Assembly (NCBI GenBank): GCA_018902545.1 | Contig: JAHIQM010000015.1 | Coordinates: 248,001 to 312,000 of the forward strand | DNA from: Pseudomonadota bacterium | GTDB taxonomy: Bacteria; Desulfobacterota; Desulfovibrionia; Desulfovibrionales; Desulfomicrobiaceae | DNA: 64,000 bases | Direction of reading: 5' to 3' | Part shown: positions 1-64,000 of the stretch, one piece after another | Position numbering within the stretch: position 1 is the stretch's first letter | Layout: each line of letters opens with the position of its first letter | Translations under genes and position numbers: made by a program | Notes under the pieces: generated by a model | What the model saw: the letters and a program-made list of their open reading frames with translations, nothing else | Database searches by the model: none | Told to the model about the DNA's origin: nothing

Positions 1-804
1 CAGGGGTTTGAGGCTGCTTAGGTCGATGACGATCTCCTTCTCGTATGTCGCCCCTTCGTCGGCGGCCAGAGGGGTGAAATCTGCTTCGCGGCCCATGAGC
101 GCCAGAAAGGCCCTGGTCTGCTCGTCGCTGGGGAAGATGGAGGTCGTGGCACCCAGTTCCGCGCCCATGTTGGTGATGGTGGCGCGCTCGGGCACGCTCA
201 GGCTGGCCACGCCGGGACCACGGTACTCCATGACCGCGCCCACGCCGCCCTTGACGGTCAGGATGCCGAGCAGGTGCAGGATGACGTCCTTGGCCGACGC
301 GTACCCCTCAAGCTGGCCTTCGAGCCGGATGCTGAAGACCTTGGGCATATTTATGGAATAGGGCTCGCCGGCCATGGCCAGGGCCACGGAGAGACCGCCC
401 GCGCCCATTGCCAGGCAGCCGATGCCGCCTGCGGTGGGCGTGTGCGAGTCCGATCCGATGAGGGTCTTGCCCGGTACCGCAAAATTCTCAAGATGCAGCT
501 GATGGCAGATGCCCGTGCCGGGAGGGGAAAAGACGATGCCGTACTTGGCGGCCACGCTGCGGAGGTAGCGGTGGTCGTCGGGGTTGCGGAAGCCCATCTG
601 CAGGGTGTTGTGGTCCACGTAGCTGACGGACAACTCCGTCTTGACCCGGGGCAGGCCGATGGCCTCCCACTGCAGGTAGGCCATGGTGCCGGTGGCGTCC
701 TGGGTCAGAGTCTGGTCTATTCTTACGGCCACTTCGCTTCCTGGCGACATTTCGCCTTCGACGAGGTGCGCCGCGATGATTTTCTGGGTGAGGTTCTGGT
801 TCAT
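1..804 (-). CDS. Aconitate hydratase, N-terminal part (cut by window edge)
   Basis: Aconitase interconverts citrate and isocitrate through a [4Fe-4S] cluster in the cytoplasm. Read on the minus strand from an ATG at 804, the frame is open to the window edge for 268 codons. It begins MNQNLTQKIIAAHLVEG and carries the family motif SDSHTPTAGGIG at about residues 119-130, followed by a glycine-rich segment (MGAGGLSVALAMAGEPY). The sequence resembles the roughly 640-residue bacterial aconitases of the mitochondrial/LeuC type rather than the 900-residue AcnA type; that assignment is from memory of the family. The cluster cysteines would lie beyond the window. The terminator at 841-876 separates it from the upstream genes, so it probably has its own promoter in the short gap. 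Confidence 0.85.
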   Translation of the reverse strand, partial: MNQNLTQKIIAAHLVEGEMSPGSEVAVRIDQTLTQDATGTMAYLQWEAIGLPRVKTELSVSYVDHNTLQMGFRNPDDHRYLRSVAAKYGIVFSPPGTGICHQLHLENFAVPGKTLIGSDSHTPTAGGIGCLAMGAGGLSVALAMAGEPYSINMPKVFSIRLEGQLEGYASAKDVILHLLGILTVKGGVGAVMEYRGPGVASLSVPERATITNMGAELGATTSIFPSDEQTRAFLALMGREADFTPLAADEGATYEKEIVIDLSSLKPL

Positions 805-840
805 GCGCGCTTCCTTCAATTTTGCCGTTGGATATCTTTG

Positions 841-876
841 AAAAAAGGCTCCCAGCCGAAGCTGGGAGCCTTTTTT
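841..876. terminator. Bidirectional rho-independent terminator
   Basis: A perfect 10-bp stem (847-856 with 861-870) closes a 4-nt loop and is flanked by A6 on the left and T6 on the right, so it can work on either strand. On the minus strand it follows the small coiled-coil gene and precedes the aconitase gene. Confidence 0.85.
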
Positions 877-880
877 GGGC

Positions 881-1129
881 CTACCACGTCGATGCAAGCC
901 GCCGGAGTTTGACCTGCAGAAACTGGATTTCCGTGTCCAGGCGCAGCTTATCCTGCTGCAGCCGGAAAATTTCCTCGTGAAAGGTAATGCCGCGCGCGGG
1001 GTCCTCCTGCTGCAGCAAGTCCTTGACCTTGGCTATGGCCTCGGTCTGTTCGGCCCTGAATCTGCCGATTTCCTCTTCTATGGCCTCAATCTGTCGTGAT
1101 TCTGATTCGTTTTCGCTTTGGTTTGTCAT
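881..1129 (-). CDS. Small coiled-coil hypothetical protein (82 aa)
   Basis: Function unknown. The 82-residue product is almost entirely charged and helical (IEAIEEEIGRFRAEQTEAIA, then LRLDTEIQFLQVKLRRL), with heptad-like spacing of Ile, Leu and Phe that suggests one long coiled coil. It has no signal peptide, membrane segment or cysteine. Its ATG lies 44 nt inside the 3' end of the upstream AroA-like gene in another frame, so translation is probably coupled, and a terminator follows directly. The tight overlap and terminator support a real gene, but no family is recognised. It may be a small scaffolding or regulatory partner of the upstream protein; that is inference. Confidence 0.6.
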   Translation of the reverse strand: MTNQSENESESRQIEAIEEEIGRFRAEQTEAIAKVKDLLQQEDPARGITFHEEIFRLQQDKLRLDTEIQFLQVKLRRLASTW

Positions 1130-2726
1130 CTTGAGTTTCGTCTACCTGTTCTTCGATCCGTGGGGAATTTATGAAGTTCTGAGGACTTGGCAGGTTCATG
1201 AAAATTTTCCAGAACCAGGGCCAGGCCGAGGAGATGTTGTCCGCATTGGTCATGCACAGCCCCGGATGCGTGAAGGAAATGAGTGATCCGGCCAGGGTCC
1301 AGTAGGGGCCCGGGCTCTGCCAAGCAGATTCATTGACTTTCTTGGCACCCGGCAGGCCGACCTGCAAGAGACCCGGTTCTATGGAGTATCCGGTTCCCAG
1401 ATTTTCCAGCAGGTCCTGGGCGCAATCGACGTCTTCGCGAGTGGTGTCCAGGGTGATGGCGCATTGTCCGCGCAGGCCCATGGACATGGCGAGCACCAGG
1501 GGCAGGTATTCCTGGCAGGACGTGATGTCTATGGAAAGCTGCTGGGGCCGTTTGCCCATGACGGACGTCATCCTGTTTCCGCCGACGCTGATTTTAAGAC
1601 CGAATTCATGCAGGATGTCCATGATGTCATGAAGATGAGGCACATACTCGGGCCATTTGCCATGCAGAACCACCTTGCCTTCGGTAAAAAACGGCAAGAC
1701 CAGCAGGTTCAGGCTCATGAGCGGGTCGACGGGGATGTCCACCGCCGTGAGGTCCAGGTTGATGGGGGCTGGCGGGAGGGTGATGCAGGGTCCTTCGAAC
1801 TGGATCTCCGGGATGTATTGCTGCAAAAAACCGATCCCCTTGCGCAGCAACTTGCTGTTGGCAAAAGACTCGTGCAGATTGATAGTGATGCCGGATTTGT
1901 AGGTCGTGGCCGCGACAACCAGGGCGAGCACGAATTTTTTCGAGACGCCTTTCGGGATGACGATGGTCTCAGGAAGCTGACCGCTGCTCTCCACCCGGAC
2001 GGGAAGTCCGTTGCTGTGGGGTTCGATGACAGTCAGGCGGGCTCCGAGTTGGGGCAGCAGATCCTGCACGGGCCTGACATCGTGGATCTTCATTTTGGTG
2101 GATCCAGTGAACTTGGCGCGGGTCACCTGCCCGAGAGCGAGGCATAACAATAGATAGAAATGAAACTTGCTCTGGCCTGCATAAATGATCTTGTTATCCA
2201 TCGACCAGTACTGCACGGGCTGGGTCTCACACTGCCGATTCTGGAAAGCCAGGTTGAATCCGCACAGATTGAGCGCGTTGATCAGTTCAAGGGAGATGTC
2301 GTTTCCCTGGAAAGGCGCAATGGTCATCGGCCCGGAATTTGTGGCTCCGAGAAAAAACATCATGCTGCGCAGGATCTGGTCCCGCGGCGCCTCCAGATCA
2401 ATGTCCGCAGGCTTGCGCCTGGGGAAGAGGCACAAGGGCTTCTCGTTGGAGGAATTACGCTCTACCCGGGCATAGGAAAGGTTGTTGGAGAGGTGAAAGA
2501 TTTTCTTGAGAATCTGGGGTTCCAGATTGTCCGCTTTGGACGCGTCCCGCCAGACCTGCCAGAGCACTTTCTCCTGAGAAGGGTCGGTGATGCCCAGGTT
2601 CTTGTTCCGCCTGGACGTTGCTGCCCGGGACAAAAGGTTGGTGCGGGTCGTCAGAAGGGCGACGAGCTTTTCGTCGATCTGAGCCAGTTCCTGTGTCAGA
2701 GAGAGGGAATTATGTTTTTCGGCCAT
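1086..2726 (-). CDS. Chorismate-mutase-like / degenerate EPSP-synthase-fold protein
   Basis: About 546 residues from the ATG at 2726 (MAEKHNSLSL); an in-frame ATG at 2804 has no ribosome-binding site. Residues ~5-85 resemble an AroQ chorismate mutase domain (LTQELAQIDEKLVALLTTR, then a second helix), although the usual first-helix arginine is absent. Residues ~110-520 look like the EPSP synthase (AroA) inside-out barrel, ending with a segment like the family's 'sFPgF' region (SAWPWFWKIF). The classic AroA motifs, the N-terminal Lys-Ser pair, KESDR and DHR, are not visible; where DHR should fall the sequence reads GPYWT. It may therefore be a catalytically inactive paralogue or have another substrate. 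The AroA assignment is by fold resemblance, not active-site identity. No other aromatic-pathway gene is nearby. Confidence 0.55.
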   Translation of the reverse strand: MAEKHNSLSLTQELAQIDEKLVALLTTRTNLLSRAATSRRNKNLGITDPSQEKVLWQVWRDASKADNLEPQILKKIFHLSNNLSYARVERNSSNEKPLCLFPRRKPADIDLEAPRDQILRSMMFFLGATNSGPMTIAPFQGNDISLELINALNLCGFNLAFQNRQCETQPVQYWSMDNKIIYAGQSKFHFYLLLCLALGQVTRAKFTGSTKMKIHDVRPVQDLLPQLGARLTVIEPHSNGLPVRVESSGQLPETIVIPKGVSKKFVLALVVAATTYKSGITINLHESFANSKLLRKGIGFLQQYIPEIQFEGPCITLPPAPINLDLTAVDIPVDPLMSLNLLVLPFFTEGKVVLHGKWPEYVPHLHDIMDILHEFGLKISVGGNRMTSVMGKRPQQLSIDITSCQEYLPLVLAMSMGLRGQCAITLDTTREDVDCAQDLLENLGTGYSIEPGLLQVGLPGAKKVNESAWQSPGPYWTLAGSLISFTHPGLCMTNADNISSAWPWFWKIFMNLPSPQNFINSPRIEEQVDETQDDKPKRKRIRITTD

Positions 2727-2978
2727 GCGGATTCTTCGGGCTAGGGTTGTCCATGGGTGCGCGGACGCATGGTTTGATCCAGGTTCAACGTGCATCATTA
2801 ACAATAAGACGTTATGAATTGCAAGCGGTTATTGGTCAGAATATATGTAAGCAATTGAAATGATGAACGATGAATGAAGTGCTGCGGTCACGACGCATGG
2901 ACTCGGGTGATCGGGGAGAGCTGCGGCATGCATGGACTGGCGAATGTTTGCACGGTTGATAAAAAAATCACAAAACGG

Positions 2979-3060
2979 TTGACAAGAAGAGCGTTGAGAA
3001 GCAAAAAGGGGGCTCTGTTTTTTTATTTGTGAAAATAAAAACAAACTATATTTAGGAGGA
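2979..3060 (+). promoter_or_regulatory. sat promoter region and ribosome-binding site
   Basis: The gap 2727-3068 holds no credible gene and is AT-rich near sat. A perfect TTGACA (2979-2984) could be a -35 box, but no good -10 lies 16-18 nt beyond it. AGGAGGA at 3054-3060 is a strong Shine-Dalgarno sequence 8 nt before the sat ATG. Confidence 0.4.
3027..3044 (+). promoter_or_regulatory. Possible Rex-like operator in sat leader
   Basis: The 18-mer reads TTGTGAAAATAAAAACAA. Its left half matches the Rex consensus TTGTGAAA exactly; the right half keeps only the terminal ACAA. Rex is known to repress sat in Desulfovibrio vulgaris, which makes the position suggestive. The degenerate right arm keeps confidence low. 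Confidence 0.3.
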
Positions 3061-3068
3061 TCCGCATT

Positions 3069-4337
3069 ATGGCTCTCGTACCCCCGCATGGTGGAAAAGG
3101 TTTGGTTTGCTGTCTGCTTCAGGGTGCCGAACTGGCTGCCGAGCAGAAAAAGGCCGCTGGTTTGAAGAAGATCGATATCAGCCCCCGCGCCAAGGGCGAC
3201 CTGATCATGATGGGCATCGGCGGCTTCAGCCCGCTGAGCGGCTTCATGACCAAGGCTGACTGGAAGTCCGTTTGCGAAAAGTTCACATTGGCCGACGGCA
3301 CCTTCTGGCCCGTGCCTGTGACCCTGGATATGGACGAAGAAGTTAAGGTTGGCGAAGAGATCGCTCTGTTCGACCCCAAGAAGGGCGTTTTCATGGCGAC
3401 CATGAAGGTCACCGAAGTTTATGAAATGACCGACGCTGACAAGAAATGGGAATGCGAGAAGGTCTACAAGGGCGAGGGCGAAGAGTCCGCTGGCGACAAG
3501 TTCTGGGAAATCGCACCCAAGGATCATCCCGGCGTAATCATGGTCATGGCTCAGAAGAAGTACAACGTAGCCGGTCCGGTCAAAGTCCTGTCCGAAGGCG
3601 ACTACCGCGACAGATTCCCCGGATGCTACATGTCCCCGGCCGAAGCTCGTGCCACCTTCGAAGAAAAGGGTTGGAGCAAGGTCGCCGCTCTGCAGCTGCG
3701 CAACCCCATGCACCGCTCCCACGAATACCTGGCCAAGATCGCTGTTGAAGTTTGCGACGGCGTGTTCATCCACTCCCTGGTCGGCAACCTGAAGCCCGGC
3801 GACATCCCGGCCGAAGTGCGCATCAAGTGCATCGACATGCTCATTGATAAGTACTTTGTGAAGGCCAACGTCGTTCAGGGCGGCTATCCCCTGGATATGC
3901 GCTATGCCGGTCCTCGCGAAGGCCTGCTGCACGCCACCTTCCGCCAGAACTACGGCGTTTCCGACATGCTGATCGGTCGTGACCACGCTGGCGTTGGTGA
4001 CTTCTACGGTCTGTTCGAAGCTCAGGAAATCTTTGACCGCGTTCCCAAGAACCTGGGCGCCGGCAAGGACCTGATCACCCAGCCCATGAAGATCGACTGG
4101 ACCTTCTACTGCTACAAGTGCGACGGTATGGCTTCTCTGCGCACCTGCCCGCATGGTAAGGACGACCGCGTTGTCCTGTCCGGCACCAAGCTGCGCAAGG
4201 CTCTGTCCGAAGGCGCTGAAGTTGTTGACCACTTCGGTCGCGACGAAGTCCTCGTCATCCTGCGCGAATACTACTCCACTCTGACCGAGAAGGTCGAAGT
4301 GAAGATGCAGGGTGCCGCTTCCGGCGCTAACATGTAG
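3069..4337 (+). CDS. sat: Sulfate adenylyltransferase (ATP sulfurylase), dissimilatory
   Basis: Activates sulfate with ATP to adenosine-5'-phosphosulfate (APS) and pyrophosphate, the first step of dissimilatory sulfate reduction in the cytoplasm. The 422 residues contain the nucleotide-binding motif [10 protein letters not shown] at 209-218 (H215, H218) and the GRDHAG motif near residue 307. A zinc-type site is visible at C348, C351, C360 and H362 ([15 protein letters not shown]), as in other homo-oligomeric ATP sulfurylases. Length is normal for the bacterial/archaeal form without an APS kinase domain. The start is fixed by the AGGAGGA 8 nt upstream. aprBA follows after a hairpin and its own promoter-like sequence, so the two are probably co-regulated rather than strictly one transcript. 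Confidence 0.97.
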
Positions 4338-4352
4338 TTTTGTTTTCAACCG

Positions 4353-4384
4353 GGAGGGCGGGCTTTTTCCGCCCACCCTCCTCT
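4353..4384 (+). terminator. Hairpin after sat, likely terminator or attenuator
   Basis: GGAGGG-C-GGGC (4353-4363) pairs with GCCC-A-CCCTCC (4371-4381) with one internal mismatch. The U-tract is poor (TCTTC), so read-through to aprBA is possible. Confidence 0.5.
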
Positions 4385-4435
4385 TCAGGCTTTGCGACAA
4401 TGGTCGGATGAAGCCTGCGATTGTCAATATGCGGC

Positions 4436-4464
4436 TTGACACAACAAAAACGCTTTGATAAAAG
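4436..4464 (+). promoter_or_regulatory. Candidate sigma-70 promoter for aprBA
   Basis: A perfect TTGACA (4436-4441) is followed after 17 nt by TAAAAG (4459-4464), a 4/6 match to the -10 consensus. It lies 86 nt upstream of the aprB ATG in AT-rich DNA. Confidence 0.45.
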
Positions 4465-4549
4465 ATTCACAAGCAAAAAGCTTGGGTAATTTTTTTGTTT
4501 GTTTCGGGCCTATGGCTAAGTTGTTTTAAACTCTTTATTCGGAGGAATT

Positions 4550-5038
4550 ATGCCAACCTTTGTTGATCCAGCAAAGTGTGATGGATGCAAGGGCGGTGAA
4601 AAGACTGCCTGTATGTACATCTGTCCTAACGACCTGATGATCCTGGACCCTGTAGAGATGAAGGCTTACAACCAGGAGCCGTCTGCTTGCTGGGAATGTT
4701 ACTCCTGCATCAAGATCTGCCCCCAAGGCGCCGTAACCGCTCGCCCCTACGCTGACTTCGCTCCCATGGGCGGCGTATGCATCCCGCTGCGCGGCGCGGA
4801 AGACATCATGTGGACCGTTCAGTTCCGCAATGGCGATGTAAAGCGCTTCAAGTTCCCCATCCGCACCACAGTGGAAGGTTCCATCAAGCCCTTCGAAGGC
4901 AAGCCCGAGGCCGGGAACCTGGAAGATGAGCTTCTGTTCACCGAGACCACCTTGACCATCCCCAAGGAAGCCCTCGGCAAGAAGATTGAAGTCGGTGAAG
5001 CAGACCTGAAGGTCACCTTCAAGTCGGCCGTCGCCTAA
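4550..5038 (+). CDS. aprB: Adenylylsulfate reductase beta subunit (ferredoxin-like)
   Basis: Electron-entry subunit of the AprBA heterodimer; it passes electrons through two [4Fe-4S] clusters to the FAD in AprA. The 162-residue protein shows the two cluster sets: C10, C13, C21, C25 (with the insertion typical of this family between the second and third cysteines) and C47, C50, C53, C57. W48, which sits between cluster and flavin in the characterised enzymes, is present. The C-terminal ~90 residues form the tail that wraps around AprA. A strong GGAGG precedes the ATG. It forms an operon with aprA, 38 nt downstream, and the quinone-linked donor complex Qmo is encoded next. Confidence 0.97.
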   Translation: MPTFVDPAKCDGCKGGEKTACMYICPNDLMILDPVEMKAYNQEPSACWECYSCIKICPQGAVTARPYADFAPMGGVCIPLRGAEDIMWTVQFRNGDVKRFKFPIRTTVEGSIKPFEGKPEAGNLEDELLFTETTLTIPKEALGKKIEVGEADLKVTFKSAVA

Positions 5039-5076
5039 TTCGGCGCTTTAAACGAAAGAAATTTCAGGAGGAACTT

Positions 5077-7068
5077 ATGCCTCAGATTCCTGTTAAAGAC
5101 GTGATCAAGGGTCTTGCCTGCGCAGAGCCCGAACTCGTTGAGATTGATACCGACCTTCTTATGGTCGGTGGTGGTATGGGTAACTGTGGAACTGCTTTTG
5201 AAGCAGTTCGTTGGGCCGACAAATATGGCGCCGACATCAAAATGCTCATGGTTGACAAGGCTGCAGTCGATCGCGGCGGCGCGGTTGCTCAGGGTCTTTC
5301 CGCCATCAACACCTATATTGGCGAAAATGATGTCGACGACTATGTCCGCATGGTCCGCACCGACCTCATGGGTATTGTTCGCGAAGACTTGATCTACGAC
5401 CTTGGCCGCCACGTGGATGATTCCGTTCATCTGTTCGAAGAGTGGGGCCTGCCTTGCTGGATCAAGAAAGACGGCAAAAACCTGGACGGAGCTCAGGCTC
5501 ACAAAGAAGGTCTGTCTCTGCGCAAGGGCGATGCCCCCGTTCGTTCCGGACGTTGGCAGATCATGATCAACGGTGAGTCCTACAAGGTCATCGTTGCTGA
5601 AGCCGCCAAGAACGCCCTGGGTTCCGACCGTTACTTGGAGCGCATCTTCATCGTTAAGCTGCTGCTTGATGCCAAGGTTCCGAACCATATCGCCGGCGCT
5701 GTAGGTTTCTCGGTTCGTGAAAACAAAGTGTACGTCATCAAGGCCAAGACCATGTCCGTGGCTTGTGGTGGCGCTGTAAACGTATACCGCCCGCGCTCCA
5801 CTGGTGAAGGCCTTGGCCGCGCTTGGTATCCCGTATGGAACGCCGGCTCCACCTACACCATGTGTGCTCAGGTTGGCGCTGAAATGACCATGATGGAAAA
5901 CCGCTTCGTACCCGCCCGTTTCAAAGACGGCTACGGTCCGGTCGGCGCATGGTTCCTGCTCTTCAAGGCCAAAGCCACTAACGCCAAGGGTGAAGACTAC
6001 TGTGTCACCAACCGCGCCATGCTGAAGCCCTACGAAGATCGCGGTTACGCCAAGGGTCACGTCATTCCGACCTGTCTGCGCAACCACATGATGCTGCGTG
6101 AAATGCGCGAAGGTCGCGGTCCCATCTACATGGACACCGCTACCGCCCTGCAGACCACCTTCAAGGACCTGTCCAAGGCCGAGCAGAAGCATCTTGAGTC
6201 CGAAGCTTGGGAAGACTTCCTTGACATGTGCGTTGGCCAGGCCAACCTGTGGGCCGCCATGAACATCAAGCCCGAAGAACGCGGCTCCGAGATCATGCCC
6301 ACCGAACCTTACCTCCTCGGTTCCCACTCCGGTTGCTGCGGCATCTGGGTTTCCGGTCCGAACGAGCCCTGGGTTCCCGAAGAATACAAGGTCAAGGCTG
6401 CAAACGGCAAGGTCTACAACCGCATGACCACCGTCAACGGACTGTGGACCTGCGCTGATGGCGTTGGCGCTTCCGGACACAAGTTTTCTTCCGGTTCCCA
6501 CGCTGAAGGCCGAATTGTCGGCAAACAGATGGTTCGCTACATTTTGGATCACAAGGATTTCACTCCTACCCTGAATGTGTCCGGTGAAGAATTGAAGAAG
6601 GAAATCTACCAGCCTTGGTATACCTTCGAGCAGTTCAAGGGTGCTTCCACTGACCCGGTTGTAAACCCGAACTACATCAGCCCCAATAACTTCATGATGC
6701 GCCTCATCAAGTGCACCGATGAATACGGCGGCGGTTGCGCTACCCTGTATACCACTTCCGACAGACTGCTCGACACCGGCTTTGCCCTGCTCGACATGCT
6801 GGAAGAAGATTCCAAGAAGCTGGCCGCCCGCGACCTGCACGAACTGCTCCGCTGCTGGGAACAGTACCACAGACTGTGGACCGTTCGTCTGCACATGCAG
6901 CACATTCGTTTCCGTCAGGAAAGCCGTTACCCCGGTTTCTACTATCGTGCCGACTTCATGGGTCTGGACGACGACAAGTGGAAGTGCTTCGTTAACTCCA
7001 AGTACGATCCGGCTACTGGTGTAACCGAGATCTTCAAGAAACATTACTACCAGATCATCCCTGTCTAG
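5077..7068 (+). CDS. aprA: Adenylylsulfate reductase alpha subunit (FAD)
   Basis: Catalytic subunit of dissimilatory APS reductase: reduces APS to sulfite and AMP in the cytoplasm. The 663 residues belong to the fumarate reductase/succinate dehydrogenase flavoprotein superfamily. The FAD-binding Rossmann motif is near the N terminus (LLMVGGGMGNCGTAFEAVRW, about residues 28-47), and the long capping and helical domains are present. Length matches the family. AGGAGG lies just before the ATG, and aprB is immediately upstream. A strong terminator follows at 7079-7112, so aprBA ends as its own transcript before qmo. Confidence 0.97.
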   Translation: MPQIPVKDVIKGLACAEPELVEIDTDLLMVGGGMGNCGTAFEAVRWADKYGADIKMLMVDKAAVDRGGAVAQGLSAINTYIGENDVDDYVRMVRTDLMGIVREDLIYDLGRHVDDSVHLFEEWGLPCWIKKDGKNLDGAQAHKEGLSLRKGDAPVRSGRWQIMINGESYKVIVAEAAKNALGSDRYLERIFIVKLLLDAKVPNHIAGAVGFSVRENKVYVIKAKTMSVACGGAVNVYRPRSTGEGLGRAWYPVWNAGSTYTMCAQVGAEMTMMENRFVPARFKDGYGPVGAWFLLFKAKATNAKGEDYCVTNRAMLKPYEDRGYAKGHVIPTCLRNHMMLREMREGRGPIYMDTATALQTTFKDLSKAEQKHLESEAWEDFLDMCVGQANLWAAMNIKPEERGSEIMPTEPYLLGSHSGCCGIWVSGPNEPWVPEEYKVKAANGKVYNRMTTVNGLWTCADGVGASGHKFSSGSHAEGRIVGKQMVRYILDHKDFTPTLNVSGEELKKEIYQPWYTFEQFKGASTDPVVNPNYISPNNFMMRLIKCTDEYGGGCATLYTTSDRLLDTGFALLDMLEEDSKKLAARDLHELLRCWEQYHRLWTVRLHMQHIRFRQESRYPGFYYRADFMGLDDDKWKCFVNSKYDPATGVTEIFKKHYYQIIPV

Positions 7069-7078
7069 TTTATGGGCC

Positions 7079-7112
7079 AAAAGGCTGCGGGGCCATCCCG
7101 CAGCCTTTTTTC
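7079..7112 (+). terminator. Rho-independent terminator after aprA
   Basis: A perfect 11-bp GC-rich stem (7081-7091 with 7097-7107) with a 5-nt loop is followed by a T-rich tract. It separates aprBA from qmoABCD. Confidence 0.9.
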
Positions 7113-7122
7113 TCTATCAGGA

Positions 7123-7188
7123 AATAGAATGGTCTATGCATGATCTGTAACCTCTGGTAGTTATAGATTATGCTTGGGCCATTCTATT
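7123..7188 (+). promoter_or_regulatory. 66-nt imperfect palindrome in the qmoA leader
   Basis: Positions 7123-7151 pair with 7160-7188 around an 8-nt loop. Of 29 positions, 24 are Watson-Crick, 4 are G-T (G.U in RNA; at 7133, 7135, 7142 and 7147) and only 7137/7174 mismatches. The outer 10 bp (AATAGAATGG / CCATTCTATT) are perfect. A short T-run (7191-7195) follows, and the qmoA ATG lies 42 nt beyond the stem. It could be an attenuator, an mRNA-stability element or a dispersed palindromic repeat. Confidence 0.6.
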
Positions 7189-7230
7189 CATTTTTATGGC
7201 CTTCAACATAAGTGTTCTGGGAGGAATCGA

Positions 7231-8472
7231 ATGGCTAGCAACAGCATACTTGTCATAGGTGGTGGCTTCGCCGGGCTCACCGCCGCCCTTGAGGCCGCTG
7301 AGATCGGCCATGAGGTCTTCATTATCGAGAAGACCCCTTTTCTGGGTGGACGTGTTATGCAGCTGAACAAATATTTTCCTAAGCTGTGTCCACCTTCGTG
7401 CGGTTTGGAAATTCAGTATCAGCGGATCAAGAACAACCCCAATGTTAAGTTTTTCACCCTGGCCGAAGTGACCAAGGTTGAGGGGTCCGTTGGCAATTAC
7501 GAGGTTACGGTTCGGATCAAACCGCGCTACGCTGGTCCGAGCAGCCCTGATCTTTCTGATCTGTGTGCTGAGCTTTCCACGGAAGTCGTTAACGACTTCG
7601 AATTCGGTTTGTCGAACCGCAAGCCTGTTTACATGGATGCGCCATTCGCCTTTCCGCAGCGTTACGTCGTGGACAAGGCCAGCCTGAGCGAAGCGGACAA
7701 GGGTAAAGTCCAGAAGTGCGACTATCTGGATCTGACCGAGGAAGAGAAAACCATCACCTTGAGCGTTGGGTCCATCGTCATCGCCACGGGCTGGAAACCT
7801 TACGACGTTACGAACCTGTCCAATCTTGGCGCAGGCGCGGTCAAGAACTGCATCTCCAACATGCAGATGGAACGTCTCGCATCACCGTATGGTCCGACCA
7901 GCGGCGCTATCCTGCGTCCGTCCGATGGTCGCGCCCCGAAAAAGGTCGCCTTCGTTCAGTGTGCCGGTTCCCGAGATGAGAATCATCTGCATTACTGCTC
8001 GTATATCTGCTGCATGGCTTCCCTGAAGCAGGCGCAGTATGTTCGCGAACAGTATCCGGACGCCGAAGTGACCATTTATTACATAGACCTGCGGACCCCT
8101 GGCCGCTATGACAACTTCGCCAAGAAGATTCTGGCGGACGAGAAAATTTTTGCCGTAAAGGGCAAAGTCGCAGCGGTTGAGCAGGACAAGGCAGGCGATG
8201 ACGTGTGGGTCACCGTGGAAGATGCGGTGTCGTGCGCCAAGTCTGTCGAACGTTTCGATCTCGTGGTTTTGGCCACAGGAATGCAGCCCAGCCTGGCCGG
8301 CGCTTCCCTGCCTATCGATGTCCCGGTTGATGCCGAAGGGTTCATCGTTGGCGGAGAAGAAAAAGGTATTTTTGCCGCGGGCTGTGCCAAACAACCTCTG
8401 GACGTGATGAAGTCGGCCCAGTCTGCCACCGGGGCAGCGATGAAAGCGATCCAGACGGTGAGAGGGAGGTAG
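7231..8472 (+). CDS. qmoA: Quinone-interacting membrane-bound oxidoreductase subunit QmoA
   Basis: HdrA-like flavoprotein of the Qmo complex, which links the menaquinone pool to APS reductase. The 413-residue product starts at the ATG at 7231 behind GGGAGG; an in-frame ATG at 7174 falls inside the palindromic leader and is unlikely. A dinucleotide-binding motif is at the N terminus (ILVIGGGFAGLTAALEAAE). A cysteine pair follows (LCPPSCGLEIQ, about residues 51-61), and further cysteines lie in VQCAGSRDE and YCSYICCMASLKQ, typical of the HdrA flavin domain. It is soluble and cytoplasmic, probably docked to QmoB and QmoC. qmoB starts 3 nt after the stop. Confidence 0.95.
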   Translation: MASNSILVIGGGFAGLTAALEAAEIGHEVFIIEKTPFLGGRVMQLNKYFPKLCPPSCGLEIQYQRIKNNPNVKFFTLAEVTKVEGSVGNYEVTVRIKPRYAGPSSPDLSDLCAELSTEVVNDFEFGLSNRKPVYMDAPFAFPQRYVVDKASLSEADKGKVQKCDYLDLTEEEKTITLSVGSIVIATGWKPYDVTNLSNLGAGAVKNCISNMQMERLASPYGPTSGAILRPSDGRAPKKVAFVQCAGSRDENHLHYCSYICCMASLKQAQYVREQYPDAEVTIYYIDLRTPGRYDNFAKKILADEKIFAVKGKVAAVEQDKAGDDVWVTVEDAVSCAKSVERFDLVVLATGMQPSLAGASLPIDVPVDAEGFIVGGEEKGIFAAGCAKQPLDVMKSAQSATGAAMKAIQTVRGR

Positions 8473-8475
8473 GTC

Positions 8476-10767
8476 ATGGCCGACAAGATTGGTGTATATT
8501 TTGATGAAGCGAGCCTTGGCGGGATGCTCGACATCCAGAAACTGTGCGATGGCGTGCAGAAAAAATGGAAAGATAGCTGCCCCGTGATCAAGGTGCATCC
8601 ACGACTGGCGAGTGGCGAAGGCCGGGCTCTGATTCAGGCGGATATCGATGCAGGCCTGATCAATGCTGTTTGCGTCTGCGGATCCTCGCCGCGTGTCGAT
8701 TGGGAATTCTACAAATTCGGTCAGAACATCCTGGTTGACCGCGTCAACCTGCGTGAACTTTGCGTACTGTGCTACAACGATCCCAGCGGGGAGAAGGTCG
8801 TGCCGGGCAATTCGCCGGAACTGCTCTTCAAGATGGCCAATGACTACGTCAACATGGGCGTGATCAAACTCCAGAAAGCCACTGTGCCGGACGGTGACGT
8901 CCTTGAAGTAGTCAACCGTGTCCTGGTCATCGGCGGTGGCTGGGCAGGCATGAGCGCCGCCCTCGACGTGGCTGCTGTGGGCTACGATGTCACCTTGGTC
9001 GAAAAGAAGGAAATGCTCGGTGGTGCCGCCGCCGGGATGTACAAGACCGTTCCTTTCGTCTTTCCTTACGACGCGGCTCATGCCACGGGCGTGGAAAAGA
9101 AGATCGCCGAGGTCCAGGCTTCCGAGAAAATCGAAGTACTTCTGGAAAGTGAAGTCGCCAGCATCGCCGGTGCCCCCGGCAATTACGTGGTGACTGTAAA
9201 GGTGGGCAAGGAAGAGCGCGTCATGGGCATCGGCTCCGTGGTTATCGCCACCGGATGGGTGCCGCAGGACACCGCGTACCTGAAGCCCCTGGGTTACGGG
9301 AAGCTCAAGAACGTGGTCACGTCCCGTGAATTCGAAGCCATGGCCAAAGCCGGTTCCATCGTACGCAAGAGCGACGGCAACAAGCCCACCAAGGTCATGT
9401 TCCTGCTCGGGTTTGGTGACAAACTCGCGCCTTTTGAGGTCAAGGAACAGGAAGCTCGCGCCGCCGCCCTGGCTGCCGCTGAGGTCAAAGAGGCTGACGA
9501 CACGCCCAAGACCAACTTCATCAAGCAGGACACCTACAAACACCTGGCCTACAGCTCCGAGCTGACATCGCTGACAGCCCTGAAGCAGGCCAACTATGTT
9601 CGCGAATTCATTCCCGGCGGCGTGGCCATGGTGGTCTACGAGCACATGATGGTCCCCGGCATGAATGAGCTGTACTACAAAGCCGCGCAGAACGATCCCA
9701 GCGTCATGATGACCAAGGGCGTGATCAGTGAAGTGCGCGACGGTGGCGATGGCGACATTGTCGTAGTCCTGGAGGACACTTTCCTCGGTGCCAAGATCGA
9801 GATCGAAGTGGACATGCTCGTGCTGCCCACGGCCATGGTGCCCACTACGGCCCTCGACCCGATCCTCAAGCTCACATACCGGCAGGGACCGGCCATGCCC
9901 GATCTGGATCAGTTTAACGGGTATGCCGACTCCAACTACATCTGCTTCCCCTATGAAACCCGCCGCACCGGCATCTACGCCGCCGGGACGGTGCGTCAGC
10001 CCATGACCATGGCCACGGCCGAAGTCGACGCGGCCGGCGCAGCCCTGAAAGCGGTGCAGTGCCTGGAATCCGCGAACCGGGGCATGTCCGTTCATCCTCG
10101 TTCGGGCGATCTGTCCTTCCCGAAGTTCAATCTGATACGCTGCACCCAGTGTAAGCGCTGCACGGAAGAATGTCCTTTCGGTGCCCTGGACGAGGACGAG
10201 AAGGGCAATCCGATGCCCAACTCCTCACGTTGTCGCCGTTGCGGAACGTGCATGGGTGCCTGCCCGGAACGCGTCATCTTCTTCGACAACTACAACGTCG
10301 ATCAGATTGGATCCATGATCAAGCAGGTCGAAGTGCCCGATGATATGGAAGTGGGCGGTCCGCGCATGCTCATTCTCGCTTGCGAGAACGATGCCTATCC
10401 GGCTCTCGACATGGCTGCCCTGCGCGGCAAGAAGTGGAGTCCCTACGTACGCATCGTCCCGGTGCGTTGCCTTGGTTCGGTCAACACCATCTGGATTGCC
10501 GACGCCATGTCCAAGGGTACGGACGGATGTCTGCTCCTGGGCTGCAAATACGGTGAGGATTATCAGTGCCACTTTGTCAAAGGGTCGGAATTGTGTAATC
10601 GCCGCATGGACAACATCGGTGAAACATTGGGCAAACTTGGCATTGAAGCCGAACGGGTTCAGCAGATGCAGGTGGCCATTGACGAATACGACAAGGTGCC
10701 CGCGATGATCGATGAGTTTGTTGATGCAATCACCAAGCTCGGTCCCAACCCGTTCAAGGGATACTAG
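8476..10767 (+). CDS. qmoB: Quinone-interacting membrane-bound oxidoreductase subunit QmoB
   Basis: Large HdrA-like subunit of Qmo (763 residues) carrying FAD, iron-sulfur clusters and an MvhD-like tail. A ~130-residue N-terminal region with several cysteines (VCVCGSSPR, LCVLCYNDPSG) precedes the FAD motif (VLVIGGGWAGMSAALDVAAV, about 152-171). Two ferredoxin-type [4Fe-4S] motifs follow: C556/C559/C562/C566 and C586/C589/C592/C596. The last ~150 residues match the MvhD/HdrD-linked delta domain (MLILACENDAYPALDMAALR, RCLGSVN, LLLGCKYGEDYQCHF). The MvhD-like domain and HdrA kinship fit suggestions of confurcation in Qmo, which is known discussion and not shown here. Tight spacing to qmoA and qmoC indicates one operon. 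Confidence 0.95.
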   Translation: MADKIGVYFDEASLGGMLDIQKLCDGVQKKWKDSCPVIKVHPRLASGEGRALIQADIDAGLINAVCVCGSSPRVDWEFYKFGQNILVDRVNLRELCVLCYNDPSGEKVVPGNSPELLFKMANDYVNMGVIKLQKATVPDGDVLEVVNRVLVIGGGWAGMSAALDVAAVGYDVTLVEKKEMLGGAAAGMYKTVPFVFPYDAAHATGVEKKIAEVQASEKIEVLLESEVASIAGAPGNYVVTVKVGKEERVMGIGSVVIATGWVPQDTAYLKPLGYGKLKNVVTSREFEAMAKAGSIVRKSDGNKPTKVMFLLGFGDKLAPFEVKEQEARAAALAAAEVKEADDTPKTNFIKQDTYKHLAYSSELTSLTALKQANYVREFIPGGVAMVVYEHMMVPGMNELYYKAAQNDPSVMMTKGVISEVRDGGDGDIVVVLEDTFLGAKIEIEVDMLVLPTAMVPTTALDPILKLTYRQGPAMPDLDQFNGYADSNYICFPYETRRTGIYAAGTVRQPMTMATAEVDAAGAALKAVQCLESANRGMSVHPRSGDLSFPKFNLIRCTQCKRCTEECPFGALDEDEKGNPMPNSSRCRRCGTCMGACPERVIFFDNYNVDQIGSMIKQVEVPDDMEVGGPRMLILACENDAYPALDMAALRGKKWSPYVRIVPVRCLGSVNTIWIADAMSKGTDGCLLLGCKYGEDYQCHFVKGSELCNRRMDNIGETLGKLGIEAERVQQMQVAIDEYDKVPAMIDEFVDAITKLGPNPFKGY

Positions 10768-10777
10768 GAGGAGCATG

Positions 10778-12004
10778 ATGTCCAAAACAATCAAGATTGA
10801 GCCTAATCTGCAGTTCGTAAAGGAGCTGCAGGAGGTGGGCGGTGCGGATCTCAAGAAGTGCTACCAGTGTGCTACCTGCTCTGTCGCATGCCCCATGTCT
10901 CCCGCGGACAGTCCCTATCCGCGCAAAGAAATGGTCTGGGCGCAGTGGGGTCTCAAAGACAAGCTGGTCAACGACATTGATATCTGGCTGTGCCACAATT
11001 GCGGAACCTGTTCCGAGCTGTGCCCCCGAGGAGCCAAGCCCGGCGACCTGCTGGGAGCGCTGCGAAACATGACCTACCGCACGCTGGTGAAGCCCGCCAT
11101 CGTCGGCAAGTGGATGAGTTCCCCCAAGCATCTGCCTATACTGGCAGGCATCCCGATGGCGATTTTCGCCTTCATCTGGATGATCCGAGCGGCCCTGGTC
11201 GGGTCCTTCTTCCCGCTCACGGAAGACGGCAAGATCGTGTACGGCAACCTCTTCCCTGGTGACTTCACCATCGATCCCCTGTTCGGCCTGGTCGCCATTT
11301 TCGTGGCCATATGTTTTGGCCTGGGAATCAAGAACATGATCGATGGTTTCAAGGCCAACGTGCCCGAGACGTTTGTCATCGGGTACAAGAGGCCGACCCT
11401 GAAGGATGCGATCATCGCCACCATCAAGTACGATGTGCTCCAGCATTCCCGCTTCAAGAACTGTGTGGACAGCCCGGCTGATGAAGAGCGGGTCAAGGGC
11501 CACCAGATCCTGTTCTACGGATTTGTGGCCTGCGCCATCGTCACCACCGTCGTGGCCGTGGGTCACTGGGGCGGCAAGGTCATCCCGCTGCTGGCACCCA
11601 TCGGTCACACGCCCATGCCGCTGTGGCATCCGGTCAAGATCCTGGCCAACATTGGCGCAGTGCTGCTGGTGACCGGCCTGACCCTGCTGACCCGTCGTCG
11701 GTTGAATTCGGACACCAAGAAGTCCGTGTCCAACTACTACGACTGGTACCTGCTCGGCGTGATCTGGGTCGTGACTCTGACCGGCATCGGCGCCCAGATC
11801 TTCCGCCTGGCCGGTACCGCTCCTTTGGCCTTCTTCACGTATTATCTGCACCTGGTCAGCATCTTCATGCTGATTGCGTATCTGCCCTGGTCCAAGCTTG
11901 GGCACCTGGTGTACCGCACCACGGCGCTCATTTATGCACGGTATGTCGGTCGGTTGCCCATTGATGAGAAACTCATCGAAGATGATAAAATCTTTGTTAT
12001 TTAA
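10778..12004 (+). CDS. qmoC: Quinone-interacting membrane-bound oxidoreductase subunit QmoC
   Basis: Membrane subunit of Qmo, a fusion of an HdrC-like iron-sulfur domain and an HdrE/cytochrome-b-like membrane domain, where menaquinol is oxidised. Two CxxCxxCxxxC motifs lie at C28/C31/C34/C38 and C72/C75/C78/C82. From about residue 110 on there are roughly six hydrophobic spans (for example LPILAGIPMAIFAFIWMIRA and GLVAIFVAICFGLGI), with histidines near several of them suited to haem b. The start is the second of two adjacent ATGs (10775/10778); AGGAGG at 10766-10771 suits 10778 better. About 408 residues. qmoD follows 15 nt after the stop. Confidence 0.95.
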   Translation: MSKTIKIEPNLQFVKELQEVGGADLKKCYQCATCSVACPMSPADSPYPRKEMVWAQWGLKDKLVNDIDIWLCHNCGTCSELCPRGAKPGDLLGALRNMTYRTLVKPAIVGKWMSSPKHLPILAGIPMAIFAFIWMIRAALVGSFFPLTEDGKIVYGNLFPGDFTIDPLFGLVAIFVAICFGLGIKNMIDGFKANVPETFVIGYKRPTLKDAIIATIKYDVLQHSRFKNCVDSPADEERVKGHQILFYGFVACAIVTTVVAVGHWGGKVIPLLAPIGHTPMPLWHPVKILANIGAVLLVTGLTLLTRRRLNSDTKKSVSNYYDWYLLGVIWVVTLTGIGAQIFRLAGTAPLAFFTYYLHLVSIFMLIAYLPWSKLGHLVYRTTALIYARYVGRLPIDEKLIEDDKIFVI

Positions 12005-12019
12005 TTAAAGGAGGACACC

Positions 12020-12688
12020 ATGTCTGAAGCTCGCAAGATTTTTCCCATGGATACTTTTGTGGCCTACCTGAAGGGTGATGGCAACGCTTCTGTTGCCGAG
12101 ATGCTGGGCTACTTGACCCAGAAAGACCTGGATGGCGATTCTACTCCTTTCGCCGCTGCCCTGGCCAAGGCCTGGATCTATGAGCAGCACCCCGAATTGA
12201 CCAAGATGTCCAAGGGACAGATGGTCGAACTGGGCCAGTCCGTCTCCGTGGCTCCGATGCCGGTGAAGGCCAAGGCCGAAGTGGATGCAGTGTTCGCCAA
12301 GCTGGCCGACTACAAGGGTCAGATCAACGCCAAGGGCGCCAAGATCGACGAACTGACCAAGGCTTTGGCTGCCAAGGACGCCGAAATCGCCGCTCTGGCC
12401 GCCAAGGTCAAGGAATTCGAGGGCCAGAAGAAGGGTGAAGCCGAAGCCCTGTTTGTGACCACCGAAGCCCGCATTGTCGAATTCACCGGCAAGCTCGAAG
12501 CCCTCTTGAAGGAAGTCGAAGAAGTCAAGAAGACCGGTGTTGTGGTTGCTGGCGTTGCCGGTGTGGCTGCGGCCCCTGGCGCTGCTCCAGCCGCTGAAGC
12601 CGCAAGCGGACCTGCCGATGCCGGCGCCGGTTCCGACTTTGGTTTTTCCGGTGGTTCCCAGGATCCTTTTGCCGATTCCAAATGGTAG
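12020..12688 (+). CDS. qmoD: QmoD-like sulfate-reduction accessory protein
   Basis: The gene after qmoC in Desulfovibrio-type clusters encodes a conserved small protein called QmoD; this 222-residue product is in that place and is assigned mainly by position. Residues ~1-85 look globular (ARKIFPMDTFVAYLKGDGNA onward). Residues ~90-165 are a lysine/alanine/glutamate-rich coiled coil (ELTKALAAKDAEIAALAAKV). The last ~55 residues are an Ala/Gly/Pro-rich tail ending in SQDPFADSKW, probably disordered. No cofactor motif, signal peptide or membrane helix is seen. A strong AAGGAGG precedes the ATG and a terminator follows the stop. It may scaffold Qmo and AprBA; that is inference. Confidence 0.8.
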   Translation: MSEARKIFPMDTFVAYLKGDGNASVAEMLGYLTQKDLDGDSTPFAAALAKAWIYEQHPELTKMSKGQMVELGQSVSVAPMPVKAKAEVDAVFAKLADYKGQINAKGAKIDELTKALAAKDAEIAALAAKVKEFEGQKKGEAEALFVTTEARIVEFTGKLEALLKEVEEVKKTGVVVAGVAGVAAAPGAAPAAEAASGPADAGAGSDFGFSGGSQDPFADSKW

Positions 12689-12710
12689 ACCCGGTTCGCG
12701 CCATGTTCTC

Positions 12711-12742
12711 AAAGGCTCCTCCTTGCGGGGGAGCCTTTTTTT
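12711..12742 (+). terminator. Rho-independent terminator after qmoD
   Basis: AAGGCTCC (12712-12719) pairs with GGAGCCTT (12730-12737), with extra inner pairs, followed by T7. It ends the qmo operon. Confidence 0.85.
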
Positions 12743-12817
12743 GGGCTCAACCGCGCCAGGAGCACGTTGACAGGCGGAACTTCAGGAGCGCGGCGGACTG
12801 TGAGACAAGGAGGTGTG

Positions 12818-13279
12818 ATGAGATACTGGCTGATGAAGACCGAGCCGGGCTGTTTTTCCATCGACGATCTGGAGGCAGCTCCGGACCAGAGCAGTTCATG
12901 GGACGGCGTGCGCAATTATCAGGCTCGAAATTTCATGCGCGACGAGATGAGCGTGGGGGATTTGATCCTTTTCTACCACAGCGTGACAAACCCCGGAGTG
13001 GTCGGCATCGCCAGGGTGGCGCGTGAAAGCTATCCCGATAACACGGCTTGGAATCCTGAAGACAGGCATTACGATCCCCGTTCTCCTGCAGAAAAACCGC
13101 TCTGGTTCATGGTCGATGTGCAGTTCGTGGAAAAGTTCGCAAGTCCCCTTCCTCTGGGCGCCCTGCGCGGTATCAAGGGACTCGAGAAGATGGAGCTTCT
13201 AAAGAAGGGCTCACGGCTGTCCGTTATGCCGGTGTCCACGGAAGAATTTGAGATCATCCTGCGTCTGGCGAAGGAGTAG
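12818..13279 (+). CDS. EVE domain protein
   Basis: The 153-residue product starts MRYWLMKTEPGCFSIDDLEA, the standard opening of the EVE family (PUA/YTH-like fold; eukaryotic relative THYN1). It retains WDGVRNYQARNFMRDEMSVG and FYHS, which line the presumed pocket for a modified base or nucleotide. Bacterial EVE proteins are thought to bind modified nucleic-acid bases and sometimes accompany restriction systems, but none is visible here. The start is set by AAGGAGGT 5 nt upstream of the ATG at 12818. It is a single gene between two terminators. Confidence 0.9.
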   Translation: MRYWLMKTEPGCFSIDDLEAAPDQSSSWDGVRNYQARNFMRDEMSVGDLILFYHSVTNPGVVGIARVARESYPDNTAWNPEDRHYDPRSPAEKPLWFMVDVQFVEKFASPLPLGALRGIKGLEKMELLKKGSRLSVMPVSTEEFEIILRLAKE

Positions 13280-13320
13280 ACTCTCGCCGCGCAGGAACTG
13301 GCCGCGGAAAGGTTCATCAA

Positions 13321-13358
13321 ATAAAAATCCACGTTGGTTTCCCGACGTGGATTTTTAT
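13321..13358. terminator. Bidirectional terminator between EVE gene and livF
   Basis: A perfect 14-bp inverted repeat (13321-13334 with 13345-13358) with A- and T-rich outer arms lies between convergent genes and can terminate both. Confidence 0.85.
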
Positions 13359-13377
13359 TTGAGATTCACTTGAAAAA

Positions 13378-14094
13378 CTAACCGTGACCGCCGCCAAGAT
13401 AAGCCTGTTGGACCTGCTCGTTTTTCAGCAGGTTGGCGGCCGTGTCGGCCAGAACGATGTTGCCCACTTCCATGACATAGCCGCGATGGGCAAGCTTGAG
13501 GGCAGCCTTGGCGTTTTGCTCGACCAGGATGACGGTCACGCCGGAAGTGTTGATCTCCTTGACAGTCTCGAAGATCGATTTGACCAGGATGGGGGCCAGC
13601 CCAAGACTTGGCTCGTCGAGGAGAAGAATTTTGGGGTTGGCCATGAGCGCCCGGCCAATGGCCAGCATCTGCTGTTCACCGCCGCTCAAGGTCCCGGCCA
13701 TCTGCTTGCGACGTTCCTGCAGGCGCGGGAAGAGTTCATAGATCCACTTCAGGCTTGCCTGGATGCGCTCGGTGTTGGTCGATGTGAACGCCCCCAAGGT
13801 GAGGTTTTCGTGCACGGTCAGGGTGGTGAAAACGCGCCGGCCTTCAGGGCTCTGGGTGATCTTGTGTTTGACAATCTCATGGGCCGGGAGCTTGTGCAGG
13901 GCCGTGTCGCGAAAATAAATGGATCCGCCCGTGATGTTGACCAGTCCGCTGATGGCGTTCAAAGTGGTCGATTTGCCTGCCCCGTTGGCCCCGAGGATGG
14001 TGACGATCTCCCCTTCATTCACCTCCAGGTTGATCCCGTGCAGGGCTTCGACATTGCCGTAATTCACGCGCAGATTCTCGATTTTAAGCAGCAT
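13378..14094 (-). CDS. livF: Branched-chain amino acid ABC transporter, ATP-binding protein LivF
   Basis: One of two ATPases of a LIV-type uptake system. The 238 residues show Walker A GANGAGKST near residue 36, the signature LSGGEQQMLAIGRAL near 137 and Walker B ILLLDEPSLGLAP near 157. Length and the short C-terminal region match LivF rather than LivG. It is last in the order livK-livH-livM-livG-livF and ends at a shared terminator. Confidence 0.93.
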   Translation of the reverse strand: MLLKIENLRVNYGNVEALHGINLEVNEGEIVTILGANGAGKSTTLNAISGLVNITGGSIYFRDTALHKLPAHEIVKHKITQSPEGRRVFTTLTVHENLTLGAFTSTNTERIQASLKWIYELFPRLQERRKQMAGTLSGGEQQMLAIGRALMANPKILLLDEPSLGLAPILVKSIFETVKEINTSGVTVILVEQNAKAALKLAHRGYVMEVGNIVLADTAANLLKNEQVQQAYLGGGHG

Positions 14095-14103
14095 AACAGT
14101 CCC

Positions 14104-14868
14104 TTATTCGGAGTCGACGCCGAGGTAGGCTTCGATGACACGCGGGTTGGCCTGGATCTCGGCAGGGGTCCCGGACGCGATTTTCGCCCCGTGCTCAAGC
14201 ACGACCAGGGAAGAACAGACACGCATGACCAGACCCATGTCATGCTCGATCAAAAGGACCGTGATACCGCGATCCTGGATACAGCGGATGAGGCGGATAA
14301 GATCCTGAGTTTCCTGATCGTTCATGCCCCCTGCGGGCTCGTCGAGGACAATAAGCTTGGGCTTGGAGGCCAGAGCCCGGGCGATCTCAAGCAAGCGCTG
14401 ATTGCCGTAGGACAGATTCTTGGCCTTGTTTTGCCATTCATTCGAGAGGCCCACGAATTCGAGTTCAGCCATGGCCAGGCGCAGGGATTCCTGTTCCTCG
14501 CGGCGCTGGGTCGGGGTGCGCAGCATGGCCGCCAAGGCACCCGCGTGCATGCGGCAATGTCCGCCCGCAAGCACGTTCTCCAGCACGCTCATGTTCTGGA
14601 ACAAGCGGATCGTCTGGAAGGTGCGGGCAATGCCGCGCTCCACGATGGTGTGCGTGGGCAGGCCGACCAGATTCTGGCCGTCGAAGAGGGCAGTTCCTGT
14701 GTTGGGCTGGTAGTTGCCGGTGATGAGATTGAAGACCGTGGTCTTGCCCGCGCCGTTGGGACCGATGAGGCCCACGATGCTGCCCGCCTCGACGTCAAAA
14801 GAGACTTCGTTCACGGCCATGAGGCCGCCGAAGCTCTTGCTCAGGTTATCGATGGAGAGCAGCGTCAT
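14104..14868 (-). CDS. livG: Branched-chain amino acid ABC transporter, ATP-binding protein LivG
   Basis: Second ATPase of the LIV transporter, 254 residues. Walker A is GPNGAGKTT near residue 36. The signature is LSYGNQRLLEIARAL, the LSYG variant usual for LivG, and Walker B is LIVLDEPAGGMN, followed by IEHDMGLVM with the switch histidine. The longer helical insert and the C-terminal region (NPRVIEAYLG) are LivG features. Its start overlaps the end of livM by 4 nt, indicating coupled translation. Confidence 0.93.
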   Translation of the reverse strand: MTLLSIDNLSKSFGGLMAVNEVSFDVEAGSIVGLIGPNGAGKTTVFNLITGNYQPNTGTALFDGQNLVGLPTHTIVERGIARTFQTIRLFQNMSVLENVLAGGHCRMHAGALAAMLRTPTQRREEQESLRLAMAELEFVGLSNEWQNKAKNLSYGNQRLLEIARALASKPKLIVLDEPAGGMNDQETQDLIRLIRCIQDRGITVLLIEHDMGLVMRVCSSLVVLEHGAKIASGTPAEIQANPRVIEAYLGVDSE

Positions 14869-15821
14869 TTGCGGCCTCCGGCGGGGAGAAGGCTCGTGAT
14901 GTCATAATTCTTGGGGCCGGGCGGGAGCAGACCCTGATTCCGGAAGATCATCATCAGCACCATGGCCGCGCCAAAAACCAGCATGCGGTATTCGGCCAAT
15001 CCGCGAAACACTTCGGGCAAGCCGACGAGCAAAAAGGCTCCCAGGATCACTCCGGGGATACTGCCGGATCCGCCCAGGATGACAATGGTGAAGAGGATGA
15101 CCGACTCGGCGAAAGAAAAGGATTCCGGGGCGATGATGGTCATCTTGGAGGCGTAGATGGTGCCGCACATGCCGGCCCACACCGCACCAATGACAAAGGC
15201 GGTGAGCTTGTGCTGAGCCACGTTGATGCCGCTGCCGCCGGCCGCGACCTCATCCTCCTTGATGTACATGAGCGCGCGTCCGAAGCGCGAGTGCTCAAGC
15301 CGCAGGAGCAGGAAGATGCTTATCGCCGCAAACCCCCAGATCAGGTAGAAGAACTGGTCGGGCTTGGAAATCCTGTACCCGAAGATCGTTGGCCTGCTGA
15401 TGCCGAAAATGCCGTTGGCCCCGCCGGTGATGTCAAACACATTGTTGATGAGCGCGATGCGCACGATCTCGACGATGCCGATGGTCACGATGAGCAGGTA
15501 ATCGCCGCGCAGGTGAATGATGGGCCTGGCCACGATGAGGGCGAAGATTCCGGCCAGAATTCCGGCCAGGGGCATGGTCCACAGTACCGGGATGCCGTAA
15601 CTGGTGTTGATGATGGCCGTTGTATAGGCACCGATGGCGTAAAACGCGGCGTGCCCCATATGAAAAAGGCCGGCGTGCCCGAGGATGACGTTGAGGCTTA
15701 AGGCCAGAATGGCGTAAAGGCCGACGTTATTGAAAACGTCGGTCCAGTAGGCGTTCAAAAATATCGGACAGAAGGGCATGGCCAAGGCAAAGGCCGCATA
15801 GATGAGAGTGCTCGGTTTCAT
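14865..15821 (-). CDS. livM: Branched-chain amino acid ABC transporter permease LivM
   Basis: Inner-membrane permease, 318 residues, with about nine to ten hydrophobic spans (for example LYAILALSLNVILGHAGLFH and AAFYAIGAYTTAI). The GHAGLFHMGHAAFYAIGAY stretch is characteristic of LivM. The cytoplasmic loop contains EDEVAAGGSGINVAQHKLTA, which fits the EAA-type contact with the ATPases. It overlaps livH by 4 nt and livG by 4 nt. Confidence 0.93.
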   Translation of the reverse strand: MKPSTLIYAAFALAMPFCPIFLNAYWTDVFNNVGLYAILALSLNVILGHAGLFHMGHAAFYAIGAYTTAIINTSYGIPVLWTMPLAGILAGIFALIVARPIIHLRGDYLLIVTIGIVEIVRIALINNVFDITGGANGIFGISRPTIFGYRISKPDQFFYLIWGFAAISIFLLLRLEHSRFGRALMYIKEDEVAAGGSGINVAQHKLTAFVIGAVWAGMCGTIYASKMTIIAPESFSFAESVILFTIVILGGSGSIPGVILGAFLLVGLPEVFRGLAEYRMLVFGAAMVLMMIFRNQGLLPPGPKNYDITSLLPAGGRK

Positions 15822-16723
15822 ACTTTTTCTGCCACCCGTTCACCTAAAAGACCAGTTGGCCTGACAATGAGGATCAGAATCAGGACACAGAAGGCGATGG
15901 CGTCCTTCCAGGCGATGGAGATGTAGGCCGCGCCGAGGGCTTCAATGACGCCGAGCAGCAGACCGCCGACCATTGCGCCGGGGATGTTGCCGATGCCGCC
16001 AAGAATGGCCGCGGTGAAGGCCTTGAGGCCGAACATCCAGCCCATGTTGAAGTTGATCTGCCCGTAGTAGAGGCCGACCATGAGTCCGGCCGCGCCACCC
16101 AGCGCCGGGCCAATGCAGAAGACCAGCATGATGACCCGGTCCACGTTGATGCCCATGAGCTTGGCTGCGCCCTGGTCGATGGCTGCGGCCCGGATGGCCG
16201 TGCCGATCTTGGTCTTCTGGATGAAGAAATACAGGGCCGCCATGAGCACGACCGAGGACATGAACAGGATGATGCGCATGATCGGAATGTCCAGCCCCAG
16301 GATGTTCACGGCCGATTTGGGCAGGATGTCATGGGGATAGACCAGAAATTTGGGGCTGTAGATGGCCATGATGGCGTTCTGGAAGAAAATGGACGCGCCG
16401 AGGGCGGAGACCACGGCGGAAAGCCGGGGTGACTGGCGCAGAGGCCTGTAGGCCACGCGTTCGAGCATGGCGCCGATGATGGCCACCAGGATCATGACCA
16501 TGACGGCCAGGAGGATCACGGCGGGCAACGGCCCAATCTTGTCGAAAAGGCCCATGGAGACGAGCAGGGTCAGGCCGAGGTAGGCGCCAATGGTGAACAG
16601 ATCGCCGTGGGCGAAATTGATCAGCTTCATGACCCCGTAGACCATGGTGTAGCCGAGGGCGATGAGGGCGTAGATGCCCCCGACAGCCAGTCCATTGGTC
16701 AATTGTTGAAAAAATTCTTCCAT
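15818..16723 (-). CDS. livH: Branched-chain amino acid ABC transporter permease LivH
   Basis: Inner-membrane permease, 301 residues, starting MEEFFQQLTNGLAVGGIYAL, a standard LivH opening. The motif GYTMVYGVMKLINFAHGDLF is diagnostic of the family. It partners LivM to form the channel. The terminator-like hairpin at 16747-16780 lies between livK and this gene, so membrane components are probably made at lower levels than the binding protein. Confidence 0.93.
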   Translation of the reverse strand: MEEFFQQLTNGLAVGGIYALIALGYTMVYGVMKLINFAHGDLFTIGAYLGLTLLVSMGLFDKIGPLPAVILLAVMVMILVAIIGAMLERVAYRPLRQSPRLSAVVSALGASIFFQNAIMAIYSPKFLVYPHDILPKSAVNILGLDIPIMRIILFMSSVVLMAALYFFIQKTKIGTAIRAAAIDQGAAKLMGINVDRVIMLVFCIGPALGGAAGLMVGLYYGQINFNMGWMFGLKAFTAAILGGIGNIPGAMVGGLLLGVIEALGAAYISIAWKDAIAFCVLILILIVRPTGLLGERVAEKV

Positions 16724-16746
16724 AATGTGTGTCGGGGAAAGATGTT

Positions 16747-16780
16747 GAAAAAAGAGGGCTCCCCGTGAAGAGGAGCCCTT
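16747..16780 (-). terminator. Intra-operon terminator between livK and livH
   Basis: On the minus strand an 8-bp stem (16772-16779 with 16755-16762) is followed by a T-rich run (16753-16747). It lies in the 62-nt gap after livK and probably sets the ratio of binding protein to permease. Confidence 0.75.
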
Positions 16781-16785
16781 GCTGT

Positions 16786-17916
16786 TTAAGGCTGCAGCAC
16801 GAATGCGCCGGCAGCGTCAACCTTGTACACGCGGTACAGGTCGCCCACGCGATCGCCCTTTTCGTTGAAGGAGATCTTTCCGGTCAGCCCGGAGAAGTCC
16901 TTCATTTCGTTATGCAGGTAGGCGGCCAGCTTTTCGCCGGAGGTTTCCTTGGTCTGCGCGATGGCTTCCACGATGACGCGATAGGCGTCACCGGCAAGCA
17001 CCGCCCATACGGAGCCGGGAGCGTTGCCGTAAGCGGCCGTGTAGTCGTCGATGAATTTTTTGGCCTCGGGGGTGTCGAGGTCGGCGGGGACCGGGGGGCT
17101 CAGGAACATGAAGCCGTCAGCGGCCTTGTTGCCAGCGATCTTGACCAGGTCGGGGTTGTTGGTGGCGTCGCCGCCCATCATGGGCACGTTCCAACCCATT
17201 TCCATTTTCTGGCGCAGGAGCATGCCGGCTTCGGGGTAGTAGCCGGTGAAGAAGACGACTTCGGGGTCGGCGGATTTGATTTTGGTCAGGATGGCGTTGT
17301 AGTCGCGCTCGCCGGGGGTCAGCGCGTCGTAGAAAGCGATGGTCTTGCCCTGGGCTTCAAGCAGGGCCTTGGCTTCGTCGGCCAGTCCCTTGGCGTAGGA
17401 GGTGTTGTCATGCAGGATGGCGATCTTGGTGAAGCCCAGCTCGCCCAGGGTCTTGGCGGCCACCATGCCCTGCTCGTCGTCGCGGGGGCAGGTGCGGAAA
17501 AAGAGGGGCAGTCCCTTCTCGGACAGCCGGATGGCCGTGGAGCCGGTGGCGACCTGCAGAATGCCGGACTCGGCGTAGATGTTCTGGGAAGCTTCGGTGA
17601 CGGAGGAGCCGTAGGTGCCGATAACGGCGGAAATGTCTTTGGTGGTCAGACGGGTCGCCGCCAGGGCTGCCTGTCGCGGGTCACCGCCATCGTCCTCGAC
17701 GATGATTTCGACCTGGGCGCCGTTTATGCCGCCGGCTTTGTTGGTTTCAGCGGCCAGCAGTTCGACAATCTGTTTCATGTCCTGGCCTTCGCTGGCCCAG
17801 GAGCCCGTCAGCGGGCACATCAGGCCGATGCGGATGGTATTGGCCCAGGCCGAGCCCAGTGTTAGCGCCACAAAGGCCACGGTCAGGAAACCAAGCGTGA
17901 ACAATTTTTTCTTCAT
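16786..17916 (-). CDS. livK: Branched-chain amino acid ABC transporter, periplasmic binding protein
   Basis: Captures the amino acid in the periplasm and delivers it to LivHM. The 376-residue product starts at the ATG at 17916 behind TCCTCCTT (AAGGAGGA on the coding strand). It has a clear signal peptide (KKKLFTLGFLTVAFVALTLG, cleavage near SAWA-N). The mature protein opens TIRIGLMCPLTGSWASEGQD and contains the LAAETNKAGGINGAQVEIIV stretch typical of type I periplasmic-binding folds. An upstream in-frame extension would lack a signal sequence at its start and is rejected. Exact ligand is not readable. Confidence 0.92.
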   Translation of the reverse strand: MKKKLFTLGFLTVAFVALTLGSAWANTIRIGLMCPLTGSWASEGQDMKQIVELLAAETNKAGGINGAQVEIIVEDDGGDPRQAALAATRLTTKDISAVIGTYGSSVTEASQNIYAESGILQVATGSTAIRLSEKGLPLFFRTCPRDDEQGMVAAKTLGELGFTKIAILHDNTSYAKGLADEAKALLEAQGKTIAFYDALTPGERDYNAILTKIKSADPEVVFFTGYYPEAGMLLRQKMEMGWNVPMMGGDATNNPDLVKIAGNKAADGFMFLSPPVPADLDTPEAKKFIDDYTAAYGNAPGSVWAVLAGDAYRVIVEAIAQTKETSGEKLAAYLHNEMKDFSGLTGKISFNEKGDRVGDLYRVYKVDAAGAFVLQP

Positions 17917-17947
17917 GAAGTCCTCCTTGAAGGTTGCAGAGCCCTTG

Positions 17948-17966
17948 GGTTCGCAGTCTGCGAACC
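17948..17966. promoter_or_regulatory. Perfect 19-bp palindrome in the livK leader
   Basis: GGTTCGCAG-T-CTGCGAACC has 9-bp perfect arms around one base, 32-50 nt upstream of the livK start. It could be a repressor operator or an mRNA hairpin shielding the leader. Confidence 0.45.
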
Positions 17967-18326
17967 GGTTGTAGGTGAAATATGGAACCGGAGTGTCCGG
18001 ATAACCCCTTATAAGGACGTACTGGAAAACCAAGGGATGGAGACGGCAAAGCAGGGACTATTTTGCAAAAAATGTAAAAATCAAGTACATGAGGCGCGTC
18101 TGAAAATCAATTTTTTTCCAAAAAGAGACAAGTGCCCGAAGAAAGGACGGCCAGTGTGACGATCCTTCCTGAAAGGCTTATAGGTGTCGAATTTTATTCG
18201 AAATCAAATAGCTGCGCAAGGCTTTTTCCGGATGATACCCGGTCGTTGGCCGCGTCGACCCGATCAGTCCTGCGACGCGACAACAGAGAATCGATCAAAA
18301 CCTTTGAGTGGCTTGGTGGGTAATGG
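17967..18326. other. Non-coding gap upstream of livK
   Basis: No credible gene. On the minus strand TATAAG (18014-18009) is a possible -10 box for the liv operon, without a good -35. A second palindrome, TCGAAT-TTT-ATTCGA, lies at 18187-18201. The rest is featureless to me. Confidence 0.4.
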
Positions 18327-18374
18327 CAGAAAAAGGCCCTCGCGGAAGAGCGAGTCTTCCGCGAGGGCCTCTGG
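18327..18374 (-). terminator. Rho-independent terminator after putA
   Basis: A perfect 15-bp stem (18334-18348 with 18356-18370) with a 7-nt loop, followed on the minus strand by TTTT. It ends the lrp-putA unit. Confidence 0.85.
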
Positions 18375-18385
18375 GGGCGGGTAAA

Positions 18386-21300
18386 CTAGATGATCCAGTC
18401 GTCGTCGGCTTCGATGGGCGCGAAGCCCCGGCGCATGGTGTTTTCGCAGACCAGGCGGGGATCCATGAACTGCAGCAGGTAGTCCGGGCCGCCTGCCTTG
18501 GAGCCGACACCCGACATGTTGAAGCCGCCGAAGGGGTGGCGGTCGACCAGGGCACCGGTGGAGCCGCGGTTCAGGTACAGGTTGCCGACGTTGAACTGCT
18601 CACGAGCCTTGTCCAGATGTTTGGGGCTGCGCGAGAACACGGCGCCGGTCAGGGAATAGCGCGTGGAGTTGGCCCATTCGATGGCCTGGTCGAAGTTTTT
18701 GGCCTTCATGACCGCAAGGACGGGTCCAAAGACTTCCTCCTGGGCGATGCGATGTTCAGGCGTGATGCCCTCAACGATGGTCAGGGGCGCGTAATAGCCG
18801 CCGTCTGGAGCGGGGCTGGAGAAAAGGAGCTTGCCCTCGCTTTTCGCAATGTCGATGTATTTGAGGACGTTGGCCTGGGCTTTGTCATCCACCACCGGGC
18901 CCATAAAATAGGTGGAGTCTTCAGCCGGGCCGATGGCCAGGGATTTGGCACCCTCCACCAGTCGCTCGATGAACTTGGCGTAGATGGGCTCAACCACGAT
19001 AACCCGGGAGCACGCCGAGCACTTCTGACCCTGGAATGCAAAGGCCGAGTGCAGCACTTCCCTGATGGCTTCGTCGAGGTCTGCGTCGTCGTCGATGATG
19101 ATGGCGTTCTTGCCGCCAAGCTCCGCGATGACCTTCTTGATCTGTTTCTGGCCGGGATGGACCACGGAGGCCTTGCCTATGATGCGGTGCCCGACTTCCA
19201 TGGAGCCGGTAAAGGCGATCAGCGCCACGTCCGGATGTTCGACCAGATAATCGCCCATGACCGAGCCCCGGCCCGGAACATAGTTGAACACGCCTGCGGG
19301 CAGGCCGGCCTTGCGAAATATTTCGGCCAGGGTAAAGCCGACCACGGAGGACGGGCCAGCGGGCTTGTACAGCACCGGGTTGCCGGCCACGATGGCCGCC
19401 GCGCTCATGCCGCAACTGATGGCCAGGGGGAAGTTCCAGGGCGCGATGACCGCTGCGATGCCTTTGGGCTGATAGATGAGCTGGCTCATTTCACCCGGTG
19501 CGCGGCCCATGCGCTGGGGCTTGGCCATGCGGATCATTTCGCGGGCGTAGTATTCGAGGAAATCGATGGCTTCGGCCACATCGCCCTGAGCCTGGTCGAA
19601 CTGCTTGCCGACTTCGAGCGTCTGCCAGGCGCAGAGGGTGAAGATCTCCTTGCGTGCGATCTCGGCGGCCTTGAGCAGATATCCGGCGCGCTCCTCGGGG
19701 GACAGCGCCTTCCAGGCGGGCGCTGCCTTTTTGGCGGCTTCGATGGCCAGGTCAATCTCTTTGGTGGACGCCTGGCAGATGGTGCCGATGACCTCGCTGG
19801 GGTTGGCGGGGTTGACCGAAGACAGCTTGTCGGCCGTGCGCACTTCCTGGCCGCCGATGATCAGCGGATATTCCTTGCCAAGCTGTCCGCGCACCTGGGC
19901 CAATGCGTCCACGAAGGCCTGACGCACGGACTGCTTGGTGAAGTCGGCGAAGGGTTCGTTTTCGAAACGGTGCAAGCCTTCGGGCCCAGGCTCGGCCATG
20001 GGCCGGCGCTCGGCCTTTTCGCGCTCTACGGTCATCTCCGGGTTTTCCATCAGCCGCTCCACCTCGGCCTCTTCGGCAAAAGACTGGCGCAGGAAGGATT
20101 CATTGGCCGTGTTTTCGAGCAGGCGGCGCACCAGGTAGGCCATCCCGGGCAGCAGGTCACCGTAGGGGGCGTAGAGGCGCACGCGCTTGGCCACATTCAA
20201 AAGGCCTTTGCGCACGGGCTCGGCCATGCCGTAAAGGACCTGGAATTCGTAGCGCTCTTCTGGCACATTCAGTGCCCTGGCCGTCTCCATGACCGCGGCG
20301 ATGGAGCGGATGTTGTGCGAGGCGCAGCCGAAATGGCAGATGTCGTGGTTTTCCAGGATGACCCGGGACTGACGCTCGAAGGCCGCGTCGCTCTCGGCCT
20401 TGATGGTCCAGACCGGGATGTCCCAGCCGTTCTGCTTGGCGATGACCGTCTCGGAGTCCCAGTAAGCACCCTTGACCAGGCGGATGGAGATGGGCAGCTT
20501 CTCGGCCCTGGCCCATGCCAAGAGGTCGGTCAGGTCCTGGTCAGTGTCCTTCAGATAGGCCTGCAGCACGATGCCCAGGTGCGGGTAGTCGCGGAACTCT
20601 TCGCTTGAGCGCAGGCGGCGGTACACTTCCAGGGTGATGTCTTTAAATTTGTACTGCTCCATGTCGATGCGCATGAAGCCGTTCACTTCCTTCACCTTGC
20701 GCAGGATGGCGGCCAGACGCTTCTCGATACCCTGCACCGAGCCTTCGAAATCTTTGGGCGAGGCCTGGGAGAAAAGGGCCGTAGGTTTGACGGAAATGTT
20801 GACCTTGGGCGCATGCCCCCAGTCCAGCTCTCCGCCTCCCAGGGAAGACCAGGATGTGTATTCCTTTTTCAACGCGTCCAGAAGTTCCATGTATTCGCGC
20901 AGGTAGGCTTCGGACTCGATCTCACTGACCGAGGCTTCACCGAGGATGTCAACAGTGAAGGCGAACCCGTCCTTGCGGATTTTTTTCAGGTTCTTCATGG
21001 CGTCGGAAGTGTTCTCGCCGATGATGAACTGCTTGGCCATGCCCTCGATGTTGGCGCGGATGGTCTTGGCCATGAGTCCGGCGGCCAGCTTTCCGCCCAG
21101 GCCTGAGCCCATGGCCCCGGCACCCCATTTGAGGACTTTGGGCACGTCCTGGTCGTCTGCGGCGAAATATTCGTCGATGTGCCGGGTCAGGGAGTCGGAA
21201 GTGTTCAGATAGGGCAGGACGTCCACAAAACGGAACAGCTGAATCTTGAAATTCTCGTTCTTCATGGACCAGTCCATGACCTTGCCGGTCCACCACCCCT

Positions 21301-21391
21301 TGTTGAAAATGGAAGGGGCCTCGCCGGAGATGCTGGCAAAGAATTCCTTGCCGCGGTCGCTGATCTTCTTGTCCAACGCCATACTGTCCAT
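18386..21391 (-). CDS. putA: Bifunctional proline dehydrogenase / glutamate-semialdehyde dehydrogenase PutA
   Basis: Oxidises proline to glutamate in two steps, FAD-linked then NAD-linked, with channelled pyrroline-5-carboxylate. The 1001-residue protein has a proline dehydrogenase barrel in its first half (RLVKGAYWDSE, QVLYGMAEPVRKG). A class 14 aldehyde dehydrogenase domain follows from about residue 480, with PWNFPLAISCGM, the cofactor loop FTGSMEVGHRI and catalytic C791 in GQKCSA. It is too short at the N terminus for the DNA-binding domain of enterobacterial PutA, so it should not autoregulate; the upstream Lrp-type gene is the likely regulator. AGGAG is 6 nt before the ATG, 27 nt after the lrp stop. 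Confidence 0.93.
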   Translation of the reverse strand: MDSMALDKKISDRGKEFFASISGEAPSIFNKGWWTGKVMDWSMKNENFKIQLFRFVDVLPYLNTSDSLTRHIDEYFAADDQDVPKVLKWGAGAMGSGLGGKLAAGLMAKTIRANIEGMAKQFIIGENTSDAMKNLKKIRKDGFAFTVDILGEASVSEIESEAYLREYMELLDALKKEYTSWSSLGGGELDWGHAPKVNISVKPTALFSQASPKDFEGSVQGIEKRLAAILRKVKEVNGFMRIDMEQYKFKDITLEVYRRLRSSEEFRDYPHLGIVLQAYLKDTDQDLTDLLAWARAEKLPISIRLVKGAYWDSETVIAKQNGWDIPVWTIKAESDAAFERQSRVILENHDICHFGCASHNIRSIAAVMETARALNVPEERYEFQVLYGMAEPVRKGLLNVAKRVRLYAPYGDLLPGMAYLVRRLLENTANESFLRQSFAEEAEVERLMENPEMTVEREKAERRPMAEPGPEGLHRFENEPFADFTKQSVRQAFVDALAQVRGQLGKEYPLIIGGQEVRTADKLSSVNPANPSEVIGTICQASTKEIDLAIEAAKKAAPAWKALSPEERAGYLLKAAEIARKEIFTLCAWQTLEVGKQFDQAQGDVAEAIDFLEYYAREMIRMAKPQRMGRAPGEMSQLIYQPKGIAAVIAPWNFPLAISCGMSAAAIVAGNPVLYKPAGPSSVVGFTLAEIFRKAGLPAGVFNYVPGRGSVMGDYLVEHPDVALIAFTGSMEVGHRIIGKASVVHPGQKQIKKVIAELGGKNAIIIDDDADLDEAIREVLHSAFAFQGQKCSACSRVIVVEPIYAKFIERLVEGAKSLAIGPAEDSTYFMGPVVDDKAQANVLKYIDIAKSEGKLLFSSPAPDGGYYAPLTIVEGITPEHRIAQEEVFGPVLAVMKAKNFDQAIEWANSTRYSLTGAVFSRSPKHLDKAREQFNVGNLYLNRGSTGALVDRHPFGGFNMSGVGSKAGGPDYLLQFMDPRLVCENTMRRGFAPIEADDDWII

Positions 21392-21418
21392 TCTTGACTC
21401 CTGGATTTTAAGACTGTT

Positions 21419-21904
21419 TTATTTTGTTGATTTTCGCGGGCTCTTGCATTCGATGAACTGCAGGGACAGGGCCTGGGTTTCCTTCAGGGTGTCCAGCACC
21501 AGGGTGGTGCGGCTGTCGCGCACTCCGGGGATTTCACCGAATTTCTTCATTAGCAGAGCCAGCGTTTCGGTGCTGCTGACCCGGGCCTTGACCAGATAGT
21601 TGTACTCGCCGGCGGTCCAGTGCACTTCCTGCACCTCGTCGATTTCCGCCAGTTGTCTGCCGATTTCCGAGCTGCCCACTGAGTCCGCGGTCTTGATCTG
21701 AATGAATGTGGACAGGGAAATCCCCAGAGCCTTGGGGCTCAGGCGGACCTCGTACCCCGCGATGACCCCTTTCTGTTCGAGCTTCTTGACGCGTTCCAGC
21801 ACACCGGAGGGGGCCATGCCGATCTGGCGGGCCAGTTCGGCGTTGGTGATCTTTCCGTTAGCTTGAAGGATGTTCAGAATCTCGATGTCTGTGCTGTCTA
21901 ACAT
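21419..21904 (-). CDS. Lrp/AsnC-family regulator, probable putA activator
   Basis: About 161 residues from MLDSTDIEILNILQANGKIT. An N-terminal winged helix-turn-helix (NAELARQIGMAPSGVLERVK) is followed by the RAM ligand-binding domain (EVHWTAGEYNYLVKARVSST). An in-frame ATG 15 nt upstream also exists, but GAGG spacing favours 21904. Family members often sense an amino acid and act locally. The position 27 nt upstream of putA, same strand, suggests proline-responsive control similar to PutR/BkdR-type activators. The palindrome at 21946-21963 is a plausible autoregulatory site. Confidence 0.88.
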   Translation of the reverse strand: MLDSTDIEILNILQANGKITNAELARQIGMAPSGVLERVKKLEQKGVIAGYEVRLSPKALGISLSTFIQIKTADSVGSSEIGRQLAEIDEVQEVHWTAGEYNYLVKARVSSTETLALLMKKFGEIPGVRDSRTTLVLDTLKETQALSLQFIECKSPRKSTK

Positions 21905-21945
21905 GGTTTGCTGCCTCATTTTTTGGGAATATAATTCTTGTGATG

Positions 21946-21963
21946 ATCTTCGTCAATGAAGAT
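21946..21963. promoter_or_regulatory. Candidate operator upstream of lrp-putA
   Basis: ATCTTC-GTCAAT-GAAGAT has perfect 6-bp arms and a 6-nt centre, 42-59 nt upstream of the lrp start, in AT-rich DNA flanked by AATTCTT- and AATTGAAG-like stretches. Lrp-family proteins commonly bind such imperfect palindromes. Confidence 0.4.
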
Positions 21964-22368
21964 TGCCATAATTGAAGAATCGCCGGCTCGCCATTGTCCC
22001 GGAAGCGTCCGATCAAAACGGGAGGCGTTTATCTCGCGACCCTTTGTCGAATAATATTCATAAAGAAAGGCAAAGAAAAGAATAAAAGCTGATAAAAAAT
22101 AAATTTCATGTCAGTATTGCAAATTTTTTTCGAAATTTGGCGTGTCACGTAATTGCGATCCGGATAAATTCACGAAATTAGACCTGAAAACCAGGAATTT
22201 GTCGTTGCCGGGCGGCCCCGGGCGGGCAAAACGGCTGGCCGTAAGCAGTGTTTGACCTTCGAGGGTACTGTGTTTAGTGTACTTGGGCCTCATTGGTGCG
22301 GGCATGACGGCTGTAAGGCCGCCCGCGCTCCTGACGGGATTCCCAACTTATAACCCACCCACACATCC
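21964..22368. other. Non-coding divergent region between lrp and carB
   Basis: About 400 nt. The left part is AT-rich, the right part GC-rich with GCCGGGCGGCCCCGGGCGGGC near 22207-22227. TTGACC (22252-22257) and TATAAC (22349-22354) are weak promoter elements facing carB. A 64-codon open frame on the minus strand has no ribosome-binding site and is not called. Confidence 0.4.
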
Positions 22369-25617
<3,249 letters not shown>

Positions 25618-25650
25618 CCTCCGGACACCGGAGATCAGGGATTTTGGTGC

Positions 25651-25684
25651 AAAGCTCAGGGCCAGTTGCGGCCCTGGGCTTTTG
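25651..25684 (+). terminator. Probable terminator after carB
   Basis: A 13-bp stem (25651-25663 with 25670-25682) with one G-T pair and a 6-nt loop, ending in TTTTG. The U-tract is short. Confidence 0.55.
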
Positions 25685-25720
25685 CGCATTCAAGAACACC
25701 TACACGGAACGTGAACCAAT

Positions 25721-27112
25721 ATGAAAAAGGAAGCCTGCGGATTATTTGGAATTTATGGGCACCCGGAAGCGGCGCGCATGACCTATTTCGGTCTTTATGC
25801 CCTGCAGCATCGCGGACAGGAGAGTGCGGGCATCATCACCTGGGACGGGCAGACCATCCGCGAGCAGCGCGGGATGGGGCTGGTCGCCGACGTGTTCAAT
25901 GAGCGCCACCTCGGGCACCAGCTCAAAGGCAGCGTAGCCATGGGGCACATCCGCTACTCCACCACCGGGGCCTCGCTGATCCGCAACGCCCAGCCCTTCA
26001 AGGTCACCTACAAGGGCCTGAACCTGGCCCTGGCCCACAACGGCAACCTGGTCAACACCATCAGCCTGCGCGAGGAGCTGGAAAACCAGGGCACCATCTT
26101 CCAGACCACCATGGACAGCGAGGTCGTCATGCACCTGGTGGCCAAGTACATGAACGGCGGCACCCCCGAAGAGGCCATCGCCAAGGCCTGCAGCCGCATC
26201 CAGGGCTCCTACAGCCTGCTTTTCATGGTCAATCAGAAGCTCATCGCCGTGCGCGACCCGTGGGGTTTTCGCCCCCTGTCCCTGGGCCGGGTCGGCGACG
26301 CCTACGTGCTCGCCTCCGAGACCTGTGCCTTTGATCTGCTGGAGGCCGAGTACCTGCGCTGCCTCGACCCCGGCGAGATGCTGGTCATCGAGGACGGCCG
26401 GATGATGTCGCACCGCTTTATGGAGCCTGCGGACAAGCAGAGCTCCTGCATTTTCGAGCTCATCTACTTCGCCCGCCCCGATTCCCTGGTCTTTGACCAG
26501 GAAGTCTACAATGCGCGCAAGAGCATGGGCATAATCCTGGCCCAGGAGTGCCCGTGCGACGCTGATTTCGTCATGCCTTTCCCTGATTCCGGCGTGTACG
26601 CGGCCGTGGGCTACGCGCAGCAGTCCGGCCTGCCGTTTGAGGCGTGCATGATCCGCAACCACTACGTGGGGCGGACCTTCATCCAACCGACCCAGGGCAT
26701 GCGGGACTTTTCCGTGCGCGTGAAGCTCAACCCCGTGAAGTCCATGATCAAGGGCAAGCGCGTGGTCATTGTTGAGGACTCCATCGTACGCGGCACGACC
26801 ATCCGCACCCGCGTCAAACAGCTCCGCGAGCTGGGGGCCAAAGAGATCCACATGCGGGTGAGCTGTCCGCCCATCCGTTATCCCTGCTATTATGGCATCG
26901 ATTTCTCCTCCAAGGGCGAACTTATCGCGGCCAACCATTCCGTGGCCGATATCGGCCGCTACCTGGGCCTTGACAGCCTGCACTACATCACCATCGGCGG
27001 GCTTTTGAAGGCCGTGCGCGGGCCTGAAAACTTCTGCCTGGCGTGCTTCAACGGGGCCTACCCGGTCCTGCCCGACGAGGGCGTGGGCAAGCTGTCCCTG
27101 GAGTGCTGCTAG
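25721..27112 (+). CDS. purF: Amidophosphoribosyltransferase
   Basis: First committed enzyme of purine synthesis: PRPP plus glutamine to phosphoribosylamine. The 463-residue sequence begins MKKEACGLFGIYGH; C6 is the predicted glutaminase nucleophile after removal of a five-residue propeptide. It is the iron-sulfur (Bacillus-type) form: cysteines for a [4Fe-4S] cluster are seen in CPCDADF, CPPIRYPC and FCLACFNG. The PRPP-binding loop is VVIVEDSIVRGTT. kdsD starts immediately after the stop codon, so the two are co-transcribed. Confidence 0.95.
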   Translation: MKKEACGLFGIYGHPEAARMTYFGLYALQHRGQESAGIITWDGQTIREQRGMGLVADVFNERHLGHQLKGSVAMGHIRYSTTGASLIRNAQPFKVTYKGLNLALAHNGNLVNTISLREELENQGTIFQTTMDSEVVMHLVAKYMNGGTPEEAIAKACSRIQGSYSLLFMVNQKLIAVRDPWGFRPLSLGRVGDAYVLASETCAFDLLEAEYLRCLDPGEMLVIEDGRMMSHRFMEPADKQSSCIFELIYFARPDSLVFDQEVYNARKSMGIILAQECPCDADFVMPFPDSGVYAAVGYAQQSGLPFEACMIRNHYVGRTFIQPTQGMRDFSVRVKLNPVKSMIKGKRVVIVEDSIVRGTTIRTRVKQLRELGAKEIHMRVSCPPIRYPCYYGIDFSSKGELIAANHSVADIGRYLGLDSLHYITIGGLLKAVRGPENFCLACFNGAYPVLPDEGVGKLSLECC

Positions 27113-28108
27113 ATGATTGACGACAAGCAGCAGGTGGACTGGCTGGCCAAGGCCCGCGAGGTCCTCGACATCGAGGTCCGCGGCCTGACCGCCGTGCGTG
27201 ACAGGCTGGACGAATCCTTTGTGACCGCCCTTAAGCTCATGGCCTCCTGCGCGGGACGGGTGGTGGTCACGGGCCTTGGCAAGTCCGGCCTGGTCGGGCG
27301 CAAGATCGCCGCGACGCTCAGCAGCACCGGCACCCCGGCTTTCTTTCTGCATCCGGTGGAGGGTGCCCACGGCGACCTGGGCATGATCCGCAGCGAAGAC
27401 GTCATCGTGGCCATCTCCAACTCCGGCGAGACCGACGAGCTCAACAACATCCTGCCCAGCCTGAAAACCCTGGCCGGGGCGGTCATCTCCCTGACCGGGG
27501 GAAGCCATTCGACCATGGCCCGGCTCTCGGATGTGGTCATCGACACTTCCGTGCCCTGCGAGGCCTGTCCGCTTGGCGTCGCCCCCACGGCCAGCACCAC
27601 TGCGGCCCTGGCCGTCGGCGATGCCCTGGCGGTCTGCCTCATCGACTGGAAGTCGTTCGCGCTTGATGATTTCCGCCGCTTCCATCCCGGGGGGGCCCTG
27701 GGCCAGCGCCTGACAAAAAGGGTGGAGGAGCTGATGCGCTCCACGCAACTGCCCGTGGCGCCCAGCGGCGCGTCCCTGGGTCAGGCCCTTGAGGTACTCA
27801 ACGCCGGGGGCCTGGGCTGCGTCTGCATTCTGGACATGGACGGGCGTCTACTGGGACTTTTGACCGACGGAGACGTGCGTCGCCTTGTCTGTTCCAATCG
27901 ATTGATCATGGACGCTCCCGTGGATTCCGTCATGACCATCGCGCCTCTGCATGCCGTTCCCGGGCAACAGGCCGCCCAAGTTCTTGACCTCATGGAGTCC
28001 CGGGCCATCACCGTGCTGCCCGTGGTCGCCCCGGACCGGACCCTTGCGGGCATGGTGCACATGCACGACGTGCTGGGCCAGGGCCGGGTCAAATTTTCGC
28101 GTCCCTGA
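27113..28108 (+). CDS. kdsD: Arabinose-5-phosphate isomerase (KpsF/GutQ family)
   Basis: Converts ribulose-5-phosphate to arabinose-5-phosphate for Kdo of lipopolysaccharide. The 331 residues show a SIS domain (VVVTGLGKSGLVGRKIAATL, SNSGETDELNNILP, HPGGALGQRL) and then two CBS domains (residues ~205-325). Zero spacing to purF is unusual functionally but indicates one transcript. Supports a Gram-negative envelope. Confidence 0.93.
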   Translation: MIDDKQQVDWLAKAREVLDIEVRGLTAVRDRLDESFVTALKLMASCAGRVVVTGLGKSGLVGRKIAATLSSTGTPAFFLHPVEGAHGDLGMIRSEDVIVAISNSGETDELNNILPSLKTLAGAVISLTGGSHSTMARLSDVVIDTSVPCEACPLGVAPTASTTAALAVGDALAVCLIDWKSFALDDFRRFHPGGALGQRLTKRVEELMRSTQLPVAPSGASLGQALEVLNAGGLGCVCILDMDGRLLGLLTDGDVRRLVCSNRLIMDAPVDSVMTIAPLHAVPGQQAAQVLDLMESRAITVLPVVAPDRTLAGMVHMHDVLGQGRVKFSRP

Positions 28109-28138
28109 TGCGGGGGCAGGTTTCAAACACATTTTTCC

Positions 28139-28687
28139 ATGAGTATGAACGATATATCCATGATAAATCCAGATGTCTGCAGCCGTTGCGCTGCCAGAGG
28201 TCGGACCTGCTGCACTGTTTTGAGCGGGGACGAGGAGTTCTGCTTTCCCATCTCCATTCCGGAAATGGAGGCCATCCGCAGCGCGGGCCAAGGTGGTGAA
28301 GATTGTTTCGCGCTTGCCCCCAACACTGCCGGTTTCGTCAAGCAACTGAGCCTGCTCATGCCGGAGGCGGACATACGAGGGGCTTTTTCCAAGCAAGGTT
28401 CCCATTGGCGATTGGCCACTACCGAGCAGGGAGACTGCGTTTTTCTGAGCCCAGCGGGTTGTGTTCTTGCGCGCAGCGTGCGGCCGGCCTATTGTCGTCT
28501 TTTTCCGCTGTGGGTGTTTCACGGGAAGCTGACCTGGTTCACCGCCGGGGAATGTCTGGTTAACGAGGAATGTTCCTCCCTTGCGCCCATGCTTGCAGCT
28601 CTGGGCACCGACAGCGCCAGCGTCAGGGAGCTGTTTGCCGAAATGTGCTCGAAGCTTGGCCTCGAGTCTGATCCGAAGGTGAAATAA
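28139..28687 (+). CDS. YkgJ-type cysteine-cluster protein
   Basis: The 182-residue product carries VCSRCAARGRTCCTVL near the N terminus, then CVFLSPAGCVLARSVRPAYC and a late GECLVNEEC. This CxxC...CC / C...C...C pattern is the putative zinc- or iron-chelating YkgJ (UPF0153) family, function unknown. The ATG at 28139 lacks a good Shine-Dalgarno; a second ATG six codons in is possible. Its stop overlaps the start of the penicillin-binding protein gene, so the two are probably co-translated. Confidence 0.8.
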   Translation: MSMNDISMINPDVCSRCAARGRTCCTVLSGDEEFCFPISIPEMEAIRSAGQGGEDCFALAPNTAGFVKQLSLLMPEADIRGAFSKQGSHWRLATTEQGDCVFLSPAGCVLARSVRPAYCRLFPLWVFHGKLTWFTAGECLVNEECSSLAPMLAALGTDSASVRELFAEMCSKLGLESDPKVK

Positions 28688-31023
28688 TGAAAGTGCTGAA
28701 GATATTTCTGGCCCTCATCGTGCTGGGCGTTTTTCTGGTCGCGGGAGCGGGGATCGGCCTCTATTATTGGGCCCAGGAGGATTTGCCCGGATTCACGAAG
28801 CTCAGTGACTATTCACCGGCCCTGGCGACCACGGTGCGCGCTCGCGACGGTAGGATTCTGGGCTATTTCTACCGCGAAAAACGGTTTCTCATACCCCTGT
28901 CGATGATGAGCCCGATCACGGTCAAAGCCTTTCTGGCATCCGAGGATGCCGGTTTCTACCAGCACGAGGGCGTCGATTTGCCGGGCATCGTGCGGGCCGC
29001 GATGAAGAATTTCATGGCCGGAAGCATCGTCCAGGGTGGCAGCACCATCACCCAGCAGGTCATCAAGTCCATGCTGCTCACCCCCGAGCGCAGTTACGAG
29101 CGCAAGCTCAAGGAAGTCATCCTGGCCTATCGCCTGGAAAAGTATCTCAACAAAGACGAAATCCTGACCATCTACCTCAACCAGATATTCCTCGGGGCCA
29201 AGGCCTACGGGGTGGAGGCGGCGGCCAGGGAATATTTCGGCGTGAGCGCTTCCCAGCTCAGTACCGCGCAGGCAGCCTTGCTGGCCGGACTGCCCAAGGC
29301 CCCTTCGCGCTACTCGCCCTATGGCAATCCGGAACGGGCCAGGGAACGTCAGCTCTATGTCCTGACCCGCCTGCGCGACCTGGGCTGGATCGATCGGGCC
29401 GAATTCGAAGCCGCCGTGAACGAGCCGCTGGACTACACCGCGCAGGAAGACCCGTCCTGGAAGGTGGGGCCGTATTATCTCGAAGAGGTGCGGCGGCAGC
29501 TGGTGGATATGTACGGCGAGGACAAGGTCTATGCCGGAGGTCTGCAGGTGCGCACGGCCATGGACATGGACCATCAGGTTGTCGCCGACCAGGCCCTGCG
29601 CGCGGGGCTGGTCGCAACCGCCAAGCGCCATGGCTGGCAGGGGCCGATCAGACACCTTGAAGTGGACGAGTACGAGGAGTTTCAGAGCGGCAGGAGTTCG
29701 GCCGGGTTGAAGGCCGGTGACTGGCTGCAAGCCCTGGTCACGAACGTGGACAAGGCTGAGGCCACAGTGCGGTTCGGCGGTGATTCCGGCACGGTGTCCG
29801 TGGCCTCCATGAGCTGGGCCCGGGTGCCCAACCCCAAACTTGCGCCGGAGGAAGCGGCCAAGGTCAGCGACGCGCGCAAGGTGTTAAAGCCCGGGGATGT
29901 GATCTGGGTCTCGGTGGAAGAGGTGCCCGAAGGCAAGCCCTGGAAGCTCGCCCTGGAGCAGGCGCCCAAAGTCGAAGGCGCGCTCGTGTCCATTGATCCG
30001 CGCAGCGGCGAAGTGCTCGCCTTGTGCGGCGGTTACGACTTTTTCCGCAGCCAGTTCAACCGTGCCACCCAGGCCTTGCGCCAGCCCGGCTCGGCGTTCA
30101 AGCCCATCGTCTATTCCGCAGCCCTGGACAACGGTTTCACCGCGGCCAGCATCGTGCTGGATGCGCCCATCGTGTACCAGGACGGCAGCGGGCAGATGTG
30201 GAAACCGGAGAATTTCGAGGGCATTTTCTACGGCCCGACGCTTTTCCGCACGGCCCTGGTCAAATCGCGCAATCTGGTCACCATCCGCGTGGCCCAGCAA
30301 GTCGGGATCAACAAGGTTGTCGAACGCGGCAAGGCCCTGGGCCTGACCGGCCTCATGGAGCCGAACCTTTCCCTGGCTTTGGGCTCAGGGCAGTTCACCC
30401 CGCTCAACCTCTGCCAGGCCTATACGGCGTTCCCTCGCGGCGGCACGAGCATCAAGCCCCGGCTCATCGAAAGCGTGACCTCGCCGTGGGGCGAGCAGCT
30501 GTTCCTGGCCGCGCAGGAAGTGAGTGAGGCCATGCCTGCCGAGACCGCTTACATCATCTCCAACCTGCTTCAGGAAGCCGTGCAGGACGGAACGGGAGCC
30601 CGGGCCAAGGTGCTTGGACGACCTGTCGCGGGCAAGACTGGTACCACCAACGACGAGCAGGACGCCTGGTTCATGGGTTTTTCGCCCTATCTGTTGACTG
30701 GAGTCTGGGTGGGCTACGACCAGATAAAGCCCATGGGCAAGTTCGAGACCGGAGCCCGGGCCGCCCTGCCCATCTGGCTCGATTACCGGACCAAGGTCGA
30801 ACCTGCCTATCCTATCGAGGATTTCCAGATTCCGCCGGGCATTGTCATGGCCCGCGTGGATGCGCGCAGTGGACGTCTGGCCGGGCCGGGTGCGTCGGAA
30901 GCCTACATGCTTCCCTTTGTCAACGGCACGGAGCCGCTCCCGTCCGCTCTCCCGGATGATTTCGATTCGACTCCTGGATCATCCAACGCTGGCGGGGAAA
31001 GCCTGCTCAAGCAGATTTTCTGA
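28687..31023 (+). CDS. mrcA: Class A penicillin-binding protein (PBP1A family)
   Basis: Bifunctional peptidoglycan synthase anchored in the inner membrane. One N-terminal membrane helix (about residues 5-28) leads to a GT51 glycosyltransferase domain with catalytic E86 in SEDAGFYQHEGVD. The transpeptidase domain follows with SAFK (S469-K472), SRN (S527-N529) and KTGT (K650-T653). An OB-like insert of about 100 residues (~320-440) lies between, as in PBP1A proteins. 778 residues is a usual length. It follows the YkgJ-type gene with an overlapping start. Confidence 0.93.
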   Translation: MKVLKIFLALIVLGVFLVAGAGIGLYYWAQEDLPGFTKLSDYSPALATTVRARDGRILGYFYREKRFLIPLSMMSPITVKAFLASEDAGFYQHEGVDLPGIVRAAMKNFMAGSIVQGGSTITQQVIKSMLLTPERSYERKLKEVILAYRLEKYLNKDEILTIYLNQIFLGAKAYGVEAAAREYFGVSASQLSTAQAALLAGLPKAPSRYSPYGNPERARERQLYVLTRLRDLGWIDRAEFEAAVNEPLDYTAQEDPSWKVGPYYLEEVRRQLVDMYGEDKVYAGGLQVRTAMDMDHQVVADQALRAGLVATAKRHGWQGPIRHLEVDEYEEFQSGRSSAGLKAGDWLQALVTNVDKAEATVRFGGDSGTVSVASMSWARVPNPKLAPEEAAKVSDARKVLKPGDVIWVSVEEVPEGKPWKLALEQAPKVEGALVSIDPRSGEVLALCGGYDFFRSQFNRATQALRQPGSAFKPIVYSAALDNGFTAASIVLDAPIVYQDGSGQMWKPENFEGIFYGPTLFRTALVKSRNLVTIRVAQQVGINKVVERGKALGLTGLMEPNLSLALGSGQFTPLNLCQAYTAFPRGGTSIKPRLIESVTSPWGEQLFLAAQEVSEAMPAETAYIISNLLQEAVQDGTGARAKVLGRPVAGKTGTTNDEQDAWFMGFSPYLLTGVWVGYDQIKPMGKFETGARAALPIWLDYRTKVEPAYPIEDFQIPPGIVMARVDARSGRLAGPGASEAYMLPFVNGTEPLPSALPDDFDSTPGSSNAGGESLLKQIF

Positions 31024-31044
31024 GTTGTTTGGTAACGCCGCGCA

Positions 31045-32085
31045 ATGCTATCTCCGGAACACGAAAAGGCCATGAACATCTTACACGAAGCAAAAGACAT
31101 CCTGTGGCGATCGGGGCGCATCAGCCTCGAACTCTACAAGATCATGATCCCCATCATCATCGCGGTCAAAATCCTGCAGGAACTCGGGCTCATCGCCTGG
31201 CTCGCCCTGCCTCTGGCTCCGGTCATGCATCTGGTGGGGCTGCCCGGGGAGATGGGGCTTGTCTGGGCCACGGCCCTGGTCAACAACATCTACGGGAGCA
31301 TGATCGTTTTCGTGTCTCTCGCCGGCCAGCACGACCTGACCGTGGCGCAGGTCACGGTGCTCGGCGTCATGATCCTCATCGCCCACGGTCTGCCCGTGGA
31401 GCTGCAGATTGTGCGCAAGTCCGGGCCGAGGATGGGCTTTCAGGCCTTACTGCGCATCGGCGGAGCCCTGCTCCTGGGCTGGATGCTGTCCAAGCTCTAC
31501 GCCTGGGGTGGATGGCTGCAGGAGCCAAACGTCATCCTCTGGCAGCCCGAGCCCGAGAGTGAAAACCTTCTGGCATGGGGCCTTGGACAGGCGCAGAATC
31601 TGGCCATGGTGTTTGTCATCATTTTGGCCCTTACCCTGATCATGCGCGTGTTCACGGCGATCGGGCTGACCGGGCTGTGCGTGCGCCTGCTGGCTCCGGT
31701 CCTGCGCCTGCTCGGCATCGGCCCCGCCGCCGGGACCCTGACCATCGTCGGCATGGTCATGGGCCTTGCCTACGGCGGGGGCATGATCATGCACGAGGCC
31801 CACTCGGGCAAGGTCGGTTCAAAAGACATCTTTTCGTCGCTGAGCCTCATGGGCCTGTCCCATTCGGTCTTCGAGGACACCCTGCTCATGATCGTCATCG
31901 GAGGCCATGTTTCCGGACTGCTCTGGGCGCGGATCATCTTCACCCTGGTCGTTATAGCGCTCTTGGTGCGCGTGGTGGCCTGGCTGGGGGACGAGTTTTT
32001 TTACCGTCGCCTGTTCAAGCCCGTGGAAGTCTACGCAAGTCCGGAGCCCTGTTGTCCGGGCGCGGCCGCGCCGGAGAAGAAGTAG
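31045..32085 (+). CDS. Gate-domain (nucleoside-recognition-like) membrane protein
   Basis: The 346 residues have roughly eight hydrophobic spans in two similar halves, with the Gate-domain pattern (YKIMIPIIIAVKILQELGLI; MVMGLAYGGGMIMHEA). This domain is shared with SpmA/SpmB and parts of nucleoside and FeoB transporters. The second half holds GLSHSVFEDTLLM. The C terminus is cytoplasmic with a CC pair. The transported substrate is not known for this subgroup. The start may be 31045 or the ATG at 31072 (MNILHEAKDI); neither has a strong ribosome-binding site. Confidence 0.75.
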   Translation: MLSPEHEKAMNILHEAKDILWRSGRISLELYKIMIPIIIAVKILQELGLIAWLALPLAPVMHLVGLPGEMGLVWATALVNNIYGSMIVFVSLAGQHDLTVAQVTVLGVMILIAHGLPVELQIVRKSGPRMGFQALLRIGGALLLGWMLSKLYAWGGWLQEPNVILWQPEPESENLLAWGLGQAQNLAMVFVIILALTLIMRVFTAIGLTGLCVRLLAPVLRLLGIGPAAGTLTIVGMVMGLAYGGGMIMHEAHSGKVGSKDIFSSLSLMGLSHSVFEDTLLMIVIGGHVSGLLWARIIFTLVVIALLVRVVAWLGDEFFYRRLFKPVEVYASPEPCCPGAAAPEKK

Positions 32086-32120
32086 GCGTGTTTTTCAAAG
32101 CAAATCAAGGTGTATCGAAC

Positions 32121-33182
32121 ATGCCCCACGCCAAGCGCCTTCAATCCCTGAAAAATCTCATGCAGGCTCAGGGCATTGCCGCTCTGCTCGTCACTCATCC
32201 GGCCAATCGTTATTATCTGTCCGGATTTGAACTGCATGACGGGCAATGCAACGAGAGTTCGGGCTGCCTGCTGATCAACTCACAAGACCGGGACTGGCTG
32301 CTGACCGACGCCCGTTTCACGGAGGAGGCCCGGAGTCATTGGCCGGCCGAACACGTGCATGTTTACGGCGCTCCCCGTGTGGAGAAGATCGCCGCCTTCG
32401 TCAAAAGTCTGGGCATAGACGAGCTGTGGGTCGAAACCCATGCCATGTGTGCGGAGACGTATCTTGAACTGGGGCGGATGATGACCCTGCGCCCGGCCCC
32501 GCGCTTGGTGGAGGAGCTGCGCACGGTCAAGGATGCCGGGGAGCTGGCTCAGCTGAGAGCCTCCTGCGCTCTGAACCACCGCGTCTACGAAGCGCTGCGG
32601 CCCCGGCTCGTGCCCGGAGTGACGGAGCGGGAGGTCGCCTGGATGCTGGAGCAGGAATTTCGGGCCGGGGGGGCGGAGGGTCTGAGCTTCGCGCCCATCG
32701 TCGGATTTGGCCCCAACGGGGCCCTGCCGCACGCAACTCCCGGGGAGGCCCGGTTAAAAGCGCAGACCCCGGTCCTCATCGACATGGGCGGGCGGTTGGA
32801 CGGGTATTGCTCGGACCAGACCCGCACATGGTGGATCGGAGAGGGGCCGACGGATGAATTCCGCCGTACCCTGGAGCTTGTCCAGGAAGCGCAGGCCCTG
32901 GCCATCGCCAAGGTCGCTCCGGGCGTGAGCACGGCCGACCTGCACTCTACGGCCAGGGATTTTTTCGCGCGTCACGGCGTGGCCCATCACTTCACGCACT
33001 CCCTGGGCCACGGCATCGGTCTGGAAACCCACGAAGCGCCAGGGGTTGGTCCGATCCGGCCCACGGTCCTTGCCCCCGGCATGGTCATCACCGTGGAGCC
33101 GGGGCTGTACTACCCCGAGTGGGGCGGTGTACGCTGGGAACACATGGTCGTGGTGACCGAGGACGGCCATGAAGTGCTCTGA
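32121..33182 (+). CDS. M24-family metallopeptidase, Xaa-Pro aminopeptidase-like
   Basis: The 353 residues start at MPHAKRLQSLKNLMQAQGIA behind CAAGGTG. A creatinase-like N-terminal domain precedes the pita-bread catalytic domain. The metal ligands can be seen: D in LIDMGGRLDGYCSD (two aspartates), H in HSLGHGIGLETHEAP, E in VITVEPGLYYPEWGG and E in VRWEHMVVV. It probably removes N-terminal residues ahead of proline in the cytoplasm. The next gene starts inside its last codons. Confidence 0.9.
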   Translation: MPHAKRLQSLKNLMQAQGIAALLVTHPANRYYLSGFELHDGQCNESSGCLLINSQDRDWLLTDARFTEEARSHWPAEHVHVYGAPRVEKIAAFVKSLGIDELWVETHAMCAETYLELGRMMTLRPAPRLVEELRTVKDAGELAQLRASCALNHRVYEALRPRLVPGVTEREVAWMLEQEFRAGGAEGLSFAPIVGFGPNGALPHATPGEARLKAQTPVLIDMGGRLDGYCSDQTRTWWIGEGPTDEFRRTLELVQEAQALAIAKVAPGVSTADLHSTARDFFARHGVAHHFTHSLGHGIGLETHEAPGVGPIRPTVLAPGMVITVEPGLYYPEWGGVRWEHMVVVTEDGHEVL

Positions 33183-33477
33183 TCCGCCAGCGCGCGAACC
33201 GCGCAAATCGCGGCCCCGCAAACCCTGGAAGGAGCGGAATCCTGCTCCTGCGACTCTGGAAAGTCAGGTCTTCTACGCCGAAGTGCCTCGCAACGAGATC
33301 GCCCTGTACCGCTTTTTGCTTGAAGGTTATGACAATCTGGCGGTCATGAGCGTGGTCGATCGCTACCGCGCCGTCATCAAGCTGCGCTGCACGTCCGATG
33401 CGCAAAGGACGCTGCGCGAACTGCTTGCGTCCCAGGGCGCGCGCATCATTGACCCGCCGGGGCGGTCAGCCGTCTAG
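33169..33477 (+). CDS. Small DUF4911-like protein
   Basis: 102 residues; the first ~30 are basic and proline-rich, the rest (QVFYAEVPRNEIALYRFLLE, then VVDRYRAVIKLRCTSDAQRT) fits a small alpha-beta domain, DUF4911-like from memory. Function unknown. The start overlaps the M24 gene by 14 nt and the end overlaps tatD (opposite strand) by 12 nt. Confidence 0.65.
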   Translation: MKCSDPPAREPRKSRPRKPWKERNPAPATLESQVFYAEVPRNEIALYRFLLEGYDNLAVMSVVDRYRAVIKLRCTSDAQRTLRELLASQGARIIDPPGRSAV

Positions 33478-34314
33478 ACCGAAGAATTTCCGCGTATTGT
33501 CCCCGCAGCGCTGCCACAGATCGGCCACGTTCTCGCCGCGCAGGCGGGCGATTTCAAGGGCCGTGAAGCCGAGCAGGGCCGGTTCGTTGGTCTTGCCGCG
33601 ATAGGGTTCGGGGGAGAGGTAGGGGCAGTCGGTTTCCAGGAGCAGGCGATCCGCCGGGATGGTCCTGACCGCTTCGCGCAGGGCTTCCGACCTGGCGTAG
33701 GTCACCGTGCCGGGCACGGAGATGTGCCAGCCGCGTTCTATGATGAGCCTGGCCCAGTCCGGCCCGAGGCCAAAGCAGTGCCAGAGCAGGGGGCGACCGC
33801 CGAAGCCGGCCTGGTCAAGGATCGCCAGGCAGTCATCCTCTGCGTCGCGGCAGTGGATGACCACGCGCTGGTCCAGCTCCCGGGCCAGGGCGAGTTGCCT
33901 GCGGAACCAGCGCTGCTGGTCCTCTTTCGGCGAGAAATCGTAATAATAGTCCAGCCCGATTTCGCCCACGGCACGCAGTCGCGGGTCTTCTTCAAAGGCG
34001 GCGCGCATGGCCTCAAGGTCTGCCTCCGTCATTTTCGCCGCATCGTGGGGATGCACCCCGAGCAGGAAGAAGACGTTGCCAAGCCTTTCAAAAAGCGCCC
34101 GGCCTTCATGGTAGGCCTGGGGGCCCAGAAAGACGTTGCCTACGGTGCGTACGCCGCAGGCCCGGGCGCGGGCCAGGACCGCCTCCAGATCATAATTTCG
34201 GCCGTCGAGATGGGCGTGGCTATCCGCGCCAACAGGGTCAAGCCCGAGGGTTTCGGGTGGCTGGCGCTCTTTTTTCTTGCTCACGCCTATTTCTCGCGTA
34301 CGCCCTGGTCCCAT
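33466..34314 (-). CDS. tatD: TatD-family metal-dependent hydrolase
   Basis: TIM-barrel DNase/3'-5' exonuclease family acting on DNA or RNA ends. Metal-site motifs are visible: ADSHAHLD, AVGEIGLDYYYDFSP, VIHCRDAEDD, LLWHCFG and ETDCPYLSPEPYRG. About 282 residues from the ATG at 34314; a GTG at 34284 two nt after the upstream stop (MSKKKERQ) is an alternative and would avoid a 28-nt overlap with the Trm112-like gene. Confidence 0.9.
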   Translation of the reverse strand: MGPGRTREIGVSKKKERQPPETLGLDPVGADSHAHLDGRNYDLEAVLARARACGVRTVGNVFLGPQAYHEGRALFERLGNVFFLLGVHPHDAAKMTEADLEAMRAAFEEDPRLRAVGEIGLDYYYDFSPKEDQQRWFRRQLALARELDQRVVIHCRDAEDDCLAILDQAGFGGRPLLWHCFGLGPDWARLIIERGWHISVPGTVTYARSEALREAVRTIPADRLLLETDCPYLSPEPYRGKTNEPALLGFTALEIARLRGENVADLWQRCGDNTRKFFGLDG

Positions 34315-34484
34315 TTCTCCACGGCGATGGCTTCATCAATGAGCATGACCGGGATTTCCTCGCGCACGGGGTAGACCAAAGCGCACGCCCCGCATTTAAG
34401 GCCTTCTTCCTGGGCAAGTAGCTCCAGGTCGCCCTTGCATTTCGGGCAGGCCAGGATTTGCAGCAGTTCCTTGTTCAGAGCCAT
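34287..34484 (-). CDS. Trm112/YcaR-family small zinc protein
   Basis: A 65-residue protein starting MALNKELLQILACPKCKGDL behind GGAGGAATC. CPKC and a second pair in LKCGACALVYPVREEIPVML give one zinc-ribbon-like site, as in Trm112/YcaR proteins that stabilise methyltransferases or associate with envelope-lipid genes. The downstream tatD start is within or next to its stop. Partner is unknown. Confidence 0.85.
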   Translation of the reverse strand: MALNKELLQILACPKCKGDLELLAQEEGLKCGACALVYPVREEIPVMLIDEAIAVEKWDQGVREK

Positions 34485-34608
34485 GATTCCTCCACGTAGA
34501 TGTCGGTTGGATGTTGAAGAGGGGCTTATCCTGATCGAAAACGCGTTACAAGCGGGCAGATGCCATCCGGTCCTTGAGTTTTCAAACCAATGGGGTACAA
34601 CCGCACCC

Positions 34609-36740
<2,132 letters not shown>

Positions 36741-36750
36741 CAACCGTTTG

Positions 36751-36777
36751 GGCGCGCTTCGGCGCGCCTTTTTTTTA
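36751..36777 (+). terminator. Rho-independent terminator after eno
   Basis: A 7-bp GGCGCGC stem with a TTCG tetraloop (36751-36768) followed by T8. Confidence 0.92.
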
Positions 36778-36795
36778 TCTTGAGCCGAGGACAAC

Positions 36796-37641
36796 ATGCA
36801 TATCATCGACGGAAAAAAGACGGCCGCCACTATCCGTCAGGAACTCAAAGATCAGGTCGCGGCGCTGACGGCCAGACATGGCCGCGCGCCCGGTCTGGCA
36901 GTGATCCTGGTCGGCGGCGACCCCGCTTCGCAGGTCTATGTCCGCAACAAGGAGAGGGCCTGCGAGGACGTGGGCATCATCTCCAAGGGCTTTCGCCTGC
37001 CGGATGACATCCCCCAGGCCCAGCTCGAAGACACGATCATGTATCTGAACAGCGACCCCGCCATTGACGGGCTGCTGCTGCAGCTGCCCCTGCCCAAGGG
37101 CCTCGACAGCCAGCGCTGCCTCGACCTGATCAGCCCTTCCAAGGACGTGGATGGCTTCCATCCGGTGAACATGGGGCGTCTGGCCTTGGGCCTGCCTTGC
37201 CTGCGCTCCTGCACCCCCGCCGGGATCATGACGCTCTTGGAGCGCCACGGCATCGAAGTGGCCGGAAAGAAGGCCGTGGTCATCGGGCGCAGCAACATTG
37301 TAGGCAAGCCCCTGGCGCTGATGCTCCTGCAGAAGAACGCCACAGTCACGGTCTGCCACTCCCGGACCCAGAATATCGCCGAGGAGGTGCGCAGCGCGGA
37401 CATCATCCTGGCCGCTGTGGGCATTCCCAGATTCGTGACCCGCGACATGGTCAAACCCGGGGCCGTGGTCATCGACGTTGGCATCAACAGGACCGAAGCG
37501 GGCCTGGTCGGGGACTGCGATTTTGAGGGACTGCGGGATGTGGCCTCGGCCATGACCCCGGTGCCCGGCGGAGTGGGGCCCATGACCATCGCCCAGCTCC
37601 TGGTCAACACTCTTGAAGCCTACGTCGATCACGTGGGGTAG
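36796..37641 (+). CDS. folD: Methylenetetrahydrofolate dehydrogenase / methenyl-THF cyclohydrolase
   Basis: Bifunctional one-carbon enzyme. The 281 residues show the family motifs [14 protein letters not shown] (with active-site Tyr and Lys), [41 protein letters not shown] and [15 protein letters not shown]. It is a single gene after the eno terminator. The start ATG at 36796 has GAGG-like sequence 10 nt upstream. Confidence 0.97.
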
Positions 37642-37654
37642 ATGCGCCAAAAGC

Positions 37655-37679
37655 AAAGGGGCCGTTTGACGACCCCTTT
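37655..37679. terminator. Weak convergent terminator between folD and the Memo gene
   Basis: AAAGGGG (37655-37661) pairs with CCCCTTT (37673-37679) around an 11-nt loop. The U-tract is weak on the plus strand and GCTTTT on the minus strand. Confidence 0.45.
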
Positions 37680-37710
37680 CACGAATTATCTCAAGGTTTT
37701 CCAGCACATC

Positions 37711-38523
37711 TCATTCGATTATGATCCCCGCATAGCCCACCACCCGCGACATGTCCCCGTTCACTTCGCCCGAAGTGGCGTAAGCCACCAGATCCGCTTT
37801 TTTGGCGCCCAGGATGTTCGCCAGGTGCAGGCCGAGGGTCATGGGCAGCACCCCGCACATGGAAATGTTTTCCGTCTTCACCGTGCCGTATAAGCCCATG
37901 GGGTCCAGGGCCAGGACGCGGTCGATGGCGTGCTGGTCGATGGCGCGGGTCTTCTCCTCGGACGCGAAATGATTCATGTCCGAGCTGACCACGATGGAGA
38001 CTTCGCGGCCCAGGGCGGCGAGCACTTCAGCGATCTTGGAAGCCGCGCCTCCGAGCTTGTGCGGCCGGGGATCGCCCACGGCGATGGGCACGATGCGCAT
38101 TGCGGGGTTTTTGGCCCACAGGAAGGGTAGAATTACTTCCAGGGAGTGTTCCTGCAGGTGCGCGGCGCGGTCGGCGCTCAGGGCCGGTTCGGCCGTAAGC
38201 AGTGCAGCGGCCAGTTCGGTGTCCACCTCCAGGGCCGCGCCGGGCAGCAGCCACTTGCCGTCCGGCCACAAGGCCAGGGGCACGCCCATGCCGGTATGAT
38301 TGGGTCCAAGCAGCAGCACCGTGTCGGTCAGCTTGGCCCGGGCCAGGGTTTGGCCCGCCACGCCTCCGGAAAACACGTGGCCGGCATGGGGGACCATGAC
38401 CAGCCTGCTGAGGTTTTCATTTTCCGTTTCCCCGCGCATGCACGCCTGTACGGTTGCCAGCCACTGGTCTTGACGCCCTGCGTAAAACTGACCCGCGACA
38501 ACGGGCTCGCGATCAAAACTCAT
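37711..38523 (-). CDS. Memo-family protein (AmmeMemoRadiSam system protein B-like)
   Basis: 270 residues of the Memo/extradiol-dioxygenase-like fold. The start (MSFDREPVVAGQFYAG) and the segments MVPHAGHVFSGGVAGQTLA, LLLGPNHTGMG, HLQEHSLEVILPFL, VVSSDMNHFA and ICGVLPM-like SMCGVLPMTLGL keep the family's histidine and cysteine positions. In many bacteria it co-occurs with an AmmeMemoRadiSam A protein and a radical SAM protein; neither is adjacent here. It starts 9 nt after the TPR gene stop, as the last gene of a three-gene minus-strand unit. Confidence 0.85.
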   Translation of the reverse strand: MSFDREPVVAGQFYAGRQDQWLATVQACMRGETENENLSRLVMVPHAGHVFSGGVAGQTLARAKLTDTVLLLGPNHTGMGVPLALWPDGKWLLPGAALEVDTELAAALLTAEPALSADRAAHLQEHSLEVILPFLWAKNPAMRIVPIAVGDPRPHKLGGAASKIAEVLAALGREVSIVVSSDMNHFASEEKTRAIDQHAIDRVLALDPMGLYGTVKTENISMCGVLPMTLGLHLANILGAKKADLVAYATSGEVNGDMSRVVGYAGIIIE

Positions 38524-38532
38524 GTCTGCCTC

Positions 38533-41500
38533 CTAGCGAAATTTTTGTACTTCCCGTTCTATCCGTGTCCCCTCCAGTTCAGCGGCAGCCATACGACCAT
38601 GCAGAGAGTTTGGGAAGAGTTCCTTGAGGCGATTCAGACTTTCCCGCCATTTGCGTGTATCGGAATTGCTTTTGAAAAGGAGTGCTTTGCGAAATGTATG
38701 CGCGGGCCAATCCGGATCGCTTTCGGTCACATATTCATCATACTCCAGCGTCCAGGCCAGCGCGTCCTGGAATCGCCCGCTTCTTTCCGCGGCCTGCGCA
38801 AGCAGTTCCAGTGTCTCTTTGAGTTTGGGAATGTCGCTCTCATCCTTGCGCAACAGCGACAGGGCTTCCTGGCCCAGGATGGCGGCTTGCTCCAGTCTGC
38901 CTGCGGCCAGCGCCTCGCGCCCCAGGAAATAATGGGCGTATCCGCGTTGCGTGTCGGTCAGGTCCATATCGGTGACCAGTTTGGCCCACAGCGGCCTGGC
39001 CTTTTCGGATTGATCCAGTTTTTCGTGGGCCAGGGCTGTGGCATAGTCGAGCTGACGGCGGCGTTCCTGACCCAAGTTCCAGGGCTCGACCCGCTTGTAC
39101 AGTTCGATAATGTCGGCCCATTGCTGCAACTCCACCAGCATGGCCAGGGTCAGCTCCATGCCCGGTTCGGAAAATTCGCCCTGGGCGATGGACTCGAATA
39201 CAAAAGGGCGCGCCATTTCCAGGGCCTTTTGCGGTTGACCGGTCTGCATAAATGCCGTGGCGATCATCAGTCGCAGCTTCGGGTCCAGCTCCCGGCCCTG
39301 GTACAGGTTTTCGTGATCGGTCCAGTGCTGTGCCGCACCCTCGAAATCCTCTTGTTCCAGGGCATGCGTGATCCAGTCCCGCAGGGCCGTGTCCGCCACT
39401 TCCCGAGCCTTGGGCAGCAGTTCGTGCTCGGGATAGTCGGTCTGGAAGCGTTGCGCGTCATTGAGGCTGGCGGCGTAATTCTTGTTCCAGAGATGCCACA
39501 TGGCCAGTTTGAGTCGTGCCACGGGAGCCAGGGCGCTGTCTGTGTGCTCCAGGATGCTTTGGTATATCTCCTGGGGGTTTGAGGCGGGGCGGCTGAAGAC
39601 GGGGGCCATGTCTGCAATGGACGGCTGGTCGAGAACGCCTTCCTCGGCGAGGCGCATCTTGGCGATGAGTCCGCCCTCACGGGAAGGATGGGCCGTCGCG
39701 GTGCGGTGGTATATTTCACGTGCGGCGTCGAGTTTGTCCTGTTTGAGAAGGATGTCGCCGATGCGGGCCATGGCCACATCGACGTCTTGAGCATCGGGGA
39801 CGATATTGGCATAGGCCCAGAAATACTCCTTGGCCCGCTCCAGGTTGTCGCTGAGCATGGCCGCATATCCGGCGGCCATCAGAAAGGACGGATCGCTCAG
39901 GTAATACCTGGGCCAGCGCCTTTCGATACTGTCTGCGATTTCGAGGGCCTTGTCGAAATAGCCAAGGGCGGTGAACGCCTTGAGCAGGCCGACGGTGCTC
40001 GGCTGTACGGCAAGGCTCATGGGGAAGTTCTGGATGGCGAACTGGAAGTGTTCGGCGGCCCGGACATAGTCTTTTCGCCGCAGGTAGTGCTCACCCCAAT
40101 AGTAATCGATCATGGCCACCCGGGGGTCATCGGGGTATTTTCTGCGCAAGAGATCGAAGTAGCCCTTGGCCTCGGGCACATTGCCAACGAAAATGTGCAG
40201 ATAACCCATGCGCGAGAGGGCCTCGGCCACGTTGCGCGAGGTGGGGTTCGAATTTTTGGCCGCTTCGTATGCTTCAAGGACCGGCAGGAAATTGCCTTCA
40301 AGGTCGCCCAGGTTCTCTTTCATGGTGATGTCGGCCAGAGTGTAGAGCAGTTCTTCACTGAGCGATTCGGAAATCTTGGGGTGCCGCATCATGCTCTTTA
40401 CGGCCGTGCGCGCCGACTTGAAATCCTCGGCGATCAGAGCGCTCTGGGCCGCGGCGTACAGCTCTTCGAGTTCGGCGTAGCCCTCGTCGTCGTTTTGCGT
40501 TGCGTTATCGGCCGGGTCTGTGAGGTTTCCTGCGGTCGATTCCGGTTCGGCCGGGGCCAAAGCATCCGCAACATCGGGCGGGAGCGGATCATCGGTGACG
40601 ACACTTGACGGAGCAAGGGTCTGGGGCGTGTCGGTCGTCACGTTGCCGGCCGGTTCCGCTGCTGCCGGGACATCTCCTTCCGCCAGCCCGGATTCGGTGG
40701 GGCTCTTCTCTATGGCATCGCCCGACTGTAGGGCCAGAGACGCTTCCGGCGTTTCGCTTTTCGGCTGCGGCGTGGATGGCGTTGCATTTTGTACGGCAGC
40801 GGTCGCCTCGGCAAGGGAAGCATTGGCTGGGATCTGCTCAGCACCGGCGTTATCCAGGGTCTCGTCGCGCGAAATTGCGTTGCGGTCCTGTCCGGGCGCT
40901 GTCGCCAGCCGGTCGATGGGCAGACGCAACACCGATGGCGAGGGCTCGTCTTCAGCGTCAGCCATCCCTTCAACCTGCCCGGGTCGCTGTATCTTGCTGC
41001 GCACGGCCGCAAGCCCCGAAAGGGATGGTTCTTCTTCCAGGTTGAACTGCTTGAGTCCATTGGCCATGGCGGGATCTTCCGGTTCCTGCGCGGCCGAATC
41101 CGGTGTCGTGGAGTTTTGCGGCGGCAGACCAGTGTCGTCTCCCGTCTTCGCCGGAGGTTCCGAATTTTCGGGCGTGGCGCTTACCGGCTCATCCGTAGAG
41201 TTTCCGTCTGCGAGGATGCCTGTCGCGTTGTCGCCCTGGTTGATATCCGTTGCGTTGCTGTCCGGGCTGTCGGGCTGCTCCTGCTGTTTAGCGGCCTCGT
41301 CTTCGGGTTCATCCGATGGGGGCGGGAACAATTCGATGCTCAGTTCCTTGCGCCCGGGATTGGTGGAGAAGGAAAAAATGAAATCGCCGGAGCGCGTCTG
41401 GATGAAAACGCCGTCCGGGCTGATGGAAATCTCTTTGAGGATTTCGGATGAAGAGAAATCGGGGATTATCGGCTTGCGTTCGCGCTGCCAGAAACTCCAG

Positions 41501-41700
41501 GGGATGGGAATCTGGATCTGGGTCAGGCCCCTCTGTCTGGGCTCAGCCGTGGGCAGGGAAGACTCGAATCTGAAAATGAGCTCTTCGCCCTCCGGCAGCG
41601 TGTTCCACGTCAGCGTGGCGCCATGGGCGGCATGGAGAGGTATAAGGCCCAGGATGGCCGCAAGAAGCCAGATCAGGCTGGCAAAGAGAGGTGTGCGCAC
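38533..41700 (-). CDS. Large exported tetratricopeptide-repeat protein
   Basis: 1055 residues from a GTG start (RTPLFASLIWLLAAILGLIP). A signal peptide (cleavage near AHGA-T) is followed by a ~100-residue beta-rich domain with PIPWSFWQRERKPII. A long acidic, Pro/Ser/Thr/Asn-rich low-complexity linker (about residues 125-405) comes next, and then about 650 residues of TPR-like helical pairs. Such exported TPR scaffolds in this group often serve envelope or motility systems, but no specific family is recognised. The linker is rich in N-x-T/S-type repeats (NATDINQGDNATGI). It follows the sigma-54 activator by 31 nt and precedes the Memo gene, so the three are likely co-transcribed. Confidence 0.75.
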   Translation of the reverse strand: MRTPLFASLIWLLAAILGLIPLHAAHGATLTWNTLPEGEELIFRFESSLPTAEPRQRGLTQIQIPIPWSFWQRERKPIIPDFSSSEILKEISISPDGVFIQTRSGDFIFSFSTNPGRKELSIELFPPPSDEPEDEAAKQQEQPDSPDSNATDINQGDNATGILADGNSTDEPVSATPENSEPPAKTGDDTGLPPQNSTTPDSAAQEPEDPAMANGLKQFNLEEEPSLSGLAAVRSKIQRPGQVEGMADAEDEPSPSVLRLPIDRLATAPGQDRNAISRDETLDNAGAEQIPANASLAEATAAVQNATPSTPQPKSETPEASLALQSGDAIEKSPTESGLAEGDVPAAAEPAGNVTTDTPQTLAPSSVVTDDPLPPDVADALAPAEPESTAGNLTDPADNATQNDDEGYAELEELYAAAQSALIAEDFKSARTAVKSMMRHPKISESLSEELLYTLADITMKENLGDLEGNFLPVLEAYEAAKNSNPTSRNVAEALSRMGYLHIFVGNVPEAKGYFDLLRRKYPDDPRVAMIDYYWGEHYLRRKDYVRAAEHFQFAIQNFPMSLAVQPSTVGLLKAFTALGYFDKALEIADSIERRWPRYYLSDPSFLMAAGYAAMLSDNLERAKEYFWAYANIVPDAQDVDVAMARIGDILLKQDKLDAAREIYHRTATAHPSREGGLIAKMRLAEEGVLDQPSIADMAPVFSRPASNPQEIYQSILEHTDSALAPVARLKLAMWHLWNKNYAASLNDAQRFQTDYPEHELLPKAREVADTALRDWITHALEQEDFEGAAQHWTDHENLYQGRELDPKLRLMIATAFMQTGQPQKALEMARPFVFESIAQGEFSEPGMELTLAMLVELQQWADIIELYKRVEPWNLGQERRRQLDYATALAHEKLDQSEKARPLWAKLVTDMDLTDTQRGYAHYFLGREALAAGRLEQAAILGQEALSLLRKDESDIPKLKETLELLAQAAERSGRFQDALAWTLEYDEYVTESDPDWPAHTFRKALLFKSNSDTRKWRESLNRLKELFPNSLHGRMAAAELEGTRIEREVQKFR

Positions 41701-41731
41701 GGGCTGCTATTAGCAAGAATTGGGCACATTG

Positions 41732-42739
<1,008 letters not shown>

Positions 42740-42789
42740 GGCCTCTCCTGAAGGGGAATTGGCTTGAACTCTGTTCCGATACTGCCTAA

Positions 42790-42807
42790 CTGTCAAGATT
42801 ATGACAG
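42790..42807. promoter_or_regulatory. Candidate operator between sigma-54 activator and sfsA
   Basis: CTGTCA-AGATTA-TGACAG is a perfect 6-bp inverted repeat with a 6-nt centre, the geometry of CRP/FNR-family sites but with other half-site bases. It lies 51 nt upstream of the activator gene and 16 nt upstream of the sfsA start, so could control both. Confidence 0.4.
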
Positions 42808-42823
42808 AAAAGCAACTCCAAAA

Positions 42824-43546
42824 ATGCAGCATCTCTTGAAATTTCCCTGCGGGAGCCTTGGCGCCATCTTTGTCGCCCGCGAAAAGCGCTTTCTGGTCCA
42901 CGTGCTCGTGGACGGGAGGCCCGTGACCGTACACACCAACAACTCCGGGTCTATGCTCGGCCTGCTGCGGCCCGGCATGGACGTGTTCATCTCCCCCGCC
43001 TGCTCCCCGAAGCGCAAGCTGCCATACACACTGGAGCTGGTTCGCCCTTGCGGGGAATGGATCGGGGTCAACACCTCGACCCCCAACCGGCTGCTCAAAA
43101 GGATTTGGGAAACAGGTGCCAGCCCTGAAGTTTCAGGTTATACCCACTTCCTGTCCGAGGCCGTGCATGGGGATTCACGTCTTGACGCCAAGTTGTACGG
43201 ACCGCGTGGTGAACTGTGGATCGAGGCCAAGAACGTGACCATGGTCGAGGATCAGGTGGCCTGTTTTCCCGACGCGGTGACCACGCGCGGACAGAAGCAC
43301 CTGCTCGAACTCATGAGCCTGGCCCAAAGCGGCGTGCGTGTAGGCGTCTTTCTGGCGGTGCAGCGCCCGGAGGGGAGGTGTTTCGGTCCGGCGGATTTCA
43401 TCGACCCCCGCTTTGCCCAGCTTTTCTGGATGGCCGTGGACCGGGGCGTGGAGTTTTGGCCCCATGTGGTGCATGCAGGCCCCGAAGGCATCGCTCTCGG
43501 GCCACGGCTGCCACTTGTTTCAAGAAATTCAACCCAATCCGGATAA
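42824..43546 (+). CDS. sfsA: SfsA-family protein (sugar fermentation stimulation homologue)
   Basis: 240 residues from [27 protein letters not shown], which aligns with the OB-fold start of SfsA. Family segments [48 protein letters not shown] and [17 protein letters not shown] are clear; the Asp/Glu-x-Lys nuclease-like core is kept. Its role is uncertain, and SfsA has been proposed to bind nucleic acid. The ATG at 42824 has no good Shine-Dalgarno, and a TTG at 42764 in frame is less likely because the extension crosses the operator-like repeat. Confidence 0.88.
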
Positions 43547-43552
43547 TCACGC

Positions 43553-44428
43553 ATGAAAGACCAGCTTGTTCGCGTCATCTCAAACGAGGCCAATGTGCGC
43601 GCCATGGCCTGCCTGACCACGGAAACGGTGGCCGAGGCCTGCGCACGTCACGCCACCCTGCCCACCGCTTCCGTGGCTCTGGGCCGCGCCATGACCGGGG
43701 CCGTGCTCCTGGGCGCGCTGCTCAAGGGGCGGCAGCGCGTGGCCCTCAAGTTCGAGGGGAACGGTCCGCTGGGCAAAATCGTGGTCGAGGCCGACCCCAT
43801 GTGCCTTGTGCATGGCTACGTGGGCAACCCCGCCGTGGACCTGCCGCTCAGGGATGGCCGCTACGATATCCCTGGCGCTCTGGGGCGGGCCGGCCTTTTG
43901 ACCGTGACCAAGGACTTGCAGCTCAAGTCGACCTATCAGGGCATCGTCAATCTCGTGTCCAGCGAAATCGCCGAGGATATCGCCTACTACCTCACGGACT
44001 CGGAACAGACACCCTCGGCCATGGGTCTGACCACCATCCCAGATGAGCGGGGCGGCATCGCCGTGGCCGGAGGGTTTTTGATCCAGTCTCTGCCCCCGGC
44101 CAATGACGAGGCCCTGAACGCCCTGATGCAGCGGCTCGGGTCCATGCCCCCGCTGGCCAAGCTCCTTCTCGACGGCGCTACTCCCAAAGAGGTCCTGGAC
44201 CGCATTTTCGGCGACATCCCCTTCGAAATCCTCGGCCATCAGGACGTGGCCTTCCACTGCAGTTGTACTCGCGACCGCATCGAGCAGGCGCTCATCACGC
44301 TCGGCGTGGATGAAATCAAGAGCCTCGCCGAGCAGAGCGAAGACACCGTCATCACCTGCGAATTCTGCCGGGAGCCCTACGCCTTCAATTCGGACGACCT
44401 GCGTCGGTTGGCCGACGAGCGGCATTAG
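43553..44428 (+). CDS. hslO: Redox-regulated chaperone Hsp33
   Basis: Holdase chaperone switched on by oxidation. The 291 residues end with the zinc redox centre C236-x-C238 and C269-x2-C272 (HCSCTRDR and TCEFCREPY). The N-terminal domain contains the usual ETVAEACARHATLPTASVALG and GRALTGA-like GRAMTGAVLLGALLK. It starts 6 nt after sfsA, so the two share a transcript. Oxidative-stress protection suits an anaerobe. Confidence 0.94.
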   Translation: MKDQLVRVISNEANVRAMACLTTETVAEACARHATLPTASVALGRAMTGAVLLGALLKGRQRVALKFEGNGPLGKIVVEADPMCLVHGYVGNPAVDLPLRDGRYDIPGALGRAGLLTVTKDLQLKSTYQGIVNLVSSEIAEDIAYYLTDSEQTPSAMGLTTIPDERGGIAVAGGFLIQSLPPANDEALNALMQRLGSMPPLAKLLLDGATPKEVLDRIFGDIPFEILGHQDVAFHCSCTRDRIEQALITLGVDEIKSLAEQSEDTVITCEFCREPYAFNSDDLRRLADERH

Positions 44429-44532
44429 AAGAAATGCCTCCGGCGGGCAGGGAGCGCGCCCCCTGCACCCCGTTCAGGCGGGCTGATTTCATGGTAATGG
44501 GATTCATGCCTTTGACTAGTGGCGGTCAACGG

Positions 44533-44564
44533 AAAAAGGCCGTCCTCCTTGCGGAAAGCGGCCT
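44533..44564 (-). terminator. Probable terminator after the flagellar-rod-like gene
   Basis: On the minus strand AGGCCG (44564-44559) pairs with CGGCCT (44542-44537) with minor inner pairing, then TTTTTCC. It would end the nine-gene unit starting at 51940. Confidence 0.55.
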
Positions 44565-44587
44565 CTGTGTCTTCTTCCCAAAAAAAA

Positions 44588-44959
44588 TCAGACCATCATG
44601 TTGATGATCACGCCGGTCATGTCCAGCTGAGTATGCAGGGCGGCCGCGTTGGCGGCCAAGGCGTGCTCGTTTTCGATCATCTGTACCATTTCTGTGGTCA
44701 GGTCCGTGTTCGAGCCTTCGACCAGCATTTCCTCGTAGCGACGTCCCTCGTCGGTTTCGACGTACTCTCCGCCCTGCACGAGCGGCCCGGCGGAGGTGTT
44801 CTCATAGACGTCCTGAACCTGCACGCCACGGCCATTCGGGCCGGTCTCAAATTCCACCCGGCTGGAATGAAATCCATTCGTGTTCATATTGGCGACGTTG
44901 TTGGCCGCGACCTGTTGGGAAAAACTGATGGCCTGCATGGCCTGGACATTTTCCATCAT
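44588..44959 (-). CDS. Flagellar basal-body rod-like protein (short, FlgC/FlgG type)
   Basis: 123 residues. The N terminus (VQAMQAISFSQQVAANNVAN) fits the rod/hook N-terminal helix with an ANNVANMNTNGF motif. The C terminus (TTEMVQMIENEHALAANAAA) fits the matching C-terminal helix that forms the coiled-coil in rod proteins. The middle is shortened. It is an orphan: no other flagellar gene is near, and it is last after folE2. The product may be an assembly cap, a decoy or a secreted rod-like peptide; function is not clear. Confidence 0.75.
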   Translation of the reverse strand: MMENVQAMQAISFSQQVAANNVANMNTNGFHSSRVEFETGPNGRGVQVQDVYENTSAGPLVQGGEYVETDEGRRYEEMLVEGSNTDLTTEMVQMIENEHALAANAAALHTQLDMTGVIINMMV

Positions 44960-44972
44960 GGTGCACCTCCGC

Positions 44973-45806
44973 TCATTCTTTTAATCTAACGCGGGCAGGA
45001 CTTCCGTCAAGGGTTGTGTGTGCGGTGTCCGCGCCTTGGTCCATCTGGTCGATGCAGGCGTAGGCGCTGTGGTTGTGGATGGACTCGAAGGATTCGACCT
45101 CGACCCGAAATCCCCGCGCCTTGGGGTGCGCCGCAAGCTTGGCCGCCGCGGCCCGAACCACGTCCTCGACAAAGGTCGGGGCGGCGAAGGCCGCTTCGGT
45201 GACGAATTTTTCGTCCTCGCGCTTCAAAAGGGCGTAGACCGGGGAAGAGCCGGACTCCTGGGCGATGGCGATGAGGTCCTCCAGCCAGAGCATGCCCAGG
45301 CACTGCGCCTCGATGCGCACCATGGCGCGCTGGCTGTGGGCTCCCTCTTTTGAGATGGCCTTGGAGCAGGGACACACGGTCATGACCGGCACCTCCACGC
45401 CAAGGATCAGACTGAACTCGCCGCCTTGCAGCACTCCGCGCAGAAAGCAGGCGTAATCCATGAGCGCCGGGCTGCCTGTGACCGGGGCGCGCTGCTCCAG
45501 AAAATAGGTGAACTGAAAGCACAGGTGGGCGCTCTGGGCCTCCAGGCGGTCGCGCAGGTCGCGTAGCAGGTTTCTGCAGCTGTCCGCATCCAGGGTCGTG
45601 TCCATGTCGCGCAGGGCTTCTAAAAACCTGCTCATGTGCGTGCCCTTGAACTGGGCCGGAAGGTCCACGCTCAAATCCACCCGTGCCACGGTCTGCTGGC
45701 GTCCCTTGGCCCGGTCACGCACCGTCAGGGGGATGGACAGGTGTTTGACCCCCACGCGGTCGATAGGCAGGGCCACCTCAGCCGGGCCGCTTTGTACGTC
45801 GCGCAT
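44973..45806 (-). CDS. folE2: GTP cyclohydrolase FolE2 (type IB)
   Basis: Makes 7,8-dihydroneopterin triphosphate for folate or queuosine-type precursors, often with metal flexibility. The 277 residues contain the diagnostic [20 protein letters not shown] (metal Cys) and [12 protein letters not shown]. Its start overlaps the nikR stop by 1 nt (TGATG-type), so translation is coupled. Type IB enzymes are often used when zinc is limiting; pairing with a nickel regulator is worth noting, but the link is inference. Confidence 0.92.
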
Positions 45807-46225
45807 CAGGACAGATCCTGCCCGGTGGTGGCCAGGTTCAGCTTGCCGTGCTTGACGCCCTTGGTGGAGATGAGTCGCTCGGCCGTGGCCTTTATGTCCT
45901 GGCCCGACCCTCGCAGAATGAGCACTTCCATGCAGTTGTGATGGTCAAGGTGAATGTGCAGGGAGGAATGGATGACATCGAGGGACGAATGCTGGATCTC
46001 GGTCATCTTCTGTGCCAGGTCCGAATGGTGATGGTCGAAGACAAGGGTCAGGGTGCCGACCATTTCCTTGTTCAGGTCTTCCCATTCCTTTTGCACCAGA
46101 GTGTTGCGAATGAGGTCGCGGATGGCCTCGGAGCGCGTCTGATAACAGCGCTCCTCGCACAGTGCGTCGAATTTCTCCAGCAGATCGGAGTCAAGGGACA
46201 CTCCAAAGCGAATAGTCTGGCCCAT
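45806..46225 (-). CDS. nikR: Nickel-responsive regulator NikR
   Basis: Ribbon-helix-helix repressor controlled by nickel. The 139 residues begin [20 protein letters not shown] (RHH), followed by an ACT-like domain. Nickel ligands are placed as in E. coli NikR: H79, H90, H92 and C98 (spacing 11, 2, 6). It probably controls nickel uptake and [NiFe] hydrogenase supply, although no nickel transporter gene is in the window. It sits between a methyltransferase gene and folE2. Confidence 0.94.
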
Positions 46226-46234
46226 TATTCCTCC

Positions 46235-46903
46235 TTACTTCACTAAAGGTCGGGAAAGTTCCCACACGTTGACCGTCATGCGCGCCTGGTCGAAGGTGAC
46301 CACTTCCTGCCCCTGATTTCTGACCCGCCAGCCCCTGCGGGTAAACCTGTCCCACACGGTGCTGGACACGGTCCGCTCGGGATCGCCGAACCAGACCCTG
46401 CCGCCCGGAGCCAGGCAGTGTCGTAACAGGATTTCCAGGGGGTCGAAAAAGCGTTGCTCGTAAAAAATGTCGCCGCCCCAAATGCGCTCGAAGCAGGCGG
46501 GTGCGAAGCCTGGCCTGTTCCAGTCCATGCACAGCCACAGCGGCTGGGGCACGGCGTTGAGTCGCGCGTTTCTGGCGGCAAAATACAGGGCGTCGCGCTC
46601 GTAGTCCATCCCCGTCACGCGCGCGCCGAGATTCGCCGCCACCAGCGCCGAAAGGCCAAGGCCGCAGCCAAGATCCAGGCACCGTCGTCCGGCCAGGTCC
46701 TGCCGGGACAGCCAGTCGCACAGGGCCAGGGTGGCTGGCCACAGTTCTACCCAATAGGGGATGTGCTCTTCCGCCTTCGGGTCGTCCTCGTCCATGGACT
46801 GCCAGAGGGATTCCAGATCGGCCGGGCGCTCCAGGGTCCAGGTTCGGCCAGCGGCCTGCACGGTGAAACGCTGACAGGAACGCAGGTGCTCAGTGGTCGG
46901 CAT
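46235..46903 (-). CDS. Class I SAM-dependent methyltransferase, possible protein lysine methyltransferase
   Basis: 222 residues. The SAM motif is CLDLGCGLGLSALVAANLGA, followed by the acidic end of beta 2 in VTGMDYERDALYFAARNARL. The motif WGGDIFYEQRFFDPLE resembles the D/E-x-x-Y/F motif of the METTL/ETF-beta lysine methyltransferase group (seven-beta-strand). Substrate is unknown. The start overlaps the upstream ATPase gene by 14 nt. Confidence 0.75.
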   Translation of the reverse strand: MPTTEHLRSCQRFTVQAAGRTWTLERPADLESLWQSMDEDDPKAEEHIPYWVELWPATLALCDWLSRQDLAGRRCLDLGCGLGLSALVAANLGARVTGMDYERDALYFAARNARLNAVPQPLWLCMDWNRPGFAPACFERIWGGDIFYEQRFFDPLEILLRHCLAPGGRVWFGDPERTVSSTVWDRFTRRGWRVRNQGQEVVTFDQARMTVNVWELSRPLVK

Positions 46904-48392
46904 CGGGCCTCATGCCAGCCATCATCTGGCCGATACGGTCCACGCGCTCCCGGTCGCCTGTGGGGAAGGTGTCCACGATCGCTCCACCATACATGACGGC
47001 GATGCGGTCGGCCAGGGCCAGGGCTTCGGACAGGTCGCCGGTGACAAGCAGGATGCCTGCTTCTTCACGCGCTGCCAGCAGCGTGGTCCAGACCTCTTCG
47101 ATGGCCGAAACGTCCAGGCCCTGAGTGGGCTGCTCGGCCACAATGAGGCGCGGACGGCGATGAAATTCCCGCGCCAGGACCAGCTTCTGCAGGTTCCCGC
47201 CCGAAAGCTGCCTGGCCTGGCAGGTAACATCGGGGGGCTGGACCTTGAATTGACGCACCAGCTCCTGGGCCACGGTCCTGGCCTTGTCGCGCTGCAGCCA
47301 GACGGAGGAGCTGTAGCCCTGGCGGGTGGTTAAGAGGAAATTGTCGACCAGATCCATGCCCCGGCAGACGGCCAGGCCCATGCGATCCTCGGGGATGTAG
47401 CTGAGGCCCCCCTGCCAGGCCGGTGCGGAGAAAAAGGCCTGCCAGGTCTTGCCAAGCACGCTGATCTCGCCTTTTTTGGGTTCCTTGAGGCCGCAGACGA
47501 CCTCGACCAGATCCTTTTGTCCATTGCCGGCCACGCCGACCACCGCCAGGACCTCCCCCTGCCGCAGGCTGAGGCACACATCTTTTAGCGTCTCGGTGCG
47601 CACATCTTGCAGACGCAACACGTTCTGCCGCAGCTCCATGGGTTCGCGGCGCACTTCGAGGAGCACCTCCCGGCCGACCATGCGCCGGGCCAGGTCGGAT
47701 TGGGAATGCACCTCGGCGGCCGGGAGTTCGTCCACCACCTCGCCCCGGCGCAGGATGGCGATCTCGTCGGCCAGGGCCATGACCTCGCCCAGCTTGTGGG
47801 AGATGTAGACGATGGCCTTGCCCTGGGCGGCCATGCTGCGCAGGGCCGCGAAGAGTTGCTCGGCCTCCTGGGGGGTGAGCACGGCCGTGGGCTCGTCAAA
47901 GATGAGGATGCGGCTTTTGCGCTGCAGGAGTTTTAAGATCTCGACGCGCTGCTTCTCGCCCATGGACAGGTCCGCCACGCGGGCGGCGGGGTCGATGTCC
48001 AGACCGAAGCCCTGTGCCAGGGTCCGGACCTGTTCCCGCATGGCGCGGGGGGAAAGGAAGAAGCCCGGCTCCTGGCCCAGGAATACGTTCTCGGCTACGG
48101 TCATGGCCTCCACCAGCATGAAGTGCTGGTAGACCATGCCGATCCCGGCCCGGATGGCGTCTTTGGTCGTGCGCAGTGAGCGGGGGCGGCCGTCGATGAG
48201 GATCTCGCCGCTGTCGGGCAGGTAATGCCCGGCCAGGATGGACATGAGCGTGCTCTTGCCCGCCCCGTTTTCGCCGAGCAGGGCCTTGATCCGGCCGGCG
48301 TGGATGTCCAGGCTGATGTCGTTGTTGGCCCGGACCGCGCCGAAGACCTTGGTGATGCCGCGCAGGCTGACCGCGGGCACGGAAGCTGACAT
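46890..48392 (-). CDS. Nucleoside/BMP-type ABC transporter, duplicated ATPase subunit
   Basis: Two fused ABC domains, 500 residues, as in sugar and nucleoside (YufO/RnsB-type) importers. The first has Walker A GENGAGKST and signature LSMGEKQRVEILKLL; the second has a degenerate P-loop (VVGVAGNGQKDLVEVV) and signature LSGGNLQKLVLAREF, as usual in this family. It would power the two permeases encoded upstream. The order bmp-permease-permease-gpt-ATPase is unusual because a phosphoribosyltransferase gene lies inside. Confidence 0.9.
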   Translation of the reverse strand: MSASVPAVSLRGITKVFGAVRANNDISLDIHAGRIKALLGENGAGKSTLMSILAGHYLPDSGEILIDGRPRSLRTTKDAIRAGIGMVYQHFMLVEAMTVAENVFLGQEPGFFLSPRAMREQVRTLAQGFGLDIDPAARVADLSMGEKQRVEILKLLQRKSRILIFDEPTAVLTPQEAEQLFAALRSMAAQGKAIVYISHKLGEVMALADEIAILRRGEVVDELPAAEVHSQSDLARRMVGREVLLEVRREPMELRQNVLRLQDVRTETLKDVCLSLRQGEVLAVVGVAGNGQKDLVEVVCGLKEPKKGEISVLGKTWQAFFSAPAWQGGLSYIPEDRMGLAVCRGMDLVDNFLLTTRQGYSSSVWLQRDKARTVAQELVRQFKVQPPDVTCQARQLSGGNLQKLVLAREFHRRPRLIVAEQPTQGLDVSAIEEVWTTLLAAREEAGILLVTGDLSEALALADRIAVMYGGAIVDTFPTGDRERVDRIGQMMAGMRPDADH

Positions 48393-48395
48393 GCC

Positions 48396-48881
48396 TCAGC
48401 CCTGCCGCATTCCGGCGATGGGCTGCACGAACTGCGACTCCGTGTCCCACGGAAAGAGGATCCAGGTGTCCTGGCTGACCTCCGTGACGAAGGTGTCCAC
48501 CAGTGGGCGTCCGGCGGGCTTGGCGTAGATGGACGCGAAATGGGCCTTGGGCAGCAGTTCGCGGATGAGCTTGGCCGTGCGGCCGGTGTCCACCAGGTCG
48601 TCGATGATGAGCCAGCCCTCGCCGTTGCCTTCGATACCCTTGAGCAGTTTGACCTCACCCTTCTGGTTTTTCCAGTCGTAGCTGGATACGCAGATCGTAT
48701 CCACCAGCCGGACGTCCAGTTCGCGGGCGATTATGGCCGCCGGCACGAGCCCACCACGGGTTACGGCGATGATGCCTTTGAAGAAATCCTTGTCCAGGAG
48801 GCGCCAGGCCAGGGCCTTGGAGTCGCGATGCAGCTGGTCCCAGGAGATGGGATAGGTGCGTTGATATCTGTTTTCGGTCAT
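48396..48881 (-). CDS. gpt: Xanthine/guanine phosphoribosyltransferase
   Basis: 161 residues related to E. coli Gpt: [20 protein letters not shown], the PRPP-binding loop [16 protein letters not shown] and [20 protein letters not shown]. It salvages xanthine or guanine to the nucleotides. It is inside a nucleoside ABC transporter operon, with 9-nt and 3-nt gaps to its neighbours, which supports purine as the imported substrate. The RBS AGGAAA precedes the ATG. Confidence 0.92.
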
Positions 48882-48890
48882 AACGGTTTC

Positions 48891-49811
48891 CTATTCAGAA
48901 GGTTCCATGTTCACGCCCAGTGCGGCCGGGGCGTGGGTGCGCTCGCTGCGCCATGACGAGAACGCCAGGGCCGCGATGGTCAGTATATAGGGCAGCATGA
49001 GCAGGATGGACGAGGGCAGGGCCGTGCCCATGGCCTGCAAACGCAGCTGGAAGGCCATGATTCCGCCGAAGAGATAGGCACCGATCATGGCCCGGGACGG
49101 TTTCCAGAAGGCGAAGATGACCAGGGCCACGGCGATCCAGCCGCGTCCCGAGGTCAGGCCGTTGGTCCACAGGTGGGTGTAGGCCAGGCTCAGGTAGCTG
49201 CCGCCGAAGCCGACCAGCACCCCGCCGCCAAGCAATGCTCCCCAGCGGTAGGCCAGCACGTTCAGGCCCGCGGCCCTGGTAGCGGCGGGACATTCCCCGG
49301 CGGCGCGGATGGCCATGCCCCAGCGGGTGTAGCGGAAAAAGGCCCACAACAGCGGCGGGATGAGGAAAGAGAAATAGACCAGGGCGTCCTGCTGGAAAAA
49401 GATCGTGCCCAGGACCGGGATGTCCCCCAGCAGGGGCAGGGAGAACTTGTCGAAGCCGGGCGCGGTGCGGCCGATGTAAGGAGTGCCGAAGAATCCCGCC
49501 AGGCCGGTGCCGAAGATGGTCAGGGCCAGACCCGAGACGACCTGGTTGCCCATGAACCAGATGCAGACGATGCCGTGCAGGGCGGCCATGCAGGCTCCGC
49601 CCAGGCCGCCGGCCACAAAGGCCAGCACGGGCGAACCCGTGTGCAGGGCGGTCAAAAAGCCGATCAGGGCGCCGACGAGCATCATCCCTTCCACGCCCAG
49701 GTTCAGGATACCGCCCTTCTCGGTCAGGATCTCGCCCAGGGTCGCGTAGAGGATGGGGGTGCCGGCCTGGACCGTGGCCGCCAGCAGTGCGAGCAGGATT
49801 TCGGGGGTCAT
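48891..49811 (-). CDS. Nucleoside ABC transporter permease, second subunit
   Basis: 306 residues from MTPEILLALLAATVQAGTPI behind GGAGGACCAG; an in-frame extension to 50099 overlaps the other permease and is rejected. About eight hydrophobic spans, with the family stretch LYATLGEILTEKGGILNLGVEGMMLVG and the cytoplasmic loop AIRAAGECPAATRAAGLNV, as in the YufQ type. Its start overlaps the end of the first permease gene (ATGA). Confidence 0.9.
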   Translation of the reverse strand: MTPEILLALLAATVQAGTPILYATLGEILTEKGGILNLGVEGMMLVGALIGFLTALHTGSPVLAFVAGGLGGACMAALHGIVCIWFMGNQVVSGLALTIFGTGLAGFFGTPYIGRTAPGFDKFSLPLLGDIPVLGTIFFQQDALVYFSFLIPPLLWAFFRYTRWGMAIRAAGECPAATRAAGLNVLAYRWGALLGGGVLVGFGGSYLSLAYTHLWTNGLTSGRGWIAVALVIFAFWKPSRAMIGAYLFGGIMAFQLRLQAMGTALPSSILLMLPYILTIAALAFSSWRSERTHAPAALGVNMEPSE

Positions 49812-50872
49812 CTGGTCCTCCGCAGGTGCAGCTGGTAGCGCGAGAAGAACCCGCCAGCCAGCACGGCCAGGAGGATGAGGCCTTCCATGATGGCCCCGAA
49901 GGCCGCTGGAATCTGCAGGTCGAGTTGCAGGCTCTCCATGCCAACGCGCAGGCCAGCCAGGAGAAAGGAGGACACGGCGATCACAAAGGGATTCAGGTTG
50001 GCAAGCCAGGCCACGACAATGGCGGTGTAGCCGTACCCGGACATGATGCTCGGCTGCAGGCGTCCGAGCGTGGCCGAGGCTTCGAGGAACCCAGCCCATC
50101 CGGCCAGGGCGCCGCTCACGGCCATGACCAGGATGACCAGCTTGGCGTAAGGCATGCGGGCATAACGGGCCGCGCGCACGTTCTCGCCGCAGGCGCGCAG
50201 CTCGTAGCCAAGACGGGTGGAGCGCAGAAAGACGGACATCAGCACTCCGACGGCCAGGCAGAGGGCCAGGCCCCAGTTCAGGCGCGTGTCGCCGATGCGC
50301 GCGACCACGGCGGCGGGCACGAACTCGCTGGTCATGGGAAATCCGAAGCTGCCGGGATCTTTCCAGATTCCGTAGACCAGATAATCAAGTACCAGGATGC
50401 CGACGTAGTTGAGCATGAGGGTGACGATGATCTCGTTGGCCCGAAGTTTGAGGCGCAGCACGGCGGGGATGGCTCCCCACAGGCTTCCGGTCAGGGATGC
50501 GCAGAGCAGCATGGTCGGCAGCAGGGTGTACCAGGGCCAGCCCGGAAAGGTCAGGGCCGCCCAGGTCGCGCCGATGGCGCCCAGGGCGAACTGGCCCTCA
50601 GCCCCGATGTTCCAGATCTGCAGACGGAAAGTCAGGCCCACACCGAGGGAACACAGGAAAATGGGGACAGCCTTGATCAGGCAGTCTTCAAGGGCGTAGC
50701 TGGAACCGAAGGCGCTGTACACCAGAAGCCACAGGGCGGTGAAGGGCGGCTTGTCCTGCATGACCAGGAGCACGCCGCTGACCGTGAAGGCCAGGGCCAG
50801 GGCTGCGAAAAAAACGAGACAGGAGCCCCAGCCAAGGGGCTCCTGTCGTCTGACGGTGCTGATTTGAAGCAT
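49808..50872 (-). CDS. Nucleoside ABC transporter permease, first subunit
   Basis: 354 residues, about nine hydrophobic spans; TFRLQIWNIGAEGQFALGAI and the loop YELRACGENVRAARYARMPY are typical of YufP/RnsC permeases. The start at 50872 has AAGGT 7 nt upstream, inside the stop region of the binding-protein gene. A full rho-independent terminator lies in codons 9-22 (see 50808-50847), so only some transcripts go beyond this point. Confidence 0.9.
   Translation of the reverse strand: MLQISTVRRQEPLGWGSCLVFFAALALAFTVSGVLLVMQDKPPFTALWLLVYSAFGSSYALEDCLIKAVPIFLCSLGVGLTFRLQIWNIGAEGQFALGAIGATWAALTFPGWPWYTLLPTMLLCASLTGSLWGAIPAVLRLKLRANEIIVTLMLNYVGILVLDYLVYGIWKDPGSFGFPMTSEFVPAAVVARIGDTRLNWGLALCLAVGVLMSVFLRSTRLGYELRACGENVRAARYARMPYAKLVILVMAVSGALAGWAGFLEASATLGRLQPSIMSGYGYTAIVVAWLANLNPFVIAVSSFLLAGLRVGMESLQLDLQIPAAFGAIMEGLILLAVLAGGFFSRYQLHLRRTR
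50808..50847 (-). terminator. Rho-independent terminator inside the permease coding region
   Basis: On the minus strand a perfect 12-bp stem (50847-50836 with 50829-50818; GACAGGAGCCCC with its complement) and a 6-nt loop are followed by TCG and T7. It lies within codons ~9-22 of the first permease gene, 25-65 nt after its start. It probably reduces permease expression relative to the binding protein. Confidence 0.8.
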
Positions 50873-50881
50873 CGAGGGACC

Positions 50882-51940
50882 TTATTCCAGGGTGCCGACG
50901 ACGCCCTGCACGAACCAGTTGAACCCGAGCAGATCCCCGTCGGCCATGACTGCGCCGGCTGCGACTTTTTCGGCTCCGGCCTGATCCTTAATGGGGCCGG
51001 TGAAGACCTGATAGGCGCCGGAGGCGATTTCAGCCTTCTTGTCGAGCACACTCTTCTGCACTTCAGCCGGAACCATCTCGCCGAAAGGCGCGATGTCGAC
51101 GATGCCCTTGTCCATGCCGTACCAGTAGAAATCGCTCTTCCAGGTGCCGTCCTTGATCTGCTGGACCATCTCCGCATAGAACGGGCCCCAGTTCCAGATG
51201 GCGGCGGTCAGGTGGGCCTTGGGCGCAAATGCGCTCATGTCCGTGTTGTAGCCGACGGAATACACGCCGCGTTCCTGGGCCGCTTCCTGCGGGCCGGGGG
51301 AATCCTGATGCTGGGCGATGACGTCACAGCCGACATCCAGCAGGGACTTGGCAGCTTCTTTTTCCGTGGCCGGGTCGTACCAGGTCTTGGTCCAGACCAC
51401 GCGGACCTGTACGTCGGGGTTCACGGCCTGGGCACCAAGGGTGAAGGCGTTGATGCCGCGGATGACCTCGGGGATGGGGAAGGCAGCCACGTAACCAATT
51501 ATTTTGGACTTGGTCATGGCACCCGCGACCATGCCGGTCAGATAGCGGGCCTGATAGATGCGGCCGAAATAATTGGCCATGTTCTCGGAGTTCTTGTAGC
51601 CGGAGCAGTGCAGGAACTTGACCTGGGGAAATTCCTTGGCCACTTTGAGCATCGGATCCATATAACCGTAGCTGGTGGCGAAGATGACATCAAAACCCTT
51701 ACGGGCCATGTTCAGGATGACGCGTTCGGAATCCTGACCTTCGGCCACGGATTCGACGAACGAGGTGGTCACGCCGTCCAGGGCTTCCACGGCCAGACGG
51801 CCCTGGTCATGGGCATAGGAATAACCGGCGTCGCCCACCGGAGACACATAGACAAAACCGACCTTCAGATCTTTGGCGAAGCAGGTCGATCCCAGGGCCA
51901 AAAAGGCCAGCAGGAACAAAGGCAAACATTTACGCATCAT
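50882..51940 (-). CDS. BMP-family periplasmic binding protein (nucleoside transport)
   Basis: About 352 residues starting MMRKCLPLFLLAFLALGSTCFA, a cleavable signal peptide; the cysteine lacks a proper lipobox (GSTC), so it is probably periplasmic rather than a lipoprotein. The mature domain (KDLKVGFVYVSPVGDAGYSY, VIFATSYGYMDPMLKVAKEF) is the BMP/PnrA type that binds purine nucleosides in known members. GGAGG is just before two tandem ATGs (51940/51937), of which the second has better spacing. First gene of a nine-gene run. Confidence 0.9.
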   Translation of the reverse strand: MMRKCLPLFLLAFLALGSTCFAKDLKVGFVYVSPVGDAGYSYAHDQGRLAVEALDGVTTSFVESVAEGQDSERVILNMARKGFDVIFATSYGYMDPMLKVAKEFPQVKFLHCSGYKNSENMANYFGRIYQARYLTGMVAGAMTKSKIIGYVAAFPIPEVIRGINAFTLGAQAVNPDVQVRVVWTKTWYDPATEKEAAKSLLDVGCDVIAQHQDSPGPQEAAQERGVYSVGYNTDMSAFAPKAHLTAAIWNWGPFYAEMVQQIKDGTWKSDFYWYGMDKGIVDIAPFGEMVPAEVQKSVLDKKAEIASGAYQVFTGPIKDQAGAEKVAAGAVMADGDLLGFNWFVQGVVGTLE

Positions 51941-52279
51941 CCGTCCTCCGTAATGTGTTTTTGCAAAGGGAGCCCTCCGGGCACGATGCCCATGCATGGG
52001 GAGAGTTCCAAGCACAAGGCACATATCCAATACCCCGAAAGCTGGCAACAGTCAGGAACGCTCGCCGCCATCCATGATAAGCGGACAAATGTCAGACAGT
52101 TATTGACAGGACGGCAAAAAGTCCGGAAAAAACAGACATTCTTTTACGTCCGCAGGGGTGCGTCCCGGTCTTCTTTTATTTCAATATATTTAAATAAAAG
52201 AATATTAATGCCTTCGGCACGATTCTGTCATACTGTCTTACATTCACCCCGCAGGATTGCGTCAAGAGAGGGAGCAAGC
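51941..52279. promoter_or_regulatory. Divergent regulatory gap between the BMP operon and the RHH-PilZ gene
   Basis: No credible gene. CCCATGCATGGG (51989-52000) is a 12-bp palindrome in the BMP-gene leader. TTGACA at 52103-52108 points toward the PilZ gene without a good -10. A perfect 11-bp AT-rich inverted repeat, TTCTTTTATTT / AAATAAAAGAA (52171-52181 and 52192-52202), lies about 78-109 nt upstream of the PilZ start and is a good candidate operator. Confidence 0.5.
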
Positions 52280-52774
52280 ATGTCCAAAGACACGATGATC
52301 AGTTTCCGGACTACGGAAGAATTCAGCAAATCTCTGAAAAAATATGCGAAGAAGAACAAGGTCACATTATCGGGGTTCATAGATGCCGTGCTGCAGGATT
52401 TTCTCCAGTCCCAGGCCGGGCAGGACATCCTGCTCCAGGACCGGCGCAGGTTTCCCCGCCAGCACAAGGCCATTCCGGCCATCATCAGCGGCCACAACGG
52501 TGCGCACAAGTATTTTCATGCCAGCAAGATAACAAATCTGTCCCTGGGCGGGATCAACCTTGTCGTCCCCAAAAACGGCAACGACAGCGATCTGGCGGAC
52601 AAGGAGCTGGGCGCCTTCGATGTTGTTTTCGCCCTGCCGCAGGAGGATCGCCCTATCACCATCCAGTGCCAGGGCAAGCGGGTTTTCCAGACTTCGGATT
52701 GTTATCAGGTCGGCGCCAGTTTCGACGACACCGACCTCGACAGCTACCAGGCCTTGCAGAGCTACCTGTACTGA
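52280..52774 (+). CDS. Ribbon-helix-helix / PilZ fusion protein
   Basis: 164 residues from the ATG at 52280 behind AGGGAGC. The N terminus looks like a CopG/Arc ribbon-helix-helix: strand MISFRTT (6-12), helix EEFSKSLKKYAKKNK and helix TLSGFIDAVLQDFLQ. A short linker leads to a PilZ domain with the c-di-GMP-binding R-x3-R at R56-R60 (RRFPR) and N-x-S-x2-G at N86-G91 (NLSLGG). Dimeric RHH proteins bind DNA, so this could be a c-di-GMP-responsive transcription regulator. The domain calls are by eye. Longer upstream reading is blocked by lack of a plausible start. Confidence 0.75.
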   Translation: MSKDTMISFRTTEEFSKSLKKYAKKNKVTLSGFIDAVLQDFLQSQAGQDILLQDRRRFPRQHKAIPAIISGHNGAHKYFHASKITNLSLGGINLVVPKNGNDSDLADKELGAFDVVFALPQEDRPITIQCQGKRVFQTSDCYQVGASFDDTDLDSYQALQSYLY

Positions 52775-52801
52775 GTTTTTTGGGCCGGAATGAGGTTTTG
52801 C

Positions 52802-52836
52802 GCCCCGGGGCACCTAGGTGTCACGGGGCAGTTTTG
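52802..52836. terminator. Imperfect palindrome/terminator after the PilZ gene
   Basis: A 28-nt near-palindrome centred on CACCTAGGTG (52802-52829) with GCCCCG / CGGGGC ends, followed by AGTTTTGCG. It separates convergent genes and can terminate at least the plus-strand transcript. Confidence 0.5.
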
Positions 52837-52873
52837 CGTTTGGGTGGACGGAATGGACGGATGGACGGCGGGG

Positions 52874-53398
52874 TTACGCCTCCAGCCATTTGCGCAGTCT
52901 GGCCGTCTCTTCCTTCCACTGCGGGCTGAAGCGCAGGTCCAGGAAACGAGCGTAGACCACGTCCAGGAAATCAACGCATTTTTCCAGCAGGTAGATTTTT
53001 TCCAGGATGCGTCCGTCCGGGTCTTCGCCTTCCTCCATCTTCATCTCCACCTTGGGAGTCTTGAGGCCCTGCAGGGTGAAGTTGGCGGCGTCCAGAAGCA
53101 CCTGCCAGCTGATCTCGTCCCTTTCGATGCGAACCTTGGCTTTGTAGACCTTCTTTCCGTTTCGAAGCCCAAGGCGCGCCTCGCGCAGCTCGGCCATGGG
53201 GCCGCTGCATACGGCTGTTTCTTTGGCCTCGCCTTCGCCGCCCTGGACCGAGACCTTCTGCTCAAGCGTTACCGAGAACGCCTCGCCTTCCTTTGTCCGG
53301 AAAAGTCCGTTGCTGGTTTCACTGGCAAACCACAGCCAGGTCAAAAATTCCTGTCCAAGGGCCAGACTTACTGTTTCCGCGTGTTCCAGATCCATCAT
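52874..53398 (-). CDS. RdgC-like protein, C-terminal half as separate gene
   Basis: 174 residues (LEHAETVSLALGQEFLTWLW...). The pattern LTWLWFASETSNG..., a beta-rich stretch (ARLGLRNGKKVYKAKVRIER, then DEISWQVLLDAANFTLQGL), and an acidic C-terminal helix ending in a hydrophobic segment (IYLLEKCVDFLDVVYARFLD) match the second half of RdgC, which has 'aLtdWl' there. Its ATG overlaps the stop of the upstream gene by 4 nt. RdgC is a ring-shaped DNA-binding protein that limits RecA; two chains here could rebuild one ring protomer. No catalytic motif is seen. Confidence 0.6.
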   Translation of the reverse strand: MMDLEHAETVSLALGQEFLTWLWFASETSNGLFRTKEGEAFSVTLEQKVSVQGGEGEAKETAVCSGPMAELREARLGLRNGKKVYKAKVRIERDEISWQVLLDAANFTLQGLKTPKVEMKMEEGEDPDGRILEKIYLLEKCVDFLDVVYARFLDLRFSPQWKEETARLRKWLEA

Positions 53399-54024
53399 GC
53401 ACCTCCCACGGCGAAAACGGTCGGTTCAAAATCGTCAAGGTCGGCCTTGCGATCGGCCCCCAGGATGTTCAGGGCCTGAAAATAGGGCGTCAGGGGCTCA
53501 AGGTGCAGGCCGAAGGTGTGGGTAAACAGTTCCTCGAAGAGTTCGGTCAGCTTGGACTGGGTGGAGGCGATCCAGACCGTCTGCCGGTTCGTGTCCCAGA
53601 CCACATCGAAGCAGGCCGGGATGGGCAGGGTGCGGGCGCGCAGGCGCAGCTCGACCTGTTCACGTATCTCGGTCTTCTGTTCTTTGGTCAAAAACTTCTT
53701 GCCCTGGTCGCGCATGGCCCGCATGGCATCGTTCACGGCCACGGCGAAGTGTTTTTTCATGACCGCCGGCGGCACCCGCCGCGTGTCCAGGCGCAGGGTA
53801 AAGGCCAGGTAAGGGCCTTTTTCCGGCGGACACAGTGCGAAATCCGGGTCGAGCATGTTGTCAAAGGAGACCCAGCCGAAGCTGCGTTCCTCGGCGCTGG
53901 CATCGATATCGCGAAAGGCGTTGCGTTTGAGGCGGTCGTCCACTTCGTGCCACAGAGTGGACGGGATGTCCTCCTCCACAATGCGATAGCGGGTCATTCC
54001 CACGCTTGCTGACATAAGTCCCAA
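53395..54024 (-). CDS. RdgC-like protein, N-terminal half as separate gene
   Basis: About 209 residues. The segments FGWVSFDNMLDPDFA, PPAVMKKHFAVAVNDAMRAM, GKKFLTKEQKTEIREQVELR and VVWDTNRQTVWIASTQSKLT follow the order of the N-terminal half of RdgC. The start is uncertain: TTG at 54024 has GGAGG five nt upstream; ATG at 54015 or 53997 is also possible. The gene ends with an ATGA overlap into the C-terminal-half gene, so both are translated together from one transcript. E. coli RdgC is one ~300-residue chain, so this is a split form, by sequence resemblance only. Confidence 0.6.
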   Translation of the reverse strand: MGLMSASVGMTRYRIVEEDIPSTLWHEVDDRLKRNAFRDIDASAEERSFGWVSFDNMLDPDFALCPPEKGPYLAFTLRLDTRRVPPAVMKKHFAVAVNDAMRAMRDQGKKFLTKEQKTEIREQVELRLRARTLPIPACFDVVWDTNRQTVWIASTQSKLTELFEELFTHTFGLHLEPLTPYFQALNILGADRKADLDDFEPTVFAVGGA

Positions 54025-54091
54025 GGCATCCTCCCCTGCCGTTCTCGTCTTTGCGCTTTGACGGCATCTTGGTTATGTTTACGGTCTGACA

Positions 54092-54233
54092 GGCCGCCCA
54101 AAAACGGCGATCTGCTGCGTCAGCGGAAAAATCCAGACCGCTTATGTATGCGCAATACACCGCGCGTCCTGGATTTTTTCGCTTCCTTGCATCTCACCAT
54201 TTTTGAACGGCCTGAAAATTTTAAATTTTTCAA
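54092..54233 (+). repeat. Structured intergenic repeat, copy A (upstream of GH57 gene)
   Basis: About 142 nt, matched by an inverted copy at 57859-58000, about three-quarters identical by eye with small gaps. It holds a long hairpin: GCGGAAAAATCCAG (54123-54136) with CTGGATTTTTTCGC (54169-54182), with inner TGTAT / ATACA pairing. It is followed by the near-invariant CATCTCACCATTTT and a T/A-rich end. It lies 42 nt before the GH57 start and has the same orientation. Confidence 0.85.
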
Positions 54234-54275
54234 CAGTCAGTTAAGTCCCATCAATTGAATTCTATCGGAGCCGAC

Positions 54276-56405
54276 ATGTCCAAAGCACTCTGCGTACACG
54301 GCCATTTTTACCAGCCGCCCCGGTTCGACCCTTGGCTCGAGGACGTGCTGCCCGAGGGCAGCGCCGCGCCGCAGCACGACTGGAACGCACGCATCACCAA
54401 GGAGTGCTACGGCCCCCTGGGCTGGGCGCGCAGGCTCGACGGTTCGGGCATGATCTGCGAGCTGGTCAACTGCTATGCCTGGATGAGCTTCAACTTCGGG
54501 CCGACCCTGCTGCGCTGGATGGAGCTTCATGCCCCCGGCACGTACGAGCGCATTCTTGAAGGTGACAGGCAGAGCTTTTTGCGTCTTGGCCACGGCAACG
54601 CCCTGGCGCAAGTGTACCATCACGCCATCATGCCCTTGGCCACGGAATTGGACAAGGACCTGGAGATAGACTGGGCCGTCCAGGATTTCCGGACCCGCTT
54701 CGGCCGCGACCCGGAGGGCATGTGGCTGGCCGAGACTGCCGTGGACTTGCCGACCCTTGAAGCCCTGGCGCGGGCCGGTATCCGCTTTACGATTCTGGCC
54801 CCACGGCAGGCTCGGGCCGTCCGTGACAAAGACGGGGAATTCCAGCCCGTGACCGAAGACAGCATCGATACCACGCGGCCCTATCTGGTCAGGCTCCCTC
54901 AAGGCAAGTCCATAAGTGTGTTTTTTTACGACGGGCCCGTGTCCCGGGCCGTGGCCTTCGAGCGCCTCTTGGCCAACGGCGAGAATTTCTGGAAACGGCT
55001 CACAAGCTCCCTGCACGCTGGACTTCGCAACATCGCCACGGACGGCGAGTCCTACGGACACCATTTCATGTTCGGAGAGATGGCCCTGGCCTATGTCGTA
55101 CAGCAAGCCAGGGAGCGGCGCGACGGCGTCGCCCTGACCAACTACGGGGCATATCTGGCGGCCCATCCGGCCAAGGACGAGGCGCTTATCCACGAGAATT
55201 CGTCCTGGAGCTGCGCGCACGGGGTGGAGCGCTGGAAAACCCACTGCGGCTGTTCCGACGGCGGACACTCGGGCTGGATCCAGGATTGGCGCAGGCCGCT
55301 GCGGCGTTGCCTCAACTATCTCAAATACTATGTGGATGAGCATTACTCCAAACGCGCCGGGCTGCATTTTCGCGACGGCGAGGCCGCCCTGAGCGAGTAC
55401 GGACTGGTCCTGGCCGGGAGCGAAAATCTCGTCGATTTCCTGGATCGGCACTGCCTGCCCGGCCTTGACACCGCGCTGCGTACCGATGCCTGCCAACTGC
55501 TGCTCATGCAGCGCATGGCCCTGGCAAGCTTTTCGAGCTGCGCCTGGTTTTTTGACGACATCGCCCGCATCGAGCCCCTGAATGGTCTGACCTGGGCCAG
55601 GCGCGCCCTGGATCTGCTTGCGTCCACAGGCGGGCCGGATGTGGAGGCCGGGTTCGTGCGCGTGCTGGCCGAGGCGCAGTCCAACATGCGCGAGGATTGG
55701 GACGGCGCGGCGCTGTGGGAAAAGCTGGTTACGCCCCGGCGTCCGTCCATGCGGGAGCTTGCCGTTTACCCCAGCCGTTTCCCGGCGGCGAAGGATCGCC
55801 CGGAGATGGCCTGGCCGGGCGTGCGGCTTGAACTTAAGACCGAAGCGCAGCAGACACAGCTGTCCTGCTTCTGGACCCAGACCCTGGAGACGCAGACCAT
55901 GACCGTCTCCGGTCCGGAGGAGTTTTCGGCCCATTCCCGGCACAAGGCCGAGGTGGCTTTCCGTCTTGCCGCTGAACACGAACGTGAGCTTTTACAGCAC
56001 TCATGCCTGCTCGCCCGCGACATGGGGCCGCTTTTGCCTGGTTTCACCGAAGGGCAGGGCGAGCCCCAGGAGCTTCTGGCGCTGCAGATTCCCGGGTTGG
56101 TCTGGAACTGGCTGTTCGAAGGCCGGGAGCTGCCCCGGAGCACGCAGGATTATCTGGCCGGATGGTTCGCGGCCAACCCCGGCGTGCGCAAGCTCCTGGA
56201 GCGCCTGGTCGAGGAGCGCGGAACTCAGATGGCCCTGTCCCTGCCCGGGCAGGCCCACGCCCTGGTCGAAGTGATCACGCGCTCGCGCCGCCTGGGGCTG
56301 TCCATCTACTGGTGGAAAGCCCAGAACGCGGTCATGGCCCTGCCGAACCGGGGCGTGCACGTGGAATTGTGTCAGTTGCTGGGTTTGTCGGTCCCGGAGG
56401 CCTAG
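54276..56405 (+). CDS. Glycoside hydrolase family 57 protein with DUF3536-like region
   Basis: 709 residues from MSKALCVHGHFYQPPRFDPW behind CGGAG. The N terminus has the GH57 start HGHFYQPPR, the nucleophile-type segment MWLAETAVDLPTLEALARAG, and DGESYGHHFMFGEMAL for the acid/base region. The C-terminal half (from about residue 370, NYLKYYVDEHYSKRAGLHF) fits the DUF3536 region that follows GH57 in this subfamily. Probable alpha-glucan-active enzyme (amylase, branching or transferase) in the cytoplasm, since no signal peptide is present. Exact reaction cannot be read. Upstream lies repeat copy A. Confidence 0.85.
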   Translation: MSKALCVHGHFYQPPRFDPWLEDVLPEGSAAPQHDWNARITKECYGPLGWARRLDGSGMICELVNCYAWMSFNFGPTLLRWMELHAPGTYERILEGDRQSFLRLGHGNALAQVYHHAIMPLATELDKDLEIDWAVQDFRTRFGRDPEGMWLAETAVDLPTLEALARAGIRFTILAPRQARAVRDKDGEFQPVTEDSIDTTRPYLVRLPQGKSISVFFYDGPVSRAVAFERLLANGENFWKRLTSSLHAGLRNIATDGESYGHHFMFGEMALAYVVQQARERRDGVALTNYGAYLAAHPAKDEALIHENSSWSCAHGVERWKTHCGCSDGGHSGWIQDWRRPLRRCLNYLKYYVDEHYSKRAGLHFRDGEAALSEYGLVLAGSENLVDFLDRHCLPGLDTALRTDACQLLLMQRMALASFSSCAWFFDDIARIEPLNGLTWARRALDLLASTGGPDVEAGFVRVLAEAQSNMREDWDGAALWEKLVTPRRPSMRELAVYPSRFPAAKDRPEMAWPGVRLELKTEAQQTQLSCFWTQTLETQTMTVSGPEEFSAHSRHKAEVAFRLAAEHERELLQHSCLLARDMGPLLPGFTEGQGEPQELLALQIPGLVWNWLFEGRELPRSTQDYLAGWFAANPGVRKLLERLVEERGTQMALSLPGQAHALVEVITRSRRLGLSIYWWKAQNAVMALPNRGVHVELCQLLGLSVPEA

Positions 56406-56450
56406 AAACGGGATTGTTCACGAAACGAAGGCATGGTTCCCGGCCTGCGC

Positions 56451-56482
<32 letters not shown>

Positions 56483-56523
56483 GGCATGATATCCGCACCC
56501 CCTCCCGCCGGAGGCATCTTTTC

Positions 56524-57831
56524 CTATACCCCATCCCCGCCAATCCACCTTTTCCAGACTTCCCGCGCTCGCTGTGCGTACAGCTCCTTGCGTTTTTTCT
56601 TGGGCGCTTTTTTGTTCAGGGCGGGCATGAGTCCGAAGTGGACGTTGGAGGGCTGGAAGTGTTTGGCCGGGGTGCGCAGGTGTGTGAGCAGTGCGCCGAG
56701 GGCTGTTTCCTGCGGCGGCAGTTCACGCTGTCCGGTCAGGAAGAGTCCCAGCCACAGGCCGGTGGCGGCGGATTCGAGGTAGCCTTCCACTCCGCTGATC
56801 TGCCCGGCGAGGTAGGTGCCCGGCCGTTGCCTGAGTTCAAGGGTCGGGGTCAGGACTTCCGGGGCCAGGACGTAGGTGTTGCGGTGGATGCTGCCCAGGC
56901 GCAGGAATTCGGCGTGGGCGAGGCCGGGGATGGTGGCGAAGATGCGTTTTTGTTCGCCGTATTTGAGCTTGGTCTGGAAGCCGACCATGTTCATGGCCGT
57001 CTTTTCCAGGTTTTCGGCGCGTAGCTGCACCACGGCATGAGGCTGCCTGCCGGTGCGCGGGTCGATGAGGCCCACTGGCTTTAACGGGCCGAAGGCCAGG
57101 GTCATTTCGCCGCGCTCGGCCATGACCTCGATGGGCAGGCAGCCCTCGAAGTGGATTTCTTTCTCGAACTCCCGCGGCGCGACCTTATCTCCGGCCACCA
57201 GGGCGCGCACGAACGTCAGGTACTCTTCTTCGTTCATGGGGCAGTTGAGGTAGTCCTTGTCTTCGGGGGCGTAGCGCGAGGCCCAGAACGCCACACTCAT
57301 GTCCACCGACTCCGTGAGCACGATGGGCGCGATGGCATCGTAAAAGGCCAGGCTGTCCTGTCCGACGATGCGCGAGAGGTCTGCGGACAGGGCGTCGCTG
57401 GCCAGGGGACCGGCGGTGATGATGATTGCCGCGTGCCCTTCGCTGTCCAGTTCCGCCAGGTTTGCGATTTCGCGACGTACCAGGGTGATGCGCGGGTGCG
57501 CTGTTATGCGCCGTGTCATTTCGCGGGAAAAGAGATCCCGGTCCACGGCCAGGGCCTTTCCGGCGGGCACGTTTACGGTTCCCGCAACGTCCATGACCAG
57601 GCTGCCAAGCTCCGCCATTTCGAGCTTTAGCAGGCCGATGCCGGTTTCGGGTTCCGCCGAGCGGAAGGAGTTGGAGCAGACCAGCTCGGCCAGATCCTCG
57701 CTCTGATGCGCGGGGGAGAAGCGCTGCGGTTTCATTTCATAGAGAACGACGTCGTGTCCGGCCTCGGCCAGTTGCCAGGCCGCCTCGCACCCGGCCAGTC
57801 CGGCGCCGATGATTCCGAAGGTCTTGCTCAT
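56524..57831 (-). CDS. trmFO: Methylenetetrahydrofolate-tRNA-(uracil-5-)-methyltransferase TrmFO
   Basis: Folate- and FAD-dependent enzyme that makes 5-methyluridine at tRNA position 54. The 435 residues start FGIIGAGLAGCEAAWQLAEA (FAD site) and contain LAELVCSNSFRS (conserved cysteine), VPAGKALAVDRDLFS, EGCLPIEVMAERGEMTLAFG and QISGVEGYLESAATGLWLG, all TrmFO signatures. Its start is 27 nt past repeat copy B. Confidence 0.95.
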   Translation of the reverse strand: MSKTFGIIGAGLAGCEAAWQLAEAGHDVVLYEMKPQRFSPAHQSEDLAELVCSNSFRSAEPETGIGLLKLEMAELGSLVMDVAGTVNVPAGKALAVDRDLFSREMTRRITAHPRITLVRREIANLAELDSEGHAAIIITAGPLASDALSADLSRIVGQDSLAFYDAIAPIVLTESVDMSVAFWASRYAPEDKDYLNCPMNEEEYLTFVRALVAGDKVAPREFEKEIHFEGCLPIEVMAERGEMTLAFGPLKPVGLIDPRTGRQPHAVVQLRAENLEKTAMNMVGFQTKLKYGEQKRIFATIPGLAHAEFLRLGSIHRNTYVLAPEVLTPTLELRQRPGTYLAGQISGVEGYLESAATGLWLGLFLTGQRELPPQETALGALLTHLRTPAKHFQPSNVHFGLMPALNKKAPKKKRKELYAQRAREVWKRWIGGDGV

Positions 57832-57858
57832 GCGTTCTCCCGTAAATATCTTTTATTA

Positions 57859-58000
57859 TTGAAAATTACAAATTTCCATGCTGTTCGAAAATGGTGAGAT
57901 GCGAGGAACAAAAAAAATTCAGGACCCAAGCGTATTGTAGGTATACGTGAGGGTCTGGATTTTCTGCAGTGACGATGCAGATCGCCGTTTTGGGGCTGCC
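57859..58000 (-). repeat. Structured intergenic repeat, copy B (upstream of trmFO)
   Basis: Inverted copy of 54092-54233. On the minus strand it reads CAAAACGGCGATCTGC, then AAAATCCAGACC ... GGGTCCTGAATTTTTT as the hairpin arms with GTAT / ATAC inside, then CGCATCTCACCATTTTCGAA. The hairpin is preserved despite loop changes. It ends 27 nt before the trmFO ATG, same orientation. Confidence 0.85.
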
Positions 58001-58045
58001 TGGTAAAGCCGGACTACTGACCCAAGGCCGGGCCGGGGTCAATCC

Positions 58046-58086
58046 TAAAAGCCGCAGCCCGTCGCATCTGGTGCGACGGGCTGCGG
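58046..58086 (-). terminator. Rho-independent terminator after the P-type ATPase gene
   Basis: A perfect 15-bp stem (58052-58066 with 58072-58086) with a 5-nt loop, followed on the minus strand by CTTTTAGG. Confidence 0.85.
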
Positions 58087-58112
58087 TGTTGCACGACGTG
58101 AAGTGGACCGGA

Positions 58113-60827
<2,715 letters not shown>

Positions 60828-60968
60828 ATGGTTGCTCCTCGTGTTTGTGATGGTGAACCGGGAATATAATCTCTTTGATGTGGGGAAAACAAGTATTTAC
60901 TGAGTAGAGTTCTTAATGGCAAACTTCAAGTTGTGAAGGTTACGCAACGATAACATCAGGAGGCACTC

Positions 60969-61070
60969 ATGGGACTCAAAAACCTGCTGCTCGCGCTCAC
61001 GCTTTTCGTCATTTACGATGAGCACCGCTCCAAATATCCGCCGCAGGGCCGCAAGAACAAGAAGAAGTGA
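60969..61070 (+). CDS. 33-aa small protein coupled to the RluA-type gene
   Basis: ATG at 60969 after a strong CAGGAGGCACTC. The product, MGLKNLLLALTLFVIYDEHR with the basic tail SKYPPQGRKNKKK, is an N-terminal hydrophobic stretch of 12-15 residues followed by a Lys/Arg-rich end. The TGA overlaps the ATG of the downstream gene (TGATG). It could be a small membrane-associated peptide or a leader that feeds ribosomes to the next frame. The strong ribosome-binding site argues that it is translated. Confidence 0.6.
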   Translation: MGLKNLLLALTLFVIYDEHRSKYPPQGRKNKKK

Positions 61071-61765
61071 TGACCGCGATGCCTGGATTTGAGGTGGTTG
61101 CGCAAGAGGCTGGATTTTTTGTTGTTCACAAGGCTCCGGGTCTTGATTTTCATGACAGCGACGGCCGGCCGGGGCTGTGCAACCTGGTGCGGCTGCGGAT
61201 GGGCGGCGGGGTTTTTCCGGTGCATCGACTGGACAAGGCCACCTCGGGGCTGCTGCTTCTGGCCAGAAGCAGGGAGTGGGCCGCGACGCTGGCCGGACTT
61301 TTCCGGGATAGGGCGGTGGAGAAATATTATATCGCCCTGTCGGACCTTGCCCCGCGCAAAAAGCAGGGGCTCATTCAGGGCGACATGGTCCGCTCGCGGC
61401 GGGGCAGCTGGAAGCTGACCAGGACCATGGAGCGGCCTGCGCGGACGCGGTTTTTGAGCCGACCCGTGCGGCCCGGCCTGCGCCTTTTCGTTTTGAAGCC
61501 TCTGACCGGCCGCACCCATCAGCTGCGCGTGGCCATGAAGAGTCTGGGCGCGCCTATTTTGGGAGACGCGCTCTATCACCAGGCGGTCCCAGACTGGCCG
61601 GATCGCATGTACCTGCACGCCCACACCCTGCGCTTTGGCCTGCAGGACCGGGTTTTCAGTTACGCATGCGCGCCGGGAGAAGGGAGTTTTTTTCTGGACG
61701 AGGGGGTCAGGCAGGCCCTTCATGATTTGGGGCCGCTGGAAAGGCTTGCCTGGCCGGGAGTGTGA
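61070..61765 (+). CDS. RluA-type pseudouridine synthase
   Basis: 231 residues from the ATG at 61070 (a GTG at 61067 is also in frame). The RluA catalytic segment FPVHRLDKATSGLLLLARS (aspartate in HRLD) and LKPLTGRTHQLRVAMKSLGA are present. It is a short form with no S4 domain, thus likely an rRNA or tRNA uridine isomerase of the TruC/RluA group. Target not determinable. Start depends on the upstream 33-codon ORF. Confidence 0.9.
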   Translation: MTAMPGFEVVAQEAGFFVVHKAPGLDFHDSDGRPGLCNLVRLRMGGGVFPVHRLDKATSGLLLLARSREWAATLAGLFRDRAVEKYYIALSDLAPRKKQGLIQGDMVRSRRGSWKLTRTMERPARTRFLSRPVRPGLRLFVLKPLTGRTHQLRVAMKSLGAPILGDALYHQAVPDWPDRMYLHAHTLRFGLQDRVFSYACAPGEGSFFLDEGVRQALHDLGPLERLAWPGV

Positions 61766-61859
61766 ATTTTCGCCGACTCATGTTGGCGAACGGTTGCCCG
61801 GGGCGATGCGGTCAAATTTAGGACGGACGAAGCGCGGCCAGGGCGCGTATCCTGTTAAA

Positions 61860-62063
61860 TCAGGTGTCGAGCAGGTTGTTGCCCTTGGTGCGCATGCGGA
61901 TGTTCAATGCGTCGATGCGTTCCTGCAGGCGTGCCCTGCGGTGTTCGTTCTTTTCACCGTAAAAGGAGCGCAGCAGAAAATTGCGGCAATGAAACAGGGT
62001 GTGAGATTCCTGGTCGATGTCGACCAGCTTTCCGCAGATGGAGCAGGTGCTGAACTTTGCCAT
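61860..62063 (-). CDS. Small zinc-ribbon-like hypothetical protein
   Basis: 67 residues: MAKFSTCSICGKLVDIDQES followed by HTLFHCRNFLLRS gives a possible CxxC...H...C metal site, and then a basic helical C terminus. A Shine-Dalgarno sequence (GGGAGGTGAG) overlaps the stop region of the upstream gene, 3 nt away. Function unknown; it is probably co-translated with the receiver/TPR protein. Confidence 0.65.
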   Translation of the reverse strand: MAKFSTCSICGKLVDIDQESHTLFHCRNFLLRSFYGEKNEHRRARLQERIDALNIRMRTKGNNLLDT

Positions 62064-62066
62064 GGC

Positions 62067-63119
62067 TCACCTCCCTCGCGGGGCCTGGAACGGGGCGTCG
62101 GGGTTGTCTTCCCAGGCCACGCCGGTCAGCAGGCGGTACATTTTGAGGGCTTCGAGATGATCCGGTGACAGGGCCAGGGCGAGCTTGATGCATTCCAGGG
62201 CCTTTGCCGGCTGGACGTCGCAGAAATAGGCTTTGGCCATGTTGTAGTGTATGTTTTCATCCTTTGGGCTGAGCTGGACGGCCTGGAAATAAGCCTTGAT
62301 CGCTTCTTTGTATTGCTTTTCCTGGCGCAGCCTGATGCCCAGTGTGTTGTAGGGATTGGGCGCGTTGATGTCGTACTTGACGATTTCGACGAAAATTTTC
62401 TTCACCTTGGCGAAGTTGTTGAGTTTTGCATATTCCTCGGCCGCTTTTTGCAGATAGTAGCGGTAGCGGTCGATGTCGTTCTTTCCCAGATAGGCTTGGG
62501 CCAGGCCTTCGTAGGCCTTGATGAAGGTCTGGTTGCGGGCCAGGGACTGGTTGAAGGCCTGGATGGCATCGGACCATTTCTTGTCCACCAGAAACTGGCA
62601 GCCCCGGTAGAAGAGCCTGCTGGCCTGTTCGTCTTCCTGGCTGACGACCAGGGTCAGGTCGCCAATGGCGTCCTCGTAGCGGCCCTGAACGATCATCGTC
62701 TCAGCCTGCTTCACGGTGTCGCGGTCGCTGTCCGGAGCCTGTTCGAGCTTTGCGGACTGGAGCATGTGCTTTTCCAGGGCGGCCAGGGTGTAGGGGCGCA
62801 GGACCAGCCCGGAGCACCCGGCGGAGATGACGCCGAGCAGGAACTCCTCGGTGCGGTCCGAGGAAATGACCAGGATGTGCAGAAATTCGGCTTGCCGGAC
62901 CTCGCGCAATGCGGTGACGAATTCGGCCATGCTCAGATCTTCGACCTCGGTATCGACGATGATGATCCGCGCCGGATTGTATTTGATGAATTCCACGGCG
63001 GACTTGCCCGAGGAAAAGCGCGCGCAGTTGCTGTATCCGAGCCTGGTCAGGTGGTCCCTGGTCTCCTGAAAAAGGGAGTCCTGGCTCGTGGCCACAAAAA
63101 CGAGGTCCGTCATTCCCAT
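62067..63119 (-). CDS. Degenerate receiver-TPR protein
   Basis: About 350 residues from the ATG at 63119 (or 63113). Residues ~1-125 have receiver-domain order with the phosphorylation-site Asp (D56, IIIVDTEVED) and a Ser after beta 4 (VISSD). The acidic pair after beta 1 is missing (VATSQDS), and the beta-5 Lys is Arg (LVLRPYT), so phosphorylation is doubtful. Residues ~135-340 are TPR-type helix pairs (FYRGCQFLVDKKWSDAIQAF, PYNTLGIRLRQEKQYKEAIK). It may be a scaffold reading a partner's signal. A small zinc-ribbon-like gene follows 3 nt later. Confidence 0.8.
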   Translation of the reverse strand: MGMTDLVFVATSQDSLFQETRDHLTRLGYSNCARFSSGKSAVEFIKYNPARIIIVDTEVEDLSMAEFVTALREVRQAEFLHILVISSDRTEEFLLGVISAGCSGLVLRPYTLAALEKHMLQSAKLEQAPDSDRDTVKQAETMIVQGRYEDAIGDLTLVVSQEDEQASRLFYRGCQFLVDKKWSDAIQAFNQSLARNQTFIKAYEGLAQAYLGKNDIDRYRYYLQKAAEEYAKLNNFAKVKKIFVEIVKYDINAPNPYNTLGIRLRQEKQYKEAIKAYFQAVQLSPKDENIHYNMAKAYFCDVQPAKALECIKLALALSPDHLEALKMYRLLTGVAWEDNPDAPFQAPRGR

Positions 63120-63362
63120 TGTACTTGCATGTCCTGTTTTCCTACACGTTTTTATGTACTTCCTGTGCTTTATCATACGCCTTTCGTACGCAGGTAACAA
63201 GGCCCCGGTGCCCGTCCCTGCGCATTGCTTCTTGACATCCCCCCAGTCCGTTACGCTACCCCAATTCTGTTCGCCTGCCTTTATCGACCATTCATGCGCA
63301 GCAGCGCCGTGGGCCTTTCGCTCGCGGATATCAACTTTCGGCCCTGAGCCGCTGGTCTTCCC

Positions 63363-64000
63363 ATGGAACATAAAAAAATCGAAATCCTCGCCCCTGCCGG
63401 CGACACGGACAGTTTTCTGGCCGCCATCGCCGCCGGGGCCGACGCCGTGTACTGCGGCCTGAAGAATTTTTCCGCGCGCATGGAGGCGGAGAATTTTTCC
63501 CTGACCGAACTCGCGGCCCTGACCGAACTGGCGCATGCCAAGGGAGTCCGGGTGCACGTGGCCATGAACAACCTGCTCAAGACTCCGGAACTGGACCAGG
63601 CGGGTCGCCTCATTGATCGGCTGCAGTCCCAGACCGGGGTGGACGCGCTCATCGTCCAGGATCTGGGTCTGCCCGCCCTGGCCAGGCAGGCGGGGTTCAA
63701 AGGGGAGCTGCATCTCTCGACTCTGGCCAATGGTGGCACCATCGCAGGGTTGACCCAGATCCTGGCCCTGGGAGTGGACCGGCTGGTGCTGCCCCGCGAG
63801 CTGTCCATCGATGAGATCAAGGCTGTCGCCGCCAGGTGCCCCGAGGGGCTCGAGCTGGAGGTCTTCGTGCACGGGGCGCTGTGTTACGCGGTGTCGGGCC
63901 GTTGCTACTGGTCGAGCTATCTGGGGGGCAAGAGCGGGCTGCGTGGCCGCTGCGTGCAGCCCTGCCGACGCCAATATCAGCAGAAGAGCCAGAAGGCCTC
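63363..64000 (+). CDS. U32-family peptidase, N-terminal part (cut by window edge)
   Basis: Open from the ATG at 63363 through the window end, 212 codons. It starts MEHKKIEILAPAGDTDSFLA, the U32 beginning, with GADAVYCGLKNFSAR, LHLSTLANGGT, LPRELSIDEIKAVA and VFVHGALCYAVSGRCYWSSY, then a cysteine-rich GRCVQPCRRQY. U32 proteins such as RlhA/TrhP or collagenase-like peptidases often hydroxylate RNA bases. Subtype cannot be decided without the C terminus. TTGACA at 63232-63237 is a possible promoter part upstream. Confidence 0.9.
   Translation, partial: MEHKKIEILAPAGDTDSFLAAIAAGADAVYCGLKNFSARMEAENFSLTELAALTELAHAKGVRVHVAMNNLLKTPELDQAGRLIDRLQSQTGVDALIVQDLGLPALARQAGFKGELHLSTLANGGTIAGLTQILALGVDRLVLPRELSIDEIKAVAARCPEGLELEVFVHGALCYAVSGRCYWSSYLGGKSGLRGRCVQPCRRQYQQKSQKA

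Follow-up and report, generated by a model that had tools for sequence, protein, structure and literature searches.

A long RNA hairpin kept between the apr and qmo genes of Desulfovibrionales probably controls qmo output

Tandem intrinsic terminators or attenuators are a known arrangement, and APS reductase with its electron donor QmoABC represents a core step of sulfate respiration. In the puf and papBA systems, intercistronic hairpins set the unequal output of one operon, as described in the accessible parts of the reports (PMC5927463, PMC11354728). In papBA, according to the accessible text, RNase E cuts upstream of a hairpin, and this 5′ hairpin protects the papA mRNA (PMC5927463). A duplex of 22 nt is given as the minimum target of RNase III in the available portion of PMC5371410. 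For the apr–qmo junction, no structure is described in the accessible parts of five papers (PMC3409199, PMC4001038, PMC4215793, PMC2864571 and PMC11109978), and none was found in the literature searched; most subscription journals lay outside that literature, and absence from print is not claimed. The same literature described no post-transcriptional control of the APS reductase/QmoABC step. Here, we report a long hairpin between apr and qmo that, judging from its sequence and conservation, probably controls qmo output.

The hairpin lies in the window, i.e., the whole stretch of 64,000 nucleotides that was analysed. The apr–qmo spacer and its flanks are laid out as follows.

5077..7068, + strand: aprA (APS reductase alpha subunit), the upstream gene; an ORF, used as the tblastn query defining apr–qmo junctions
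7079..7109, + strand: T1, the intrinsic terminator behind aprA; terminator scan, 14 pairs and then a T-run
7123..7151, + strand: 5′ arm of the hairpin, with the core GGUCU at 7131–7135; sequence, folding and alignments
7152..7159, + strand: apical loop, conserved in neither length nor sequence; alignments A1 and A2
7160..7188, + strand: 3′ arm of the hairpin, with the core GGGCC at 7176–7180; sequence, folding and alignments
7196..7207, + strand: short block AUGGCCUUCAAC in the interval between hairpin and ribosome-binding site (RBS); by eye, with no significance test
7219..7224, + strand: Shine–Dalgarno-like GGGAGG of qmoA, from the sequence; unpaired with the hairpin in the fold of 7120–7240
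7231..8472, + strand: qmoA, the downstream gene; an ORF

We take the upstream gene to be aprA, following an earlier sequence-only reading of this DNA and general knowledge of the family. That reading had reported a near-perfect palindrome, and indeed 7123–7151 pairs with 7160–7188 at 28 of 29 positions, four of them as G.U, around an 8-nt loop; the lone mismatch is a U–U at 7137/7174. As it had also stated, the hairpin ends 42 nt from the qmoA ATG (7231), with a T5 run (7191–7195) beginning 3 nt past the stem, and is distinct from the aprA terminator: the terminator scan and folding both returned T1 as a separate hairpin, with a 13-nt spacer between the two. The description of the palindrome as filling the qmoA leader was too generous, as it covers just 66 of the 162 nt between aprA and qmoA. 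Further downstream, a GGCC-like block, often [AU]GGCC..AAC, was seen by eye at the same place, between hairpin and RBS, in many genera. Pairing of such a block with either arm core is conceivable, the 3′-arm core in relatives being mostly RGGCC and sometimes RGACC. An alternative pairing of the 3′ arm with this block was considered and set aside, as by eye it seems not to track the A/G change in that arm. In some folds of the genus, the aprA-stop region pairs with the downstream block; by eye, this was not seen outside the genus.

With at most one mismatch allowed, no stem on either strand of the 64-kb window is longer than that of the hairpin (29 pairs versus 21 for the next). It lies in a stretch of 36% GC, and the GC content of the window is 60%. 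Folding of the 176-nt region 7060–7235 gave z = −7.4 and that of 7120–7240 gave z = −5.7, with 0/200 shuffles as good in either case, and in the post-terminator region an equally stable hairpin was obtained in 0/200 shuffles. Stem length alone is unremarkable, because 28 pairs were reached by 28/200 shuffles when internal loops of up to 6 nt were allowed. Likewise, the hairpin energy is not outstanding, because the window is so GC-rich that 11 other hairpin entries (both strands) equal or exceed it in stability. The genome itself contains a single DNA match to the hairpin, and the covariance model at E ≤ 1 returned one locus there, the second match being the same place on the opposite strand. 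Hence neither search found another genomic copy of the palindrome, in keeping with its original description as a qmo element, and REP, MITE and other repeat or mobile elements were ruled out, the genome having just the one copy. Elsewhere in the window, a 21-pair inverted repeat (13317–13362, both strands), with flanking ORF ends at 13279 and 13378, is probably an ordinary bidirectional terminator.

An 86-nt query matched all 16 genomes of Desulfomicrobium at 85%–100% identity (four, including the genome of the window, were identical), and all 16 copies (L001–L016) sit between aprA and qmoA. Within the genus, identity was 0.93–0.94 in the arms and 0.745 in the loop; third codon positions in the adjoining 600 nt showed 0.75 in aprA and 0.61 in qmoA. 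The remaining aprA–qmoA spacer was also conserved (0.90–0.95), and the constraint therefore extends beyond the hairpin alone.

At the apr–qmo junctions of most of the genera read, the element follows the consensus aaA[UC]GGUCURAgCC...loop...GGgYUURGRCC[AG]UUUU and usually lies 34–62 nt from qmoA (75–181 nt in some lineages). Rows were picked with a pattern that fixed GG[CT]C[TC] and [AG]G[GA]CC[AG] and required at least 10 of 14 lower-stem pairs, so row selection itself accounts for the invariance of these letters and for some of the pairing in columns 10–23, whereas columns 24–29 and 6–9 lie outside it. Six false groups (L079, L086, L088, L102, L152 and L154) were dropped from the 78 pattern groups, and 54 of the remaining 72 elements form alignment A1; the 18 left out comprise 10 of Solidesulfovibrio type, six near-duplicates and two with long loops (L121 and L163). 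Alignment A2 contains 33 rows, one per genus, seven of which (L065, L073, L075, L076, L077, L083 and L091) are from named records with the genus matched indirectly. A1 folds to 23 pairs, 17 of them changed on both sides. Over its 24-pair helix, 93.4% of cells were paired, compared with 80.5% in shuffles, and 18 pairs had double changes, compared with 13.7. Double-changed cells numbered 182, as against 58 in the shuffles, which ignore the relatedness of the rows, and 32–50 with the partner slid, a control that allows for relatedness in part. A2 behaved similarly, with 92.8% of cells paired, double changes in 19 of 24 pairs (10.8 in shuffles, 8–13 when slid) and 105 double-changed cells (32.5 and 17–33, respectively). 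At pair 26–51 of A2, for example, UA occurred 13 times, AU seven, CG seven, GC once and other combinations five times. The upper stem and the A/U base, both unselected when rows were picked, covary too. The compensatory changes that the sequence-only reading had proposed to look for in relatives are thus present, exceeding both the shuffled and the slid controls in both alignments. That reading understated the scope: the hairpin is an element of the order Desulfovibrionales, not of one species.

On the sense strand of the 54 rows, G.U filled 229 cells and A.C 16. Sense wobbles are thus tolerated and antisense wobbles hardly so, and the selected molecule is therefore the sense RNA. Consistent with the initial reading of an RNA structure, and not with a palindrome at the DNA level, the window scored 70.5 bits with the model on the sense strand and 37.4 on the other, with folding energies of −46.1 and −31.2 kcal/mol for sense and antisense, respectively.

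Of the 22 genomes in the window's own family, 21 gave a strong locus with the covariance model. The exception, G017 (77% complete), gave E 0.04 at the locus, and its QmoA was represented by a fragment alone among the matches listed. The best of the weaker second matches in family genomes had E-values of 4.8e-6 (G008:C58) and 7.8e-5 (G016:C10). Across the order, 158 of 297 genomes matched at E ≤ 0.01; at E < 1e-8 there were 147, one of them false, which leaves about 146, spread over 35 of the 55 genera. These E-values are rough, and matches near 1e-9 can be false. The match removed (G149, L211, E 4.3e-9) was rejected as an element since it resembles an ordinary terminator. Matches to QmoA itself at E ≤ 1e-120 were present in 239 of the 297 genomes (45 of 55 genera). 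Position was examined for 107 of the 143 strongest matches, and all 107 were just upstream of qmoA. Among these best 143, the 87 matches with QmoA in view all lay upstream of qmoA on the same strand (the first aligned qmoA codon comes a median of 36 nt after the end of the model, with 20–60 nt in 76 of 87), and the 20 further matches fetched were all between aprA and qmoA. The phylum search, which, like all searches over 40 genomes, applied stricter filters that lose weak matches, yielded matches at E ≤ 0.001 in five genomes out of 395; three belong to this order, and the other two (G636 and G434) lie outside it and matched weakly. The fetched flanks of these two contained no aprA or qmoA match; the same held for the flanks of the weak matches in G149, G042, G093, G284 (g12), G157 (g29), G099 (g21), G265 (g8), G048 (g16) and G028 (g11). 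Other weak model matches were in genomes G132, G162, G165, G203 and G216. Within the genomes sampled, the element is tied to the apr–qmo junction in this order. Desulfovibrionales-type apr–qmo junctions were also seen in contigs titled Candidatus Omnitrophota and Pseudomonadota (L057, L053), titles that are possibly erroneous or out of date.

In the typical junction, aprA is followed by two hairpins. The first is terminator-like and usually has 11–18 pairs (up to 25 with flanking pairs); the second is the element, which in element-bearing junctions has a stem of at least 21 pairs (internal loops of up to 6 nt allowed) and a variable loop. In genus g12 (seven junctions fetched, L148–L154), which we guess is probably Desulfovibrio in the strict sense, and in others, the terminator-like first hairpin is kept and the element is absent. 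Given that these lineages keep aprA–qmoA without it, the element is dispensable there. Several junctions fit the loose pattern yet were excluded from the element-bearing set (L079, L082, L087, L096, L101, L151, L152 and L154). One junction without the consensus, L170, has a 26-bp hairpin of unrelated sequence where the element would be, which 0/200 shuffles equalled in stability. Weak non-consensus hairpins were equalled by 6 (L059), 13 (L127), 16 (L100), 19 (L063), 21 (L158) and 22 (L057) of 200 shuffles; L057 and L059 look like diverged copies by eye. By energy, nothing notable was found in L148 (25/200), L149 (101/200), L103 (121/200), L157 (164/200) or L084 (154/200). For comparison, the element-bearing L001 and L130 were each equalled by 0/200 shuffles and L192 by 4/200; in L193, the predicted second hairpin extends beyond the element. 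Solidesulfovibrio-type junctions (g17 and g21) have a hairpin that shares the base pairs of the element and is lengthened by an inner extension; the model missed it. In the g8 junctions L117, L118, L119, L120, L171 and L172, the interval between element and qmoA is longer by approximately 130 nt, which contain further hairpins: L120, L171 and L172 have 25–34 bp at −45 to −50 kcal/mol, and L117–L119 have 15–17 bp at −20 to −26 kcal/mol. A promoter or a second element could be located there. In L210 (genus g15), a Watson–Crick core variant (GUGGUCUCAG...CUGAGACCAU) replaces the usual U.G wobble.

The promoter scan found no promoter-like site in the window region. In the 78 consensus-bearing junctions with spacers of up to 200 nt, the best promoter-like pair per junction was matched by 25.6/50 shuffles on average, and 71 junctions had no such pair beyond shuffles. 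The seven exceptions, six of Solidesulfovibrio type and L198, had a pair reached by at most 2/50 shuffles and may have their own qmo promoter. In the six (L066–L068, L070, L106 and L107), TTGACG/TTGACC and TATCCT/TATCGT, 17–18 nt apart, were observed within the longer hairpin. In family f2 (L190–L193), the terminator U-run touches the 5′ arm of the element, and qmoA follows about 38 nt after the element; this arrangement offers scant space for an ordinary promoter beyond the hairpins and favours read-through. The lack of a clear promoter in the aprA–qmoA gap of most genera points in the same direction, suggesting that qmo is probably transcribed, as a rule, by read-through from apr.

Our best explanation for what was established here, namely the structure, its sense-strand nature, its conservation through changes on both sides and its placement between aprA and qmoA, is a double-stranded processing or stability element that would set the apr:qmo ratio, a mechanism that we put forward tentatively. 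In such a mechanism, the hairpin would be a cis-acting intercistronic RNA of one aprBA–qmoABC transcription unit. RNA polymerase would partly pass the aprA terminator, and the read-through RNA would fold into an almost unbroken helix of 21–30 bp just upstream of the qmoA RBS. This helix may act mainly as double-stranded RNA, either as an RNase III cut site or as a shield for a cut end, so that the qmo messenger would acquire a 5′ end of its own and a lifetime split from that of the apr messenger. Messengers split in this way could set the ratio of APS reductase to QmoABC. The reading is favoured because it fits the length of the stem, its place and the puf and papBA precedents. An RNase III target is expected to have about 22 bp or more; the stem in the window has 28 pairs and a single mismatch, those of element-bearing junctions in relatives have at least 21, a few of them being at the limit, and the window's genome encodes RNase III. 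The unrelated hairpin at the same place in L170 was also counted in its favour. Against it, the stem-base sequence GGUCU/GRCC is conserved, partly through row picking, beyond what a generic RNase III substrate needs; the element is dispensable in g12 and others; hairpins of unrelated sequence other than that of L170 are weak by comparison with shuffles; promoter-like pairs occur in 7 of 78 junctions; and the U residues after the stem would suit a terminator too.

The main rival, which we regard as somewhat unlikely, is that the hairpin serves as another terminator or attenuator, weaker than the one behind aprA and arranged in tandem with it. Transcription of qmo would then be lowered by a further fixed or regulated factor, with the conserved basal U.G keeping the terminator leaky. 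The order of A-tract, hairpin and U-tract is terminator-like, and at least five U in the 8 nt after GGCC[AG] are present in 55 of the 72 distinct elements, yet the terminator scan of the window called the aprA hairpin alone and not 7123–7188. Moreover, the U-run is broken in Desulfomicrobiaceae rows (UUCUAUUC) while the pairing extends, and L138 has no U-run. In the two pairs below U10–A67, the U side is almost fixed and the A side drifts to G (pair 9–68: AU 43, GU 9; pair 8–69: AU 44, GU 6), which counts in favour of this rival; a 24-bp covarying stem, however, is unnecessary for a terminator, and an alternative antiterminator pairing was not seen by eye.

It is quite unlikely that the conserved stem base is the site of a regulatory protein or trans-RNA controlling qmo translation or stability, for instance in response to redox state or sulfate. 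Pairs 11–66, 12–65 and 14–63 are invariant in the 54 rows, and the U13.G64 wobble is kept in 46 of 54 and 27 of 33 rows, some of these letters being fixed by the row pattern. The covariance model found no second locus in the window's genome, a specificity that would suit such a site but that also means no second target there, and no candidate protein emerged; in addition, the RBS lies outside the hairpin and the loop is variable. More doubtful still is a Desulfovibrionales-specific switch in the qmo leader, in which a ligand, protein or small molecule, that reports on sulfate, APS or redox state would bind the GGUCU/GRCC base. If this were true, the amount of QmoABC made per APS reductase would be set post-transcriptionally, a control point in dissimilatory sulfate reduction. 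A riboswitch would show a conserved aptamer, multi-helix or rich in loops, together with an expression platform; the consensus instead is a single helix with a variable loop, a competing structure having been sought by eye alone.

A separate small RNA from the spacer, derived from the 3′ UTR or from its own promoter and with the hairpin as its body, appears very unlikely. The compact stable fold and the one strong locus per genome (21 of 22 in the family) would suit it, but 71 of 78 junctions show no promoter-like site beyond shuffles, six of the seven exceptions being of Solidesulfovibrio type, and the synteny with qmoA (107 of 107 examined) is stricter than a trans-acting RNA requires. Least credible is a DNA-level operator or cruciform: the inverted repeat is long and covariation by itself cannot tell RNA from a cruciform, but conservation is not strand-symmetric in wobble cells (229 versus 16) or model score, and a covarying, variable middle separates the conserved half-sites.

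Searches of the window against Rfam 15 returned no family at the gathering score, and a known RNA family was thereby ruled out. Within 2800–13000 at E ≤ 1, sub-threshold matches were MIR7994 over the element (30.3 bits, cut-off 100), Hrs13 over the aprA end and terminator (24.3 bits, cut-off 52) and CsrC on the other strand of the terminator (15.8 bits, cut-off 61). The hairpin is thus a candidate new RNA family of the intercistronic or leader hairpin kind, with a working covariance model. The retention of a structured RNA at the apr–qmo junction in about 35 genera suggests old, RNA-level selection on the amount of qmo relative to apr, for which the hairpin provides a small, easily mutated target for probing.

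As in tandem terminators, a canonical terminator comes first and a second hairpin, trailed by a few U, comes next, whereas the stem of the element is about twice as long as its neighbour's (28 versus 14 pairs in the window) and the U-run is broken in Desulfomicrobium. The three comparisons that follow draw on the accessible parts of the sources cited and, on the side of qmo, on sequence data. Like the RNase III target stems of bacterial mRNAs, the element is an untranslated-region duplex with a length of roughly 22 bp upwards (PMC5371410); it differs from them in the strong conservation of its stem base. As in papBA, which it resembles by description, the hairpin sits just upstream of the downstream gene and could protect a processed 5′ end (PMC5927463); unlike papBA, the qmo stem is conserved across an order. 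Finally, like the Rhodobacter pufBALMX stem-loop, it sits between two energy-metabolism genes, here probably cistrons of one transcript, the products of which are required in differing amounts (PMC5927463, PMC11354728). The qmo hairpin, however, is preceded by a full intrinsic terminator and is placed in the leader of the downstream gene.
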